A stretch of DNA of 64,000 nucleotides from Microvenator marinus. Its GTDB lineage: Bacteria; Myxococcota_A; Bradymonadia; Bradymonadales; Bradymonadaceae. The DNA is taken from positions 2,876,001 through 2,940,000 of the forward strand of contig NZ_CP042467.1 in NCBI RefSeq assembly GCF_007993755.1, in the 5' to 3' direction. Under the pieces are notes generated by a model. That model was given only the letters and a program-made list of their open reading frames with translations, was not told where the DNA came from and did no database searches. Numbering within the stretch: the first letter of the stretch is position 1; each line of letters opens with the position of its first letter. Positions 1 through 64,000 of the stretch are shown here, in pieces. Position numbers and translations under genes: made by a program.

Positions 1-9
1 GTCGCTCAT
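1..9 (-). CDS. Possible start of a gene running off the left edge
   Basis: Only three codons (Met-Ser-Asp) lie inside the window. They follow a GAGG Shine-Dalgarno-like element that overlaps the stop codon of the membrane-protein gene upstream, with a six-base spacer, as expected for translational coupling in an operon. The product cannot be judged from three codons, and the start itself is an inference from the ribosome binding site. Confidence 0.3.
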
Positions 10-18
10 TGATTCGCC

Positions 19-909
19 TCAAGGACTGCTGAAGAGTCTGCCACCACGACGCCTGAGTTCCAACTCTTTTTCAAAAGCAGCACGTCTCGCGGCTTCTTTC
101 TTGGCGTGTTCTTCGGCATCTTTCTTCGCAGCGTCATCCATCGCCTTGTTAAAATCGAAGGACTCACGGTCTTCGGTTTTGACCCACTGACCATCCTCTT
201 GAAGCCAGAGAATATGTTCGCCATTGATATCGTATTTGGCGCGCCCCGCGGCGATTTCCTCCTCGATGTCGATTTCTTTGGCGTTCGCAAGAGCGCTCAA
301 CAACTCTCCCATCTCATCGCCGATCAACTTTTGTTCGGAGTAGAATTCAGGCTCTTGGGCCTCGAAATCATAGGTCTCTCGGACCATGGTGGAGGTGTTG
401 TAGAAGGAAGTCCGCAGATCCGTGAGGTGGTACTGATAATGTGAACTAGGAGCCTCCACGCTTATTGCGCCAAGTGGAAGCCCAACCAAGGCCACCAGGG
501 CAGACGCGATGCTGAAACTGTATTTATGGGATCTCGTGGTCCAGCGAGCAATAGCCCAAACGACCGCCATCGCACCTATGATGGTCAACCAGGGGATGAA
601 ATAGATGGGATTCATATGAAGTTCGAATTGAATCCAGGTGACGAGCATCGGCACGAACCATGCCGCCATGCCAAGCAGGAAGGACTTGAGCGGGAAATCC
701 GCCAATTCTTCTAAGAGTCCAGCGTCCCCACGGCGTTTGATCACCAGGGTTTGTAGAATTGCAGCTAGCAAGATCACGAGAACCCCGAAGCCGAACATCG
801 GTAGATTCTCAAGCTCGACACCCTCAATTGCATCTTGAATGGTGTTTCGAGCACCTAAGAAGACCAGGAAGGCCCCGATCAGATACGTAAACAAGTAGAC
901 TACGCCCAT
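19..909 (-). CDS. Polytopic inner-membrane protein with charged C-terminal tail
   Basis: A 296-residue protein of unknown function. About five hydrophobic segments are visible (near residues 2-18, 37-55, 73-95, 105-121 and 130-150), followed by a soluble acidic region and a Lys/Glu/Arg-rich, probably coiled-coil tail (about 255-290). No catalytic motif was recognised. The ATG is preceded by GAGG at good spacing. It is transcribed divergently from the adenosine deaminase gene and probably leads into another gene past the left edge. The topology is read from the sequence; no family name can be given. Confidence 0.75.
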   Translation of the reverse strand: MGVVYLFTYLIGAFLVFLGARNTIQDAIEGVELENLPMFGFGVLVILLAAILQTLVIKRRGDAGLLEELADFPLKSFLLGMAAWFVPMLVTWIQFELHMNPIYFIPWLTIIGAMAVVWAIARWTTRSHKYSFSIASALVALVGLPLGAISVEAPSSHYQYHLTDLRTSFYNTSTMVRETYDFEAQEPEFYSEQKLIGDEMGELLSALANAKEIDIEEEIAAGRAKYDINGEHILWLQEDGQWVKTEDRESFDFNKAMDDAAKKDAEEHAKKEAARRAAFEKELELRRRGGRLFSSP

Positions 910-1014
910 AACACCTCAATCATGTGGGGTGACAATACAGCCCGAATATGAAGTTGACTAGTCGATGTGGGTCGCCCGTGCTAGAGAGCGCTGAGCTAAA
1001 AATGAGGTCTTGTC

Positions 1015-2232
1015 ATGAAAGTCACACGCGAATTTATTGAGAAGATGCCCAAGACGGATCTTCACGTCCATCTCGATGGGAGTCTTCGTTTATCTACGAT
1101 TTTGGATCTGGCGCAGCAGCAAGGTGTGGCGCTGCCGGAAAACCCTAAGGATGAGAAGGCGCTCGCGAAGGTGATTCGCATGGGCGCAATCTGCGAAGAT
1201 CTTCGCGACTATCTCAAGGCGTTCGATATCACGCTGAGCGTGCTTCAGACTGAGGAGTCGCTCTACCGCGCGGCCTTTGAGCTTGCCGAGGACGCTGCGA
1301 AGGAGAACGTGCGTTATATGGAGGTTCGTTATTCGCCCCTCCTTCATACGCGCAACGGGCTGAGCTTCCCGGTGATTGTGGAGGCTGTGGCTGAGGGTTT
1401 GCGCGAAGCGAAGCGTAAATACGGCATCATGACCGGCCAGATCATCTGCGGGATTCGGCATATCACGCCGGAGTCCTCGTTGCGTCTGGCTGAGCTTTGC
1501 GTGGCGTTCAAGCACCGCGGTGTGGTGGGGTTTGACCTCGCCGGCGCCGAGGCTGATAACCCTCCAAAGGATCATCAGGCGGCCTTCGATCTGATCCGAA
1601 ACAATAACGTCAACCTCACGATTCATGCCGGAGAGGCCTACGGCCCCGAGAGCATCCACCAGGCGATTCATATGTGCGGCGCCCACCGAATCGGGCACGG
1701 CACGCGCCTTCGCGAGGACGGCGATCTTCTGAACTTCGTCAACGATCACCGCATTCCTCTTGAGGTTTGTGTGACGTCCAACGTGCAGACTCGGGCGTGC
1801 GATAGTTTTGAATCGCATCCTCTTCCGTTCTACATGTCGTACGGGATCCGCTGCACGATCAATACGGATAACCGGCTCGTGACGGATACGACGATGACCG
1901 AGGAGTTCTGGCGTTGCGTTCAGCACTACAACCTTGGCGTTGGCGACTTGCGAAAGCTCATGATCGACGGCTTTAAATCGAGCTTTATGCCGTACCGAAA
2001 GAAGCGCACCGTCATGGCGATGGCTGTGGAGGAATTCGATAGTTTGGTCGCTGATTTTGCCGCGATGCAAGGCGCGCCTGCAAGCGAATATGCGCCGAAC
2101 GTGGCCCAAGAGATCGGCTCACAATTCTCGCGTTTCCAAAGCCAGCTGCCTGAAGACCCGAGCGAATTGTTGGCAGAGAAGGCGCCGAAAGTTGAGAAGA
2201 AAGAGGCTCCTCGCGCCAAGAAGAAGCGCTAA
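1015..2232 (+). CDS. add: Adenosine deaminase
   Basis: Hydrolytic deaminase of the metal-dependent amidohydrolase superfamily, converting adenosine to inosine in purine salvage. The zinc ligands are visible: H17 and H19 in the LHVHLDGSL motif, H204 in IHAGE with the catalytic E207, H228 in IGHGT, and D285 in NTDNR. The NTDNR variant replaces the more common NTDDP and also occurs in actinobacterial enzymes. At 405 residues it is longer than the usual 330-350 because of a Lys/Glu-rich tail after about residue 350 (ending PRAKKKR). It is monocistronic by appearance. The family is certain; adenosine rather than adenine or a modified nucleoside as substrate is inferred. Confidence 0.9.
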   Translation: MKVTREFIEKMPKTDLHVHLDGSLRLSTILDLAQQQGVALPENPKDEKALAKVIRMGAICEDLRDYLKAFDITLSVLQTEESLYRAAFELAEDAAKENVRYMEVRYSPLLHTRNGLSFPVIVEAVAEGLREAKRKYGIMTGQIICGIRHITPESSLRLAELCVAFKHRGVVGFDLAGAEADNPPKDHQAAFDLIRNNNVNLTIHAGEAYGPESIHQAIHMCGAHRIGHGTRLREDGDLLNFVNDHRIPLEVCVTSNVQTRACDSFESHPLPFYMSYGIRCTINTDNRLVTDTTMTEEFWRCVQHYNLGVGDLRKLMIDGFKSSFMPYRKKRTVMAMAVEEFDSLVADFAAMQGAPASEYAPNVAQEIGSQFSRFQSQLPEDPSELLAEKAPKVEKKEAPRAKKKR

Positions 2233-2285
2233 AGCTTTTTTGTCACACGTTTGCCACAATTCAAAATACGGCTACACTCTTCGCC

Positions 2286-5200
2286 ATGAAGAGAATTTTA
2301 TTCATTGCCGTTCTACTCGCCGCCTGTTCAGGTGACGAGACAAGTGAAAACTTTCCACCGATCGAGGAGCTGGACATCAGCATCCCCGACCTAGGACCTG
2401 AGCCCGAAGACGACCTGGGCGTTGATCTGGGCCCGAGCGAGGGTCGAGTACTGATCGATCTAGAAAGCCGTCTTCGGCCTGTTGAAGGCGAAGCCTCGGT
2501 CTATCAGGTGGACAACGAGGACCAGCTGATTGGAGGCGGGGCTGCGCACGGTAGAGTGGGCGATTGGGTGCTCGAGAATGAGCATATTCGCGTGCTTATC
2601 GAGGCCGACGATCGCGTGATGAACCCGTGTCCTTACGGCGGCAACATTCTAGATGTTTCGTACAAGGATGGACCGAGCCAGGACGATATCCTGGGCGAGG
2701 TATGTCTGTTCATCAACGCAACGCAGACCTTGGATCCTGACACGTACGAGGTCATCGAGACCGAAAATGGTGCGGCGGTGCTCGCTGTCACCGGGACCAT
2801 CCAGCTCGGCGACTACTTGAATATCCCCGGCATGGTCGGCGGCTTTATCCCTGGGCTTTCGCTACCTTTTGATTTCAACAAATTGCTCGGTGGAACGCTC
2901 ACCATCTACTATATTCTTCATCCGGGAGAGCTCAGAGTCGAGGTGGTCACCGCCATGCGAAACGACTCGGACGAGGAGTTTAGCGCCGTGATCGCGCACC
3001 TCTTGATGGCAGGTGGAAACGGCGGATTCTTCAATCCTTATGGGGCCAACCGTGGTTTCGGAAACGGCGGGGGCCTGACGAACGAGGCGGCGGTCTCGTT
3101 CAGCGGATTCTTGAGTGAGAACGAGGGCACCATGTTTGTGCCGGAGCCGCGCGAGCACCTGAGCGCAAGCGTTCCGCGAGGCGGCACGAGCATCTACGTC
3201 TCAGGCGTGACGGCGATAGCATCGGGTATTCAGACTATCCTTGGAACGCTGGCGAACAGGAATTTCAAAGACGTTGAGGGTGTGATTACGCTTCAACCAG
3301 GCGAGCAGTCCGAGACTACACACTGGCAGTTCGTGGGCGATGGAAATGTGAGCACAATGCTCGACGAGGTATACCCGCTCCTCGGTTTTGAGACCGGAGT
3401 GGTTAGCGGAAAGGTACTTGACTCTGACGGCATGCCGCGTGCCGGCGCGCGAGTAAGCGCCGTAAGCGAAACCCCTGAACGAACGATGGGCCAGACTCGA
3501 ACGGACTCGGAGGGCAACTACTCCATGCGCGTGCCCGTGGGCAATTACACGATCCGGGCGCGAATTCCTGGTGCGTCGGCTCCAGCTCCTCAGTTTGTGG
3601 CCGTAGATGCGGATGAGGAACTGACGGTTCCGGACCTTGAGCTCGGTGCGCCGGCGTTGTTGAAGGTTGCGATCACCACTCCGGACGGGACTCCAACGCC
3701 GGGCCGCGTGACCGTGATTTGCCAGGGAGAGTGCCCGGATCAGGCGAGCTCGCAGGAAGCTGATGTGACCTCGGATTCGTTGCCGGCGAATTGGTATCGT
3801 GTGGTCTACGTGGGGATGGACGGCTTAGCCGAAATTCCGATCCCTGCGGGCGCGTACACGGTGGCCGTCACACGAGGTTTTGAATGGACGATGTGGCCCT
3901 ATGATGCGCGCACAAACGGGGGATTCCCGGTGAACTTGGCGGCGGGCGACGAGCTTGTTCTCGAGGCCGAAATCGCCCACGTGATGGATACGAGCGGCGC
4001 GCTATCAGTGGACTTCCACGTGCATGCGTTGCCATCCCCAGACAGTCCAGTTCCTATTGATCACCGTGCCCTGAACTTCTTGGCCGAAGGCGTGGACGTG
4101 ATCGTGAGCACGGACCACGACATCATCGCTGATTATGCGCCGTCCATCGCGGCTCTGGGCGCTGAGTCCGACCTTGTGAGCATTGTGGGCGTAGAGATTA
4201 CGACCGGGAGCACCGGTCACTACAATGCGTTCCCAGTCCCCTACGACGCCGAGGCGCGGCGAGGTGGTGCACTAGATTGGGGTCGGGACCGAGGAAACGA
4301 TATGGACCCCGCAGATATCATCGCCTGGGCTCGAGCTCAGTCAGGTGAACAGGTGGTTCAGGTCAATCACCCGGACGGCTCGGGCTACATCGGCGGCATG
4401 AAGGCCGACGTACTTCGAGGGCTTTCGTTCACGGACCGCGAGATGATTCGCCTCGACCCTATGGATGTGGACCCAGAAACCGGAGACACCGGAATCTGGT
4501 CTGAAGATTTCACGGCGATTGAAGTCATGAACGGCACGTCTATCAACCGATTTTGGGGCGTAGCCCGTTGGTGGCTCACGATGGTCGGCCGCGGGTTTAC
4601 GCCCACTGCAACCGCTGTAACCGACACCCATCGTCTCTACGGAGACCTCGGTGGCTCGCCGCGCACATGGGTCTTTGTGCCCGAGGCGAATGACGAGCCC
4701 TTGAGCTTTGACGAGGAGGGTTTCGCGCGCGCCACGAATGCAGGAGCAGCTATCGGCTCGCGAGGCCCGTTCATGCGCATCACAGCCAGAAATGGTGCTG
4801 AGGAAGAGATCGGTTTGGGCCAGACCATCGCCTCAGGGGGCGAGCCCGTTGAGGTGGAGGTGGAATTGAGCCTTCCGGAGTGGATGGATGTGACTGAGAT
4901 TGAGGCCTATATCAATCTTGAGGACGTGGTCACGCCGCCGGGTGAAACCGAGGAGGCACCACTGACGCCTACGCTGAGTGTGCCCGTAGTGCTGGAGGAG
5001 ACGGACCTTGAGGTAGTGGCGACAGGTTCGAGCGTTCACCGCAGGTACACTAAGACCGTGACGTTTAGCGTGGATGCGGACGCCGACTCGTACGTGATGA
5101 TCGTGGCAAAGGGTAATGGGAATATGGCGCCGCTCGCGCCTGGCCAGACGCCTTTTGCGTTCGCGAACCCGTTCTATATCGACCACGACGGTGGCGGTTA

Positions 5201-5327
5201 TGACAACCCACCGCTGGCCGAACTGGCGTCTACCCCGCCTCCGGCTCGCTTTGAGCAACGGTCGGTCCCAGAGCTCACGCCTGAGGTCTTGGCGGATGCG
5301 ATCCATCATGGAATGTGCACACACTGA
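2286..5327 (+). CDS. Lipoprotein with carboxypeptidase-regulatory and PHP (CehA/McbA-type) domains
   Basis: A 1013-residue predicted outer-membrane or surface lipoprotein. The signal ends in a lipobox (VLLAAC, C14) followed by an Asp/Glu-rich linker. A beta-sandwich CarboxypepD_reg-like domain (VSGKVLDSDGMPRAGARV) lies near residues 375-445. A PHP metallohydrolase domain follows at about 575-790, with HVH near 578, STDHD near 608, GHYNAF near 645, NHPDG near 694 and TDTH near 775, as in CehA/McbA-family phosphoesterase-like enzymes. The metal-site histidines are retained, so the domain may be an active hydrolase. The substrate is unknown. It stands alone between add and the FHA gene. Confidence 0.8.
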   Translation: MKRILFIAVLLAACSGDETSENFPPIEELDISIPDLGPEPEDDLGVDLGPSEGRVLIDLESRLRPVEGEASVYQVDNEDQLIGGGAAHGRVGDWVLENEHIRVLIEADDRVMNPCPYGGNILDVSYKDGPSQDDILGEVCLFINATQTLDPDTYEVIETENGAAVLAVTGTIQLGDYLNIPGMVGGFIPGLSLPFDFNKLLGGTLTIYYILHPGELRVEVVTAMRNDSDEEFSAVIAHLLMAGGNGGFFNPYGANRGFGNGGGLTNEAAVSFSGFLSENEGTMFVPEPREHLSASVPRGGTSIYVSGVTAIASGIQTILGTLANRNFKDVEGVITLQPGEQSETTHWQFVGDGNVSTMLDEVYPLLGFETGVVSGKVLDSDGMPRAGARVSAVSETPERTMGQTRTDSEGNYSMRVPVGNYTIRARIPGASAPAPQFVAVDADEELTVPDLELGAPALLKVAITTPDGTPTPGRVTVICQGECPDQASSQEADVTSDSLPANWYRVVYVGMDGLAEIPIPAGAYTVAVTRGFEWTMWPYDARTNGGFPVNLAAGDELVLEAEIAHVMDTSGALSVDFHVHALPSPDSPVPIDHRALNFLAEGVDVIVSTDHDIIADYAPSIAALGAESDLVSIVGVEITTGSTGHYNAFPVPYDAEARRGGALDWGRDRGNDMDPADIIAWARAQSGEQVVQVNHPDGSGYIGGMKADVLRGLSFTDREMIRLDPMDVDPETGDTGIWSEDFTAIEVMNGTSINRFWGVARWWLTMVGRGFTPTATAVTDTHRLYGDLGGSPRTWVFVPEANDEPLSFDEEGFARATNAGAAIGSRGPFMRITARNGAEEEIGLGQTIASGGEPVEVEVELSLPEWMDVTEIEAYINLEDVVTPPGETEEAPLTPTLSVPVVLEETDLEVVATGSSVHRRYTKTVTFSVDADADSYVMIVAKGNGNMAPLAPGQTPFAFANPFYIDHDGGGYDNPPLAELASTPPPARFEQRSVPELTPEVLADAIHHGMCTH

Positions 5328-5445
5328 AAAACTCGGGTGGAGCGCCAAGGCGTTTACTTGTACCCTTAAATTTCGTGTGTTAGTCTCCGACGTCTTCAAA
5401 CAATGGCCAGAGCTGGCTTTATCCCACCATGGGGCAGAGTAATCG

Positions 5446-6318
5446 ATGACGGATCAGAATCGAAAGACATTGCGCAGTTTTTACTGCCGCGATTATCTCT
5501 GGGAAATCTTTGAGCAGATGACAACCGATTTGGGCTGCTCAATGGACTACCTTGTAAACGAGTCGATGCGCCTCTACGCGCGCAGTCGAGACTACGTTCA
5601 AGACGAGGCACCAGGCGCCCCAGGAATGGGTGGGCCAGGTGGCGGCGGACAGATGGGCGGCGGACAGATGGGCGGCGGACAGATGGGCGGCGGAATGGAC
5701 TTCCGGCAGCCTCCAGCGCCTGGGTATGGAAGCATGGGTGGCGGACAGCCGAACCCTCCTCCAAATCAGGGCTTCTCGCCCATGGAACACCGCACGTTTA
5801 ATCAGATTCCACCGGTGCAACAACAGCCACGACAACCTGCGCCACCTGCACCGCCACAACCTTCGGTTGGATTTAGCGGTCAGCGCAATCAGCTTCAGTC
5901 GGCCCCTCCACCACCTCCTCCTCGCCCAGGCAATGGCGGCGGTGGTTGGCAATCTGGTGGATATCAGCAAGCCCCTCAGCCGACGCCAAGCCCCGGTTAT
6001 GGCGGTGGCTCGCCGATGCCAGCATCGGGCGCCCAACCTCCTCTCTACCTGCTATTCAATAATAACAGGTACGTGGTGGACAAAGAGAAGTTCGTGATTG
6101 GACGTGGTAGCCAACAAACCGATCTGACCATCCGAGATGGCAATATCTCGCGTAAACATTGCTGCATCGTGTACAAAAACGGGTCCTATTTCATCAAGGA
6201 CCTGAACTCGACAAATGGCGTGGAATATCGAGGAAATCGCATCGAGTCTAAAAAGATCGAGGAAGGAGATATTTTCTACCTTTGCGATTATGAGCTCCGG
6301 TTCACCTACAGACCGTAG
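5446..6318 (+). CDS. Ribbon-helix-helix / FHA domain fusion with Gly-Pro-Gln linker
   Basis: A 290-residue cytoplasmic protein in three parts. Residues 5-50 look like a ribbon-helix-helix DNA-binding domain (basic beta strand around LRSFYCRDYLWEIFEQM, then a GCSMDYLVNESMRLYA helix). Residues 55-200 are a low-complexity Gly/Pro/Gln/Met linker. Residues 205-290 form a forkhead-associated domain with FVIGRGS, ISRKHCCI and LNSTNGVEYRG, the residues that read phosphothreonine. With three Hanks kinases in the window, the simplest inference is a phospho-responsive regulator. The RHH call rests on pattern only; the FHA call is secure. Confidence 0.8.
   Translation: MTDQNRKTLRSFYCRDYLWEIFEQMTTDLGCSMDYLVNESMRLYARSRDYVQDEAPGAPGMGGPGGGGQMGGGQMGGGQMGGGMDFRQPPAPGYGSMGGGQPNPPPNQGFSPMEHRTFNQIPPVQQQPRQPAPPAPPQPSVGFSGQRNQLQSAPPPPPPRPGNGGGGWQSGGYQQAPQPTPSPGYGGGSPMPASGAQPPLYLLFNNNRYVVDKEKFVIGRGSQQTDLTIRDGNISRKHCCIVYKNGSYFIKDLNSTNGVEYRGNRIESKKIEEGDIFYLCDYELRFTYRP
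5641..5685 (+). repeat. Three perfect 15-bp tandem repeats in the FHA linker
   Basis: The unit GGCGGCGGACAGATG occurs three times without mismatch, followed by a degenerate fourth copy (GGCGGCGGAATG). Each unit encodes GGGQM, so changes in copy number keep the reading frame and would only alter linker length. Confidence 0.9.
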
Positions 6319-6563
6319 TTGTAGATGTGTTCATACGCACCCAGACCAAGTCTTGCCTTCACCTCGACCCAATCAAATCAAGATCTCGAGTTGGCATCTG
6401 GGGGTCGATTTAGTTGGTGAGTTCCAAAGGGTGCGAGAAGCGCGTGACACCGGTTTTATGGTCTCGGCGATTAGCCACCTAAAATCATTGCCAGCCTTCT
6501 TCGGAGAGCGCTAAAATGGGGAGCACTTGGATATCAATCAATGACGGACGATAGAGTTACATT
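6319..6563. other. Intergenic region, possibly with a gene remnant
   Basis: About 245 bases lie between the FHA gene and the two small genes that follow. One plus-strand frame stays open to a stop at 6512-6514 and ends in a protein-like stretch (GFMVSAISHLKSLPAFFGER), but it lacks its own start with a ribosome site and begins inside the FHA gene. It may be the tail of a lost gene. No terminator or promoter was recognised. Confidence 0.3.
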
Positions 6564-6959
6564 ATGGAAGGTAGCGACGTCTTGAATTTAATAAGCTTGG
6601 CCGTGTCGCTATTGGGACTCTTCGCTTCACTTTACGCGGCAAAACAAGCCGGTAGTGCTGCTAATGCCGCCGAACAGACCCGAATACGAGTTGTCTTGAA
6701 CAGAGAGATGGCTCCACAACTGAAACAATTGATTGCCGACCTTGTGGAGTTTTCAGTGAACTTTTACGACGGTGGTAAACCCAAACCTGAACCTCTGCTT
6801 TACAGCATTACCGATCTAATTGGTTGGGCAAAGGCCAACCAAGAAGTCGAGCTAAAGGAAAAGCTAGATAAGGCGAAGGAAATGATGAACAGGAAGAAAT
6901 ACAATGAGGCCGTCGAGTGCTTGCAAGAGGCGTATCACGATGCCGACTCAAGGAGATAA
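6564..6959 (+). CDS. Small protein with N-terminal membrane anchor
   Basis: A 131-residue protein not recognised as a known family. Residues 5-25 form one hydrophobic helix (LISLAVSLLGLFASLYAA), followed by an Ala-rich helix and a charged helical region ending in KYNEAVECLQEAYHDA, which resembles a single TPR-like hairpin. It lies two bases upstream of the next small gene and is probably co-transcribed with it. The segment is AT-richer than its neighbours, hinting at recent acquisition. The ribosome site before the ATG is weak. Confidence 0.65.
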   Translation: MEGSDVLNLISLAVSLLGLFASLYAAKQAGSAANAAEQTRIRVVLNREMAPQLKQLIADLVEFSVNFYDGGKPKPEPLLYSITDLIGWAKANQEVELKEKLDKAKEMMNRKKYNEAVECLQEAYHDADSRR

Positions 6960-6961
6960 CC

Positions 6962-7300
6962 ATGAGCGTTATGGAGTTCATTAAGGATGTTGTGCGCACG
7001 GCTGAGGAAACCAGATTGCCGTGGACTCGGACGGGCAGCAGCGGTCAATTCATTTGCGAGTTCCAAGACGTTGTTCTGAGTATCAACAAAGAGCGGGTGA
7101 ACCCGCTCTACGAGAACTACACTTTGACGATGGTCGATTTGGACAGTGGCGAGCCCGACATCCGTGTCAGCACGACTGAGTTTCCAGACGTGCACGAGCA
7201 ACTGCAACGCTTGTATAAGCACGCCCTCGAGGAGGTTTCAGCTCCTCCAGAAGCACAACAAAAGCTCTTGGAACGCCTCAAAAGGGCCAAAGAAAAGTGA
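6962..7300 (+). CDS. Small soluble protein, unknown function
   Basis: A 112-residue cytoplasmic protein without a recognisable family. The start is set by AAGGAG seven bases before the ATG, overlapping the end of the preceding gene, so the two are translationally linked. The N-terminal half alternates strands and turns (LPWTRTGSSGQFICEFQ) and the C-terminus is a charged helix rich in Leu, Lys and Arg. Together with its membrane-anchored partner it forms a compact two-gene unit inserted between the FHA gene and the FGE-like gene. No function is proposed. Confidence 0.7.
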   Translation: MSVMEFIKDVVRTAEETRLPWTRTGSSGQFICEFQDVVLSINKERVNPLYENYTLTMVDLDSGEPDIRVSTTEFPDVHEQLQRLYKHALEEVSAPPEAQQKLLERLKRAKEK

Positions 7301-7466
7301 ACTGAACAATCGCTGGAATAGAGTAAGATCTTTTTTGAACTCGAAAGTCGCGCACCCAAGTACCCATATCATTTCAACTCAAGCTTGTTCTCTATGGGAT
7401 TATGATGCGAACGATAGGTTTCTTGTGGAAACACCGCCCGGTTTATCAGTGAACGAGATTGAAAGA

Positions 7467-8345
7467 ATGAACCTAGCGAAGTACCTAGGCGGACTAGGAC
7501 TTTTTGCATGTTTGCTTGTCCCTGCATTCGTGGGTGCCACCGAACCTGAAACTCCTGAGGGAATGGCGGTCGTCCAAGGCGCCTCCTTCAAACGTGGAGT
7601 TGAGAAGGATGACCATCAATGCGCTCAACCCGACCAACCCAAGAAAAACGCCACAACGCCGGCTCAAGAGGTCACGGTCTCGTCGTTCTACATGGATCTC
7701 ACTGAGGTCACGAACGAGGCCTACGCCGCTTGTAAAAAGGCTGGGAAGTGCACGTCAGGTCCTGCCTACGCGGACTTCAATGCGCCTAAGCAACCGGTGA
7801 CCGGTGTGACCTGGTATGATGCCAAGAATTTCTGCGAGTTTGTTGGCAAGAGACTTCCGACGGAAGCCGAGTGGGAGCTCGCTGCGCGAGGCCCAGACGC
7901 CGAGACCTACCCGTGGGGTAACGCGCCGGTTTCGTGCGAGCACGCCGTGATCAAGGACGAGAAGGGGCGAAGTTGCGGCGAGAAAAAAAGGCGAGGCTCA
8001 AAACCCGAGACGGGGCGCGTTCTGGAAGTTGGGTCCAAGCCCGCAGGACGCTACGGCCTCTACGATATGGCCGGAAATGCCGAAGAATGGGTGGCCGACT
8101 GGTGGACCCCTGATTGGGAATCATGCGGTGCGGCCTGCCAAGGTGTCGACCCCAAAGGGCCATGCGGTGGCGCCCTCGATTGCAAAGGCTTTAAGTACAG
8201 GGCTGTGCGTGGGGGTTCGTGGTACTGGCCGGGCGAGCACGCGACGGGTTATCATCGGCGCAGAAATCCGCCGTCAAACAGGCCGTTCCACCATTTTGGT
8301 TTTCGATGTGCTAAGTCGATCGAGACTGGTACTAGTCCACAGTGA
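7467..8345 (+). CDS. Exported formylglycine-generating-enzyme-like (SUMF1/FGE-sulfatase fold) protein
   Basis: A 292-residue protein with a Sec signal peptide (about residues 1-22, ending FVGA) and one FGE-sulfatase domain. Diagnostic stretches are PVTGVTWYDAKNFCEF, GKRLPTEAEWELAARG, YPWGN, YGLYDMAGNAEEWVADWW, VRGGSW and FGFRCAKS. The ATG at 7467 was chosen because it gives the signal peptide; the frame is open much further upstream without coding character. Many proteins of this fold are not formylglycine enzymes, so the role (cysteine oxidation, binding or another modification) is open. Its 3' end overlaps the convergent next gene by 14 bases. Confidence 0.85.
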   Translation: MNLAKYLGGLGLFACLLVPAFVGATEPETPEGMAVVQGASFKRGVEKDDHQCAQPDQPKKNATTPAQEVTVSSFYMDLTEVTNEAYAACKKAGKCTSGPAYADFNAPKQPVTGVTWYDAKNFCEFVGKRLPTEAEWELAARGPDAETYPWGNAPVSCEHAVIKDEKGRSCGEKKRRGSKPETGRVLEVGSKPAGRYGLYDMAGNAEEWVADWWTPDWESCGAACQGVDPKGPCGGALDCKGFKYRAVRGGSWYWPGEHATGYHRRRNPPSNRPFHHFGFRCAKSIETGTSPQ

Positions 8346-8772
8346 TGGCGAGAATCAGGATACCGTCTTGGTATTCGAGGCCGGCTTGAAAGAAGGTACT
8401 TCCAGGGGAGGCGCGAAGGGTCGTGTTGAGTTTCCCGGCGATACCGAGCCCGAGCTTGATAAACTTACCGGCGAGCCCGTGAAAGGTCACGGTCATCACA
8501 GAGCCGTCTGGGAGGTTCGTGGTTTCCTTCTGGCCGTCTTTCAACTGAAACTTAGAATCACCGACGAGTTTGAAGTTAGAATACCCACGAAAAGCCTTTT
8601 GGAGCTTAGAGCGCAGGGGCTCGAGCTTCGAGTCGAAATTTTCGCCAGAGCTGCTTGCGGCGATGGACTGAATCTTCACCGAAATAGTCTCTGCCTGGGC
8701 TTCGGCTGGAGCAACCAGTCCGATCGTAAGCATCAAGAAGAGAGCTGAAAATATATGGATTAGGTGTCGCAT
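8332..8772 (-). CDS. Secreted protein of unknown function
   Basis: A 146-residue protein with a clear signal peptide (about residues 1-28, hydrophobic core followed by APAEAQA). The mature part is a small mixed alpha/beta domain (TISVKIQSIAASS near its start; LPDGSVMTVTFHG and FFQAGLEYQDGILILAITVD toward its end) without a known motif. It lies just downstream of, and on the same strand as, the anti-sigma gene (28-base gap), so it may be part of the ECF sigma operon. Confidence 0.75.
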   Translation of the reverse strand: MRHLIHIFSALFLMLTIGLVAPAEAQAETISVKIQSIAASSSGENFDSKLEPLRSKLQKAFRGYSNFKLVGDSKFQLKDGQKETTNLPDGSVMTVTFHGLAGKFIKLGLGIAGKLNTTLRASPGSTFFQAGLEYQDGILILAITVD

Positions 8773-8800
8773 CGCTTACCTCACACGCTCAAACGTGCAT

Positions 8801-9871
8801 TTAAATCGGTTGTCCTGAACGAGGAGCCTCGGACTCTTCTTCAAGATTTTCTTCACCGGAATCCAGGAGCCAAATGACTGTGGGTTCCTCTTCGGTCTCG
8901 GAGCCTGCCTCCGAGATAGAACTTGCTTGTTGAACAGGGCTGTTAATCATGACGGACGCGCCCGGTGCATATTCAACACTATCCACAATCACCACGGTTT
9001 TCTCAACGATAACGCGCTCTGGCTGGGCAAAAGGACCGATCAAAGCGCCGGCAAATGCCACCACTACCAGGGCGGCTACGGCACCGATGATCGACTGGCG
9101 ATATTGCTGGAAGAAGGTCTCTTTCTTGCGTTTTCCGAGTGAGACGACGTTGTCGCCGGCGGCCTCTTGATCCTCGTTCATCGCGTCTTCGACGCTCTCC
9201 CAGATCGAGGAGAAATCCACGCCTTCGCATACCGTGTCCATGGCTGCCGTGGTCGCGAGATGAATCTCGCCGAGCGCGTCAAACATGGCCTTTGCATCTT
9301 GGTTCGACTCGAGAAGGGCTGAGACACGAGCGCGCTCGGTGCTATTGACCTCATCATCGAAGTATCGGGTTACGAGAACTTTTTCTTCGACGCTAAGGCC
9401 CGCGTCGGACTCCTCGATTCTGCCCATCACACTCTGGAAGAAGCCATCGAACCCGGCTGCTGCACCCAGATGATCCTCGGCGATTCGAATGCCAGCCTGC
9501 ATGGTCTCAAGATGTACCAGGTACTCAGCGACGTCGTCGCGGGTATCTACAAGCTCGGCCACCCATTCTGCCTCGATCTCATCACACTCCCCGTCAAAGA
9601 ATCGCTCGAGGAGCGGTTTCAATTCTCGGAGCTCAAGCGTAGCTGGTTGGTCAATGCCGGCGAGGATCGTTTCGGGTGTGAGCGTGGACTTCTCCCAAAT
9701 GGCTTCTTCGGCCAAGCGCGCCGATGCCTCAAGCACCGCGAGCTCGTTCAAAAAGGTCTCACCAGCGGGCGTTTTCGCGAGCTTCTGTGCGAGCAATTCT
9801 TCACCGGGAGCCAGGTCCCCGTCGGCAAGTCGTGCCAGAAGTTCATATTGTGTCGCAGTCAGGGTCTTCAT
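8801..9871 (-). CDS. Membrane anti-sigma factor with three tandem cytoplasmic repeats
   Basis: A 356-residue protein encoded directly downstream of an ECF sigma factor, the usual place for its anti-sigma partner. Three segments resemble each other: about residues 9-58 (LLARLADGDLAPGE), 86-135 (LLERFFDGECDEIE) and 166-215 (LVTRYFDDEVNSTE). Each has the D/E-rich turn and following helices of anti-sigma domains, but the HxxxCxxC zinc motif is absent. One transmembrane helix lies near 265-285, followed by an extracytoplasmic region ending with TVIWLLD. It would hold the sigma factor at the inner membrane. The role is inferred from architecture and neighbourhood. Confidence 0.75.
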   Translation of the reverse strand: MKTLTATQYELLARLADGDLAPGEELLAQKLAKTPAGETFLNELAVLEASARLAEEAIWEKSTLTPETILAGIDQPATLELRELKPLLERFFDGECDEIEAEWVAELVDTRDDVAEYLVHLETMQAGIRIAEDHLGAAAGFDGFFQSVMGRIEESDAGLSVEEKVLVTRYFDDEVNSTERARVSALLESNQDAKAMFDALGEIHLATTAAMDTVCEGVDFSSIWESVEDAMNEDQEAAGDNVVSLGKRKKETFFQQYRQSIIGAVAALVVVAFAGALIGPFAQPERVIVEKTVVIVDSVEYAPGASVMINSPVQQASSISEAGSETEEEPTVIWLLDSGEENLEEESEAPRSGQPI

Positions 9872-9961
9872 AATTTTATCCTGAGGTCGGGTCTCAGCAA
9901 CTCAGACGCATCCTCAAGTGATCATATTCATTTGGTTCTTAAGATTTTCTTCAGAATTAAG

Positions 9962-10549
9962 TTAGATTTCGAGATCGTCGCCAACGTACTCACCAATCGC
10001 CTCTTGGAAGTAGCGTCTGGCGTGAAAAAGTCGGCTCATCACGGTACCTTTTGAGATGTTTAGGACATCAGCAATTTCTTCGTATGAGAGGCCGTCGACC
10101 TCTCTCAGAATCAAGATGGTACGGTGTTTTTCGCCTAGCGAATCGAGCGCCTCGAGCATTTTGGCCCGGAGCTCTTTTCGGCCGTAGACTTTGTCTGGAT
10201 TGAGTCCAAGCGTGGACGGCAAGGTGTGCTCGTCGCCATCTTCACGCGAAATGCCGTCGTCGTACTCGACCTTCTTCACCCGCTGGTTCTTGCGGATATG
10301 GTCGATGCACATATTGACGGTGATTCGGTAGAGCCAGGTATAGAAGCTCGACTGGAAGTTGAATTTCTCAAGGTATCTGTAGACCTTGACAAAGACCTCC
10401 TGGCTTACGTCCATGCTATCGTCTGCGTTTTTAAGCATGCCGTAGCATATCGAGTAGACCCGACGCTGGTAGCGCTCTACCAGTTGTCGAAATGCATCTC
10501 GATCGCCTTTTTGAGCGAGCTCAACGAGTTCTGTATCGTCCTGCTCCAC
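9962..10549 (-). CDS. RNA polymerase ECF-type sigma factor (RpoE-like)
   Basis: A 195-residue extracytoplasmic-function sigma factor. Region 2 is clear (AFRQLVERYQRRVYSICYGM, DVSQEVFVKVYRYL, FYTWLYRITVNMCIDHIRK), as is region 4 (LGEKHRTILILREVDGLSYE then EIADVLNISKGTVMSRLFHA). I chose the GTG at 10549 because GGAG lies six bases upstream; a TTG seven codons earlier is the alternative. The anti-sigma gene follows after 90 bases. The stimulus and target promoters cannot be read from the window. Confidence 0.9.
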   Translation of the reverse strand: MEQDDTELVELAQKGDRDAFRQLVERYQRRVYSICYGMLKNADDSMDVSQEVFVKVYRYLEKFNFQSSFYTWLYRITVNMCIDHIRKNQRVKKVEYDDGISREDGDEHTLPSTLGLNPDKVYGRKELRAKMLEALDSLGEKHRTILILREVDGLSYEEIADVLNISKGTVMSRLFHARRYFQEAIGEYVGDDLEI

Positions 10550-10672
10550 GATGTACTCCGTACAAGCCAAGAATCAAAAGTTCAAGCGGGCATATACCAC
10601 GAAGCTCCGCATGCAACCAGCTTTTCAAAACATACGTTGTCTTTGATGCACGAGCCTCGTAGGATGCGCGCT

Positions 10673-11782
10673 ATGAGACGTGAGTGGTACGTTTTTTGGG
10701 CGGTGATATTCATAGGATTGACGGGTTGTCCCACCTATGAAGACGAGTTTAGCGGGCGATATCGCGAGACCCCCACTGCCGAGAGAATCACGTGTTTTGA
10801 ACGGCGAGAATGTGGCTTGCTTGAGGTCGACTTCTTTAGATTTGGCGATTTTTCTCAGGCGATTGTCCGAGAGTTTGATCGCGGCCCCAGGAACACTGCT
10901 GCAAACCCGTTCGTAGAGCTCACACGCTGTTATTGGACGCGTACGGACCGCTTCCGAGAGGATTCTTTCAACCTTGCGTTCGAACGCCGAACCGGCGGGA
11001 TTCGTGGGATCACGAACGACTCAGAGATGAGTCTGGAGTTCATCGATTCCGAATCCACCTTCGACCTTGAACTCACCGAAGAGGAGCCTCGTCCAGATTG
11101 TGCAACGGTGGGCGATTATTCGATGGCTGTGACCTATGAAGGGCAGCTCGAGGCGGAACACCAAATTGAAAATCCGGTTTTTGTGATGCTCTGGTTGGGG
11201 CTTGAACGCGTGGATACGCCGGGCGGAACGGTCTACACGGGGACACAGGGGTTCTCGACCTTCCTGCGCCTTCCATCGACCTCGGTCAACGCCAGTGGCA
11301 CCAGCCTTTCTGGGCGCGTCGACCTGATTCAAATCACGCCCCCAGACGAGCGGTTCCTCTCCCAGAGTGGCGATACGTCTTACGCCATCGGGCATTTTGT
11401 AATTGTGGATGACACGCCGGGAGAGAGCGGGCGGTTCACATGGGCGCGTTCTGAGGAGCCGATTATTGCCACCACGATAGAAGCCGGCGCCGAGGGTTGG
11501 GATCTAAGTTCGGCCTATTCGGGCAAAGCGCTCCTCTTCGTTCAGGGCTCCTTGCTCGAGCTCGACCCTGCCCTTCAAGAGCGGATTGTGAACCTCGAAG
11601 GCTACGAATACGTGGACCAAAACTTTTTTATTGTGGATGTCGTGGCGGATGGTCGTGACATCGTAGAGATCAAGCTTCCGGAGCGCAGAATCCCTGAGTG
11701 GCCGAGGCTTCGTGCGACCGGTGAATTCCTGGACCAAACCGAGATCAATCTGCCCCGATTGTTCCCATTTAACTCGTTATGA
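10673..11782 (+). CDS. Lipoprotein of unknown function
   Basis: A 369-residue predicted lipoprotein. The signal ends in a lipobox (IGLTGC). The mature region is Glu/Asp-rich and appears to be mostly beta strand, with no recognised family. The ATG at 10673 fits an AGGA element about eight bases upstream; another ATG at 10664 would add three residues. The frame continues open into the divergent sigma gene, but that part has no coding character. It is the first of two lipoprotein genes on the plus strand. Confidence 0.75.
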   Translation: MRREWYVFWAVIFIGLTGCPTYEDEFSGRYRETPTAERITCFERRECGLLEVDFFRFGDFSQAIVREFDRGPRNTAANPFVELTRCYWTRTDRFREDSFNLAFERRTGGIRGITNDSEMSLEFIDSESTFDLELTEEEPRPDCATVGDYSMAVTYEGQLEAEHQIENPVFVMLWLGLERVDTPGGTVYTGTQGFSTFLRLPSTSVNASGTSLSGRVDLIQITPPDERFLSQSGDTSYAIGHFVIVDDTPGESGRFTWARSEEPIIATTIEAGAEGWDLSSAYSGKALLFVQGSLLELDPALQERIVNLEGYEYVDQNFFIVDVVADGRDIVEIKLPERRIPEWPRLRATGEFLDQTEINLPRLFPFNSL

Positions 11783-11918
11783 AAGATCGTTCTGAAATAG
11801 GTGTAATCTTACTCCACTCATGGATAATCGGCTTTCCGTTCAGCAGCCCGACCGAACGAGTTCCCGATGAATTCTGGACGTTCTCAACGCGGCAAGCTTC
11901 TTGCTTAACCATAGACTG

Positions 11919-13193
11919 ATGAAAAATTTACTCCCCATATTTTTGATTTTTGGCGCACTCATGGGGATGGGTGGTTGCGCGGCGTCGGACGCCGAATGGA
12001 ACCTCGGGGACTCAGGGCCGAGTGAAGACGATCCGGCCTTGAGAGCCGAATCCCGGCTTTTTGAGTGGGATGTCGCGGGCGCAAATGCCATATATCGAAG
12101 CGCGCTCGAGTCCTCGCCGGGGAACCCACAGCTCCTCGCAGGCAAAGCCATTACTGACCTTTTGCTCCTGCCCTATTCTGATTCGGTCGGGGCTTTGCTC
12201 CAAGGGCCGCTGGCCGCGAAGCGCACGCTTAGTCAGTCTGAGAATGTGATCTATCGCGAGTCCGGTGTACTTTATCTTTTGGCGCGTGGCGTGGGTTTTG
12301 AAGACGGTGAGAGTTTCCCAGGAATTCTGACGTTGCTTGAGACTCAGTTGCCCTGGAACGCCTCACGATTTGACGATGAGAATACTTTCTTTGGGCCTAT
12401 GGTCGAGCCTCTCAACGGCCTTTTTGACGCGTTGGTAGTGGTGTCGAGCGACTTGGCGGTGATTGCACAAGACCTGAGAGAGGCCGAATCTTCAGATGGA
12501 TTTTCGGCGTATTTCCTGCCCGGAGAGGTCTTCCACGATACCGAGTTGAACTTGGTCATCAATCGTACTGAGCTTGCGGGGCTTCGGGCCATTCTCGGTG
12601 GGGTTCGCACCGTGGTTCATTTTGGAGCGGCGTACGAGTGGGGCGCGTCTTTGTCCGAGATTATTGCGGCCCAAGACGAGGCTCGGTACGACTTGATCTC
12701 TTCCACGATGTTTCGAGATGTCCGCAATCCAGATGAACTCCTAAACGCCCGTGACGCGCTTATGGAAACGATTGGTGCGCTGAAGTCCGCGGTGGAATAC
12801 GGCATTGAGGACCGTACGAACGATATCGTGGAGTGGAGCAATATCGAGGAGTCCTTCGCCCAGGAGCTGATCGAGGTGCTTAGCGCTGCAGAGCAGGCCA
12901 TCGAGGGGCAGACTGCAATCCCTTATACCTCACCGGCAACACAGATGGACTTGAGTCCGTTGTGGAGCCCTGGTCTTACCCTGGATGCCGAAACCCATTG
13001 GTTCTTCAATGAGCCGGAATTTGGCTGGCAACTCAGTGATGATGCGCTGAAACCCTTCTTCTTCGACCAGGTTTTTGACCCGACATTTGAGTCGGAGAAT
13101 CCGCCAACGTTGGAGTTCTCGCAGGAGTCCGAGGACTTCACAGGTCTCTTCTTTGGGGACTTTGAGAGCGATTTGCGGGTCACGTACTTCTAG
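11919..13193 (+). CDS. Lipoprotein with TPR-like N-terminal region
   Basis: A 424-residue predicted lipoprotein (LIFGALMGMGGC lipobox). Residues 40-75 read as a TPR-like helix pair (FEWDVAGANAIYRSALESSP then NPQLLAGKAITDLLLLP). The remainder is mainly helical and rich in Glu and Asp, without a known domain. The ATG at 11919 is preferred to the TTG at 11901 because it begins a canonical signal peptide. Its stop overlaps that of the convergent barrel gene by four bases. Confidence 0.75.
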   Translation: MKNLLPIFLIFGALMGMGGCAASDAEWNLGDSGPSEDDPALRAESRLFEWDVAGANAIYRSALESSPGNPQLLAGKAITDLLLLPYSDSVGALLQGPLAAKRTLSQSENVIYRESGVLYLLARGVGFEDGESFPGILTLLETQLPWNASRFDDENTFFGPMVEPLNGLFDALVVVSSDLAVIAQDLREAESSDGFSAYFLPGEVFHDTELNLVINRTELAGLRAILGGVRTVVHFGAAYEWGASLSEIIAAQDEARYDLISSTMFRDVRNPDELLNARDALMETIGALKSAVEYGIEDRTNDIVEWSNIEESFAQELIEVLSAAEQAIEGQTAIPYTSPATQMDLSPLWSPGLTLDAETHWFFNEPEFGWQLSDDALKPFFFDQVFDPTFESENPPTLEFSQESEDFTGLFFGDFESDLRVTYF

Positions 13194-14575
13194 AACCGGT
13201 ACTGCACGCCAGTCTCAACGGTCACCGGGAAGTTCACCTGCCGTTCGGTCAGTGGGTAGACGTAGAACGAGCCCGAGGCTCCAATCAACGCGGTCAATGA
13301 TGGTAGGAGCTGCAGGGATACGCGTGGTCGAATATTGGCGCCCAACAAAACTTCAAATTCGTAGCGGGTGGTTCGGTCTGGATTGCAGCCGCGAATGATG
13401 GTGTTCACATCTTCGCAAACCACGATATCACCAAGTGTGGATGCCTCAACCAAAGCCGCAATTTCAGGGCGAATCGGCCCGAATGAATACCCAAGTTCAA
13501 TGCCGCCGAACCCTCGAATCGTAGTGAAATCCTGGATGATGAACCCCGAAAAGTCCCTGGCCGACGTCAGGACTTGAACCGCTCCAAGCACAGAGAATTC
13601 GCGGGTGACCGAGTAGTTCGCACCGATGGCGGCGCCGTAGTGCCCGAAGAGTTCAACGTTGGGGTCTGGAAAGTCTAAGAATGAGGCGTACGCAAAGTAA
13701 ATCTGCATGGACCAGGGGCTCTCGCCTTGGGACTGTGCGATAGGAGCTGGGGCCGCCTCCGGCTCTAGCCTACAAGAAAGCAGTCGACTTGCGAGCCGGC
13801 TCGCTGCTTCTTCCAGATCCTCAAACCTTCCAACGCTCAAGGTCTCGCGCTGAAACTCGCCTTCTGCGGCGTCATAGAGGTGAACGATGACTTGCCAGCC
13901 TGTGTTGGTGGTCTGCAGCGCGTCCACAAAGAGTATGAGTTCAGCCTCGGACACAACCGCCAAGCGGTCCGCATGGCTTTTGACAGGACTCGAATCTCGC
14001 ACGGAACGCTCAAGCGTCAGACGTGCACCCTCGTAGAACTGCACGACCGATTGTGGATAATAACCCTCTTGAATCACCAGAGCGGGGTTCAATCTGACCA
14101 TTTCCTGCATCAGCTCAAGGGGGCGGGCCACGTTCTCGCCCTTTTCGAGGTGGCTCAGCGCCAAAAAGAGCAGCGTCTCGGAGAATTCTTGAGGTTCAAC
14201 CAGGTCCCAGCCGGCAGAGCGCCAGATGGTGACCGCTTGCTCAAGAGACTGGATGGCTCCTGCGGGGTCGAGCTCGCGATACTTGGTGATACCCATCTCG
14301 GACCACGACGCCGCGAGCTTGAGAGAATCCAGGTATGAGGGGTTTTCCTCAAGCCTGCGCGAGACGCTATCGTCGGATACCGGCGAGAACTCCGGCATGC
14401 TTCGCACCAGGTTCGTGGCGCCGCTCTCAAGGGCGGCGCGAGCTTGAGCCACGCGCTCTGTGTCGGTTTCCTCGACGTAGCCGCTCGTCACGTGGACGCG
14501 ATCTTGTGCCCAACTCGCGCTTGCCACGAGCATACACAAGCCCCACACCCCAAAAACGACCCATCGACTCATCAT
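13190..14575 (-). CDS. Exported protein with C-terminal outer-membrane beta-barrel
   Basis: A 461-residue protein with a signal peptide (about residues 1-23, ending ASASWA). Residues 60-150 are helical with TPR-like character (WSEMGITKYRELDPAGAIQS). The last roughly 160 residues alternate aromatic and small residues and end with a C-terminal Phe (VETGVQYRF), typical of a barrel assembled by the Bam machinery. It may couple a periplasmic helical module to an outer-membrane barrel. Function unknown. Confidence 0.75.
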   Translation of the reverse strand: MMSRWVVFGVWGLCMLVASASWAQDRVHVTSGYVEETDTERVAQARAALESGATNLVRSMPEFSPVSDDSVSRRLEENPSYLDSLKLAASWSEMGITKYRELDPAGAIQSLEQAVTIWRSAGWDLVEPQEFSETLLFLALSHLEKGENVARPLELMQEMVRLNPALVIQEGYYPQSVVQFYEGARLTLERSVRDSSPVKSHADRLAVVSEAELILFVDALQTTNTGWQVIVHLYDAAEGEFQRETLSVGRFEDLEEAASRLASRLLSCRLEPEAAPAPIAQSQGESPWSMQIYFAYASFLDFPDPNVELFGHYGAAIGANYSVTREFSVLGAVQVLTSARDFSGFIIQDFTTIRGFGGIELGYSFGPIRPEIAALVEASTLGDIVVCEDVNTIIRGCNPDRTTRYEFEVLLGANIRPRVSLQLLPSLTALIGASGSFYVYPLTERQVNFPVTVETGVQYRF

Positions 14576-14625
14576 CGCCGCACTTTAGTCTCTTGGCCCC
14601 TAATAAAAAAGCCTCAGAAGTACGA

Positions 14626-14648
14626 AAAAGCCCGCGTGTACACGCGGA
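14626..14648 (-). terminator. Rho-independent terminator after the kinase gene
   Basis: On the minus strand the perfect 16-base palindrome CCGCGTGTACACGCGG is followed by GCTTTTT, two bases past the stop codon of the kinase gene. Its stem sequence recurs in the hairpins at 48708 and 50984. Confidence 0.75.
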
Positions 14649-14649
14649 C

Positions 14650-15564
14650 CTATGGACGAACGGTCACGGTCTCGTCCATATCCATGTCGTCAAGGCACGT
14701 ACCGGCGTCCTCAAGGTCTACGGTGTCGAGGGCTTCAATGGTTTCAGCGGCACTTTGAAAACGCGTCGCGAGCGGCTTAGCTAGCATCTTGTGTGCAACT
14801 TCGCGCAGCTTATGAGGCGTGTGCAGGTCGGGTGGTAGCTCAATTGGGATGGCCTGAAGATGGAACATCGTAATCAGGTTCAGGTCGTCGGTTTCAATGG
14901 CGTATCGACCGGTCAACATCTCGAAGAGCACAAGACCCAGGCTGTAGATATCACTTGCAGGGGTCAGCACCTCGCCGCGATTTTGCTCAGGCGACATATA
15001 GCGGATGGTGCCGACTCTCATTCCGCGCGTGGTCAGCTCGGAATCGGGGTTTGCGTAATCGCGAGCCACACCAAAATCCAGAAGCTTGGTACGCCACGGG
15101 TCATCGAGGTACGAAAACACCATGATATTATCGGGCTTGATGTCTCGGTGCTGGATGCCGTGCCAGTGGGCTTCGTGAAGGCTTTGAAGCACCTGCTTTG
15201 TGATATGGATCGCAAGGTCCGGCGCGATAGGGCCTCGAGCCATGAGCTCGGTTAGAGACTGGCCCTCCACGAACTCGAAAATCATGTAGAGCAGGCCCGA
15301 TTCTGAACGACCATAGTCGTACATCCTGATCGTATGCGGGGACTGCAGCTCGGAGAGCAGCCGGGCCTCCCTCAGGAATCGCGCCTCTAACTCTTCGTCA
15401 TACCACTGGCCGTCCAAGGCCTGCTGTGGCTTGAGAATCTTGATGGCGACTTTGCGTTCAATCTCGTCTACCCTAGCATGGAAGACCTCGCCGAACGCGC
15501 CTCGGCCTAGCACCTTGAGGATTCGGTATTTACGTTCAAAGATGTCGTTTGGTTTAGGGAGCAT
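14650..15564 (-). CDS. Serine/threonine protein kinase (Hanks type), soluble
   Basis: A 304-residue kinase that is almost only the catalytic domain. It has a glycine loop GRGAFGEVF (20-28), ATP lysine K42 in VAIKIL, catalytic loop HRDIKPDN (139-146), DFGVARD at 163-169 and SPEQ at 191-194. No transmembrane segment or sensor domain follows, only about 20 variable residues with an acidic DDMDMDETVTV end that offers possible autophosphorylation sites. It is last in an operon behind a sigma-32-like factor, a Sel1 lipoprotein and a MORN-type lipoprotein. Its substrates are unknown. Confidence 0.92.
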   Translation of the reverse strand: MLPKPNDIFERKYRILKVLGRGAFGEVFHARVDEIERKVAIKILKPQQALDGQWYDEELEARFLREARLLSELQSPHTIRMYDYGRSESGLLYMIFEFVEGQSLTELMARGPIAPDLAIHITKQVLQSLHEAHWHGIQHRDIKPDNIMVFSYLDDPWRTKLLDFGVARDYANPDSELTTRGMRVGTIRYMSPEQNRGEVLTPASDIYSLGLVLFEMLTGRYAIETDDLNLITMFHLQAIPIELPPDLHTPHKLREVAHKMLAKPLATRFQSAAETIEALDTVDLEDAGTCLDDMDMDETVTVRP

Positions 15565-15576
15565 TGCCCACTCTAG

Positions 15577-16530
15577 CTAGAGATTTTCAACACGTTCTAG
15601 GACACCCGAGACACTGTACGATTTCCACTCACCGACCTTGTTTCCGTCCGCGTATTGGCCGGTTTCTCGGAGTTGGCCATCGGTGTACCAGTAGCTCCAA
15701 GGGCCTTGTTTTTTGCCATCTTTGTAGAGTCCTTCCGACTCCTTTTGACCATTTGCGTGCCAAAAGACCCAGTTTCCTTCGCGTTTATCGTCGAGCCATG
15801 CCCCTTGAGCGCTCGACTGACCATTGGGATGATAGAGTTCGCTTGCGCCGGTTTTTACGCCATCCATCCAAGTGACACGCGCCACTGGAACACCCGCAGA
15901 CGTCTGGCGCACCCACTCACCATGCTTCTTTCCGGCACGCCACATGCCGGACTCGCGCGAGCCATCGAGGTAGGTGCGCTGGGATACTCCCTCCTCGAGT
16001 CCGTTGGAGAACGTGACGACTTCTTCGGCGCCTTCCCGAAAGAGTTTCCAGGGACCTTCGCGCTTATCATCAACGAGTAGCCCCTCTTCCTGCACGCTGC
16101 CATCGGGCTGTAGCCGTTTCAGCCAAACGCCCTTTTCTCGCCGCTGAAGCTCCTCTTGAAGTGCGCCCGTTGGGTAGAAGACCTTGCGCTCACTTAGGAT
16201 GCCTTCGTCAAAATCCTCGAGACTTCGCTGGCCGCCGTCGTCGTACCAACGCCATTGCTTGACGGGGTACCCACGATCGTCGAGCTGTAGCTCGCGCACG
16301 AGCACCTGTTCAGGGTTCCATTGCAGGAGAAAGCCCACGGGGAGCGGGTCCTCGGGGCGATGACAGGTCACGGTGCGAAACCCGTCTTCGCTAAAATCAT
16401 CGGCGAGGTCTGTACCGTCGGGGCATCGCAACTGCCGGTCTGCCGGTCTCTGAGGCCATCCATCAGGCGTCAAAGGCTCTGCCGCACAGCCGACCAACCC
16501 CAAAGCACATGTAATCAGCATGTTTCTCAA
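15577..16530 (-). CDS. Lipoprotein with MORN-variant (YwqK-type) repeats
   Basis: A 317-residue predicted lipoprotein (ALGLVGC lipobox). From about residue 85 to the end it consists of repeats built on G-x-W-x-x-Y/F-x-x-x-G with NGQ turns, such as YHPNGQSSAQGAW, HANGQKESEGLY and YTDGQLRETGQY. This is the MORN-like repeat of proteins often labelled YwqK antitoxin, though nothing here suggests a toxin-antitoxin role. The start overlaps the stop of the Sel1 gene by four bases (ATGA), so translation is coupled. Twelve bases separate it from the kinase gene. Confidence 0.8.
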   Translation of the reverse strand: MRNMLITCALGLVGCAAEPLTPDGWPQRPADRQLRCPDGTDLADDFSEDGFRTVTCHRPEDPLPVGFLLQWNPEQVLVRELQLDDRGYPVKQWRWYDDGGQRSLEDFDEGILSERKVFYPTGALQEELQRREKGVWLKRLQPDGSVQEEGLLVDDKREGPWKLFREGAEEVVTFSNGLEEGVSQRTYLDGSRESGMWRAGKKHGEWVRQTSAGVPVARVTWMDGVKTGASELYHPNGQSSAQGAWLDDKREGNWVFWHANGQKESEGLYKDGKKQGPWSYWYTDGQLRETGQYADGNKVGEWKSYSVSGVLERVENL

Positions 16531-17462
16531 GGTGTACCTGCAATCCGCTCAGTTTTCCGAATGGAGCGTTGCGCCACACAGCCTCGCTCGAGCCCTCGTT
16601 GACACGAGAGATTGTAGAATTCCCTGGCCGTGGTCAGGTTCCGATCAACCTCTACGCCCTCATGGAGGATCAGGCCCGCGTTATAACAAGCGATCGCATC
16701 ACCGCGATTGCAAACCCCAACGTTGATAAGGAACTTAGAGCGACGGCGCGACTGGGCATCTTGGGGCTGATGTTTGGCGGCCAGTGTATAGTACTGGCGC
16801 GCCTTGACGGGGTCTGGGTCTACACCGACACCTTCGGAAAAAATCTTCGCGAGTGTGGCGCAACCATCGCCAGTTTCTTCGTTACATGAGCGTTCAAAAA
16901 ACGCTTCGCTTTTGGGCTTATCTTGTGGGACGCCGGAGCCAAAATAATAGGCCTGGCCTGCCCTAAGACACGACGAGGAGACGCCGAGTTCGCACGCTTT
17001 TTCGTCGAGTCTGACGGATTCGGTGAGCTCAGACTCGAGCCGCCAAAGGTCGCGTTTGGCAGCTGCCCATTCGGCGCAACCTCGCCCCACGCCTTGTTCA
17101 CACGCGCTTTTGAAGACTGGAATCGCGTTTCGTCTTGAACCAAATTTGGCGAGTTCCACACACGCCAAGGGCTCACCTTTGTCGCACGATTCTCGAAGAG
17201 CCTGGTTCATCTCGGCCTTGTTTTCGGGGATTCGCCCGAAGAACTTGGCCATCTCCATACAACCATCGGCCTCACCGAGTTCGCATGCAAATTGGAAGGC
17301 TACGAGCGCGCGATCTGGCTTTTGGTCGAGAGCCGAGTGCTTTCCCCAGTTCATGCATTGTTGGGCATCCTCGTCCACACATGCTTCCCAACGGGGGTCT
17401 GCCTTAGATGTTGCGCATCCAAAGCCCATGACCAAAACCGCGAAGAGAAGCCAGTGTTTCAT
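16527..17462 (-). CDS. Cysteine-rich Sel1-repeat lipoprotein (Hcp-like)
   Basis: A 311-residue predicted lipoprotein (VMGFGC lipobox). At least seven Sel1-like alpha/alpha repeats carry paired cysteines, as in FACELGEADGCMEMAKF, SACEQGVGRGCAEWA and KACELGVSSSCLRAG, the disulfide-stabilised arrangement seen in Helicobacter Hcp proteins. Such solenoids usually mediate protein contacts in the periplasm. It overlaps the upstream sigma gene and the downstream MORN gene by four bases each, so all three are co-translated. Confidence 0.85.
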   Translation of the reverse strand: MKHWLLFAVLVMGFGCATSKADPRWEACVDEDAQQCMNWGKHSALDQKPDRALVAFQFACELGEADGCMEMAKFFGRIPENKAEMNQALRESCDKGEPLACVELAKFGSRRNAIPVFKSACEQGVGRGCAEWAAAKRDLWRLESELTESVRLDEKACELGVSSSCLRAGQAYYFGSGVPQDKPKSEAFFERSCNEETGDGCATLAKIFSEGVGVDPDPVKARQYYTLAAKHQPQDAQSRRRSKFLINVGVCNRGDAIACYNAGLILHEGVEVDRNLTTAREFYNLSCQRGLERGCVAQRSIRKTERIAGTP

Positions 17463-18487
17463 TGAGACTCGAGGAAATTGATACGAACGTCGTCGCCCAA
17501 ATTTGAGAGCAGATACTTCTTGAATCGCTCACGTATCTGGACTTCGACCTGCCTGATACGCTCTTTGGAGACGCCGAACTCATCACCGAGCTCTACAAGA
17601 CTCCGCGGATCTTCAGCGATCATGCGCTGAGTCCATATCGCCTGTTCGCGCTCGTCATCGAGTGATTCACCAAAGGCCTTGATGGCGGCGCCAATCTGGG
17701 AGCCCATTTCGCGATTCGCAGCCCATTCTTCCGGGTCTTCGGCAGATTCATCGGCCATGAGCTCGCCGATAGTCGTCTTGTCGAGACCTGGAGCTGTCTG
17801 GTCCATGTAGACTGGCGGTGAGTCCAGCTGTTGTGCCACGCGCACAACCTCGGCCTCATCCACGTCCAGGTACTCCGCAATAAGTGCGGGCGTGGGCTCT
17901 TCACCCCGCCGAATCAACTCGCGGCGGGCCTTTTTCAGATTGTAAAAGAGTTTTCGGCCGGCTCTGGAGCTGCCGATCCTAACCGGATGCAGGTGATTCA
18001 TGAGGTAGTTCAGAATCATCGCCCGGATCCAGTACTGTGCGTAACTCGTGAACTTGACGCCACGATAGGGGTCGTAGCGAGTCACTGCCTCGGCGAGACC
18101 GACGTTGCCCTCTTGGATGAGATCCAGAAGGTTTGTCCAACGCCTTTGGTATTCGCGTGCGATTTTAACCACGAGACGCAGGTTGGTGATGATGAGCATC
18201 TTCGCGGCGTTCGCGTCTTCGTCGTTCTTGTAGCGCTCGGCTAGTTTCTGCTGCTCTTCAGCAGGCAGAGGCGCGATGTGGCTAAGCCTTGCGAGGTACG
18301 CAGAGAGCGGATCCGAGCCCACCAAGTCGCTTGAGACGCCGCCTGTCATCATCAGGCTCAAGTCCCCGAGCTCCTCGGCTTCCCTCAAGCCTTCTTCGGA
18401 CAAATCAAGGGAATCGTCGTCCTCTAGAATCTCGACGTCGATATCTGAATCCGCCTGATTTTGTTCGTCTCTTGCCATCCGTGTCAT
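17459..18487 (-). CDS. RNA polymerase sigma factor, sigma-32 (RpoH)-like
   Basis: A 342-residue group 3/RpoH-type sigma factor with an acidic N-terminal extension of about 55 residues. Region 1.2 is DPLSAYLARLSHIAPLPAEE. Region 2 holds LRLVVKIAREYQRRWTNLLD, DLIQEGNVGLAEAVTRYDP, VKFTSYAQYWIRA. Region 4 ends SLVELGDEFGVSKERIRQVE. It differs from classical RpoH in heading an operon with two lipoproteins and a kinase. The ATG at 18487 is preceded by AAGGG. Whether it is the heat-shock sigma factor or a specialised paralogue cannot be decided here. Confidence 0.85.
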   Translation of the reverse strand: MTRMARDEQNQADSDIDVEILEDDDSLDLSEEGLREAEELGDLSLMMTGGVSSDLVGSDPLSAYLARLSHIAPLPAEEQQKLAERYKNDEDANAAKMLIITNLRLVVKIAREYQRRWTNLLDLIQEGNVGLAEAVTRYDPYRGVKFTSYAQYWIRAMILNYLMNHLHPVRIGSSRAGRKLFYNLKKARRELIRRGEEPTPALIAEYLDVDEAEVVRVAQQLDSPPVYMDQTAPGLDKTTIGELMADESAEDPEEWAANREMGSQIGAAIKAFGESLDDEREQAIWTQRMIAEDPRSLVELGDEFGVSKERIRQVEVQIRERFKKYLLSNLGDDVRINFLESQ

Positions 18488-18546
18488 CCGTTCAACCCTT
18501 TTCTGATATTACACCTGCTATATGACGATGGCCAGCAAGGTTGGTT

Positions 18547-22449
<3,903 letters not shown>

Positions 22450-22547
22450 CGGCCTCTCAAACAACGGCGAGGCGTGCCAAATTTTGAATGCTCATTCATC
22501 AGTAAGAGAAAGATGCCACAGGGTGGACAAAATTCCCAGAAGCGAAC

Positions 22548-23939
22548 TTACATATTTAGTGGCGAGCCGGTAACGGATAGAGCCGCTTCTTTGATCACTT
22601 CGGCGAGTGTCGGGTGTGCGTGTGAGCTGCGGCCGATATCCTCGGATGACGCGCCAAATTCCATGGCAACGGCGAGCTCGGCGATCAGGTCGCCCGCCCG
22701 TGGTCCGATGATTTGCGCCCCAAGGAGGCGATCGGTTTTTTCGTCCGCCAGGATTTTCACGAAGCCCTGTGTGCTGGCTAACGCCTTTGCGCGGCCGTTT
22801 GCCATGAAGGGGAATTTTCCTTTTTTGTAGGCGATGCCGGCTTCTTTGAGGGCTTCTTCGGTTTTACCCACGGACGCGATCTCAGGCTCGGTATAAACCA
22901 CGTCAGGAATCGCGTCGTAGTTGATATGTGCGCCGATGCCGTTCATGCGCTCCACGCAGACCACTCCTTCTTCCTCTGCCTTGTGGGCGAGCATTGGTCC
23001 GGGGATCACGTCTCCGATGGCGTAGACGCCCTTGACCGAGGTCTCGAAATTCTTGTCCACGTGGATGGTGCCGCGCTTGTCGGTTTCAAGACCGATATTG
23101 GAGAGCCCGAGGCCGTCCGTGTATGGGCGGCGCCCCACCGAGACGAGCACGCGATCGCCTTGAATCGATTTGGACTCGCCCTTTTCTTCATACGTCACTG
23201 TCACGGTTTCGCCGTCTACTTTGGTGCCCGTAACTTTGACGTCGAGGAGGAATTCAACGCCTTGTTTGCCGAAGATCTTCTTGGCCTCTTTGGCGACCTC
23301 GGCGTCCGAGTTGCCTAGGATTTTTGGCATGTACTCGAGCACGGTGACTTTTGCGCCCAGACGGCGCCAGACCGAGCCGAGCTCAAGCCCGATGACCCCG
23401 GCACCGATCACGATGAGGTGCTTTGGAACTTCTTCGAACTTGAGCGCACCTGTGGAGTCCACCACGCGATCTTTGTCGATGGTCACCCCAGGAATGCTGG
23501 ACGGTTTTGAGCCCGTAGCGATGAGGATTTTCTTGGTTTCGAGCACCTCTTCGGTCCCGTCATCTTTCTTGACGGTCACCTGGTTCTTGCCGGTGATCGA
23601 GCCAAATCCTTGGATGCCGTCGACCTTGTACTTCTTAAAGAGGTATCCGATGCCGCCGGTGAGTTGCCCGACGATCTGATTCTTGCGCTCGAGCATGGCG
23701 CTCAGATCCAATTGGATATCGGAGACTTTGACACCGTGTTGTTCCAACGCGTGATGGGCCTCTTCGAATTTTTCGCTGGACTCAAGCAAGGCCTTCGACG
23801 GGATACATCCCACGTTGAGGCAGGTACCGCCGTAGGTTGAATACTTCTCAATGCACGCCACCTTCATTCCAAGCTGACCTGCACGAACCGCAGCGATATA
23901 GCCCCCAGGACCCGAACCAATTACAACCAAATCGTACAT
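22548..23939 (-). CDS. lpdA: Dihydrolipoyl dehydrogenase (E3)
   Basis: A 463-residue flavoprotein that reoxidises dihydrolipoamide in 2-oxoacid dehydrogenase complexes. It shows the FAD motif VVIGSGPGGYIAAVRAG at the N-terminus, the redox disulfide in GGTCLNVGCIPSKAL, an NAD-binding VIGAGVIGLELGSVWRRLG, and the C-terminal catalytic HAHPTLAEV. Length and motifs are normal for the family. The matching E2 gene is at 54.4 kb in the same window, but the genes do not form one operon. Confidence 0.95.
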   Translation of the reverse strand: MYDLVVIGSGPGGYIAAVRAGQLGMKVACIEKYSTYGGTCLNVGCIPSKALLESSEKFEEAHHALEQHGVKVSDIQLDLSAMLERKNQIVGQLTGGIGYLFKKYKVDGIQGFGSITGKNQVTVKKDDGTEEVLETKKILIATGSKPSSIPGVTIDKDRVVDSTGALKFEEVPKHLIVIGAGVIGLELGSVWRRLGAKVTVLEYMPKILGNSDAEVAKEAKKIFGKQGVEFLLDVKVTGTKVDGETVTVTYEEKGESKSIQGDRVLVSVGRRPYTDGLGLSNIGLETDKRGTIHVDKNFETSVKGVYAIGDVIPGPMLAHKAEEEGVVCVERMNGIGAHINYDAIPDVVYTEPEIASVGKTEEALKEAGIAYKKGKFPFMANGRAKALASTQGFVKILADEKTDRLLGAQIIGPRAGDLIAELAVAMEFGASSEDIGRSSHAHPTLAEVIKEAALSVTGSPLNM

Positions 23940-23972
23940 GACTTCTCCATCAAGAGAGGGAGTCTCCCCATA

Positions 23973-25124
23973 CTACTCTTCGTTTCGGTCGTCTACTTCG
24001 TCTCCTGTGAGTCCATCAAAACTCAAGCCAGCCTGTGTGAGTTGGCCGCCCGCGTAGACGACGATTCCGCCCCCGCCGCTCTTGGAGATCACGGTGTCCG
24101 AGATGTCCAACGATCCGCGAGTAGTGGTTTGGCCTGTAACCACAACGGCGAACTCATTATTTTGGAAGTTCTTGCCGCCCGCATTCGCGATCACCGCGTT
24201 TTGAACCACATTGCTGGTGCTAAGGGATTGGAACGCGAGTCCGCCCCAATAGCCGGCGATATCTTCCACACCCATAAGCATTACTGGCGCGTCCGCGGTG
24301 CCGAGTACGGAGATGCTTCCGTCGCGGGTGTGCAGGGTCGCGCCTTGCTCAAACTGAACTTCCACGCCAGCCTCGAGCGTCAGCGCACCACCTTCCTCCA
24401 CGCCGCCCGATGGCGCCACCTGGTAGGGTACGTCGAGCGCTTGCCATGACGCTGTGGTTTCAAGACCCCCACGAGTAACGTGCACGGCAGCTTTGGTGTT
24501 GCCTGCCATTACAAACGACGGGTCGATCTCTTGGGCTTGCTGGAAAGGCACAGCAACAGGGAAGTCGTCCACGTCTGAGAAGCTCACGTTGGTCGAGCCT
24601 GCGATGGTACCGCCGGCCGTGATGGAGAGCCCGATTCCCGCACAGTTTTGCACGTTGACGTTGGTCATCACGAGGCTTCCGGGCGACGTGGTGTCGCCTT
24701 GAACGGTGATACCCCAGTCGTTGAATTGGAAACTGGAGGTGCAGAAGTCTGTGAGCGTTGTGTGGGTAAGCTTGTTGTCTGGAGACACCGAAGCAAAAGC
24801 GATTCCACCCCAGAAGCCAGGCTCTGCGGTTTGGCCTTCGAAGACGATCGGTGCTTCTTCGGTGCCGGCAGAGTCAAGAGAACCCGTCGTGACCTGAATG
24901 GATGCGCCTTGCGCCAAACGGACGGTGGTTCCAGGTCTGACGTCAAGCGCCGCTTCTACGCGAATGGTCTCCTCTACGAGGATGGTGTCGCACTCGGCGC
25001 CCCAGGTGGTGACTTCGGTAATGTTGGCGTCTACCACGGTCTCGCAAGGTGCTGGACCACTGTCGCCACCACAGCCGTAGATAAATGCGGTACATACTAG
25101 AGTTGCAGGTATTCTCAATTTCAT
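23973..25124 (-). CDS. Lipoprotein with duplicated beta-helix-like halves
   Basis: A 383-residue predicted lipoprotein (AFIYGC lipobox). Two halves repeat one pattern: PGTTVRLAQGASIQV / AGVEVQFEQGATLHT, then APIVFEG / APVMLMG, then FWGGIAFAS / YWGGLAFQS, and FQFNDWGITVQG / FQNNEFAVVVTG. The FQxN...GxxxxG runs look like right-handed parallel beta-helix coils. It ends in an acidic tail (DEVDDRNEE). No catalytic residues are evident; carbohydrate binding or surface adhesion is only a guess from the fold. Confidence 0.75.
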   Translation of the reverse strand: MKLRIPATLVCTAFIYGCGGDSGPAPCETVVDANITEVTTWGAECDTILVEETIRVEAALDVRPGTTVRLAQGASIQVTTGSLDSAGTEEAPIVFEGQTAEPGFWGGIAFASVSPDNKLTHTTLTDFCTSSFQFNDWGITVQGDTTSPGSLVMTNVNVQNCAGIGLSITAGGTIAGSTNVSFSDVDDFPVAVPFQQAQEIDPSFVMAGNTKAAVHVTRGGLETTASWQALDVPYQVAPSGGVEEGGALTLEAGVEVQFEQGATLHTRDGSISVLGTADAPVMLMGVEDIAGYWGGLAFQSLSTSNVVQNAVIANAGGKNFQNNEFAVVVTGQTTTRGSLDISDTVISKSGGGGIVVYAGGQLTQAGLSFDGLTGDEVDDRNEE

Positions 25125-25222
25125 GATGTCTCCTCCCGATTTGTGGGGATGCTTGTTATGCCCGGAGGGGCGTTTTTTGTAAGACTAAAAGATCTTGGGG
25201 GAAATTCAATAGTTGTTTGGGG

Positions 25223-25250
25223 GTTTGAGTTTTTTTGCGGGGGAGTTAGA
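25223..25250 (+). promoter_or_regulatory. Weak promoter candidate for the small Cys-rich gene
   Basis: TTGAGT and TAGACT lie 16 bases apart about 75 bases before the start codon. Both boxes match the sigma-70 consensus at four of six positions only. Confidence 0.25.
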
Positions 25251-25287
25251 CTGTTTTGGACGCTAAGTCTTTTTGCGTAGTTCATCT

Positions 25288-25306
25288 GAGGAGGAGAGAC
25301 CTCCTC
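25288..25306 (+). promoter_or_regulatory. 5' UTR hairpin upstream of the small Cys-rich gene
   Basis: GAGGAGG, loop AGAGA, CCTCCTC forms a perfect seven-base-pair stem 18 bases before the start codon. Its 3' arm is complementary to a Shine-Dalgarno sequence and could also pair with the gene's own GGAG at 25316-25319, so it may control ribosome access. This is inferred from base pairing only. Confidence 0.45.
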
Positions 25307-25324
25307 TACAATAATGGAGTAACC

Positions 25325-25546
25325 ATGAAATCGATTCTCTTTGCACTTACCGCATCCGCCGCTTTGTTGATCGCAGTTCCAAGCTTTGCTTGTGACGGAC
25401 ATGCCAAGGCCGAAGGCGAGGAAACCACCAAGACCGCTAATGCAGAATCCTGCGGTTGCGACTCCTGCGCCTCCGACAAAGACTGCGCATCATGCGAGAA
25501 GTGCGCAAAGAAAGAAAAGAAAGAAGAGACTAAGAAGAAGTCTTAA
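25325..25546 (+). CDS. Small secreted cysteine-rich protein, probably metal-binding
   Basis: A 73-residue protein with a Sec signal peptide (residues 1-22, ending VPSFA). The mature 51 residues hold seven cysteines, six of them packed as CxCxxCx5CxxCxxC (C43, C45, C48, C54, C57, C60), followed by a Lys/Glu tail. The spacing suits a metallothionein-like metal site or a tight disulfide core. No modifying enzyme is encoded beside it. GGAG precedes the ATG with a good spacer, and a strong hairpin sits in the leader. Metal binding is inferred from cysteine spacing. Confidence 0.75.
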   Translation: MKSILFALTASAALLIAVPSFACDGHAKAEGEETTKTANAESCGCDSCASDKDCASCEKCAKKEKKEETKKKS

Positions 25547-25564
25547 TTCTCAGGTCTTGAGAAT
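25546..25564. terminator. Hairpin between convergent genes, possible bidirectional terminator
   Basis: ATTCTCA, loop GGTCT, TGAGAAT makes a seven-base-pair stem across the stop codons of the small Cys-rich gene and the facing Tat-protein gene. There is no U-tract, so intrinsic termination is uncertain. Confidence 0.3.
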
Positions 25565-27079
25565 GAAAGGCAGTTCAGGCGCTGATTGGACATCGGCGAA
25601 CTGATTATAAACCGATGCGGGCACCTTTAGTGCTCGCATTGTTGTTTTCCAGATAGACGCTCCTGGAATTCTGCCGGAGTTGTCCGTCACGGCCCCTGCA
25701 AGCGCGCCCGTATTGGCGTCGGGAATATGGTAGCGGTAGTTATGGCCGTCGCCAGTGTTTCCAGCCACCGAGATATCCCCATAATAGCCACCGCGCACCA
25801 TGCCGCCGGCCAGAATGACGGTATTCTTACCTTCGTTGCCGTAGCTAGCCGCTGCGGGCGAACGACCGCCGTCCAGGCTGTAGATCGCGATGAGGGTGCG
25901 GTCCCACATTCCGGCGGCTTTGAAGCTCTCGATGAGGCGCACCAGCGGGAGCACAGTTTGGCGGGCTTTGACGTGCATCTGGTCGGGCGTTCGCTGGTCA
26001 TGGACGTCAAGATAATCAAACTCAACCGCAAATGTACGGGTCATATCGTTGGAGAGCAATTTGAAGGCGTACGCGCACTGCTCCCAGATATTTGCCTTGA
26101 TGTTTTGACCCACTTGAGGCGGCACACCTTCGCTCCAGTAATTACGCTCCTCGTCGGAAAGCGGCAGGCTGATGGTCTGGGTTTGTCCGGTATAAAGGAG
26201 TTCTTGGACCTCTTGAATATTCTGGTTGTGCCTGTCCACAGCGCCCGTTGAATAGCCGTACTTCTGGAAATAGCGCTGGTCGAGGGAGCGCAGGATTCTC
26301 GAGATGGTAGCGGCCTCCTCGGGAGATGCGAGCACGTTCAAGTCGCGGACTTGGTCTGGGAAGGCGTTCATGAGCTCGGAGACATTCTGGCGGCGGTCGA
26401 GCTCGGCACCCGGCAGCCCAGCACCGAAGTGATAGACCGTGTGGAAGCGGCTCACGCCCTTAAATGCCACGCCGTTTCTGAGCGGTTTATCGTCGAGCTG
26501 CTTTTGCCAATAATTGTGCAACGCGGCGGGCGTAGGGGTGGAGGAGTAGTGTGGTTCGTTGCCTTGCTCGGAGTAGGCCGGTTCGGCCTCGTACATGGCC
26601 ATACGCCCGGCACCGCCGTTATATCCGCGGCCCGGAGATCGCGTGCAGTTTGCGGCTTCGTGGCCGTGGATGCGGCCCACAGAAAGCTCGAACATCTCGC
26701 AGCACGCGATATCGTCGAGATGCGGGATGAGCTCCATGGAGTCTTCGGTCAGGTAGAAGTTATGCGCCTGCTGACTCAGGTTATTGTAGAAGAGCGCGCA
26801 TTTTGTGCCGTTGGTGCCGCGGCGCAAATCCGCGTGGGTCGCAAGGCCTGGAGAGACGAAGACATGGCCGAAATCCCATTGGTCGCGAAGGTTGATCTCC
26901 ACAAAATAGGTGGGCGCGGAGTTCTCCATCTCTTGTGCGTGGGCCTCTCCGACGAGCATGGACATCGCGTCGAATTTCAGCGCGGCAGGAACGGCAGGAG
27001 ACGCTAGGGCCGCGCCCATGAGCTTGAGGAACCGGCGGCGCTTAATCGGCGACATTTCTTTGAGATTAGGCACTTTCAT
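25550..27079 (-). CDS. Tat-exported DUF1501-like protein
   Basis: A 509-residue protein with a twin-arginine signal (IKRRRFLKLMGAALASPAVP). The C-terminal part resembles the alkaline-phosphatase/sulfatase-like DUF1501 family: WDRTLIAIYSLDGGRSPAA, NEGKNTVILAGGMVRGGYYG. Several Cys and His residues (DDIACCEMF, GRIHGHEAANC) lie in the first third. Its start overlaps the stop of the upstream CxxCH lipoprotein by four bases. Families of this kind are often paired with c-type-cytochrome-like partners, as here. The enzymatic activity is unknown. Confidence 0.8.
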   Translation of the reverse strand: MKVPNLKEMSPIKRRRFLKLMGAALASPAVPAALKFDAMSMLVGEAHAQEMENSAPTYFVEINLRDQWDFGHVFVSPGLATHADLRRGTNGTKCALFYNNLSQQAHNFYLTEDSMELIPHLDDIACCEMFELSVGRIHGHEAANCTRSPGRGYNGGAGRMAMYEAEPAYSEQGNEPHYSSTPTPAALHNYWQKQLDDKPLRNGVAFKGVSRFHTVYHFGAGLPGAELDRRQNVSELMNAFPDQVRDLNVLASPEEAATISRILRSLDQRYFQKYGYSTGAVDRHNQNIQEVQELLYTGQTQTISLPLSDEERNYWSEGVPPQVGQNIKANIWEQCAYAFKLLSNDMTRTFAVEFDYLDVHDQRTPDQMHVKARQTVLPLVRLIESFKAAGMWDRTLIAIYSLDGGRSPAAASYGNEGKNTVILAGGMVRGGYYGDISVAGNTGDGHNYRYHIPDANTGALAGAVTDNSGRIPGASIWKTTMRALKVPASVYNQFADVQSAPELPFILKT

Positions 27080-28341
27080 TGAACATCTCCTTGGCTCGAG
27101 AGAACCACTTGAATCACACGAGGCTCCACAAAGGTTTCGACCACGATATCAGCCCACGTGGGGTCTTGGGTCTGGCCTTTGGTTGCGCGCCATGCGACCT
27201 GCTCGAGCATATCGCGGGCGATCTTTCCGGCGGCGGTATCGGTCATTCCAAACGTGTATTCGATGACGTTTCGAGCCATGCAGGGCACGAAGACATCGCT
27301 TTCACTTAGGACCTGTGCGGCCCCGCGAATATCAGGGACATCTTGGCCGAACATCTTTGAGCCCTCAAAAGCGGCGGCGGATTCATCGTCCATATGCGAG
27401 GTCATGAGCCCACCAAAGCTGCGTCCAAGCTCGCCTTCCGGGTCTTGGAGACCGGTTGCTTCAGCGCGCCAGAGGCCGGTTTGGTCGAACTTCACGAAGA
27501 ATTGGGCGTGTGCTCCGAATTGGCCGTGGCACGAATAACAGGCGGAGCCGTTGCCGAATGCGTCTTTAGCTTCTTCCACCGTTTGTTCTTCGGCCGTGCT
27601 CGCGCGGAACATCGGGATCAACACTTCTTTCTCAAGATAGGGCTGAAGGTCTGATTCCATAGGATAGGCGCGGCAGGCGAAGACCTTCATGAGGCGCGTG
27701 GCGCGCCCGAGGTTGAAGCGGCCGGCGTTTCCAGCGAGGAACGCTCGGGTGGTGAGCACGCCCGCGTTGTATGGAGCACCGGAGTCGCAGGTGGTCTGGG
27801 TGCCATCGGCGGCGATACAATAATCTGCGGTGATGATGGTGGAGAAGGGCAAGCCGGAGTTGACCACGTATTCGACGAGCCTTCCGGGCGCCTCGAAGTC
27901 CACGCCGTCTCTCTCGCCGCTCGCCTTGAGTTTCTGCGCCATCAGGTAGCGCGCCGAGCGGGCAAAGCCGGGTTCTTTGGTCCAGGCTTCGAGCATTGGG
28001 CGAATCGCCTCTGACCCTTGAGCTTGCAGGGCGTTGACCTCTGCCGACTCGAGTGGGCGACCGACGAGCATCTGCACGAGACTTCGCATGTAGAATGTGG
28101 CGTCTTCAGGGCTGAGCTCAGGTGGCTCGACCCGCAGGGGCGCTGTGTTTTCGGGCTGCTCGGGCGTCTCGGGCTGCTCGGGAAGAGGCGTAGGGTTTGT
28201 CTGAGGCTCAGGCGTTTGGGTAGGTGCTGGGGAGTTCATGGGCGCGAGCGCGCCGGGCTCGTCAGCGCCGATGGCGACTTCGCCTTTGCATCCAATTCCA
28301 AGTGTCCCGAGTGCGAGTGAAAGTAGAATTAGGTGTTTCAT
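27076..28341 (-). CDS. Lipoprotein with CxxCH motif (cytochrome-c-like, DUF1588/1592-type)
   Basis: A 421-residue predicted lipoprotein; the ATG at 28341 starts a canonical signal (LSLALGTLGIGC) and overlaps the upstream gene by four bases. After a Pro/Glu/Gln-rich linker it contains FACRAYPM and ACYSCHGQFGAHAQF, a CxxCH haem-binding-type motif. The arrangement resembles DUF1588/DUF1592 proteins that neighbour Tat-exported partners. It is the middle gene of a three-gene coupled operon. Haem attachment is inferred from the motif alone. Confidence 0.75.
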   Translation of the reverse strand: MKHLILLSLALGTLGIGCKGEVAIGADEPGALAPMNSPAPTQTPEPQTNPTPLPEQPETPEQPENTAPLRVEPPELSPEDATFYMRSLVQMLVGRPLESAEVNALQAQGSEAIRPMLEAWTKEPGFARSARYLMAQKLKASGERDGVDFEAPGRLVEYVVNSGLPFSTIITADYCIAADGTQTTCDSGAPYNAGVLTTRAFLAGNAGRFNLGRATRLMKVFACRAYPMESDLQPYLEKEVLIPMFRASTAEEQTVEEAKDAFGNGSACYSCHGQFGAHAQFFVKFDQTGLWRAEATGLQDPEGELGRSFGGLMTSHMDDESAAAFEGSKMFGQDVPDIRGAAQVLSESDVFVPCMARNVIEYTFGMTDTAAGKIARDMLEQVAWRATKGQTQDPTWADIVVETFVEPRVIQVVLSSQGDVQ

Positions 28342-28937
28342 CGTCCTACGAACTCCATGGATGAGAGCACTGCAAGGCACGTGGTTTCGTAGCGTTGTTC
28401 GGCCGGCACTGCTTCTTCAGCGAGCGCGTCTTCGACGATGGCGAGGTCTTGCTCGTTGGCTTCGCGGCCGTAGGCGGCGGTGACGAATTCGTTGAGATGC
28501 TCAGGCAATGAGGGATATCGGTCGCGCATTGCGGCGGAGTTGCAGACGGCCTTGAGCGATTGGACCCAGGTGGACATTTTGGCTGCAGACCACGAGAGGT
28601 CAGCGCCGATTCCCTGGCCGTAGTTGTGGTCACCAAGGGCGTAGCGGTTTCGATTGAGGTCTTCAAAGGCCGGGTCTTCTTGCGAGAGTCCAACAACACG
28701 TTCAAGTTTCGCAATTCTAACATGGAAGGGCAATAATTGCGTGTTTTCGCGAGAGATTTCGAACGCTGGTGGGAGAGGCTCATTGGTCTTTGGGTCGATG
28801 ACCTGGCCGTTCTCGTCGTACTTCGGAAGGTTCGACTCGGTCTCATCACCCATCATCAATTCGACTTCGCCCATTCCACACGCGCTGAGCGCGGATGCCA
28901 TGAGGATTAACACGAAGGTTTGGAGGAGTTTTTTCAT
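28338..28937 (-). CDS. Lipoprotein, first gene of the DUF1501-type operon
   Basis: A 199-residue predicted lipoprotein (LMASALSAC lipobox) of unknown function. I chose the ATG at 28937, which gives a clean signal peptide; the frame is open 36 bases further. The mature region has two cysteines (KAVCNSAA, ETTCLAVL) and resembles no family I can name. The repeated coupling of this gene, the CxxCH lipoprotein and the Tat protein by four-base overlaps indicates that the three act together outside the cytoplasm. Confidence 0.7.
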   Translation of the reverse strand: MKKLLQTFVLILMASALSACGMGEVELMMGDETESNLPKYDENGQVIDPKTNEPLPPAFEISRENTQLLPFHVRIAKLERVVGLSQEDPAFEDLNRNRYALGDHNYGQGIGADLSWSAAKMSTWVQSLKAVCNSAAMRDRYPSLPEHLNEFVTAAYGREANEQDLAIVEDALAEEAVPAEQRYETTCLAVLSSMEFVGR

Positions 28938-28972
28938 CGATTTTGCCCGTTTCGTACTTTCTGCCACTCGCA

Positions 28973-28984
28973 CCTACATGTAGG
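28973..28984. promoter_or_regulatory. Perfect 12-bp palindrome upstream of the three-gene operon
   Basis: CCTACATGTAGG lies about 36 bases before the start codon of the first lipoprotein gene of the operon, a position suited to an operator. No cognate regulator is apparent. Confidence 0.25.
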
Positions 28985-29102
28985 AGCAAGAATGATACCA
29001 ACGTTTTGGGGTCAAAAATACGTAGTTTTAGGGGCTTAGGTGCTCTAGATCGGAGACTTTTGACCACGATCGGGGGATCTGGACCGTGGGATCAAAGCCA
29101 CA

Positions 29103-29372
29103 GTGCGCATCTGGGCGAGTTCGACCTTGCTCTTCAACGCTGTGGGGGCGAGGATCGCGGAGGTGGGCGCCCAAGGCGCTCCTGACATCTACGAAGAGGC
29201 TGTCCCGAGGCTTGAATTGGTCGCGCGCCAGAAGCTCGGCGACACATTGAAGCTGGGGTTCAAGGCCACCAACCTCATCGACCCGGAAATTCGGTACACG
29301 CAGGGGGACCGGCTAGTGAGCAGACTAAGGACGGGGCGAAAGTTCTCGGTGAGCATCGGCGCAGATTTCTGA
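29103..29372 (+). pseudogene. C-terminal remnant of a TonB-dependent receptor
   Basis: The 89-codon frame reads like the last strands of a TonB-dependent outer-membrane receptor: STLLFNAVGARIAEVG, APDIYEEAVPRLELVARQKL, LGFKATNLIDPEIRYTQG, and a C-terminal Phe (VSIGADF). No plug or upstream barrel exists: in-frame upstream sequence reaches a stop at 29061 and is not protein-like, and no ribosome site precedes it. It is best explained as the tail left after deletion of the rest of the gene. The receptor's substrate cannot be told. Confidence 0.65.
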
Positions 29373-29391
29373 GCCTCCCTATCTGCAGCTT

Positions 29392-29408
29392 GTGGCTTGA
29401 ATAGCCAC
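29392..29408 (+). other. Intergenic hairpin after the receptor remnant
   Basis: GTGGCT, loop TGAAT, AGCCAC forms a six-base-pair stem 20 bases after the remnant's stop codon. There is no U-tract; it could be an old terminator. Confidence 0.3.
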
Positions 29409-29462
29409 TAGATGCTAAGCTTGCGGGGTGATCAGGACGGGCTCGGAGTGAGTGGAGAGCGC

Positions 29463-29747
29463 ATGGATTGGCGGCGCGAGGGACTGGGGCGAAATCGGCA
29501 GGTGGGAAAGCCGAGAAACACCATGGGAGCACTCTTCGTGTTGATGGTCATACTGGGGGCTTGGGCCTATTCGTATTTCGAGAGGGCCAATGACCCGGTG
29601 CGAATCTTTGGGGCAAAGATACTGAATTGCCCACCGAGAGATCTGAGCGTTCGACCCAAGGGAGAGGAGCTCGTGATTGAGGGATGTGGACGCGTGCTCT
29701 ATGCGCGGTGCGAGGAGAGTGGCTGCATCGACGTGGACGCGTTCTAG
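29463..29747 (+). CDS. Small membrane-anchored protein with Cys-containing C-terminal motif
   Basis: A 94-residue protein: a short basic N-terminus, one transmembrane helix (MGALFVLMVILGAWAYSYF, about residues 21-39), then a small exported domain with LNCPPRDLSV, IEGCGRVLYARCEESGC. The C...GCGR...C...C pattern with four cysteines recurs in small extracytoplasmic domains that I associate with Myxococcota lipoproteins; that association is from memory. Starts at 29412 or 29524 are also possible; no ribosome site decides between them. Confidence 0.55.
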   Translation: MDWRREGLGRNRQVGKPRNTMGALFVLMVILGAWAYSYFERANDPVRIFGAKILNCPPRDLSVRPKGEELVIEGCGRVLYARCEESGCIDVDAF

Positions 29748-29754
29748 CGGAGGT

Positions 29755-30147
29755 TTAGTCGCCCTGATCGCCAGACGGGCCAGTGGAAGGTCCGGTTGGC
29801 CAATCTCCGATCTTCTCAACACAGATATTATCGAATCTGTTAGGTTGCCATGCGACCGATGCTTGGGCCTCGCTGAGTGCGGTTTGCTCGTCGGGCGTTA
29901 GTGGCTGGAGATCGCCGAGGGCTTCTCGGAGGGCGGACAAAGGTTGTCCGTCGAATTCGTCTGGGATTCCAAAGGGATCGAACTTGTCCAGGCAGGCGAG
30001 CGTGGGGTGCCTCAGATGCACGACCTCGTCGTAGACCTCAAACATTGTGTGTTCAAACCCCGAGAGCTACGGCGCCGGATATCCTTGAGCTCGAATCAAC
30101 CCGCCGATAACTAGTGGGTACAAAAAGGTAGGTGTTGTCTTTATCAT
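29755..30147 (-). pseudogene. Small exported protein gene interrupted by an in-frame TAG
   Basis: An ATG at 30147, five bases after GGAG and overlapping the end of the lipoprotein gene, opens a signal-like peptide (MIKTTPTFLYPLVIGGLIRA). Codon 27 is TAG (30067-30069), and the same frame then continues for 104 codons (FDPFGIPDEFDGQPL, LTPDEQTALSEAQASVAW) to 29755. Without the TAG this would be a normal 130-residue exported protein and the third gene of the operon. If read separately, the downstream part could start at the ATG at 30045. It is a broken gene or a sequencing error; readthrough is less likely. Confidence 0.55.
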
Positions 30148-30149
30148 CT

Positions 30150-31412
30150 TCACTCCGCGGCCCTGCGAAAAATCAAGCGGTTGCTTCGATAGGCCCAGTA
30201 GAGGCCCTGAATGTCGGGATTGGCGATATTGTTCCAGCTCACCGCAGGGATCCACGGGTTGTAGATTCCGGCGACCCAGACGATAGTCTCGGGACCGGGA
30301 TTTAGATCGACTTCTAGCTGGTCGCGGTGTGCGAATGTACGATCCTCTTGGGGTAGTCCAATCAAGATTGGATCGTCCTGAACTTCATAGTCCACAAACG
30401 TGACAATCTTCATCGGCACGTGCTCCAAGGCGAAGTTTTCCCGCGATGTGCCACGAAGAAGCATATTCATGCTCACACTAGTCGCGTTAGCCGGAACTTC
30501 GATCAACGACTCTCTCTCGTGGGATTCGGCCGGATCTTCATGATAGACAGATATTCTATTGCTCCAAGCATACCAATCCCCCCGCTCCTCGTAAGCTTTC
30601 TCCGCGCCACTAAGCTCTACCCCCTCAGCAAGCGGGATACAGGGATGCTCCGGGATATCAAACCCACCGTAGTAGAGGGTCATTCTAAACATCTGAATCA
30701 TCTCGCTAGATAGTGCATTTGGCTTGAAGAAAAAGACCACAATGTCGTACGCCCGCGCTTCGGGAAACGCGCTCGCCGGAATCCTTACCTTCACAGTCTG
30801 TTCGGATTCGTGAGGAACTTTCATGAATAGAGACTGAGATTGGTAATCCATGCCTCTCCAGTCCCAGCTGTATTCAGCCTCGACGCTCTTATGGTCCACC
30901 AAGACAGAGACGGCGAGATAGGGGGGTAGTATCTCGGGATCAGGTTTCGGGAAAACCTCAGTGTTTGAATCCGCGTAATAGTCGATGAGATGAAAGTTTA
31001 AATCTTCTCCATAGGGAACCCAAGCACCTCTCAAGCCTCGCTGGCGCCCTTCATCTCCAACGATAGCAACCAGACCACCCGAAATGTCAGCTGCTCCGTT
31101 CTCCCATGGCAAGTTCCAGTCTTGATTGGATATCTCCCGAGTTTCACTGTTGAGAGATGGCAAATAGAAGTCTTGCTCCGACTTGGCTGCTGCGATGGGA
31201 TCTGATGCAGAGTTGCAAAATGGAGGTGCAACGTCTTCCACAGTCTCAAAATCACCATCCGATCCGAATTCATTTAAGTCTAAGGCGAAATCGAGACGCA
31301 TATCCTCAGTCGTTCCCAAGTCTAAACCAAGATCAGAATTGCTGTCTGCACCCCCGGTCGCATCAACACAGCCAATCCCTAAGACGAGTAGAATCGCGAG
31401 GATAGGTTTCAT
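30150..31412 (-). CDS. Lipoprotein, copy A of a duplicated module
   Basis: A 420-residue predicted lipoprotein (VLGIGC lipobox) with an Asp-rich linker (LGLDLG, MRLDFALDL). It resembles the lipoprotein at 40410-41738 on the opposite strand: AYDIVVFFF against AYDVTVFMN, MTLYYGGFDIPEHPC against TVLYGGYSLKKEVC, with similar order and spacing. Its ATG overlaps the stop of the upstream secreted-protein gene by four bases. The mature part appears to be beta-rich. No known family or catalytic motif was recognised. The two genes most likely act together at the cell surface. Confidence 0.75.
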   Translation of the reverse strand: MKPILAILLVLGIGCVDATGGADSNSDLGLDLGTTEDMRLDFALDLNEFGSDGDFETVEDVAPPFCNSASDPIAAAKSEQDFYLPSLNSETREISNQDWNLPWENGAADISGGLVAIVGDEGRQRGLRGAWVPYGEDLNFHLIDYYADSNTEVFPKPDPEILPPYLAVSVLVDHKSVEAEYSWDWRGMDYQSQSLFMKVPHESEQTVKVRIPASAFPEARAYDIVVFFFKPNALSSEMIQMFRMTLYYGGFDIPEHPCIPLAEGVELSGAEKAYEERGDWYAWSNRISVYHEDPAESHERESLIEVPANATSVSMNMLLRGTSRENFALEHVPMKIVTFVDYEVQDDPILIGLPQEDRTFAHRDQLEVDLNPGPETIVWVAGIYNPWIPAVSWNNIANPDIQGLYWAYRSNRLIFRRAAE

Positions 31413-32368
31413 TGGAAGCAGTTCGGGGCGTAGCCAACATAAGTCTTTGGCTGAAGGAAAATCATGTTTTTGGAGACCTTGCTAGCACCGCAAACGCCGT
31501 CGCGATTATCCCTTCCGACGCTGAACGGAACCGTGTTCAACTTGACTTCCACGTCCCCATCCACATAGCTACTGTTCGAATCAAAATAATCGTTTTCCAA
31601 ACGCGCATCGGCCTTTATCGCCAATCGACTGAAGTTCCCTGGTGTGGGATCGAATAGAAACGTTGTTTGTAAACTGTTCCATTTGAAGTACTCGAAACGG
31701 GTCGACGCATGCTCCGAACGAATGAAATGTGGTTGCTTTCGTTCACAGACGGGTTCGAAAACTGTTATCTCGTCGGTAACTTCATAATAGGAACATTGTT
31801 GGACTTCGAATGTATCCCCATTTGCCGAGGCGCTTTGGGTGTCACAGGAACTCATGGTCCCGCCAATGAGGTCGAAGATACCGGTATCTTCAATGTTGAT
31901 GACGCCGTCATCGCTCGCCAATGCCCCCCAGAATGGGTCAAGGTTCTGATAGGGCGATATTCCGCCTGAATCGATCCAATAGGGTCGATCCGAAATGACG
32001 TATTTTATGTTAAGATCACCGCATTGGTCGGGTCTGGGAATGTCGATATCGTCGTTACATCCCTCTCCAAAAGCCAAGCCGTAAAAGGCGTCTTTGTAGT
32101 CAGATAGACTCGACCAATTTCCGTCATTGACTGGATGCCTGACGGCGGGAATACCATCACCATTGTTTGGATCAATCGTAATTGTCAGCAATTGCGCCGT
32201 CGCATCCCACGAAGAGGTCATGCCGATTTCGCGATAGTCGCAGATGGTTGTCGCCGAGAACTGCGGAGCATCTGTGAGCTGAAAAGTGACGCAGTCGTCA
32301 TAACCGGCGTTTAATGCGGCGGTACAGACTGCTTCAGATTCAGCCGCGAAAGTCATTGCGGCACTCAA
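31409..32368 (-). CDS. Secreted Cys-containing protein, copy A, signal peptide out of frame
   Basis: A 319-codon frame whose mature part resembles the protein at 39628-40386: IGMTSSWDATAQLLTI against SGLTSTWDSTEQAWIV, and GVC...PKT...C near both C-termini. The frame extends upstream to encode KKLLFSIATLSAAMTFAA, an ideal signal peptide, but the ATG with a perfect AAAGGAGG site (ATG at 32400) is in another frame because of a seven-A run just after it. One extra A would join them. So the gene is frameshifted, slips during expression, or contains a sequencing error. The TTG at 32368 is only the first in-frame fallback start. Confidence 0.6.
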   Translation of the reverse strand: MSAAMTFAAESEAVCTAALNAGYDDCVTFQLTDAPQFSATTICDYREIGMTSSWDATAQLLTITIDPNNGDGIPAVRHPVNDGNWSSLSDYKDAFYGLAFGEGCNDDIDIPRPDQCGDLNIKYVISDRPYWIDSGGISPYQNLDPFWGALASDDGVINIEDTGIFDLIGGTMSSCDTQSASANGDTFEVQQCSYYEVTDEITVFEPVCERKQPHFIRSEHASTRFEYFKWNSLQTTFLFDPTPGNFSRLAIKADARLENDYFDSNSSYVDGDVEVKLNTVPFSVGRDNRDGVCGASKVSKNMIFLQPKTYVGYAPNCFQ

Positions 32369-32389
32369 TGTGGCGATAGAAAATAAGAG

Positions 32390-32415
32390 TTTTTTTGCAT
32401 AGTTACCCCTCCTTT
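32390..32415 (-). promoter_or_regulatory. Strong ribosome site, ATG and A7 run of the copy-A secreted protein
   Basis: On the minus strand AAAGGAGG (32408-32415) stands seven bases before ATG (32400-32398), followed by C and seven A. This start reads only eleven codons before TGA, whereas a one-base gain in the A run would open the full gene. Confidence 0.6.
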
Positions 32416-32472
32416 GGGCTCGTAGGAGCTTTCAAGATGACAGACGGAAAACACAAAGTCAAATGAGCCGGG

Positions 32473-34608
32473 CTACATATTGAAGACGTGCATAAGGAAG
32501 GCGTAGGTCTCGGCGTCGGATTCCACAAAGGACCGGATTTTGTCGGCGCCTCCGTGCCCTGAGTTGCGCTCCAGGCGAAGGAGTACAGGCGCGTCACCGC
32601 CCTGCGCGTGCTGAAGGGCGGCGGTAAACTTTCGGGCGTGCATCGGGTCCACGCGGTCGTCGCTATCGGCCGCCAACATGAGGAATGCCGGGTATTTCTG
32701 GCCTACTTCGAGCTGGTGGTAGGGTGAATAGGCATGGAGCACGCGAAAGTCTTCGGCGACTTCGGGGTCGCCGTACTCGGTGGTCCACGTTTTCCCACTT
32801 CCAAAGAGGTGGTATCGCACCATATCCAAGAGCGGCACGGCGCATACCACGGCACCAAAGAGTTCGGGGCGTTGCGCCATCACGGCGCCCACGAGTAGAC
32901 CGCCGTTAGAACCACCACGAATGGCGAGCTTTTCTGGGGCCGTATAGCCATTGGCGATGAGGTATTCGGCGGCGGCGATAAAGTCGTCAAAGACGTTTTG
33001 CTTTTTCTCTCTAATGCCCGCGTGGTGCCACGCCTGACCATACTCTCCGCCTCCCCTTAAATTGGCCACGGCCCAAACGCCGCCCGCCTCGAGCCAAGGA
33101 TAGATGCTCGCCCGAAAGTAAGGCAGCTGATTGACGCTAAAGCCGCCGTAACCGTAGAGAAGTGTGGGCGTGCTCCCGTCGAACTTGATGTCCTTTCGAC
33201 GCACGATGAACATGGGGATTTTTGTGCCGTCTTTGGACGGATAGAAAACCTGCTCGACCATGTACGGTGAGGGATCGACGGGGACCTGCACTTCATTCCA
33301 GAGGCTTGTGACCCCAGTGGCGATGGAGGTTCTGTAGATGCGTTGTGGTTGGGTAAAGGACTGGAAGGAGAAGTAGGCCTCGTCGTCCTCGGGGTTACCC
33401 GTCATGCCCAGCGAAACACCTGGGCCCGGAAGCTCGATATCTCGCACCAGGGTGCCGTCGAGCTCGTAGATGAGGATATCGCTGACCACATCACGGGTAA
33501 GGACCACAACAAGCTTTCCGCCGATGATCTGGATGTTTTCGATTACGGCGCCGTCTTCAAACTCTGGGATGAATTCCTTCCACGCATCGCGTTCTGGCTT
33601 CAAAGCGGAAGCCTTCATCACTCTAAATCTGGGAGCACCTTCGTTGGTGAGCACATAAATATTTTTATCATGCACCACCATCGAGTAGAGGCTATCGCGG
33701 CCTTCGACAGCTGGAACAAAGTCGCCACCGCCCTCAAGATCCTTAATAAAGACCTCAGACTTATGCCATCCGGTCCAAAGATAATGGACTAGAAATCGCC
33801 CATCTCGGCTGAGATCGATACCCGTAAAAATTCTTGCGTCCCGTGTGGCCTCACGAATCAGCGGGTCTTCTTTATAGGAGGTTCCCAGCGTGTGGTAGCG
33901 GACCTCGGCTAGCCCGGGACGGTCGGCGATATTGCCGTCCTCGGCGGGCGGTAGGTGTACGTAGTAGAACCCGGTGGAATCGGCGGTCCACGCGGGTCTT
34001 CCGTATTTCATTCCGGGAATCACGTCGATTTCGGAAACGCTGCGGTCGGCCACGTTCATGACGTAGAGCGTGGATTCGTCGGCGTTGTTCTCCTTCAGCG
34101 AATACGCGAGTTTCTCCCCGTCATGTGAAGCCACCGCAAAGCCAACAGAGACGGAGCCGTCTTCACTAAGCGTGTTTGGGTCAAGGAGGAGTTGTTCTTC
34201 GCCTTCGCGCCCTTCGCGAAAGTAGTAGACCATTTTTTCGCGGTCGGCGTGTCGGCGCACGTAGAAGTAGCGGGTGCCTCGGCGCACCGGTGGCTGAATG
34301 GAATCTACATAGTAGAGCTCCGAGAAGCGCTCCATGAGTTTTGAGGTCACGGGGAGCGCCTGAAGTACTGAGCGCGTGTGGGCATCCTGTGCGTTGGTCC
34401 ACGCCTTGACCTCGGGGTCTTCCCAATTCTCGAGCCAGCGATAGGGGTCTTGAACTTCGACTCCGTGGATGGTTTCGACGATGTCTTGGCGACGAGCGAG
34501 CAAGTCTTGGGTTTGAGGCGCGTTCAAGGTGGGTTGCTCCTGAGGAGTGGGACGTGGGGATGTGGCGCAGCTCGAAATAATGAGCGCTAGCAGCAATGTA
34601 TACTTCAT
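32473..34608 (-). CDS. Prolyl oligopeptidase (S9A) lipoprotein
   Basis: A 711-residue serine peptidase of the prolyl oligopeptidase family, which cuts short peptides after proline. The N-terminal segment has HGVEVQDPYRWLENWEDPEV, followed by a beta-propeller and an alpha/beta-hydrolase domain with the nucleophile in RGGSNGGLL, Asp in SDDRVDP and His in NSGHGG. Unlike the cytoplasmic enzyme it begins with a lipoprotein signal (LALIISSC), so it should act in the periplasm or on the outer membrane. It is divergent from miaB, and the two start codons lie close together. Confidence 0.9.
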   Translation of the reverse strand: MKYTLLLALIISSCATSPRPTPQEQPTLNAPQTQDLLARRQDIVETIHGVEVQDPYRWLENWEDPEVKAWTNAQDAHTRSVLQALPVTSKLMERFSELYYVDSIQPPVRRGTRYFYVRRHADREKMVYYFREGREGEEQLLLDPNTLSEDGSVSVGFAVASHDGEKLAYSLKENNADESTLYVMNVADRSVSEIDVIPGMKYGRPAWTADSTGFYYVHLPPAEDGNIADRPGLAEVRYHTLGTSYKEDPLIREATRDARIFTGIDLSRDGRFLVHYLWTGWHKSEVFIKDLEGGGDFVPAVEGRDSLYSMVVHDKNIYVLTNEGAPRFRVMKASALKPERDAWKEFIPEFEDGAVIENIQIIGGKLVVVLTRDVVSDILIYELDGTLVRDIELPGPGVSLGMTGNPEDDEAYFSFQSFTQPQRIYRTSIATGVTSLWNEVQVPVDPSPYMVEQVFYPSKDGTKIPMFIVRRKDIKFDGSTPTLLYGYGGFSVNQLPYFRASIYPWLEAGGVWAVANLRGGGEYGQAWHHAGIREKKQNVFDDFIAAAEYLIANGYTAPEKLAIRGGSNGGLLVGAVMAQRPELFGAVVCAVPLLDMVRYHLFGSGKTWTTEYGDPEVAEDFRVLHAYSPYHQLEVGQKYPAFLMLAADSDDRVDPMHARKFTAALQHAQGGDAPVLLRLERNSGHGGADKIRSFVESDAETYAFLMHVFNM

Positions 34609-34679
34609 TTCGACTCGTGTACTTGACCAATGCGTTTGGTTTTCCTAGTGTTCGCCGCCCTTGGAGCCTGGAAGTGATC

Positions 34680-36086
34680 ATGAGCGCATTCGAGCACGAC
34701 GAACGAGATCCATACGCCAATAACGGTGAGTCAAACGCTATGCCGCAAGCCTCGCGGCCCGGCAAGCGTGTTTTTATCGAGACTTACGGCTGCCAGATGA
34801 ATATGGCGGACAGTGAGTTGATGGGCGGCATCCTTCTGAATCAGGGCTACACGGCGGCGGCCAATCTGGAAGAGTCGGACATCATCTTGATCAACACGTG
34901 CGCGGTGCGCGAGAAGGCTGAGGAGCGCGTGTTTGGGCGGCTTTCACACCTTTTGCGCTACAAGAACGAGAACCCGAACGTGATATTGGGCGTGGCGGGC
35001 TGCATGGCGAATCACCTCAAGAAGGAGATTACCGAGCGCGCTCCATACGTAGATATTGTGGTCGGGCCCGATGCATACCGGCGCCTCCCCGAGATGCTAG
35101 TTCAGGCACAGGAAGAGGAAGTGGACCCGCTGATCGATGTGCGGCTGGACAAGGCCGAGACTTACGAAGGGCTCGTGCCTGTGCGCTCTGAGGGCATCAC
35201 CGCCTGGATTAGCGTGCAGCGTGGCTGCGACAAATGCTGCACTTTCTGCGTGGTACCCTTTACGCGTGGGCGAGAGCGCGGCGTAGCGCCATCGGATGTA
35301 CTGTCCCAGGTCCGAAACGTGGCCGAGCTTGGCTATAAAGAGATCACGCTGCTCGGGCAGACGGTGAACTCGTATCGCGTGGGCGACTATGATTTCTCGG
35401 ACCTTTTGGAAGACGTGGTCAAGGTGGACGGCATTGAGCGCGTGCGCTTTACCTCGCCCTACCCTACCGACTTCAACGACAAGCTTCTTGAGACCATGGC
35501 GCGTCACAAGAAGATTTCAAAGTATCTTCACCTGCCCGCTCAGTCTGGCTCAACTTCAATGCTTGAGCGCATGAAGCGGCGCTACACGCGTGAAGAGTTT
35601 GACGCCCTGGTCGCGAATATTCGCTCGTACATGCCGGATATTGCGATGTCGACCGATATCATCGTGGGCTTTTGTTCGGAGACGGACGAGGAGTTCGAGG
35701 CGACTTTGGACCTGATGCGTCAGGTGCGCTTCGATTTCGCCTATATGTTCCAGTATTCGGAGCGAAGCCTCACGGCGGCGGCACGAAACATGCCGGACGA
35801 CGTCCCCATGGAGGTCAAAGGTGAGCGGCTCAAGCGACTTATCGAGCTTCAGGAGTCGATCTCTGCCGAAGTCTTCCAGACTAGAATTTCAACCACCCAG
35901 GACGTCATGGTCATCGGCGAATCACGCCGCAATCCGGACGACCTCTGTGGGCGCACAGACGACTTTAAGATGGCCGTCTTTGCCAAACCAAGTTTTGAGC
36001 TTAAACCCGGGGACATCGTCCCCGTTCACATCCACGACGCTACCAGCCACACCTTGATTGGGCGGGTACCGGAAGGGATTTCGTAG
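34680..36086 (+). CDS. miaB: tRNA-2-methylthio-N6-dimethylallyladenosine synthase
   Basis: Radical-SAM methylthiotransferase that adds a methylthio group to i6A37 of tRNAs reading UNN codons. The UPF0004 domain carries three cluster cysteines (TYGCQMN, NTCAVRE, AGCMAN). The radical-SAM motif CxxxCxxC is in RGCDKCCTFC, and a C-terminal TRAM domain ends the protein. The ATG at 34680 gives 468 residues, a normal length; extension to 34596 would overlap the divergent peptidase gene and adds no family sequence. It is first in an operon with a FabV-like gene and an asparagine synthase. Confidence 0.93.
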   Translation: MSAFEHDERDPYANNGESNAMPQASRPGKRVFIETYGCQMNMADSELMGGILLNQGYTAAANLEESDIILINTCAVREKAEERVFGRLSHLLRYKNENPNVILGVAGCMANHLKKEITERAPYVDIVVGPDAYRRLPEMLVQAQEEEVDPLIDVRLDKAETYEGLVPVRSEGITAWISVQRGCDKCCTFCVVPFTRGRERGVAPSDVLSQVRNVAELGYKEITLLGQTVNSYRVGDYDFSDLLEDVVKVDGIERVRFTSPYPTDFNDKLLETMARHKKISKYLHLPAQSGSTSMLERMKRRYTREEFDALVANIRSYMPDIAMSTDIIVGFCSETDEEFEATLDLMRQVRFDFAYMFQYSERSLTAAARNMPDDVPMEVKGERLKRLIELQESISAEVFQTRISTTQDVMVIGESRRNPDDLCGRTDDFKMAVFAKPSFELKPGDIVPVHIHDATSHTLIGRVPEGIS

Positions 36087-36095
36087 GGGAGAGAT

Positions 36096-37577
36096 ATGAG
36101 CGCTCACGAGCGATTGAATACAATTTCGAGACAGTTGAACAAAACCGCGCTCAACGAAGTACTGGGCTTCCAAGATGCGACTCACGCTCCGGACCAGGTT
36201 TGGTTTGTGGCCGGGGTCTCGGACGGAATGGGGCTCGCCACGGTGGTAGCAGCCATTGAAGCCGGGCTTCTGAAGCACGGCGTCGGCGTCTATTGGGAGC
36301 CTCCGCACCTCTTGGAAGTCAATTCCGACGGCACACCGGTGTCACCGATTCACCGCGCACGCCTTGAAAATGCGCAGGCTCTGGAGGCTTTTGCAAAGGA
36401 GCGTGGCGCAAACTTCAAGGTCATTTCTGCGGACGTGATCTTGGCGCCCGGCCGCGATCTCAAAGGTCAACAAAAAGGCGAGGTCAAGCCGCTCCCGGCT
36501 GAGATCGTGAGTGCTGTGGAAGCCGCGCGGGCTGCCGCGCCGGTCAAAGACATCATCTTCATCAACTCGGTGGCGTTTGGTAAGTGGATGTGTCCTCGCG
36601 AAGGCCAGGAGGCAATTCGCACCCCGACGGTCGACTTCGAAGGCTGCATCGTGGAGTCGCAGACCAAGCCTTATCACGTGCGTGGTTACGAAGAGACGCT
36701 CGACACGATGGGCAGAAATCACATCTGGATGGTCGAGGATATTCGCGGGCGCGGATGGCTCGGCCCGAAGAGCGTGAGCGCGTTCTTTACCTGGGCTGGT
36801 GGCTCTCAGAACGTGGCGAGCCTGGAAGGCATTTATGGCAAGGGCGCGCTTGGTGATGCGAAGTTAATCGCTGAAGCGGACGTGACTCGGTTTAGGCTTG
36901 AGCACGGTTTGGCGTTCGGATCACACGCGATTGTGAGGCTTCCGGCGTTTCTTTCAGCGGCGCTTATGGGGATTCCAGGCGGCGGCCTCTTTGGTCTGGT
37001 TTCGCGGCGTATCCTTGAGCAAGAGGGCGCATTTGAGGACATCCCGGAGCTCGCGAGCAAGATGGTTCGGCTGATGTTTGGGCCCGAGTGGATTCGCGAG
37101 AACCCGCTGAGTCAGGTGGAGCTCGACCACGGCGAGTGCCTTTACCTCGAGCTCATTAACGGGGCGATGGCCAACGTTCAACAACGCATCGAGCAGGAGA
37201 TTGAGTCGGGTGCGGCGCTGCCGTTTAGCCCTGCGCTTTCCAGGCGCGTCCTCAACGGATTTGCACCCGAAGGCTGGCAACAGATGCTCAAGAAATTCGT
37301 GCAGCCCGACGCGAGTGTGCTCACGAGCGCCGATATCAACCCTCAGACGCTGGGCGAAGCCGTGAGCACGCACACGGTGGCTGAGGAGCTTGGCGAAACT
37401 GAGCTCAAAGACCTGGTGTCTCCGCTCTTCAATGGCTCGGAGCCCACGTGGACCTTCGGAGTTCCGGTCAACGCCGGCGACAAACTCCTCACCTACCTCG
37501 CCAAGACCGACGGCGCTCTCGTGGCCACGGTGCTTAATTCTTCAGCTCAACCTGTGGTTCGCGGGGTCGCCCGCTAA
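36096..37577 (+). CDS. FabV/TER-like enoyl reductase, divergent and long
   Basis: A 493-residue protein with the layout of FabV-type trans-2-enoyl-ACP/CoA reductases. It has a nucleotide-binding VAGVSDGMGLATV (39-50), a KDIIFINSVA strand, and YGKGALGDAK (Y247-x8-K256), matching the catalytic Tyr-x8-Lys of FabV (YWHGALGRAK as I recall it). Sequence after Y/K (LPAFLSAALMGIPG) also follows that family. It is about 90 residues longer at the C-terminus, and the region before the catalytic Tyr differs, so the substrate may not be a standard fatty-acyl chain. It sits nine bases after miaB and eight before asnB. Confidence 0.65.
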   Translation: MSAHERLNTISRQLNKTALNEVLGFQDATHAPDQVWFVAGVSDGMGLATVVAAIEAGLLKHGVGVYWEPPHLLEVNSDGTPVSPIHRARLENAQALEAFAKERGANFKVISADVILAPGRDLKGQQKGEVKPLPAEIVSAVEAARAAAPVKDIIFINSVAFGKWMCPREGQEAIRTPTVDFEGCIVESQTKPYHVRGYEETLDTMGRNHIWMVEDIRGRGWLGPKSVSAFFTWAGGSQNVASLEGIYGKGALGDAKLIAEADVTRFRLEHGLAFGSHAIVRLPAFLSAALMGIPGGGLFGLVSRRILEQEGAFEDIPELASKMVRLMFGPEWIRENPLSQVELDHGECLYLELINGAMANVQQRIEQEIESGAALPFSPALSRRVLNGFAPEGWQQMLKKFVQPDASVLTSADINPQTLGEAVSTHTVAEELGETELKDLVSPLFNGSEPTWTFGVPVNAGDKLLTYLAKTDGALVATVLNSSAQPVVRGVAR

Positions 37578-37585
37578 GGCTAGCC

Positions 37586-39499
37586 ATGTGCGGCATCACG
37601 GGTTTCTGGGCGGAATCGATTGGCACGTCGCGTGCCACCGATGTGGTGCGCGCCATGTGCGACTCTATCGCGCATCGCGGGCCGGACGCCGAGGGCGTTT
37701 GGGTGCGCGGCGCGGTGGCGCTCGGGCATAGACGCCTGGCCATTTTGGACGTCTCGGAGGCTGGTGCACAGCCCATGAGTTCGCCCTCGGGGCGATACGT
37801 GATGGTCTATAACGGGGAAGTGTACAACCACCTCGATTTGAGGGCCGAGCTCGACGAGACGTGGCGCGGTACTTCAGACACCGAGACCATGCTCGCCGCT
37901 TTCGAAAAGTGGGGCATCACCGCGTCTGTAAAGCGCTTTGTGGGTATGTTCGCCTGCGCGATTTGGGATACCAAGGAAGAGGAGTTGGTCCTTATCCGAG
38001 ACCGTCTCGGTATCAAACCGCTCTACTGGGGAAAGGTTGGGAGCGCGCTCGTATTTGGGTCTGAGCTCAAGACGTTTAGGGCGTTTCCGGGCTTTGAGTC
38101 AAAGGTAGACCGTGGAGCTTTGGCCGCGTATATGCGCGCCAATTGTGTGCCTCACCCGCAGACCATTTACGAAGGCGTGCACCAGATGTCTCCGGGCACG
38201 ATTTTGAGGGCGAGGCGCGGTGTCACGCGCGTTGAGGTCTTCTGGTCGGCCCGGGACGTGGCGCGAAACGGTCTCGAATCGCCGCTGCATTTTGGCACGA
38301 ATCAGGCCGAGCTCGCCAAGGAGCTTTTGCACGAAAAATTGATGGATGCGGTCAAGCTACGCCTTCTCTCTGACGTGCCACTCGGGGCATTTCTTTCTGG
38401 AGGTGTGGACTCATCTCTGGTGGTTGCGTTGATGCAGGTGCAATCAGAGAATCCGGTGCGGACGTTCTCGATTGGTTTCGAAGACAAGGCGTACGACGAG
38501 GCGGATCACGCGCGCGCCGTTGCGAAGCATCTTGGCACAAATCATACCGAGCTTGTGGTGCGCCCCGAAGATGCTCTAGAGGTGGTCCCAAGGCTTTCGC
38601 AAATCTGGGACGAGCCGTTTGCGGACTCCTCGCAAATCCCCACATTCCTTGTGAGTCAGCTCGCGCGCGAACACGTGACCGTGAGTCTCTCGGGCGACGG
38701 TGGAGACGAGCTCTTCGGTGGGTACAACAGGCATATTCTGGGGCCGAAGGCGTGGGGGCTGATGAGTCGTCTACCGTCCCATTTGAGGAGTGGTGCATCC
38801 GACCTGATTGGCATGCTGCGTGCCGAGCAAACCGACCGACTCTTCGGGGCATTGGACGGCAGGATTCCGGGAGCCGGGAAGATGCGACTTCCGACCGACA
38901 AGCTCCAGAAGCTAGGCCGTATCCTTGGGGCGCAGAGTTTCCAGGAACTCTATGCGAGGCTTGTGACGCATTGGGATTCGGGCGTGGTACTTGGCGCGCC
39001 AGAAACGGCGGCACCGTGGGCTGAAATGGGCAGCAACGCCGAGACGATGATGCTCTTAGATATGGAGACTTATCTTCCTGACGATATCTTGACCAAGGTG
39101 GACCGGGCGAGCATGGCGGTGAGTCTTGAGGCGCGGGTTCCACTCCTCGATCATCGGGTTGTGGAGTTTGCGTGGCGCCTTCCTTTGGACATGAAAATAC
39201 GGCCTAAGGCCGATCCCGCCGGCAAATGGCTCTTGAGGCAGGTGCTTTACGATTACGTGCCTTCTGCGCTCATCGATCGCCCTAAGATGGGGTTCGGGGT
39301 GCCGATTGACGCGTGGTTGCGCGGCCCACTGCGTGAGTGGGCAGAAGACCTCCTGCACCCAGACCGACTCAAGCAGGAAGGCTACTTTGACCCTGCGCCG
39401 ATTCGCCAAAAATGGGATGAACATCAGTCTCGCGCGCACAACTGGCAGCACCATCTCTGGGATGTGTTGATGTTCCAGGCGTGGAACTCTCAAACTTGA
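37586..39499 (+). CDS. asnB: Asparagine synthase (glutamine-hydrolysing)
   Basis: A 637-residue class II glutamine amidotransferase that makes asparagine from aspartate, ATP and glutamine. The N-terminal nucleophile follows the initiator Met (MCGITGFW), with RGPDAEG and YNGEVYNH nearby. The synthetase domain has the PP-loop LSGGVDSSL and SLSGDGGDELFGGYNRH. Length and motifs match the AsnB family found in secondary-metabolite and surface-polysaccharide loci as well as in amino-acid synthesis, so another amidation is possible. It is last in the miaB operon and is followed by a terminator. Confidence 0.9.
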   Translation: MCGITGFWAESIGTSRATDVVRAMCDSIAHRGPDAEGVWVRGAVALGHRRLAILDVSEAGAQPMSSPSGRYVMVYNGEVYNHLDLRAELDETWRGTSDTETMLAAFEKWGITASVKRFVGMFACAIWDTKEEELVLIRDRLGIKPLYWGKVGSALVFGSELKTFRAFPGFESKVDRGALAAYMRANCVPHPQTIYEGVHQMSPGTILRARRGVTRVEVFWSARDVARNGLESPLHFGTNQAELAKELLHEKLMDAVKLRLLSDVPLGAFLSGGVDSSLVVALMQVQSENPVRTFSIGFEDKAYDEADHARAVAKHLGTNHTELVVRPEDALEVVPRLSQIWDEPFADSSQIPTFLVSQLAREHVTVSLSGDGGDELFGGYNRHILGPKAWGLMSRLPSHLRSGASDLIGMLRAEQTDRLFGALDGRIPGAGKMRLPTDKLQKLGRILGAQSFQELYARLVTHWDSGVVLGAPETAAPWAEMGSNAETMMLLDMETYLPDDILTKVDRASMAVSLEARVPLLDHRVVEFAWRLPLDMKIRPKADPAGKWLLRQVLYDYVPSALIDRPKMGFGVPIDAWLRGPLREWAEDLLHPDRLKQEGYFDPAPIRQKWDEHQSRAHNWQHHLWDVLMFQAWNSQT

Positions 39500-39523
39500 A
39501 AACTGCTTTTGTGTTTTTCTCAA

Positions 39524-39554
39524 GAAACCATTTGAAATTGGTTTTCTTTTTTTG
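39524..39554 (+). terminator. Rho-independent terminator after asnB
   Basis: GAAACCA and TGGTTTTC pair across an eight-base loop, followed by a T-rich run (TTTTCTTTTTTT) 25 bases after the asnB stop. Confidence 0.7.
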
Positions 39555-39590
39555 GTTAGACTGCTTTCCACATCAGAAACCCACTTAGAA

Positions 39591-39607
39591 AGGAGACATC
39601 ATAGGTG
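39591..39607 (+). promoter_or_regulatory. Ribosome site of the copy-B secreted protein with no in-frame start
   Basis: AGGAG (39591-39595) has ATC at 39598, ATA at 39601 and GTG at 39605 at suitable distances. The GTG is not in the frame of the following gene and meets TGA after eight codons; the ATC and ATA are in frame but are non-standard starts. Confidence 0.45.
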
Positions 39608-39627
39608 GTTCGACTTGGAAGGGAGCT

Positions 39628-40386
39628 TTGAGCGTCATTTTATTTTTACTCACGAGCGGAACGAACGCGTCTGCGTTTGATCGCACTTATTGTGATCCGG
39701 ACACGGATCCGGACAATTGCGACTGCCCATCAGGTAGTTGCACAAGCCAGGCGATCGCCAGCTTGCCAACTACAGATGATCCCGCATTGATGCGCCAGCA
39801 AAGCGGCCTGACCTCTACTTGGGATTCAACAGAACAGGCTTGGATTGTAGAGGCCAATGTTACGGCCATGAAGACAGGCGTCATCCGCGTCACGCCGAAC
39901 GCAGGAATTTATGCGAATACCAATGAGTTCTATGAGTATATGAGCACACTCTTGGGCGCCACTATGCCAAATCAGCTATCTATAGACGGAGTACTTTTTC
40001 CTCCGATCATCTTGGACCAGAAAGGTGTGTCCCATAGGTTAAATGAGACAACGGAACGATGGGATTTACTGCAGACCTGCAACCTGATTTTTGACATGAT
40101 GCTGGCCCCAGACGGCAGTGTTACTATTGACGGAGTCCAGCTTGAGGTTTTCACGTCCGGCGTCACTTGTGCTGGAACGGACCCTAAGTCTCATGACGAA
40201 CAACAAGACGGACCTCTCCTGGCAGCGCAATGCTCTGTGGCAAAAACCATTGGCGAGTCAGTACAAATGACCAACAGAAACAAGGGTGTATGTACGAATT
40301 CAACTGCTCAGTACGTGAATCGCTACGTATATCCCAAAACCAAGGACGGGTCGTACAGCACCGCTGAAGCGCAGTGCCAGTTTTAA
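39628..40386 (+). CDS. Secreted Cys-containing protein, copy B
   Basis: A 252-residue exported protein related to the secreted protein at 31.4-32.4 kb. A hydrophobic signal segment (LSVILFLLTSGTNASA) precedes a Cys-rich N-terminus (TYCDPDTDPDNCDCPSGSC). Shared blocks are LTSTWDSTEQAWIV and the C-terminal GVC...PKT...C. The TTG at 39628 is the first usable in-frame start but leaves no basic n-region; the better ribosome site (39591) serves codons in another frame or non-standard starts. The true start is therefore unresolved. The partner lipoprotein gene follows after 23 bases. Confidence 0.65.
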   Translation: MSVILFLLTSGTNASAFDRTYCDPDTDPDNCDCPSGSCTSQAIASLPTTDDPALMRQQSGLTSTWDSTEQAWIVEANVTAMKTGVIRVTPNAGIYANTNEFYEYMSTLLGATMPNQLSIDGVLFPPIILDQKGVSHRLNETTERWDLLQTCNLIFDMMLAPDGSVTIDGVQLEVFTSGVTCAGTDPKSHDEQQDGPLLAAQCSVAKTIGESVQMTNRNKGVCTNSTAQYVNRYVYPKTKDGSYSTAEAQCQF

Positions 40387-40409
40387 CCGGTTCTAGAGTG
40401 TTTACGCAA

Positions 40410-41738
40410 ATGAATCTCATTGGCGCCAGACTAGGGAAACTACTTCATATTGTTGGCTTCTTTATGGTTTTGGGATGTGTAGATAGCGAGAGCGTCATTC
40501 AGATTCCAGAACCCATTGAGTACCACTCTCAAAACGCGGATACCTATTTCAAACCAGGAAAGTCGTTGAGGCCTCCTCCAACGACAAATGCCGAAGACTT
40601 CCCAGACACAAAACTCTGGATTACTGAGCGAGAATGTTCACCTGAAACCATTAGTTGGAACATGAAGCAGGGGCCGTTTGAGATCGTTGAACGGCCGTCT
40701 GATCGTGCTCACATGACTGCATCGGAGTTTATTGCCAGCGGGCCGGCAATTACCTCCAGTATCTACCAAGTTTCGATGATAGTGCCTCACCCAAAACACC
40801 AGGCGGGATTGGGTAGCGATGGGCAATTTCAATCACACATCTTGTATTCAAATCATGGCGATGACGTTGAGATTTCTACCTATCATTGGGCACCTACATC
40901 GTTTGGTAAGCTCGGGGAGTTGGGATACACCGTTTTGGTGAACTTTAGGCCTACCTCAACCACTCATCGGCTCTGGGACGATAGCCGTAGTGAGATACTC
41001 AAAGAGGTGCAAGATTCTGGTTGGACGTTTAGTCGGCGAGCCAACGTCCATATCGTGGACTTGAATATTGGGGCGGACAACTTTGATGAGCCCGGGGCCT
41101 ATGACGTCACCGTCTTCATGAATTACCACGTCGATCATCGAGTCAACAATCAACATGTGTCCCGCTTCACCGTTCTATATGGAGGCTACTCTCTAAAAAA
41201 AGAAGTGTGCGTGCGGGAAGCGCTTGAAGAACCCATCACCGATTTTGAGAGGGAAATGGGCCGAAACACACAGTGGCTAATCGGAGCATTTGAGCGCGAT
41301 TCCGGCTCCACGCGCTATGCGACAACACACCCAGATGGTGGAGTTTGGGTCGACTGGTCATTGTTTCGACTATGGATCGATAAGCCACGTATTGTGGCGC
41401 TTATCCCTCTGGTCGATGCTAGGCCTGCCGCAGAGCCCATTTATACGTGGTCTGGAGGAGACAAAGGCGTGGGCAACAACAGCATCACCGAGATACTCGA
41501 GATGGTGGACGACCGAGGTTCATTTTGGGTAGATATTGAAGGCCGCGAGAAGAAAGACGTCATGATGATGGCCATACCCGACCCCTTCTTGCCTCGACGA
41601 AATCTGGATGGAGACGTGTTTTATGAGAATGGTGCTTACGGAAACAGGCACTCAAACATCCTCTCCATTTCAAGCTTTCGAGACGATAGCGATCGATGCG
41701 ACGCTCAAGAGGGGCCTTGCATTGAGTGGGGCTACTAA
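40410..41738 (+). CDS. Lipoprotein, copy B of the duplicated module
   Basis: A 442-residue predicted lipoprotein (VGFFMVLGC lipobox). It shares order and motifs with the lipoprotein at 30150-31412: AYDVTVFMN, RFTVLYGGYSLKKEVC and a late IPDPFLPRRNL against YNPWIPAV. Similarity is patchy, indicating old duplication or independent acquisition. The ATG at 40410 is preferred to an earlier GTG that would overlap the secreted-protein gene. No enzymatic motif was found. The AT-richer composition differs from the neighbouring asnB and epimerase genes. Confidence 0.75.
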   Translation: MNLIGARLGKLLHIVGFFMVLGCVDSESVIQIPEPIEYHSQNADTYFKPGKSLRPPPTTNAEDFPDTKLWITERECSPETISWNMKQGPFEIVERPSDRAHMTASEFIASGPAITSSIYQVSMIVPHPKHQAGLGSDGQFQSHILYSNHGDDVEISTYHWAPTSFGKLGELGYTVLVNFRPTSTTHRLWDDSRSEILKEVQDSGWTFSRRANVHIVDLNIGADNFDEPGAYDVTVFMNYHVDHRVNNQHVSRFTVLYGGYSLKKEVCVREALEEPITDFEREMGRNTQWLIGAFERDSGSTRYATTHPDGGVWVDWSLFRLWIDKPRIVALIPLVDARPAAEPIYTWSGGDKGVGNNSITEILEMVDDRGSFWVDIEGREKKDVMMMAIPDPFLPRRNLDGDVFYENGAYGNRHSNILSISSFRDDSDRCDAQEGPCIEWGY

Positions 41739-41813
41739 AGGTTTGCATGTTCACAGAGCCTGCTTCTACAAAGTGCGAACTCGTAGTACATGAGGCGCAG
41801 GCCAAGGAGGAAT

Positions 41814-42740
41814 ATGCGTTACCTAGTCACCGGTGCTGCCGGATTTATCGGAAGTCATATCGTAGAAACCCTGATTAAAGCGGGGCATGAGGTTCGTGGG
41901 TTGGACAACCTATCCACAGGGCATCGGCACAATATCGAGCCGTTCCTGAAGGATTTCGAGTTCATCGAGGCGGATATCCGGGACGCTAAGGCGTGTCACG
42001 CCGCGTGTGCAGGGGTGGACCACGTGATTCATCAGGCGGCGCTTGGCAGTGTTCCGCGGTCCATCGAGGACCCGATTACGAGCCATGAAGTCAACACCAC
42101 GGGCACGCTGAACATGTTGATTGCGGCGCGCGATGCGGGCGCCAGCTCTTTTGTGTTCGCGGCGAGCTCGTCCACTTACGGGGATACGCCCGTGCTTCCG
42201 AAGCACGAGGATATGACGCCGAACCCGATGAGCCCGTACGCGGTGACCAAGACCACATGCGAGCAATACCTGAAGGTGTTCTCGGACCTCTATGGCCTCA
42301 ATACCGTGGGCCTTCGATACTTCAATATTTTTGGTCCTCGGCAGGATCCAAACGGGCCGTACGCTGCGGTGATCCCGAAATTTATCCAGATTTTGAAAGA
42401 TGGCGGTGTGCCGACTGTGAACGGTGACGGCGGCCAAACACGTGACTTTACCTACGTGGCGAACGCGGTTCAGGCGAACCTTAACGCATGCACCCATGCC
42501 GAGCGTGCCTCCGGTCAAATCATGAATATCGCGTGTGGTGAGCGAATCTCTCTCAACGACCTCTACACGATCATTGCCGAGGAGCTCGGAGTCACGCAAT
42601 CCCCCAATTACGGCCCTCCCCGCGCCGGCGACGTTCGCGATTCGCTCGCCGATATTTCCAAGGCAAAACGCCTCATCGAGTACGACCCGAGCATCGACTA
42701 CCGAGAAGGACTGCGACTCACAGTTGCGAGTCACGGCTAA
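41814..42740 (+). CDS. NAD-dependent sugar-nucleotide epimerase (UDP-GlcNAc/glucose 4-epimerase type)
   Basis: A 308-residue extended short-chain dehydrogenase. NAD motif TGAAGFIGSH near the N-terminus, LDNLSTGHRHNI, catalytic Ser/Thr region AASSSTYGD and YAVTK with the active Tyr and Lys, and LRYFNIFGPRQDPNGPYAAV. The pattern LGSVPRSIEDP resembles WbpP/Gne-type UDP-N-acetylhexosamine 4-epimerases, so a role in surface polysaccharide precursors is likely. AAGGAGG precedes the ATG at 41814 by three bases. The kinase gene follows after 18 bases. Confidence 0.85.
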   Translation: MRYLVTGAAGFIGSHIVETLIKAGHEVRGLDNLSTGHRHNIEPFLKDFEFIEADIRDAKACHAACAGVDHVIHQAALGSVPRSIEDPITSHEVNTTGTLNMLIAARDAGASSFVFAASSSTYGDTPVLPKHEDMTPNPMSPYAVTKTTCEQYLKVFSDLYGLNTVGLRYFNIFGPRQDPNGPYAAVIPKFIQILKDGGVPTVNGDGGQTRDFTYVANAVQANLNACTHAERASGQIMNIACGERISLNDLYTIIAEELGVTQSPNYGPPRAGDVRDSLADISKAKRLIEYDPSIDYREGLRLTVASHG

Positions 42741-42758
42741 TTGAGTTCAAATTCAGCC

Positions 42759-44945
42759 ATGAATTCACCGCTGAAGACTCTAGGCCGGTACGAACTCCTG
42801 CATCCCATCGCACGCGGTGGTATGGGAGAGATCTATCTGGCACGGGCTCGAGGTGCGGGCGGCTTTGAGAAGACCATCATCATCAAGACGATGGTGGAGC
42901 ATCTCGCCGAAGAAGAGGAGTTCATCACGCGCTTTCTGGACGAGGCGCATATCGTGGTGCAGCTCGTTCACGGCAATATCGTCCCCGTCTTTGATATGGG
43001 TGAGGAAGACGGCACGTATTTCATCGCCATGGAGTATGTGCCAGGCCGCGATTTGCGCGAAGTGCTCAAACGCCTCAGCATGACTGGGGATGTGATGCCC
43101 GTGGACCTCGCGCTCTTTGTGGTGAGCGAGGTGGCCAAAGGGCTTGATTACGCGCATCGAAAGACGGATTCGGACGGCGAAAACTTAGGGATCGTACACC
43201 GCGATATCAGCCCCTCAAATATCGTGATTTCGTCGGATGGCGAGGTGAAGATCATCGATTTCGGCATTGCGCGTGCCGCTGGAAAGCTCGGGAAGACCGC
43301 ATCGGGGCGCATCCAGGGTAAGTTTTGCTACATGAGCCCGGAGCAGGCCGCAGGGCGCCCGCTCGACGCGCGCAGCGACGTATTCAGTGCCGGGGTCACG
43401 CTCTACGAGTTGATGACGGGGTTTCGGCCCTTTGAGGGGAGCTCGGACCTGGAGAGCCTGGAGCTCGTGCGGCTCTGTGAATTCGACCCGCCGAGCACCC
43501 TGAATCCCGCGATTCCGGAAGAGGTAGACTCGATCGTTCAAAAGGCGCTCTCCAAGAACACGGCTGAGCGATATCAGAGCGCCGAACAGCTGCAGGTGGA
43601 TATCCTTCAATATCTCTACGCCACGGGCAGCGCACCAACGAGCTCCGAGGTCGGAAAGTTCTTGGCAGGCTTGTTCCCGGAGGGTTTGGAGCGAAAGGAG
43701 CTCAAGGCTGCGCGCGGCTCGGGTTCTTCGCCGCGCAAAGGGAATCTAGACCAGGTGCTTGAAGAGGAGTTGGACCGACTGCTGGACAAGCCCGGGACAG
43801 ACCCCTTCTCAACCACGGCGGCATCGCCGGCAAAACGGCCGGCTCAGTCTTCGGAGACGGCGAGTCGGATCATCGACTCGAGTTCGATTTCAAAGCCGCT
43901 GACCTCGCGCACGCATCAGACAGGTCAAGGCGCTGCGGAGGCGCCCGCGAGTGGGCTGAACCGCATGGTCGCGGGTGGAAGCGTGTTCATTTTGCTTCTG
44001 GCGGCGGGCTTTTTCCTCTGGCCCCGACCTGCGTATGTTCAGATCGATAGTGAGCCTGAGGGCGCTAAGATTCTCATCAACGGCGCCGAGTCTATGGGCA
44101 GCCTCACGCCTGCGCGCCTTAAGTTAGAGCCCGGTGTTCACTCGATTACGATTGAAAAAGATGGGTTTCAGGCGCGGACCTTGAGGGTGGAGCTTGGGCG
44201 TGGTGAGGAGTTTGAGATCGGCGCGGATCGGGCAACTCTTGTGGAGATTAAGCGGCCTCGGAGTTTCGAGGTTAAGGCACCTGAAGGAGCCGTGATTCTT
44301 CGCGATCAGTCGTCTCTTGGCACACATCAGACCACGATCGAACTCAACCCAGGACAGGTCACGAATTTGCTGGCCCAGAAGGAGGGCTGTACGGGCTCGA
44401 ACTATGCGCTTTCCTACGAGCATTCATCGCCGCAAGTGGTTCTTCCGCTGAATTGCGAGCCCGCACAGACCGAGCCGGAGCCGGAGCCGGAGCCGAGCAA
44501 AGAGCGGCCTGCTCAACCCCAGGTGGTTACGGTAGTTTTTGATTCAACGCCGACGGGAGCCACGGTGGTGATTGACGGTGCCGAGGTCGGGCAGACACCC
44601 ATGCGCGCGCCCTACCCGACTCGCGAGGCGTTTGAAGTCAGGTTTGAACTAGATGGCTATGAGTCGGTGGTTCAGACTAGGCGGCCTGGCGTGCGGCGCG
44701 TGAGCGCGAAATTCGCGCAGGCAGATGAGGGTTGCCTGGACCTGAGCTTGATAAACCCGGCCATTGGTGAGGTTTCAATCGACTCTGGACCATTTGAGAA
44801 AGTCAATCGTGGGTTTAAGAAACGCCCTCTCAAAGCGGGGAAACACACGGTTCGAGCGAGGAACCCTGTGGCCCAACGCGACGATACCTTCGAGGTTGAA
44901 ATTGAGGCCTCGCCAAAATGTAAACTCCTCGTAATATGGGATTAG
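42759..44945 (+). CDS. Membrane Ser/Thr kinase with extracytoplasmic PEGA domains
   Basis: A 728-residue Hanks kinase. Catalytic domain: ARGGMGEIYLA (18-28), K43, HRDISPSN with D149, DFGIARA from D167, SPEQAAG. The HRDISPSN variant is common in Myxococcota kinases. A disordered linker leads to one transmembrane helix (about 404-420), then PEGA-type beta domains (VQIDSEPEGAKILINGAE near 427, and VVFDSTPTGATVVIDGAEVG near 590) joined by an EPEPEPEP linker. PEGA domains probably sense or bind the envelope. The Roadblock-domain gene follows immediately. Confidence 0.92.
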   Translation: MNSPLKTLGRYELLHPIARGGMGEIYLARARGAGGFEKTIIIKTMVEHLAEEEEFITRFLDEAHIVVQLVHGNIVPVFDMGEEDGTYFIAMEYVPGRDLREVLKRLSMTGDVMPVDLALFVVSEVAKGLDYAHRKTDSDGENLGIVHRDISPSNIVISSDGEVKIIDFGIARAAGKLGKTASGRIQGKFCYMSPEQAAGRPLDARSDVFSAGVTLYELMTGFRPFEGSSDLESLELVRLCEFDPPSTLNPAIPEEVDSIVQKALSKNTAERYQSAEQLQVDILQYLYATGSAPTSSEVGKFLAGLFPEGLERKELKAARGSGSSPRKGNLDQVLEEELDRLLDKPGTDPFSTTAASPAKRPAQSSETASRIIDSSSISKPLTSRTHQTGQGAAEAPASGLNRMVAGGSVFILLLAAGFFLWPRPAYVQIDSEPEGAKILINGAESMGSLTPARLKLEPGVHSITIEKDGFQARTLRVELGRGEEFEIGADRATLVEIKRPRSFEVKAPEGAVILRDQSSLGTHQTTIELNPGQVTNLLAQKEGCTGSNYALSYEHSSPQVVLPLNCEPAQTEPEPEPEPSKERPAQPQVVTVVFDSTPTGATVVIDGAEVGQTPMRAPYPTREAFEVRFELDGYESVVQTRRPGVRRVSAKFAQADEGCLDLSLINPAIGEVSIDSGPFEKVNRGFKKRPLKAGKHTVRARNPVAQRDDTFEVEIEASPKCKLLVIWD

Positions 44946-45009
44946 GCGCTTGCCAGAGGCCCGCCATGAGTTATATGAAACGGTTGCACAAACGTATCCC
45001 GGAGTATTC

Positions 45010-45366
45010 ATGTTTAAGCAGAAATTGACCCGTGTGGTGAATAACATCGACGGCGCGATCGGATGCATGCTGATAGGCTTTGATGGAATCGCCATCGACA
45101 GCGTGTTCCGGGAGGCGGAGGTGCCACAGTTGAGCGCCATTTCAGTTGAGCTCAGCAATATGCTGGACAAGTTTCGCCGGCTTCAGGTCTACGACGTGGG
45201 CGACGTAAACGAGGTCAGCATCACGACTGGAAATATCACCACTTTGGCCCGCGTCATCGCGGATGAATACTTGCTGGTTTTGGCCTTGGACAAGGATGCG
45301 GACGTGGGCCGCGGACAAACGATGCTTCGGCTCATTTCTCCCTTCGTCGAACGCGAAATGGTGTGA
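45010..45366 (+). CDS. Roadblock/LC7-domain protein (MglB-like)
   Basis: A 118-residue single-domain protein of the Roadblock/LC7 superfamily: VVNNIDGAIGCMLIGFDGIA, LSAISVELSNMLDKF, IADEYLLVLALDKDADVG. Members act as GAPs or scaffolds for small Ras-like GTPases, as MglB does for MglA in polarity control. No GTPase is encoded in the window. The ATG at 45010, with GGAG at 45001, is preferred to an upstream ATG at 44950. Position right after the PEGA kinase suggests co-expression. Confidence 0.8.
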   Translation: MFKQKLTRVVNNIDGAIGCMLIGFDGIAIDSVFREAEVPQLSAISVELSNMLDKFRRLQVYDVGDVNEVSITTGNITTLARVIADEYLLVLALDKDADVGRGQTMLRLISPFVEREMV

Positions 45367-45402
45367 TAGAGAAGCGCGCGTAATTTCCGCTAAGAGGACG
45401 AC

Positions 45403-45966
45403 ATGTATAGCACTTCAGATTTTCGTAAGAACCTCAAGATTGAAATTGACGGCGAGCCCTATGTGATTTTGGAAGCCGTCCACGTCAAGCCCGGCAAGGG
45501 CGTGGCGTTCGTAAAGACCAAGTACAAGAGCTTGATTTCGGGTCGCACCCTCGAGCAGAACTTCCGCTCGGGCGACAAGGTCAACGTGCCAAATCTCGAG
45601 GCACGCACCATGACCTATCTCTACAAAGACGGCGATATGTTCGTCTTTATGGACCAGAACAACTACGAGCAGCTTCAGCTTGAAGAGGGCGCCGTGGAAA
45701 CCGTACTGGACTATTTGAAGGATAACCTCGAGGTTGAGGTGTTGTTCTTCAACAACCGCGCGATCAACGTGGAGCCACCTGTATTTGTAGAGCTCTACGT
45801 GACTCAGACCGATCCTGGTGTCAAAGGGGACACGGCTCAGGGCGGCTCAAAACCGGCTACTTTGGAGACGGGCGCCGTGATCACGGTGCCGCTCTACCTC
45901 CAAGAAGGCGAGTTAATTAAAGTAGATACACGTACGGGATCGTATGTGGAGCGCGTCAACAAATAA
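45403..45966 (+). CDS. efp: Translation elongation factor P
   Basis: A 187-residue EF-P that relieves ribosome stalling at polyproline. All three beta-barrel domains are present: the N-terminal KOW-like MYSTSDFRKNLKIEIDGEPY, the modification loop KPGKGVAF with its conserved lysine, and the C-terminal GAVITVPLYLQEGELIKVDT. No epmA/epmB or earP gene lies nearby, so the state of the lysine is unknown. The start codon is well placed after AGAGG. Confidence 0.95.
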   Translation: MYSTSDFRKNLKIEIDGEPYVILEAVHVKPGKGVAFVKTKYKSLISGRTLEQNFRSGDKVNVPNLEARTMTYLYKDGDMFVFMDQNNYEQLQLEEGAVETVLDYLKDNLEVEVLFFNNRAINVEPPVFVELYVTQTDPGVKGDTAQGGSKPATLETGAVITVPLYLQEGELIKVDTRTGSYVERVNK

Positions 45967-45983
45967 CGCGCGCTGATGAGTGG

Positions 45984-46013
45984 TTGACGTTGTTCAACCG
46001 TGACCGTTATCAT
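45984..46013 (+). promoter_or_regulatory. Sigma-70-type promoter for the large TPR gene
   Basis: TTGACG and TATCAT, each matching consensus at five of six positions, are separated by 18 bases and lie about 50 bases before the start codon. Confidence 0.5.
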
Positions 46014-46061
46014 GTCGCACCTACACACGGTGCGTAGGGCATTTCGAAGAGGCTTAGGACC

Positions 46062-48596
46062 TTGGCTGTCAACCGCGACAAACTCTTGGATTCCGCGCAG
46101 AAGCACGTCCGTAAGGGGAGCTGGGACCGTGCGATTAAGGACTATCAGCAGATTCTTGAAGCTGAGCCTGATGATGTGCGTACTCGCCTGAAAGTGGCTG
46201 ACCTTTTGGTGAAGGTAAACCGCTACGAGGAGGCTCTAACTGAGTACCTCCAAGTGGCCTATCACTATGCCTCGGACGACATTTACGACAAGGCCGTAGC
46301 TGTCTACAAACAGGCACTTCGAATCGCGCCAAACGACCCGCGGCTCCATCGCGACTTGGGTGAGGCGTATTATCGCTACGGGCGTCTTAAAGACGCATTG
46401 CGTGCGTTCCATCAGGCGCAGAAGATCTTCCGTGAAAATAACGATGCGATCGCGCAACGAGACGTTCTTGAGCGCATGGTTGCTATCGATCCTGAAGACA
46501 TCGGCCTTCAGATTCAGATCGCCGAGCGCTACGAGAAGGACGGAGAGCGCGCCAATTCCCTGATGTATTTCAGGCGCGCGTCCGAGCACCTTTTGGAAGA
46601 GGGCCGGCTCGATGAGTACACTCAGGTGGCTGAGCGTATTGTGTTCCTTGAGCCTGCTGATTATCGGCTTCGAAAGCATATCGTGCGCCTTTACTTAGAT
46701 CGCGAGAACAACAAGCACGCGCTCAAGCACCTGCAGATTCTCTTCAAGGATATGCCGAACGATGTTGAGACGCTGGACATGTTGGGCCTTGCGTTCGGGC
46801 GCCTTGGCCAGAATGACAAGGCGGTCTTGGTCTACCTTGAGGCCGCGAAGGCACAGCGCCGACAGGGCCAAGAGCAGCTCGCACACGAGACCTTCCGCAA
46901 GATTCTGAAGCTCGATCCAAACCATCCAGAAGCCCTTCAGGTGGTGGGTCGTCCGAAACAAGATTCGTCGCCGCAGCTGGCGGATACCGGCAATCTTGGC
47001 CAGAACGCACCTCCGACGCAGGACGCGCTCGATGGCGTAGAATTCTTGGATGATGACGAGTGGGAAGACAACACCATGCAAGGTGAGACTTTCCAGGAAG
47101 AGGACACCAAGAAGGGTGTGGATTTCTTTGAGTTTGCCGCGCATGAATTGGGCGACACGGGCTCAGATATTCTCCACCGAATCGACGACCGCCCAGGCAC
47201 GGGCATTGGTCAGCGTCGCACCGAGGCCGTGTCAGATATCGCGGATGTACAGGACTTGGTGGAAGTTCATATCGAGGCCACTGAGGATATCGGCGGGAAC
47301 GACGTTCGCCAGATCATTACTGAGTCCGAAGTTTTCTTGAAGTATCGGCTCTTTGATCGCGCGGACGAGGTCTTGACCAAAGCCGTTCGAATGGCACCGG
47401 ATAGTGTGGGAGTACGCGAGCAATTGCACCGCCTCCGAGCGATGCAAGGAGAGATGGAGGCGGCGGCCAACGAGCTCTTCCAGCTCGCCCGGATTACCCG
47501 CACGACGCCTTCGCGCGCGGCTGACTATTTGCGCCGCGCCCGAGAGTTCGTGTCGGAAGCCGTGGTTCACCAACATGCGACCCATTTGGGCATCGCTCTG
47601 ACGGGTGAGCAACCGGTTCGGGTTGAGGAGCTGAGTCCGGACTTCATCGACGAAGTCAGCGAAGGTATCGAGGAAGTGTCCGAGGGCTTTGAGTACATGC
47701 CCGCGGGAGATACTTCCGTGGAATTCCTCTCTCCGGACGATGACGACGAAGTCGACACGGATGAGGCGTTGTCTGGAAACTCGGCCGTGGAAGACTCGGA
47801 AGAGATTATCTACACGCTCGATGACTTGGATGCTGAGGATATCCTTGAAGAAATGGACGATATGGCCGACGAACTCAGCATTGAGAATGCGGACGAGTTT
47901 GATATCGGTGATGTAGAGAATATGGACTTTGATGAAGCCCAACTTGGTGCCATCGAGTCTTCTGAAGTGGATGACCCTTTCGAGTTCGCGCTCTCGGGTG
48001 CGGATGCGGACGCGATGTTCGACCAGCTCTTCTCAGAGGCCACGGCGGTGGCATCGAAGGCCGTGCCTAAGAAGGTAGCCCCTAAGGACATAGGCGATTT
48101 GAGAGACGTGGATCTTCTGCTCGACCAGGGCATGGTAAGCGAGGCCGAGGATGCATTGGAGAAGTTCAGCGAGAACTCACCGAATCATCCTGGGGCCCCG
48201 GCACGATTGGCTCGAATCCGTGAGCTCAAGTCTTCGAACTCCAATCCGTTTGGTGCCAAGAGCCTGTCGGGCAAGTTCAATCCTGATTATTCGCAGCTCT
48301 CGGTGGCGCGTCTTGGTGCGCTTGAGCCGGAGAGTATGAACACGAATCTGGAGCTTGGGATCTCCTACCTGGACATGGGCATGTGGGATGATGCGATCGA
48401 GGAGTTCCGTCAGGCGCTCGACGATCCTCAAGCCGCTCCGGCTGCAATGCTGCACATGGCGACGTGTGAGCTTAGACGCGGTGATGCGGCGGCATCCGAG
48501 AACTTGCTCAAGATGTTGCTCACGCGCACAGATGTTCCAAACGAGATCGAAAACAAGGCCAATGAGGCTTTGGCGGCCATTGCGCGCCAACCGTAG
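46062..48596 (+). CDS. Large acidic TPR protein
   Basis: An 844-residue cytoplasmic protein. Residues 1-300 hold consecutive TPRs (WDRAIKDYQQILEAEPDD, YDKAVAVYKQALRIAPND, LKDALRAFHQAQKIF). The middle, about 320-680, is strongly acidic with DDEWED and FLSPDDDDEVDTDEA. Two more TPRs come before the end (MWDDAIEEFRQALDDP). The start is TTG with TTAGGA just upstream. Such proteins are scaffolds; the partner is unknown. It is expressed from its own promoter downstream of efp. Confidence 0.85.
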   Translation: MAVNRDKLLDSAQKHVRKGSWDRAIKDYQQILEAEPDDVRTRLKVADLLVKVNRYEEALTEYLQVAYHYASDDIYDKAVAVYKQALRIAPNDPRLHRDLGEAYYRYGRLKDALRAFHQAQKIFRENNDAIAQRDVLERMVAIDPEDIGLQIQIAERYEKDGERANSLMYFRRASEHLLEEGRLDEYTQVAERIVFLEPADYRLRKHIVRLYLDRENNKHALKHLQILFKDMPNDVETLDMLGLAFGRLGQNDKAVLVYLEAAKAQRRQGQEQLAHETFRKILKLDPNHPEALQVVGRPKQDSSPQLADTGNLGQNAPPTQDALDGVEFLDDDEWEDNTMQGETFQEEDTKKGVDFFEFAAHELGDTGSDILHRIDDRPGTGIGQRRTEAVSDIADVQDLVEVHIEATEDIGGNDVRQIITESEVFLKYRLFDRADEVLTKAVRMAPDSVGVREQLHRLRAMQGEMEAAANELFQLARITRTTPSRAADYLRRAREFVSEAVVHQHATHLGIALTGEQPVRVEELSPDFIDEVSEGIEEVSEGFEYMPAGDTSVEFLSPDDDDEVDTDEALSGNSAVEDSEEIIYTLDDLDAEDILEEMDDMADELSIENADEFDIGDVENMDFDEAQLGAIESSEVDDPFEFALSGADADAMFDQLFSEATAVASKAVPKKVAPKDIGDLRDVDLLLDQGMVSEAEDALEKFSENSPNHPGAPARLARIRELKSSNSNPFGAKSLSGKFNPDYSQLSVARLGALEPESMNTNLELGISYLDMGMWDDAIEEFRQALDDPQAAPAAMLHMATCELRRGDAAASENLLKMLLTRTDVPNEIENKANEALAAIARQP

Positions 48597-48616
48597 AGGA
48601 GGGCTCTGTCCTCCTC
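48596..48616 (+). terminator. Hairpin with GCTCTGT loop at the end of the TPR gene
   Basis: GAGGAGG, loop GCTCTGT, CCTCCTC begins at the last base of the stop codon. There is no U-run. The loop is identical to that of the hairpins at 48708 and 50984 read on the other strand. Confidence 0.45.
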
Positions 48617-48689
48617 AAATGAACATCGCTGAATTCATTTACATTCAAATTTTGTTGAAGAACTCACGAAATGATGAGGGAGTTTGTTG

Positions 48690-50864
48690 ATGTTAAATCT
48701 TGCGACACACGCGGACAGAGCCCGCGTGTACATTTACACAATTCTATTGCTTTTCCTCACAAGTTGCTCAGCCCAACCCAAACCCTCGGACGAGGTACCC
48801 CAGATGTCTCAAGTCGAAAGCGCCCCGAAAGCAAAACAAGTCCCCCATGAACTCGAGGCACACGGCGAAGTACGCGTGGATAACTACTACTGGTTAAACC
48901 AGAAGGAGAATCCCGAGGTCATCGCCTATCTAGAAGCTGAGAACACGTGGGCAGAATCCAAAATGGCGCACACCAAGGAGCTCCAAGAGTCGCTCTTTGA
49001 AGAGATGGTCTCGCGAATCAAGGAGGACGATGAGTCGCCTCCGTATTTCCACGGTGGGTATTGGTACTACTCAAGAACCATCAAAGACAAGAATTACGAG
49101 GTTTATTGCCGCAAAGAGAAGACTCTCGAAGCCTCGGAGCAAGTTCTCTTGGACGGCAACCAAATGGCGGAGGGCAAGGAGTATTTTGCGCTCGGAGCCA
49201 TGGAACCAAGCCCGGACCACCGATGGCTCGCCTACTCCACCGACTACCTTGGAAACGAGCGCTACACCCTGCGTGTTCGCGACTTGCAGACCGGCAAGGA
49301 CACTGACACAGAAGTCCCAGATACTTATTATTCGCTCGCGTGGGCGAACGATAACAAGACTTTGTTTTACACCCGTGTGGACGAAGCCAACCGCCCGTAT
49401 CAGGTCTGGAAACACGTGCTCGGCACCGACGCGTCTGCGGATGCGCTGATTTTTGAGGAGGACGATGATGCGTTCTTCCTCGGTGTTCAGCGCACACGAA
49501 GCGGAAAGTACCTGGTCATTAACCTGCAGAGCAAGGTGACGACCGAGACCTGGCTCTTGGATGCCAACGCGCCGGAAGGGGAGTTCAAGCTCTTTTCGCC
49601 GCGCAAGCAGTCGGTGGAGTATTATGTGGCTCATCACGAGGACTCGTTCTACGTGATGACCAATGATGGTGCGACGAACTTCAAGTTGATGAAGACCTCG
49701 GAGAACGCGACTGAGGCGGCCAACTGGACGGAAGTCATCGCGCACAATCCTGAGGTTACACTCTCCGGCATCGACACGTTCAAGAACTTCCTCGTGGTGA
49801 CGGAGCGTCGCTCGGGCGTCAACACCCTGCGGGTCCGAAATTTCGCGAGTGGCGAAGAGAAGTACGTCCCGTTTCCCGAGGCGTCGTATACCGTTCGCAC
49901 TACGAACAACGAGGAGTACGGGACAACGACACTTCGATACGCTTATGCCTCTTTGACCACGCCTCGAAGCATCTTTGACTACGACATGACGACCGGTGAA
50001 ACCAAGCTCGTCAAAGAAACTGAGGTCCCGAACTACGACCGCACCGAGTTTGAGTCCCAACGAATCTACGCCACGGCAGCCGATGGCACCAAGGTTCCTA
50101 TCTCGATCGTGTACAAGAAGGGCGCGCTCGATAACGGCCCGGCACCGCTATTCCTCACGGGGTACGGCTCCTACGGCATCAGCTACGACCCGGGCTTCAG
50201 GTCGAGCCGCGTGGCTCTCTTGGAGCGCGGAATCGTGTTCGGCATCGCACATATCCGCGGCGGGGGCGACATGGGACGGATGTGGTACGAGGACGGGAAA
50301 TTCGACAAGAAGATGAACACGTTTACGGATTTCATCTCAGCCTCAGAACACCTTATCAATCAGGGCATCACACGCACAGATATCCTGGCGATTGAAGGCG
50401 GAAGTGCCGGCGGACTCCTGATGGGCGCGGTCTTGAACATGCGCCCGGACCTTTTCGGAGCAGCGATTGCGTCGGTTCCTTTTGTGGACGTGCTGACCAC
50501 GATTTTGGACCCATCCTTGCCGCTCACAGTTATCGAGTGGGAGGAGTGGGGAAATCCGGCCGAGAAGAAGTATTACGACTACATCAAGTCGTATTCGCCT
50601 TACGATAACGTCAAGGCACAGGACTACCCGGCCATGCTCGTCACCGCCGGTCTGAACGATCCGCGCGTCTCGTATTGGGAGCCCGCGAAATGGGTCGCGA
50701 AGCTTCGTACGCTGAAGACGGATTCAAACGTCTTGATGCTCAAGACCAATATGGGTGCGGGGCATGGCGGGGCATCCGGGCGCTATGATTATCTCAAAGA
50801 GCTCGCGTTCGAGTACGCCTTTGTGATCAATCAGATTACTCAAAGAACCTTTGATGAGCGTTGA
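48690..50864 (+). CDS. Oligopeptidase B-type S9 peptidase, lipoprotein
   Basis: A 724-residue serine peptidase resembling PtrB, which cleaves after Lys and Arg in short peptides. Features include VDNYYWLNQKENPEVIAYLE, IRGGGDMGRMWYEDGKF, nucleophile in EGGSAGGLL, Asp in NDPRVSYWEPAKW and His in GAGHGG. The N-terminus is a lipoprotein signal (LLLFLTSC), unusual for PtrB, so it is probably envelope-located. The n-region contains the peptide HADRARVY encoded by a palindromic repeat. A GTG inside that repeat is an alternative start. Confidence 0.88.
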   Translation: MLNLATHADRARVYIYTILLLFLTSCSAQPKPSDEVPQMSQVESAPKAKQVPHELEAHGEVRVDNYYWLNQKENPEVIAYLEAENTWAESKMAHTKELQESLFEEMVSRIKEDDESPPYFHGGYWYYSRTIKDKNYEVYCRKEKTLEASEQVLLDGNQMAEGKEYFALGAMEPSPDHRWLAYSTDYLGNERYTLRVRDLQTGKDTDTEVPDTYYSLAWANDNKTLFYTRVDEANRPYQVWKHVLGTDASADALIFEEDDDAFFLGVQRTRSGKYLVINLQSKVTTETWLLDANAPEGEFKLFSPRKQSVEYYVAHHEDSFYVMTNDGATNFKLMKTSENATEAANWTEVIAHNPEVTLSGIDTFKNFLVVTERRSGVNTLRVRNFASGEEKYVPFPEASYTVRTTNNEEYGTTTLRYAYASLTTPRSIFDYDMTTGETKLVKETEVPNYDRTEFESQRIYATAADGTKVPISIVYKKGALDNGPAPLFLTGYGSYGISYDPGFRSSRVALLERGIVFGIAHIRGGGDMGRMWYEDGKFDKKMNTFTDFISASEHLINQGITRTDILAIEGGSAGGLLMGAVLNMRPDLFGAAIASVPFVDVLTTILDPSLPLTVIEWEEWGNPAEKKYYDYIKSYSPYDNVKAQDYPAMLVTAGLNDPRVSYWEPAKWVAKLRTLKTDSNVLMLKTNMGAGHGGASGRYDYLKELAFEYAFVINQITQRTFDER
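48708..48732 (+). repeat. Palindromic repeat, copy 1, in the oligopeptidase B signal region
   Basis: A 25-base sequence with arms CACGCGG and CCGCGTG around ACAGAGC recurs exactly at 50984-51008. Both copies encode HADRARVY and precede a lipoprotein hydrophobic segment. Confidence 0.85.
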
Positions 50865-50956
50865 ACCAAGCAGAGCCCTGCGGTAGAGTCTGAGGCAACT
50901 AACTTGGTTGGACATTGGGTTCATCGCGGAATCTACGATTATGGGTGGGTTTGGAA

Positions 50957-51703
50957 ATGGATTACCTTAAACGACGACCATCTCACGCGGACAGAGCCCG
51001 CGTGTACAAATCTTTACTACTCGCCTCACTCCTCGGAATTTCATGTGCTGAGGAGGCAGCAGAGCCCATCGTGTTTGAAGCCGGCCGGACCTGCACCGCG
51101 CCAGAAGGCATGGGTCGGCCCACCACCATCAAAGGCGTGCTCGACCTTATCGACGCCTTGCCTCGCCCGGTAACCGTTGAGTGCTTCATCGACTCGCTCG
51201 ACCGCCCACTGGCGATGGTTGGCTCGACCAGCGTGTTCAGCGCTCAGCCAGCGTTTAGCGACGAGGCGCCGCGCATCTTTGCGGTCAACGACACTTTGAT
51301 TATCTCGTGGGTGCCTGATGGCGACGGCGGAAAGCTCTTGGAGTTTGCCGAGGAACGCCCGTTCTCGCGCTCGGTGAAGGCGGAAGTGGTGATGCCTGTT
51401 GAAGGTGAGTTTAAGTACTCGGACGCCTTCGACCATCTGATCCAAGACGACCAGGCCACGTCGACGTGCGGCATCTGTCATGGTCAGGAAACTCGGGCGA
51501 TGGATATCGACTACGGGGTGGCCTTTGAGTCGCTTGCGCTTCGGCCCCGCGACCTGGATCAGGTCAACGTGACGCGAATGCGTGAGCTCAAGGAAGCATG
51601 CGACCCAGCTCAAACGCCGGAGCGTTGCAAGATTTGGAATGCGATGTTTCGAGGGCCCGTGGAAGACACGGATTTTGGCCGGTCCTTGCCAACTTTCTTT
51701 TGA
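50957..51703 (+). CDS. Lipoprotein with one CxxCH motif
   Basis: A 248-residue predicted lipoprotein (LLASLLGISC lipobox) of unknown function. STCGICHGQE near residue 172 is a possible haem-c site, followed by RAMDIDYGVAFESLALRPRD; CDPAQTPERC lies near the end. The n-region includes the palindrome-encoded HADRARVY. The ATG at 50957 gives a basic n-region; the GTG at 51002 within the repeat would give a shorter, cleaner signal (VYKSLLLASLLGISC). It converges on dacB with two bases between the stops. Confidence 0.7.
   Translation: MDYLKRRPSHADRARVYKSLLLASLLGISCAEEAAEPIVFEAGRTCTAPEGMGRPTTIKGVLDLIDALPRPVTVECFIDSLDRPLAMVGSTSVFSAQPAFSDEAPRIFAVNDTLIISWVPDGDGGKLLEFAEERPFSRSVKAEVVMPVEGEFKYSDAFDHLIQDDQATSTCGICHGQETRAMDIDYGVAFESLALRPRDLDQVNVTRMRELKEACDPAQTPERCKIWNAMFRGPVEDTDFGRSLPTFF
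50984..51008 (+). repeat. Palindromic repeat, copy 2, in the CxxCH lipoprotein signal region
   Basis: Identical over 25 bases to 48708-48732, in the same orientation and reading frame (HADRARVY). Confidence 0.85.
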
Positions 51704-51705
51704 GC

Positions 51706-53109
51706 TTAGAGCCCGACAAAGAGGGAGACGATGGCGTCCTGTTCGTCCCGAAGCGTCCAGGCGCGAACCGGCGTCTTGTTGAAGATCACAGTGTAAGCCA
51801 ATCTTCGCCCAGACTTCGTGGTGATGTAGCCCGCCAAGGCCGTGACCTCGTTGAGGGTTCCGGTCTTTCCACGAACACGGGTATTGGTGTTGGAGCCCTC
51901 GAGTCGCGACTTCAAGGTACCGTCGCGCCCCGCGATAGGAAGACTCATCTTGAATTCCGGACCAAAAGCGTGCGTGTCCATATGAACCAGGATCTGGTTG
52001 ATTTGGCGGGCGGAGAAGAGGTTTCCATCATAGAGGCCACTGCCGTTGAACGCGGTCCACCCAGGGGTGAGACCGACTTCAGTCAAAAACGCGTCGATCT
52101 TTGCGCGGGCGTCCTCGGTACTTGCTTTGTCCGAGCCCGAAATCTGGCGGAAGATCATCTCGGCCATGAAGTTGTTCGACCACTTATTCATGGACGCGAG
52201 GTGCTGCCAGAGTGGTGCTGATTCGTAGAGCACGAGCGTGGTCGTGCCCTCTGGACGAGCCCCGACGCCATACTCTCCGCTTACCTCGATGCCTGTGCTC
52301 TTGAGCGCATGCATGAACGCCGACGCCGCAAAGAGTGAGGGATTGTCGATACGTTTCCGAACTACACCAGGACCGGTCGCTGATTCGCCGATGACGCCAC
52401 GGATTCGGATGAGGGTGCGACCATCTTTTTCGGTTGCCACGCCTGAGACGGAGACGCGTTTTCCCTTTTGGGTTCGCACGTCGTTGATGATCTCCACATA
52501 GTCGTTGGGCGGCACCATGCGCACGTTTGCGGGCTTTCCGGCTTCAGACGGGGTGATGTAGACGCTAACCGAGTTGTACGAAACCGAAACGGCACCGATG
52601 GGCGCACGGTAGGCTGCGTCCTCGTTCTTCTGGTCGAATGCAGGGGGAATGAAGCCCGGCGCGAAGCTCAGGTCATCGACCATGATCTTGCCTTCGATCT
52701 TGGTGATTCCCTGTTCACGTAGATCGATGGCCCATGAGACGAGGTTGTCCCAATGGAGGAAAGGGTCACCGTCGCTCTTGAGCCAGAGGTCGCCCTTGAT
52801 CGCGCCTCCTTGACGAGGTCCATCGTACGAAACGCGGCTGAAGATCGTGTGCTCGGGCCCAAGGATCGAGAGCGCTGCGGCGGCCGTGACGAGCTTTGTG
52901 TTGCTCGCCGGGTTCATGAGGACGTCGGCATCCCTCTCAATGAGCACCTCTTTCGAGTCCAGGTCTTGCACCATGATACCCACTGTGGACTGGGCGAGCT
53001 CGGGGTTCTTGAGGAGTTTGTCGAGCTCGGCGTTGATGGCAGCGGGTGAAGTTTGGGCCGCGAGGGGTCCGGCCAGAAAGAGAAATACGACTAGAAGTAG
53101 CTTGTTCAT
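51706..53109 (-). CDS. dacB: D-alanyl-D-alanine carboxypeptidase/endopeptidase (PBP4-type, S13)
   Basis: A 467-residue class C penicillin-binding protein that trims peptidoglycan stem peptides or cuts cross-links. It has a signal peptide (to about residue 19, ending GPLAAQ), the nucleophile motif SNTK (S69-K72) in MNPASNTKLVTAAAAL, SNN in KWSNNFMAEM and KTGT in RGKTGTLNEV. Length is normal for PBP4. It is divergent from a gene of unknown function, with a palindrome between them. Confidence 0.92.
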   Translation of the reverse strand: MNKLLLVVFLFLAGPLAAQTSPAAINAELDKLLKNPELAQSTVGIMVQDLDSKEVLIERDADVLMNPASNTKLVTAAAALSILGPEHTIFSRVSYDGPRQGGAIKGDLWLKSDGDPFLHWDNLVSWAIDLREQGITKIEGKIMVDDLSFAPGFIPPAFDQKNEDAAYRAPIGAVSVSYNSVSVYITPSEAGKPANVRMVPPNDYVEIINDVRTQKGKRVSVSGVATEKDGRTLIRIRGVIGESATGPGVVRKRIDNPSLFAASAFMHALKSTGIEVSGEYGVGARPEGTTTLVLYESAPLWQHLASMNKWSNNFMAEMIFRQISGSDKASTEDARAKIDAFLTEVGLTPGWTAFNGSGLYDGNLFSARQINQILVHMDTHAFGPEFKMSLPIAGRDGTLKSRLEGSNTNTRVRGKTGTLNEVTALAGYITTKSGRRLAYTVIFNKTPVRAWTLRDEQDAIVSLFVGL

Positions 53110-53159
53110 GCCCCATGTTTACTGGCATTGGCAAAGTTGTACAAGGCAGAGCCTCGCCT

Positions 53160-53176
53160 GCGTCACCAGGTGACGC
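53160..53176. promoter_or_regulatory. Palindromic operator candidate between dacB and the divergent gene
   Basis: GCGTCACCAGGTGACGC is a perfect 17-base palindrome around a central A, with a further half-site GTGACGC at 53190-53196. It lies in the 188-base divergent intergenic region. No cognate regulator is identified. Confidence 0.4.
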
Positions 53177-53297
53177 GAGCCGTCGTGGCGTGACGCAAAA
53201 CCGCCTCCAAAACCCTCGCAAGCCCAGTAAATACGCGGCGCAAGTGCTGGCTCGCTTCTTGTACCTACATGTGCTCCCACGTTGCGAGAGGTCCGTG

Positions 53298-54290
53298 ATG
53301 AGCCGTTTTGACACCACCCAATTTGCTGATTCCTGCAGAGTCGCTACATGCTCGGCGCTTGCCTCGATCAGTCTTTTGGAGACGATCGTTTCGGTAAAGC
53401 GGGAGCTTTCGCCCGAGTTGATGGGCTGGGGAGAGCTTCGCCGAGACATCGTCATGCTACCGGAAGTGGTATCAGGTGTTCATGTCGCGATCTCGGACTT
53501 TCGCAGCGTGGTTTCTAGGGCGGGCGAGCCGGACTATGCGCAGGCAAAGGTGGGGCTGCGAAACCTGCATCGGGAGTTGATCAGCACCGCAAAATGGTTT
53601 GATGACCTTGCCGAGAGGCTTCAGACGGTCTCGTTTCACCTTCGTTCGGACACGAGCTTTGGACCGGATTCAGCTGAGATGCTCTGGCGCAGCGCACGAC
53701 TTGCGGAGCTCTTGATGCCCGACCCACTGACGCGTACTCAGTTCTTGCGCGACGGGATGTGCGCCACGCTGCACGTTTTCGATATGGGGTTCATGAACGT
53801 TTGGGTCGGGAGTTTTGAAGGCCCACTTCGAGATATGCGGCTCTTGCTTTTGAAGCAGGCTCTCAATGGGTTGCACGTGACCTGGACGCGCACTTCTCCC
53901 ATCAAGGCAGCGCGCGAGGAGGCGCTACTTTGGCCACTTCGGTCGCCTGCGGCTCATTTCCTGGATCTCTGTGCGGCATCGGTGACGAGTCTTCGGCGGC
54001 AGATTTCGGTGCTCAAGGGCCATTTGCGCAGGCATCTTTTGAACTATGAAAATCAGCTGAGCGTCAAGCGGCTCGACGAGGCCAAACGCACGTTATCAAT
54101 CGCGATAGACCCACGGCTCGAAGAGGAACTCGGCCAGATCGTGCTTGCGATTGCCGGGCTTGGGCGCGCCATCCATATTGAGGAAGAGTGGCGCGATGTT
54201 GAGATCTCGGACGCCTATATCGACCCACCCGAGGCCCTGAGTAGCACGACCGTGATGAGCGCCGCGCCGATCATTGCTCCATGGTGGTGA
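53298..54290 (+). CDS. Helical protein of unknown function
   Basis: A 330-residue cytoplasmic protein not recognised as any family. It is almost entirely alpha-helical by composition, with amphipathic stretches such as YAQAKVGLRNLHRELISTAK, and ends in a Pro-Trp-Trp tail. GAGAGG six bases before the ATG at 53298 fixes the start; the frame extends upstream through the intergenic palindrome without coding character. Its divergent placement from dacB could mean shared control. Confidence 0.7.
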   Translation: MSRFDTTQFADSCRVATCSALASISLLETIVSVKRELSPELMGWGELRRDIVMLPEVVSGVHVAISDFRSVVSRAGEPDYAQAKVGLRNLHRELISTAKWFDDLAERLQTVSFHLRSDTSFGPDSAEMLWRSARLAELLMPDPLTRTQFLRDGMCATLHVFDMGFMNVWVGSFEGPLRDMRLLLLKQALNGLHVTWTRTSPIKAAREEALLWPLRSPAAHFLDLCAASVTSLRRQISVLKGHLRRHLLNYENQLSVKRLDEAKRTLSIAIDPRLEEELGQIVLAIAGLGRAIHIEEEWRDVEISDAYIDPPEALSSTTVMSAAPIIAPWW

Positions 54291-54322
54291 CAAAAAAGGC
54301 TAGAAGAAGGCACTGACATAGA

Positions 54323-54351
54323 TTGCACCTGAGCGAGTCGAAGTGTATGGT
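54323..54351 (+). promoter_or_regulatory. Promoter candidate for sucB
   Basis: TTGCAC and TATGGT are spaced by 17 bases, about 48 bases before the sucB start. The match to consensus is moderate. Confidence 0.3.
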
Positions 54352-54398
54352 CCGCCGTGTGGAGAGCGTTTTTATCCATTAATTGATCAGGTGTTCTC

Positions 54399-55604
54399 AT
54401 GAGTGTCACAGTTGCGGTTCCTGCCCTTGGAGAATCGGTCACTGAAGCCATCATCGCTGAATGGTTGAAGAATGTTGGGGAATTCATCAAGCAAGACGAG
54501 GTTCTCGTTGAGCTTGAGACGGATAAGATTACGGTGTCGGTGCCATCGCCGGTCAGCGGAATCGTCAAGGCGTTAAAGTACGAGCCAGACGCCACGGTCA
54601 ACGTGGGTGACGTTTTGGCTGAGATCGAGCCCGCCGAAGAAGGCAGCCAGCCAGAGGCGAAGGCTGAAGCTCCGAAAGCCGAAGAAGCCAAGAGCGCGGA
54701 GCCCAAAGCTGAGGCTCCGAAGTCGAATGGCGAGGCCCCACATTTGAGCCCTGCAGTGGCGCGAATTGTGGAGGAGCGAGGCATCGACGCGAGCAAGGTC
54801 GAAGGTACTGGTCCTGGCGGGCGAATTCTTAAGGGCGATGTACTCGATCATAAACCTGCGCAAGCGAAGCCTACACCGGCCAAAGCCCCTGATGTGGGTG
54901 GTGATGAGCCGACCGAGCGCGTTAAGATGTCGAAGCTTCGCCAGACGGTGGCTCGACGCCTTGTTGAAGCGCAACAAACGGCGGCGATGCTCACGACCTT
55001 CAATGAAGTCGACATGACGAACGTGATGGAGCTTCGCAAGAAGTACCAGGATTCGTTCGTCAAGAAGAACGGCTTTAAGCTCGGGTTCATGTCCTTCTTT
55101 GTGAAGGCCGCTGTGGAGGCTCTGAAAGAGTATCCTGCGGTTAATGCTGAGATCGACGGTGACGAGATCGTCTTCAAGAATTTCTACCATGTCGGCGTTG
55201 CCGTAGGCGGTGGCAAAGGTCTTGTGGTGCCGGTGGTACGTCACGCGGACCGTTTGAGTTTTGCGGAGGTTGAGTCTGAGATTTCACGACTTGCGAAGCT
55301 CGCGATGGACAATCGCCTGAGCCTCGAGGACCTTCAGGGCGGCACGTTCACAATTTCGAACGGCGGGATTTATGGATCCATGCTATCGACCCCGATTCTG
55401 AACCCACCACAGGTGGGAATTTTGGGGATGCACAACATTGTTGAGCGTCCGGTTGCCATCAATGGAAAGGTCGAAATCCGGCCAATCATGTACCTGGCAT
55501 TGAGTTACGACCACCGAATCATCGACGGTAAAGAAGCCGTTTCGTTCCTGGTTCGGTTGAAGGAATGTATTGAGAACCCCGAGCGAATCCTGCTCGAGGT
55601 GTGA
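54399..55604 (+). CDS. sucB: Dihydrolipoyllysine succinyltransferase (2-oxoglutarate dehydrogenase E2)
   Basis: A 401-residue E2 core of the TCA-cycle 2-oxoglutarate dehydrogenase. The lipoyl domain (1-78) carries the lipoylated lysine in [12 protein letters not shown]. An Ala/Glu/Lys/Pro linker leads to the E3-binding domain ([20 protein letters not shown]), then the acyltransferase domain ending with the catalytic [24 protein letters not shown] at the N-terminus favours succinyl over acetyl transfer. E1 is not in the window; E3 (lpdA) is 30 kb away. Confidence 0.93.
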
Positions 55605-55629
55605 CAAAGAGTTGAATTTCGTGTACTCT
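55601..55629 (+). promoter_or_regulatory. Promoter of rpsU, overlapping the sucB stop
   Basis: GTGACA and TACTCT with a 17-base spacer fit a sigma-70 promoter. The -35 box overlaps the sucB stop codon, and the -10 box lies in a hairpin-forming sequence. Confidence 0.4.
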
Positions 55630-55640
55630 AGAGAGTGCAC
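55621..55640 (+). promoter_or_regulatory. Hairpin/palindrome just upstream of the rpsU ribosome site
   Basis: GTGTACTCTAGAGAGTGCAC folds into an eight-base-pair stem with a four-base loop, four bases before GGAGG. It could be a DNA operator over the -10 box or a leader RNA structure. Confidence 0.4.
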
Positions 55641-55654
55641 CACGGAGGTATGCA

Positions 55655-55897
55655 TTGGCAGAACGAAGAAAATCAAAACAAGACGAACTTGGACCCGTAG
55701 AAGTGCCTGTGATCGACAATAACGTCGGCCGCGCAATCAACCAGCTCAAGAGAGTTATCGGACGCGAAGGCCTTAATCGTGAGCTCAAGAGGCGACGATT
55801 CTACGAGAAGCCGAGCGTAGCAAAGCGAAGAAAGTCAATTGAGGCCGAACGTCGTCGTCGTAAGGACGAGCGCCGAAGCCGTCAAAGCGACTTCTAA
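55655..55897 (+). CDS. rpsU: 30S ribosomal protein S21
   Basis: An 80-residue basic protein with the S21 features VIDNNVGRAINQLKRVIGRE, a FYEKPSVAKRRKS block and an Arg/Lys-rich C-terminus that binds 16S rRNA near the anti-Shine-Dalgarno end. The start is TTG at 55655, six bases after GGAGG; an ATG at 55650 is only one base from that site and reads just 16 codons in another frame. It is slightly longer than the common 70-residue form. A terminator follows. Confidence 0.9.
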   Translation: MAERRKSKQDELGPVEVPVIDNNVGRAINQLKRVIGREGLNRELKRRRFYEKPSVAKRRKSIEAERRRRKDERRSRQSDF

Positions 55898-55911
55898 GAA
55901 GATAAGAAATT

Positions 55912-55931
55912 CGGGGAGCTTCCCCGTTTTT
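55912..55931 (+). terminator. Rho-independent terminator after rpsU
   Basis: The palindromic CGGGGAGCTTCCCCG is followed directly by TTTTTC, 15 bases after the rpsU stop. Confidence 0.85.
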
Positions 55932-55981
55932 CTGGATAATATTAAAAACCGTCCAGTCGGTTTTATTTCAGGTCTGAGGCC

Positions 55982-56500
55982 ATGAAACGCAGGACGTTCT
56001 TACGCTGGGGGATCGCATGTGGTGCCATCGCATTGGGTGGTTTGGCACTCTCATGGCCCATCATCGGCGATTTCCCACGTATGTGGGATGAAGCACCGGG
56101 GGCAGGCTTTAAGGTGCTGACCGACGAAGAAGCCTTGATCACCCGTGCGCTTGCAGGCGGCATCTTCCCTGGTGATCAAACCATGCCTTCAGGGGAGAAT
56201 CTGGGGCTAGACCATTTCTTCGACGAATATCTGGCGGTCATCCCACGACAAACAGCCACGCTCTTGCGGATCTTGATCCGAAGCATCGACCGCATGGCTA
56301 TGTACGATTTTGGTGGCAGGCTCCACACCCGCAATATCCTTGAGCGCGTCGAGGTTGTGGAGGCGTGGGACCAGAGCTCGTCCGGCATCAGGCGCACCAT
56401 CTTCCAATCTATCAAAGTCCTCCTTGCGATGGGCTATTTTGAACATCCCGATGTGCTAAGAGCGGCCGGCATCGAGTATGAGTGCGGAGGCATGGGATGA
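55982..56500 (+). CDS. Gluconate 2-dehydrogenase subunit 3-like small Tat protein
   Basis: A 172-residue protein with a Tat-like signal (MKRRTFLRWGIACGAIALGG). The mature part resembles the small subunit of membrane gluconate dehydrogenases (ITRALAGGIFPGD, LDHFFDEYLAVIPR, FFEHPDV-like FEHPDVLRAAG). Such subunits escort the GMC flavoprotein through the Tat pathway and stabilise it. Its stop overlaps the GMC gene start by four bases (ATGA), consistent with a two-subunit complex. No cytochrome subunit is encoded here. Confidence 0.75.
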   Translation: MKRRTFLRWGIACGAIALGGLALSWPIIGDFPRMWDEAPGAGFKVLTDEEALITRALAGGIFPGDQTMPSGENLGLDHFFDEYLAVIPRQTATLLRILIRSIDRMAMYDFGGRLHTRNILERVEVVEAWDQSSSGIRRTIFQSIKVLLAMGYFEHPDVLRAAGIEYECGGMG

Positions 56501-58032
56501 ATCCGATCAACTTTGAAGCTCAGAACTACCTTGGGACCAAGATCCAAACGGCGAAGACGTGGGGCGCAAAACCGCTGAACCTCAAGGTGGACGTGGTGAT
56601 CGTTGGGGCGGGGCCTGGCGGGCTAACCACTGCAGCAGTTCTTGGAGAAGCTGGATTGAGTGTGGTGGTGGTTGAGGCGGGGCACTTTTGGCCGAAGGGC
56701 TCGTTTAATCGGCGCCAGTCTTGGGCCCTGAAAAACCTCTATCAAGATCGCGGGACCCGCATCATGCATGGAAACGCCTTTGTTCCGCTGGCGAGTGGCG
56801 CGGGAGTTGGGGGCGGGACGCTTGTAAATTCAGGGATTTCATTTCGCACGCCGGACCGAATTCTGGACGCGTGGGAGGCTCAGGGGCTTGAGCATTGGCG
56901 CGATCGCGATACCTTATACACCGAGGTCGAGCAAATGATCGGCGTGCAGCCCACACGGGCCGCGGTTGCCGGCAAGAACTCGGAGATCGCGCGCCGCGGG
57001 TTCTCCAAGATGCCGGGCGTCAAGCACGACTATATGCCGCGAAACACCCCTGGCTGCGTGGGTTGTGGCACGTGTCAGACAGGCTGCCCATCCAATGGCA
57101 AGGCGTCGTCGGACGTCAACTGGCTGCCACGCGCGCTCAAGACCGACGTGAGAATCTTTGCCGATGCGCGGGTGGACGAGATTCAGGTTCAAAACAAGCG
57201 CGCCGTCGGTGTGTCCGGGCAGATTGTGCACCCCGAGACGGGCGAGAATTCGGCGTTTGAGATCAAGGCAGACAAGGTGATTTTGGCTGCCGGTGCCGTG
57301 AACACCCCGCTCTTGCTATTGCGTCAGGGGCTCGCAAACTCCAGTGATCAGGTGGGTCGAAACCTCTTTGTGCATCCAGGATGCGGTGCGCTTGGCGTCT
57401 TCAAAGAGGAGATCAATATCTTCAGCGGCGCGTCCCAGGGCTACTATGCCGAACATCCGACCGACCCAGATGTGCTGGGTGAGACTTTCTCAGCGCCTCC
57501 TGAGGCGTTTTTCTCCCAGGTTGGGCGCGCGGGCCCGGAGTCGGCGAACTTTCTCGCCCAGATGCGCCATATGGCGTCGTGTGGGTTCTTGATCCGAGAT
57601 GAGTCGGGCGGGCGTGTGAGCCTGGACGGATCTGGCGGCCTGAAGTTGACGTACAATTTCAAAGACAAGGATTTGCGGAAGTTCGTGCGCGGCGCGAAGT
57701 TCGTGACCGAAATGTTCTTCCTTGCGGGGTCCCGTGAGGTTCGGCCATTGCTGCGGGGCGGCAAGTTCTTTTCGAGCTGGAACGAGGCGCGGCAGTGGAT
57801 CAGCGGCGCGAGCATTGGTGATTTTATGCTCTATGCGTCGCACCCGATGGGGACGTGCCGAATGGGGGCTGACCCGAAACGCTCGGTGGTGCGGCCTGAT
57901 GGGCGAACCCACGATATTGAGGGGCTTTATATCACGGACTCGAGCCTTCATCCGAGCGCGCTCGGTGTGAATCCGCAGATGACGATCATGGCGCACTCTC
58001 TGGCGCTCGGCAGAAAAATCGCAAGTTCTTAG
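56497..58032 (+). CDS. GMC-family FAD oxidoreductase with cysteine cluster
   Basis: A 511-residue flavoprotein. FAD motif VVIVGAGPGGLTTAAVLGEA near residue 30; GVGGGTLVNSG near 110; a four-Cys motif GCVGCGTCQTGCP near 186 typical of the alcohol/cholesterol-oxidase-like branch; and the C-terminal HPMGTCRMG and SSLHPSALGVNPQMT with the active-site region. With its Tat-signal partner it probably oxidises an alcohol or sugar in the periplasm. The substrate is unknown. The ATG at 56497 is chosen for its coupling overlap; a GTG at 56482 adds five residues. Confidence 0.85.
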   Translation: MNPINFEAQNYLGTKIQTAKTWGAKPLNLKVDVVIVGAGPGGLTTAAVLGEAGLSVVVVEAGHFWPKGSFNRRQSWALKNLYQDRGTRIMHGNAFVPLASGAGVGGGTLVNSGISFRTPDRILDAWEAQGLEHWRDRDTLYTEVEQMIGVQPTRAAVAGKNSEIARRGFSKMPGVKHDYMPRNTPGCVGCGTCQTGCPSNGKASSDVNWLPRALKTDVRIFADARVDEIQVQNKRAVGVSGQIVHPETGENSAFEIKADKVILAAGAVNTPLLLLRQGLANSSDQVGRNLFVHPGCGALGVFKEEINIFSGASQGYYAEHPTDPDVLGETFSAPPEAFFSQVGRAGPESANFLAQMRHMASCGFLIRDESGGRVSLDGSGGLKLTYNFKDKDLRKFVRGAKFVTEMFFLAGSREVRPLLRGGKFFSSWNEARQWISGASIGDFMLYASHPMGTCRMGADPKRSVVRPDGRTHDIEGLYITDSSLHPSALGVNPQMTIMAHSLALGRKIASS

Positions 58033-58090
58033 ATCCAATTTTTCGGTGGTGCGTTCACTCCTTCTAACAACACACGAACGGAGTTACACC

Positions 58091-59002
58091 ATGAAGAATT
58101 TACTCACCCTGATCGCCATCCTCCTCTCTTTCACAAGCCTTGAGGCCTTTGCCCAGTACAACCGCGCGGCCGGCCAAAGCGCACCTAAGATGGAGCGCCG
58201 CGTTCAATTTGAGGACGAGTCGGGGCGGATTCAGGAGCGCGTAGACTACGTGCAACCGAAGCGCGACGAGTACGGCAACGCGGGTGGATCGCAGTTCGAC
58301 CTCGCTGTTGACGGCGCGTTTGAGGGGCAAACCGTGGTTGTGGTCCAGCTCTACAATTTCCCATTCGAACAAACACGTCAGGCGCTCAAACAGAAGGGAT
58401 TCGGTGTGTATCGATTCCAAGGCGCGCCGGAAATCGGCGAGTTCAAGAAGGCGCTGAAGAAGGCCAATCAGTTCTGGCTGATTTCGGACGCCGCAACACA
58501 TCTGAGCGACGCCCACGTCAAGGAAATCAAGAGCTTCTTCGATAGCGGCCGCGGCGTCTATATCTGGGGCGATAACCAGCCCTATTACGCTGACGCAAAC
58601 GTGGTGGGAAAGGCGCTCATCGGTGCGACCATGCAGGGAGACCTGATGGGAGACCAGGTGGTCTCGATGAAAGAAAAGAAGTACCAGAAGTCCGGCATCA
58701 TCCCGAATTTGCTGCTCTCGACGGGCATCGAGATGATTTACGAGGGCATCACGATCGCCACGATTCAACCGACGGATGACCTTCAGCCGCTGATTTACGG
58801 TTCGGCAGGAAACCTTGTCACGGCGTTCTACGACAAGGGTGGAAAGCGCGTGATCTTCGACGGCGGCTTCACTCGCCTATACAATAAGTGGGACACCGCT
58901 GGGACCGGTCGCTACGTGATGAACGCTGCGGCATGGCTCGCGAATTACGAGCGATTTGGGGACCAGGTTGTGGGCCTGAAGACCGAGACCAAAAAAGACT
59001 AA
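58091..59002 (+). CDS. Exported protein with a GATase1-like fold
   Basis: A 303-residue secreted protein (signal ending LEAFAQ, about residues 1-22). After a charged spacer, residues 95-290 read as a flavodoxin/GATase1-like alpha/beta domain: VVVVQLYNFPFEQTRQALK, FWLISDAATHLSDAHVKEI, GRGVYIWGDNQPYY, GGKRVIFDGGFTRLY. The usual Cys nucleophile of glutamine amidotransferases is not evident, so it may only bind ligand. It starts 58 bases after the GMC gene, and the two stand on the same strand. Function unknown. Confidence 0.7.
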   Translation: MKNLLTLIAILLSFTSLEAFAQYNRAAGQSAPKMERRVQFEDESGRIQERVDYVQPKRDEYGNAGGSQFDLAVDGAFEGQTVVVVQLYNFPFEQTRQALKQKGFGVYRFQGAPEIGEFKKALKKANQFWLISDAATHLSDAHVKEIKSFFDSGRGVYIWGDNQPYYADANVVGKALIGATMQGDLMGDQVVSMKEKKYQKSGIIPNLLLSTGIEMIYEGITIATIQPTDDLQPLIYGSAGNLVTAFYDKGGKRVIFDGGFTRLYNKWDTAGTGRYVMNAAAWLANYERFGDQVVGLKTETKKD

Positions 59003-59889
59003 AGAGTGCGCCTTGGCTGGTTCATTCGGCTTTTGAACGTTGCCTCCAGCCCCTCCCCTTCTTTGATCAGATGCCCCGCCCTAACAAGCTCTTCGAAGAA
59101 GGGCTTTACGCGTAACATCTCCAATTTTAACTCATCTTCAGGGGGTTCAAAACCGAGGTCGCGTGTGACCCAGTCTTTGAGCGTGGGTTCCTCGACGAGG
59201 GCGCTTGTGACGTTGCTCAAGAAGTTGTGAAGGAATCGCGAGGTGCGCGCCAGGGCCCATTTGCCGCGCACTTCAGGGTCACCGTGATTCGGGAAAACCA
59301 TGAGTGGCTCTAGCTCAAGGGCGCGGTCGAGGTGTTGGATATAGGTTTCGACGTCGCTCACGAGCGGCAGTCCGTCGAACGCGATTTCGCCGCCGAACAT
59401 CCAGTTTTGGTCGACCTCGCGCAAAAGGATATGGCCTGCGTCCGGCCCCGGGCTGTGGATGATTTCGAAGCGGAAGTCTCCTGCGGTCCAGATATCGCCA
59501 TTTTGGATAGGCATGACGAGTGCGCCGAAGGGCTCCTCGGGCAGACCCAATGCGCTTGAGAGCTCGCCGACGCGCTGTTTTTCTTGGTCGAGCCAATCGC
59601 CCCAGACCGCGGGAGTAAAAAGTTCTTCGGCGAACGCAAAATGGGTGGCGGAGGCGAAGTTGTCCACACCGAGCAAGACCTGCGGGCGCCATGATGTGGC
59701 GAGAGTGCGCTGCACGTCGTCGCGGCTGTAGCCAAGCTCCGCGAGCGCCTCATCGAACTGGTCGCGATGGCTCGTATGCCCAGGGTTTATGAGGGCGAGC
59801 CCGGACTTGTCGGCGATGATATAGGCGTTTAGGTCAGGGTTTTCGAGGGCGATGCGGCAGAAGCCGTCGTCGATCATTTCGATATGCAT
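58999..59889 (-). CDS. Metallo-beta-lactamase-fold protein with degenerate metal site
   Basis: A 296-residue protein that follows the MBL fold (LINPGHTSHRDQFDEALAEL, HSPGPDAGHILLREVD, WMFGGEIAFDG, VFPNHGDPEV) but lacks the HxHxDH motif: the site reads LATSWRPQVLLG. Two metal-site histidines (HSPG, NHGD) remain, so binuclear zinc binding is unlikely. It lies 18 bases after the intact MBL gene and shares its direction. A binding or regulatory role is inferred; a shifted active site cannot be excluded. Confidence 0.75.
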   Translation of the reverse strand: MHIEMIDDGFCRIALENPDLNAYIIADKSGLALINPGHTSHRDQFDEALAELGYSRDDVQRTLATSWRPQVLLGVDNFASATHFAFAEELFTPAVWGDWLDQEKQRVGELSSALGLPEEPFGALVMPIQNGDIWTAGDFRFEIIHSPGPDAGHILLREVDQNWMFGGEIAFDGLPLVSDVETYIQHLDRALELEPLMVFPNHGDPEVRGKWALARTSRFLHNFLSNVTSALVEEPTLKDWVTRDLGFEPPEDELKLEMLRVKPFFEELVRAGHLIKEGEGLEATFKSRMNQPRRTL

Positions 59890-59907
59890 TTGGGGCCTTT
59901 GAGTTAT

Positions 59908-60552
59908 CTAGAACGAGCCGGGCGCAAAATAGGGATTTCGGCGTCTTTCGGTGCCGATTGTGGTCTCAGGGCCGTGCCCGCTTAGAACCCGCACATCGTC
60001 TGGGAGCTCCCAGAGTTTGTCCAGGGATTCGCGCATGGCGCGTGGGTTTGCGAGCGGTAGGTCCACCCGCCCCATGCTCCCAGCAAAGAGCACGTCGCCG
60101 CTCAAGATCGTCTTCAGTTCTTCAAAATAGAAGGCCACACTCCCCGGGCTATGTCCCGGTAGTAGTATGACCTTGGCTTGATGCGCGCCCACGCTCAAAG
60201 TTTCGCCGTCCTCGAGGAATCGGTCGACGCTCGGTGGCGCTTTGCATGGGAATCCGTAGACCCGGCCCTGAGCCTCGGCCCCTTCGTAGAGCGGCAGGTC
60301 AGCCCGGTGCATGAGGATGGGCGCGTCAGAGAGCGCGCGCAGATCTGCGAGCCCGGCTACGTGGTCGATATGCCCGTGGGTTTGCCAGATTTCGGCGAGT
60401 TCAGCGCCGTCTGTGGCCATGGCGTGTAGTTTTTGCGGCTCACCACCACCGTCTACGATCACGCTTTTTTGCGATTCTAAGCACTTGAAGACGTAGACAT
60501 TGGTTTGAAAAGGCCCTACTGTGAGCCAGTCGATCTTGACGAGATTTGACAC
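59908..60552 (-). CDS. Metallo-beta-lactamase-fold hydrolase (glyoxalase II-like)
   Basis: A 214-residue hydrolase with a complete metal site: THGHIDHVAG (HxHxDH), LPGHSPGSVAF, LSGDVLFAGSMGR and SGHGPETTIG. It matches the YcbL/glyoxalase II-like group that splits thioesters such as S-lactoylglutathione. The GTG at 60552, eight bases after GGAG, gives the family length; the frame reaches much further upstream without coding character. It is divergent from the LpoB gene and heads a two-gene unit with the degenerate MBL protein. Confidence 0.88.
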   Translation of the reverse strand: MSNLVKIDWLTVGPFQTNVYVFKCLESQKSVIVDGGGEPQKLHAMATDGAELAEIWQTHGHIDHVAGLADLRALSDAPILMHRADLPLYEGAEAQGRVYGFPCKAPPSVDRFLEDGETLSVGAHQAKVILLPGHSPGSVAFYFEELKTILSGDVLFAGSMGRVDLPLANPRAMRESLDKLWELPDDVRVLSGHGPETTIGTERRRNPYFAPGSF

Positions 60553-60652
60553 CTTTAAAGCTCCAATTCTGATACTCAGGGTGAATTTCCAGGGAAGATA
60601 CACGTCCCATAGGACGGTTAGGACACCGAAAAATGTTTTGGCAGAGGTTAAT

Positions 60653-61261
60653 ATGAAGATGCAAGGGTTAGTTGTTTTGGGATTGCTGGCAAGCCTCGGT
60701 TTGAGCGCGTGCGGAGGACCGCAATACGTGCGTGATACCGAAGAGCCAGACTTGGATTCGTACACGATGAGCTTGAGGCTCGACCGCATGGACCTTGAGC
60801 GTCTCTATGCTGAGAACGCGGACAAATTGTTCAGTTCGGCGGTGGTTAAGGCTTGGGAGCGCGACGCGGCGACGGGCACGGCGCCCGTGGTGGCTATCTT
60901 CCCGATGCGCAATGAGACCTCGGAGCATATCAGCTCGCAGCTCGACGCATTGTTGTCCAAGATCGAGACGGATCTGGTGAATCAATCGGCGGCAGACGTG
61001 GTGAGCCACGAAAACCAGGTGGATTTGATCGCCGAGGTCAAACAGCAACAATCGGAGGCTTATGACCCAGCTCGTCTCGCTCAGTACGGCCGCCAGCTTG
61101 GCGCTCAGTACTTTGTGACCGGCAAAGTTTATGATTCCGCGGAGCGCGTGGGTGACGAGCGCCGAGTTCAATACTTCATGTTCATGCAGGTGATCGAAGT
61201 AGAGACTGGCGCGATTAAGTTCCAGAACGAAGCGGCGTTGTCTAAGGGCTTCATCAACTAG
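60653..61261 (+). CDS. LpoB-like penicillin-binding-protein activator lipoprotein
   Basis: A 202-residue lipoprotein (LASLGLSAC lipobox) of the LpoB/COG3417 family, whose best-known member activates PBP1b from the outer membrane. Typical stretches are APVVAIFPMRNETSEHISSQ, LLSKIETDLVNQSAADVVSH and LGAQYFVTGKVYDSAE. GCAGAGG precedes the ATG. It is first in an operon with a COG3014-type lipoprotein and a beta-barrel, so activation of a PBP is only one possible role. Confidence 0.82.
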   Translation: MKMQGLVVLGLLASLGLSACGGPQYVRDTEEPDLDSYTMSLRLDRMDLERLYAENADKLFSSAVVKAWERDAATGTAPVVAIFPMRNETSEHISSQLDALLSKIETDLVNQSAADVVSHENQVDLIAEVKQQQSEAYDPARLAQYGRQLGAQYFVTGKVYDSAERVGDERRVQYFMFMQVIEVETGAIKFQNEAALSKGFIN

Positions 61262-61269
61262 GGCTTTGA

Positions 61270-62697
61270 ATGTTTTCCAGGAAGCTCATCCTGGTCATGG
61301 TGTGGAGCCTGTGGGCGATGCTCACGGGTTGTGCGACCTACTCAGACTCCGTGCGCGACGCCCAGAGGGCGGTTTCGTACGGGGATGTCGACACTGCACT
61401 GACGGCCATAAACCAGCAGCTCGAGGTAGATACCTCGGAGCAATTGCCCGCGGAACTCGAGGAGGACCGTGTGCTCTTGCTCTTGGAGCGGGGCACCTTG
61501 CTTCAGGCGTTGGGCGATTACGAGGGTGCAAAGCGCGATATGATGATCGCAGACCAGCATATGGACTGGTTGGACATGAGCTCTGGGACGGCCGACGCGC
61601 TCGCGACGTGGCTCTACAGTGGATCGTCTGCGAACTACAAGGCGCCGCCTTACGAACGGCTCTATCTCAACGTGCTCAATATGATCAATTTCCTGGTCAC
61701 TCGGGATTTTGAGGGTGCGCGAGTTGAAGCCAGGCGATTTAGCATCATGGAGACGTTCTTCGAGGATGAGGAGAACGTGACGCCAATAGCCGTGGCGCTC
61801 GGAAATTACCTGGGTGGCGTAGCCTTTGAGGTTGGACGGGATTACGACGAAGCGGCGCGCTATTACTCGCGGGCGTGGCATTTTGGTCTGCGTGATGACG
61901 AGCTCAAAGCTCGCCTGACCGCACTCTATCGCGTGACGGGCTACCAGCCGCGCGATGTGGACCCAAAGGCCTCTGGGCTTGATGAGCTCGTGGTGATCGC
62001 GAGGTCCTCGGGCAGGCTCAAGCCGTCCGAGTACGACAAAACCTTTGTCCACGGCTCGGTGCTGGCGGTGGTTCAGACCGGGATGGTTCCGTACAAGCAG
62101 GCCGAGCGAATTCCGATCGGTACCGCTGTGTATTATGCCTCGAGTCATCCGCGATATGCGTCTGCGGAGCAGATTCAGCAAGCGAACGAATTGGCGGTCT
62201 CAGGGGCTTTGAAGTGGATCAACTTTCCGAGCCTGACGGTGGCGGGCCTGCCCTACCCGGCGGTGCCAGATTTGAAGGTTAATGGAGAGAGTTGGTCGCC
62301 CGTCTATATGAGCGACGTCATCTCAGATGTGGAGGCCGCGTGGGACCGAATGGTGGGGCCGCTTATCGCATCAGCCCTGACGCGCATGGTGACTCGCGCG
62401 ATCGCTGGTGCTGTCTCCAGAGAGGGCGCCAAAGCCCTCGCCCAGAGCGAAGGCTCAGGCACGGCCAGCGCCATTGGAATACTCGCACAGCTCGCCGTGG
62501 AGGGCACGATGTCCGCTCTGGACAAGCCTGACACACGTTCTTGGACACTTTTGCCCGGTGCCATCCGGATTTATCGCTCTCGAGCGGAAGGTGGCACAAA
62601 AACAATGGTTGCTCACGTCTATGGGCAACGTGAAGAAAAAACAGTGGAAGTACGTCCGACCTCAGTGACGGTCGTGAACTTCTCCCGACACAGATGA
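61270..62697 (+). CDS. COG3014-type TPR lipoprotein
   Basis: A 475-residue lipoprotein (LWAMLTGC lipobox). The N-terminal third contains TPR-like helices (AVSYGDVDTALTAINQQLEV, LGDYEGAKRDMMIADQHMDW), a middle AVALGNYLGGVAFEVGRDYD and a C-terminal beta-rich domain. It fits the uncharacterised COG3014 family, which commonly sits next to COG3417/LpoB. It starts eight bases after the LpoB gene, and the barrel gene follows after ten bases, so the three are one transcription unit. Confidence 0.8.
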   Translation: MFSRKLILVMVWSLWAMLTGCATYSDSVRDAQRAVSYGDVDTALTAINQQLEVDTSEQLPAELEEDRVLLLLERGTLLQALGDYEGAKRDMMIADQHMDWLDMSSGTADALATWLYSGSSANYKAPPYERLYLNVLNMINFLVTRDFEGARVEARRFSIMETFFEDEENVTPIAVALGNYLGGVAFEVGRDYDEAARYYSRAWHFGLRDDELKARLTALYRVTGYQPRDVDPKASGLDELVVIARSSGRLKPSEYDKTFVHGSVLAVVQTGMVPYKQAERIPIGTAVYYASSHPRYASAEQIQQANELAVSGALKWINFPSLTVAGLPYPAVPDLKVNGESWSPVYMSDVISDVEAAWDRMVGPLIASALTRMVTRAIAGAVSREGAKALAQSEGSGTASAIGILAQLAVEGTMSALDKPDTRSWTLLPGAIRIYRSRAEGGTKTMVAHVYGQREEKTVEVRPTSVTVVNFSRHR

Positions 62698-62707
62698 GGA
62701 AATTGCC

Positions 62708-63292
62708 ATGAGAAAATACAAGTTGATTCAGATGTTTTTGTTTTTAGGACTCGTTTTTGGAGCGTCGCAGGCGTGGGCGCTCGACGGCTATAAGGACCGC
62801 CGCGGGGTCTTTGGTGGCCTTGGCGTGGGCGGTGGAGTCGGTGCCTCGGAGCTCGACCAGGAAGGCGAGAGCACGGGGCTTGATGATGCCCGTGAGATGG
62901 GCTTGACCCTGCGCGCTGAAATCGGTGGCGGCTACACCAAATGGCTGACCTTCTCGGGTCAGGGCAACTGGTGGATTCGCACGGTTGAAGTCGGAACGAG
63001 AAAGCTTGAGCACCACCACTTCAACTTGTTGGCGAACGGAAACGTGTACTTCCTGGACACGCTCTACGCCACCGGCGGATTCGGCCTGGCGTATGCGGCG
63101 TTCGACGCATCAACCCTGCTTGGGACGCGCGAGTACCGTGAGATGGGCTTTGCAGCCAAAGCTGGCGTGGGTGCTGAGTTCTTCGTCAATGGCACTGTTG
63201 CAGCGGGCGTTGAGGCCACGTATACGCGCCACTTCTACTCGAACTCGTACTTCGATACGGTCGGTGGTGGCCTCGTGATGCGTTGGTACTGA
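62708..63292 (+). CDS. Outer-membrane beta-barrel protein
   Basis: A 194-residue protein with a signal peptide (to about residue 24, ending SQAWA). The mature part alternates Gly, aromatic and polar residues (GGLGVGGGVGAS, LRAEIGGGYTKW, YATGGFGLAYAAF) as in small eight-stranded barrels and ends in a C-terminal aromatic (MRWY). It is last in the LpoB operon and probably works with the two lipoproteins at the outer membrane. No specific function can be assigned. Confidence 0.8.
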   Translation: MRKYKLIQMFLFLGLVFGASQAWALDGYKDRRGVFGGLGVGGGVGASELDQEGESTGLDDAREMGLTLRAEIGGGYTKWLTFSGQGNWWIRTVEVGTRKLEHHHFNLLANGNVYFLDTLYATGGFGLAYAAFDASTLLGTREYREMGFAAKAGVGAEFFVNGTVAAGVEATYTRHFYSNSYFDTVGGGLVMRWY

Positions 63293-63299
63293 GAAAGCT

Positions 63300-64000
63300 C
63301 TAGATATCGACAACGCGTGCGACGAAGAGAATCTGGCCGGTAGGCTTGTCCATAATCATGAACGTGAAGGGGCGGTCTGCATTGAAGTCCGCCGTGGCGG
63401 GCGCCGGCATGCCGGTCACAGCCATCATCGCGGTTGCGGCAGCAGCCTCGGTGCCGGCCTCATCCACACGAATGAAGCCTTCGTGGACCACGGCGCTGAT
63501 GTGGACGGGCTCGTCCGACATAGCTGAAAAATCCGCTTTTTCCGGGTCGAAGAAGTCTTTTAGGCCCATGGTTCCGAGGGTCTCGGAAAGATCGAGCTGA
63601 GTTCGAAGCTCAAACTTTGGCAACCTCACGTTAACGCGCTGATAGTCCAGGGACCCGGTGAAGTGCTCAAGCTGAGAGAGCGTAAGGCCCGCGTCAATGT
63701 TTTGGTATTGGCCAGCCTCTGGCAAGATCACCAGCGCCACAACCTGCTCTCCCACGTACGGAATTTCCAGAACCTGGTAGCCGTCCTTTTGGGCATATCG
63801 CATCGTGTCGGTGGTGGACATGAACGAAGCCTGTTTGGCGTCTCTCTTGAGCGTGTTGAAGGTTCCTGATTTGGTAGCTTGTGTGGAAAACGGCTTTGAC
63901 CACGGTGCGTTGAAGTAGACGGCGTTGGTCAGAACGGTACGCGTCGCGGGCGTGATGACGCCTTGAGCAAGAAGCTCGGGAATCTTGCCTGCGGTGGACT
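63300..64000 (-). CDS. Serpin-family protease inhibitor, C-terminal part
   Basis: The visible 233 codons run off the right edge, so the N-terminus is missing. Serpin signatures are clear: TVLTNAVYFNAPWSKPF, YVGEQVVALVILPEAG, FELRTQLDLSETLGTMGLKD. The reactive loop begins with the inhibitory hinge VDEAGTEAAAATA, and ADRPFTFMIMD and GQILFVARV follow. The small-residue hinge implies a working suicide inhibitor. The P1 residue cannot be fixed by eye in the MMAVTGMPAPATA stretch. The target protease is unknown. Confidence 0.85.
   Translation of the reverse strand, partial: STAGKIPELLAQGVITPATRTVLTNAVYFNAPWSKPFSTQATKSGTFNTLKRDAKQASFMSTTDTMRYAQKDGYQVLEIPYVGEQVVALVILPEAGQYQNIDAGLTLSQLEHFTGSLDYQRVNVRLPKFELRTQLDLSETLGTMGLKDFFDPEKADFSAMSDEPVHISAVVHEGFIRVDEAGTEAAAATAMMAVTGMPAPATADFNADRPFTFMIMDKPTGQILFVARVVDI

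Follow-up and report, generated by a model that had tools for sequence, protein, structure and literature searches.

A dispersed family of probably REP-like palindromes with covarying stems at gene boundaries in a bradymonad-like genome

GTAG-tagged REPs are palindromes of 20-40 bp with a conserved terminal tag, in which alternative, complementary stem residues define sub-families and G-T pairs occur within the stems (Di Nocera et al., 2013; PMC3733652). In the sections of that account drawn on here, they form dimers, including heterodimers, with GT outside ('HH'), for which conserved spacers are the rule of thumb; they lie near gene 3′ ends, where the tag often serves as a TAG stop codon, and some copies sit in frame within ORFs or at N-termini. 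The same source reports that some REP families are limited to one species, that REPtrons may disappear by deletion and that the CGTC-tagged REPs are a REP-like family without a dedicated transposase (PMC3733652). REPINs are described as inverted REP doublets with conserved outer ends and a less conserved spacer (Bertels & Rainey, 2011; PMC3116915). According to the part of the biochemical work consulted, the REP transposase recognises the folded single-stranded DNA form of REPs, with group 3 TnpA-REP proteins reading loop, stem and tag of the folded strand (PMC8266576), and Nunvar and colleagues took preserved palindromes in REPs to suggest complementary mutations (PMC2817692).

A sequence-only reading of the window (by which we mean the whole 64,000-nucleotide stretch of DNA analysed) had pointed to an 11-mer, GGGCTCTGTCC, at 48601-48611 on the forward strand and at 48713-48723 and 50989-50999 on the reverse strand, and had proposed a constant loop carried on different stems. 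These positions are confirmed, as are the outer stems GAGGAGG/CCTCCTC and CACGCGG/CCGCGTG, which fold well on the GGGCTCTGTCC strand (z −2.97 to −3.95). The constant loop is real, the true core being slightly larger than described: on the GGGCTCTGTCC strand, GGGC pairs with GUCC, including a G-U wobble, round a UCU triloop. Hairpins A, B and C (Table 1) belong to one genome-wide palindrome family. Words of the type CAGAGCC near 50872 and 53146, listed as similar in that reading, gave no family match in an unfiltered search reaching E 10, and the 7-mer itself shows no significant enrichment (17 vs 11.25 expected; 7/100 shuffles as high). An unfiltered model scan of the whole window found four clear members, with the next score at E ~1; the fourth had been absent from the earlier reading.

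Table 1: Family members and neighbouring genes in the window.
Feature	Position	Strand	Details
TPR-repeat protein gene	46062-48596	+	Ends in hairpin A
Hairpin A	48593-48618 (conserved stretch 48589-48629)	+	GT, stem GAGGA/TCCTC and GGGCTCTGTCC core; 46.2 bits, E 1.4e-12
TAG within GTAG of hairpin A	48594-48596	+	Supplies stop codon of upstream TPR gene
A-B dimer spacer	48619-48705	none	Both GT ends outside
Prolyl oligopeptidase (Peptidase_S9) lipoprotein gene	48690-50864	+	Hairpin B at 5′ end
Hairpin B	48706-48731 (conserved stretch 48695-48735)	-	Stem CACGC/GCGTG; 43.3 bits, E 1.2e-11
Hairpin C	50982-51007 (conserved stretch 50971-51011)	-	Stem CACGC/GCGTG; 51.1 bits, E 3.6e-14
Predicted lipoprotein gene (VYKSLLLASLLGISC...)	51002-51703	+	Start inside hairpin C; no Pfam match
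Fourth member, decayed	25275-25313	-	Stem GAGGA/TCCTC, 2-base loop deletion; 26.6 bits, E 3.7e-6

Within the window alone, enrichment of GGGCTCTGTCC is mild and the statistics are weak (five matches with at most one mismatch vs 1.53 expected). Across the 5.85-Mb genome, searched as one contig of 5,847,748 bases (97.5% complete), there are 42 exact copies, almost all of them the tip of a hairpin, vs 2 for the reversed control pattern. A first covariance model, built from all exact copies but that at 5356909 (41 of 42), returned at least 117 genomic matches at E ≤ 10 and at least 98 at E ≤ 0.01, with 150 of 2,108 candidates scored. Ninety of these 98 went into a second model, the other eight having been set aside because they overlapped, contained indels or had a damaged 3′ stem; this returned at least 105 matches at E ≤ 0.01 with 150 of 1,554 candidates scored, giving an approximate copy number of 105 that could be low. 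Together, the exact cores and the model matches rule out a genome with no excess of such hairpins. With a unit of 36-40 bp and about 105 copies dispersed through the genome, the family is a short repeat of REP size, and its copies form no arrays; integron attC sites go with an integrase gene, R′/R″ boxes and cassette arrays. In a literature search with the 11-mer, the titles among the matches listed dealt for the most part with HPV or with other human or animal topics.

The unit opens sharply at its 5′ end with GT(A/C), continues into a stem of 9 bp, in which a G·T close to the loop is conserved, and closes with (A/G)GATGRRC. Of 90 copies, 81 retain the apical G-U; as the opposite strand would carry A-C at this site, the hairpin strand can be identified. 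Stem sequences vary with pairing preserved: among 41 of the 42 copies picked by the 11-mer alone, a choice that does not select for stems, covariation was 0.296 vs 0.077 in shuffled alignments, and in the 90-row alignment it was 0.400 vs 0.101 (0/500 shuffles reaching 0.400; slid controls ≤0.118), all of these numbers being inflated by kinship among copies. Both sides change in eight of the nine stem pairs of the larger alignment, where the outermost pair is CG in 29 copies, AU in 21, GC in 16 and UA in 14. When no structure was supplied, the three highest mutual-information values among 2,485 column pairs, calculated from 91 of 98 rows comprising all model matches, fell on stem pairs 4-24, 6-22 and 8-20 (1.33, 1.00 and 0.97 bits; next pair 0.45), values that kinship likewise inflates. 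Because 83 copies display 23 stem combinations, the commonest of them fully paired, the covariation does not stem from one sub-family; as in REPs, there are sub-families distinguished by complementary stem changes. Covariation so far above both shuffled and slid controls argues that the folded single strand matters. Of the earlier proposal that selection acts on a structure of RNA or DNA, the structural part is thus supported by the genome-wide excess and the covariation, whereas a host RNA function is not required by the data. The family offers a clean natural example of stem covariation within one genome, from a bradymonad-like deltaproteobacterial lineage.

Borders and tags were counted in 83 of the 90 best matches. 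Information content jumps with the G of GT and declines past about position 36, and the base 5′ of GT is G in only one copy. The tag reads GT(A/C)N, its fourth base being paired within the stem: GTAC occurs 28 times, GTCT and GTCA 13 times each, GTAG 10, GTAA seven and GTCG five times, with seven others, so that the first three bases are GTA in 45 copies, GTC in 32 and GTG in four. A search for complementarity between tag and flank, as in IS608, gave no clear signal.

Genes were called with our own rough hexamer-based caller, which assigned 93% of the sequence examined as coding. By these calls, 70 of 97 copies fall between genes and 27 within them, several of the latter at the very start of the gene. 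Of the 70 intergenic copies, 55 have their outer, GT end no more than 25 bp from a called gene boundary; when the 63 copies in mapped gaps were randomised within the same gaps (2,000 placements), the number that did averaged 14.9 and never exceeded 28. This proximity holds for 31 of 32 stop-side copies and 24 of 38 start-side copies, and the family is therefore, like REPs, mostly intergenic and found near gene 3′ ends. Copies sometimes supply the stop codon of a neighbouring gene and probably, in other cases, the start codon; repeats can thus furnish the signals that end, and probably those that begin, the genes beside them.

Both kinds of contact are represented in the window, where hairpins B and C each extend over the start of a lipoprotein gene. 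On the forward strand hairpin B either reads in frame as ADRARVY or is the source of a GTG start at 48726. Orthologues of the prolyl oligopeptidase in relatives start near the signal peptide, which fits the GTG at 48726, so most hairpin B residues may go untranslated. The GTG at 51002, called as the start of the following gene, falls within hairpin C, for which no partner hairpin was found on the inner side. Lipoprotein genes are not convincingly enriched on the start side genome-wide (7/36 vs 19/150, by a crude motif test).

Copies pair with a marked polarity. Among 109 copies there are 24 neighbour pairs within 400 bp, of which 22 have GT outside, none has GT inside and two are tandem; the majority of the 109 have no recognisable partner. 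Dimer spacers measure 20-172 bp and are AT-rich (41% GC vs 55% in all sequence examined). Homology between them is close to background (28 pairs at E < 1 vs 20 shuffled), and in the A-B dimer the spacer part 48630-48694 has no second match anywhere in the genome. Captured DNA was rejected as the source: 19 joined spacers match only themselves, save for one small palindrome. The two arms share a stem type in 2/22 dimers, with 9% expected at random, and arm combinations recur without excess (6 vs 4.7). Where convergent genes have no element between them, the median gap is 6 bp (n = 32, counting only control gaps ≥0 bp), whereas gaps with a dimer measure 121-178 bp (n = 4), of which merely 5-25 bp lie outside the dimer; this fits hairpins and spacer having entered a tiny gap together. 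For divergent gene pairs the gap is barely larger with an element (median 217 vs 183 bp). A flanking 7-bp repeat of the kind left by target-site duplication was seen in 1/22 dimers, the remainder being about as expected by chance. Unrelated spacers and random arm pairing count against recent replication of doublets, as a replicating doublet should show the opposite; an old population, in which selection or decay differed between hairpins and spacers, would reconcile the unrelated spacers with doublet insertion. An autonomous element bounded by family ends was also considered and rejected, as two long GT-outside intervals inspected by eye contained no transposase.

Loss of hairpins is likely within one coding sequence. 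In a PKS-like gene (993479-1002631), hairpins lie in frame in the linkers of successive ACP-like modules, and one linker has kept the spacer with both hairpins (~30 and 33 bp) gone, again in frame. Traces of both hairpins in the other three linkers make loss likelier than independent gain. It would be single hairpins, not the whole dimer, that were lost from this one linker, which suggests that single hairpins can vanish cleanly.

As far as searched, the family is restricted to the present species. The exact pattern is absent from viral contigs and from a collection of 84,980 species, which may leave out the present genome; the first model matched once among 25 further genomes from the order, and the second, under stricter filters, once among 376 others from the phylum, a scan in which 17 candidates were scored per genome and weak copies could be missed. 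No empty site was found in other genomes, gene order at the window locus not being conserved. Elongation factor P places the genome near named relatives that include Lujinxingia vulgaris (Bradymonadales; 70%), a placement by a single protein. Y1 transposases (PF01797) are present in 20 of the 25 order-level relatives, whereas the present genome has none at E ≤ 0.001 or at E ≤ 10, nor any match to a profile of the relatives' RAYT-like proteins in a search run without a positive control. With no Y1 transposase detectable here and one present in most relatives, the family would most likely be an orphan that outlived its transposase, or else be served by a mover of another kind. This raises two testable questions: what becomes of REP populations once the transposase is lost, and whether another enzyme handles such hairpins.

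We consider it probable that these sequences are REP-like palindromes, that is, non-autonomous repeats copied as folded single-stranded DNA and since orphaned or moved by an enzyme that escaped detection. The recognition unit would be a hairpin of about 26 nt that combines an apical G-T with a short conserved loop and has GT(A/C) on its 5′ side and the conserved tail on its 3′ side, its stem being free to change provided that pairing is kept. Such freedom would allow sub-families with swapped stems to arise, and recognition of loop, stem and tag in the folded strand, as by TnpA-REP, would account for a tip that stays constant while the stems vary. Pairs with GT outside, resembling REPIN doublets, would have entered short intergenic gaps as a unit, which would bring their outer ends up against stop and start codons or even make them part of these. 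As the mover one would expect a REP-associated Y1 (HUH) transposase, most likely lost. It is unlikely, in our judgement, that the family is still active, with a non-Y1 enzyme recognising the G-T-tipped single-stranded hairpin and setting its GT end at gene boundaries, and the host using the polar hairpins as gene-edge marks; were this true, stop and start codons would be partly built of mobile DNA.

Host RNA punctuation, for which we see a small chance, would have an RNA-binding protein or RNase recognise the GGGCUCYGUCC tip at mRNA 3′ or 5′ ends and protect or process the transcripts. Strong covariation, the conserved loop and the G-U pair speak for it, as does the tight placement of stop-side copies. 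At starts, however, the hairpin lies in antisense orientation to the gene that follows, and what is transcribed there is the strand lacking G-U; the family is missing from relatives, start-side neighbour genes are unrelated (translations compared by eye), copies occur within coding sequence such as the PKS-like linkers, and no Rfam covariance model matched 10 loci or window positions 44000-56000.

That GC-rich hairpins follow stop codons, with pairs in convergent gaps, might also recall intrinsic transcription terminators, which would act in both directions between convergent genes, yet a run of at least six T in the 10 bases after the stem occurs in 0/109 copies on the hairpin strand and 3/109 on the other, many copies lie at starts or within genes and a terminator scan lists none at hairpins A, B or C; we rejected this candidate and hold it very unlikely. 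Operators for a DNA-binding regulator with palindromic half-sites are more improbable again: palindromes just 5′ of starts are common here, but the half-sites covary rather than stay conserved as in a fixed double-stranded site, and copies also occur at stops and within genes. Mild enrichment in the window taken alone would be compatible with chance or a compositional artefact, a reading refuted by the genome-wide excess and the covariation controls and left with next to no probability.

The REP-like reading that we prefer is best judged against the systems outlined at the outset. Within the sections of the GTAG-REP account considered, the likeness extends to covarying sub-families, G-T pairs, HH dimers and heterodimers, closeness to gene 3′ ends, stop-codon tags, in-frame copies and species restriction, all found in the present family; the differences are a tag formed by GT(A/C) plus a stem base (GTAG in 10/83), GT-outside dimers with unrelated spacers and no Y1 transposase found in the genome. 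As there is neither an unpaired terminal GTAG (or GYAG/GYRG/GTRG/GTMG/GTGG) nor a cognate RAYT, we class the family as REP-like but leave it outside the GTAG superfamily. CGTC-tagged REPs, as described in the same source, are alike in having no dedicated transposase and differ in their tag, CGTC as against GT(A/C). For the IS200/IS605 ends and TnpA-REP substrates, so far as the excerpted work describes them, strand-specific hairpin recognition by way of the loop or an irregular stem would by analogy explain the conserved apical G-T and loop; no Y1 transposase gene was found here. With REPINs, in the portion of that report used, the family shares inverted doublets whose outer ends are better conserved than the spacer, those in convergent gaps appearing to have arrived as a unit, and differs in its spacers, which range widely in length (20-172 bp) and show no recognisable kinship, its random arm combinations and the lack of a detected RAYT. 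Taken over these partial accounts, the departures are the want of a fixed GTAG tag, the unrelated dimer spacers and the undetected Y1 transposase, while most of the architectural traits of the family are already described for REPs.

The REP-like hairpins are spread unevenly along the Microvenator marinus chromosome, with 68 of the 109 copies lying between 2.5 and 4.5 Mb and a single copy between 4.5 and 5.0 Mb (500-kb bins). Convergent gene pairs without an element end nearly back-to-back, with a median gap of 6 bp (n = 32; pairs in the stretches examined, counting gaps of at least 0 bp).

Of the 22 dimers, only one has a direct repeat of 7 bp, TGACCAC, on its two flanks. The spacer of this dimer contains a palindrome with GCGGTACGAAACG, which recurs at five further sites; these copies constitute a second palindromic repeat family, a smaller one. 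A weak covariance-model match in the window (E 0.99) retains the tail CAGATGCACG with a different loop and is perhaps a decayed or different-loop relative.

Coordinates of features (NZ_CP042467.1 unless stated)
Feature	Position	Strand
Flanked dimer	4126343-4126554	
Its hairpins	4126343/4126514	
Its spacer	4126376-4126513	
Further GCGGTACGAAACG palindromes	1528178, 3612408, 5386861 (both strands), 3285953, 4802621	
Weak match (window numbering)	29982-30026	+

In relatives, translated tandem-like repeats lie on the flanks of Y1 transposase loci (L125, L133 and L141), which suggests that these are the relatives' own REP clusters.
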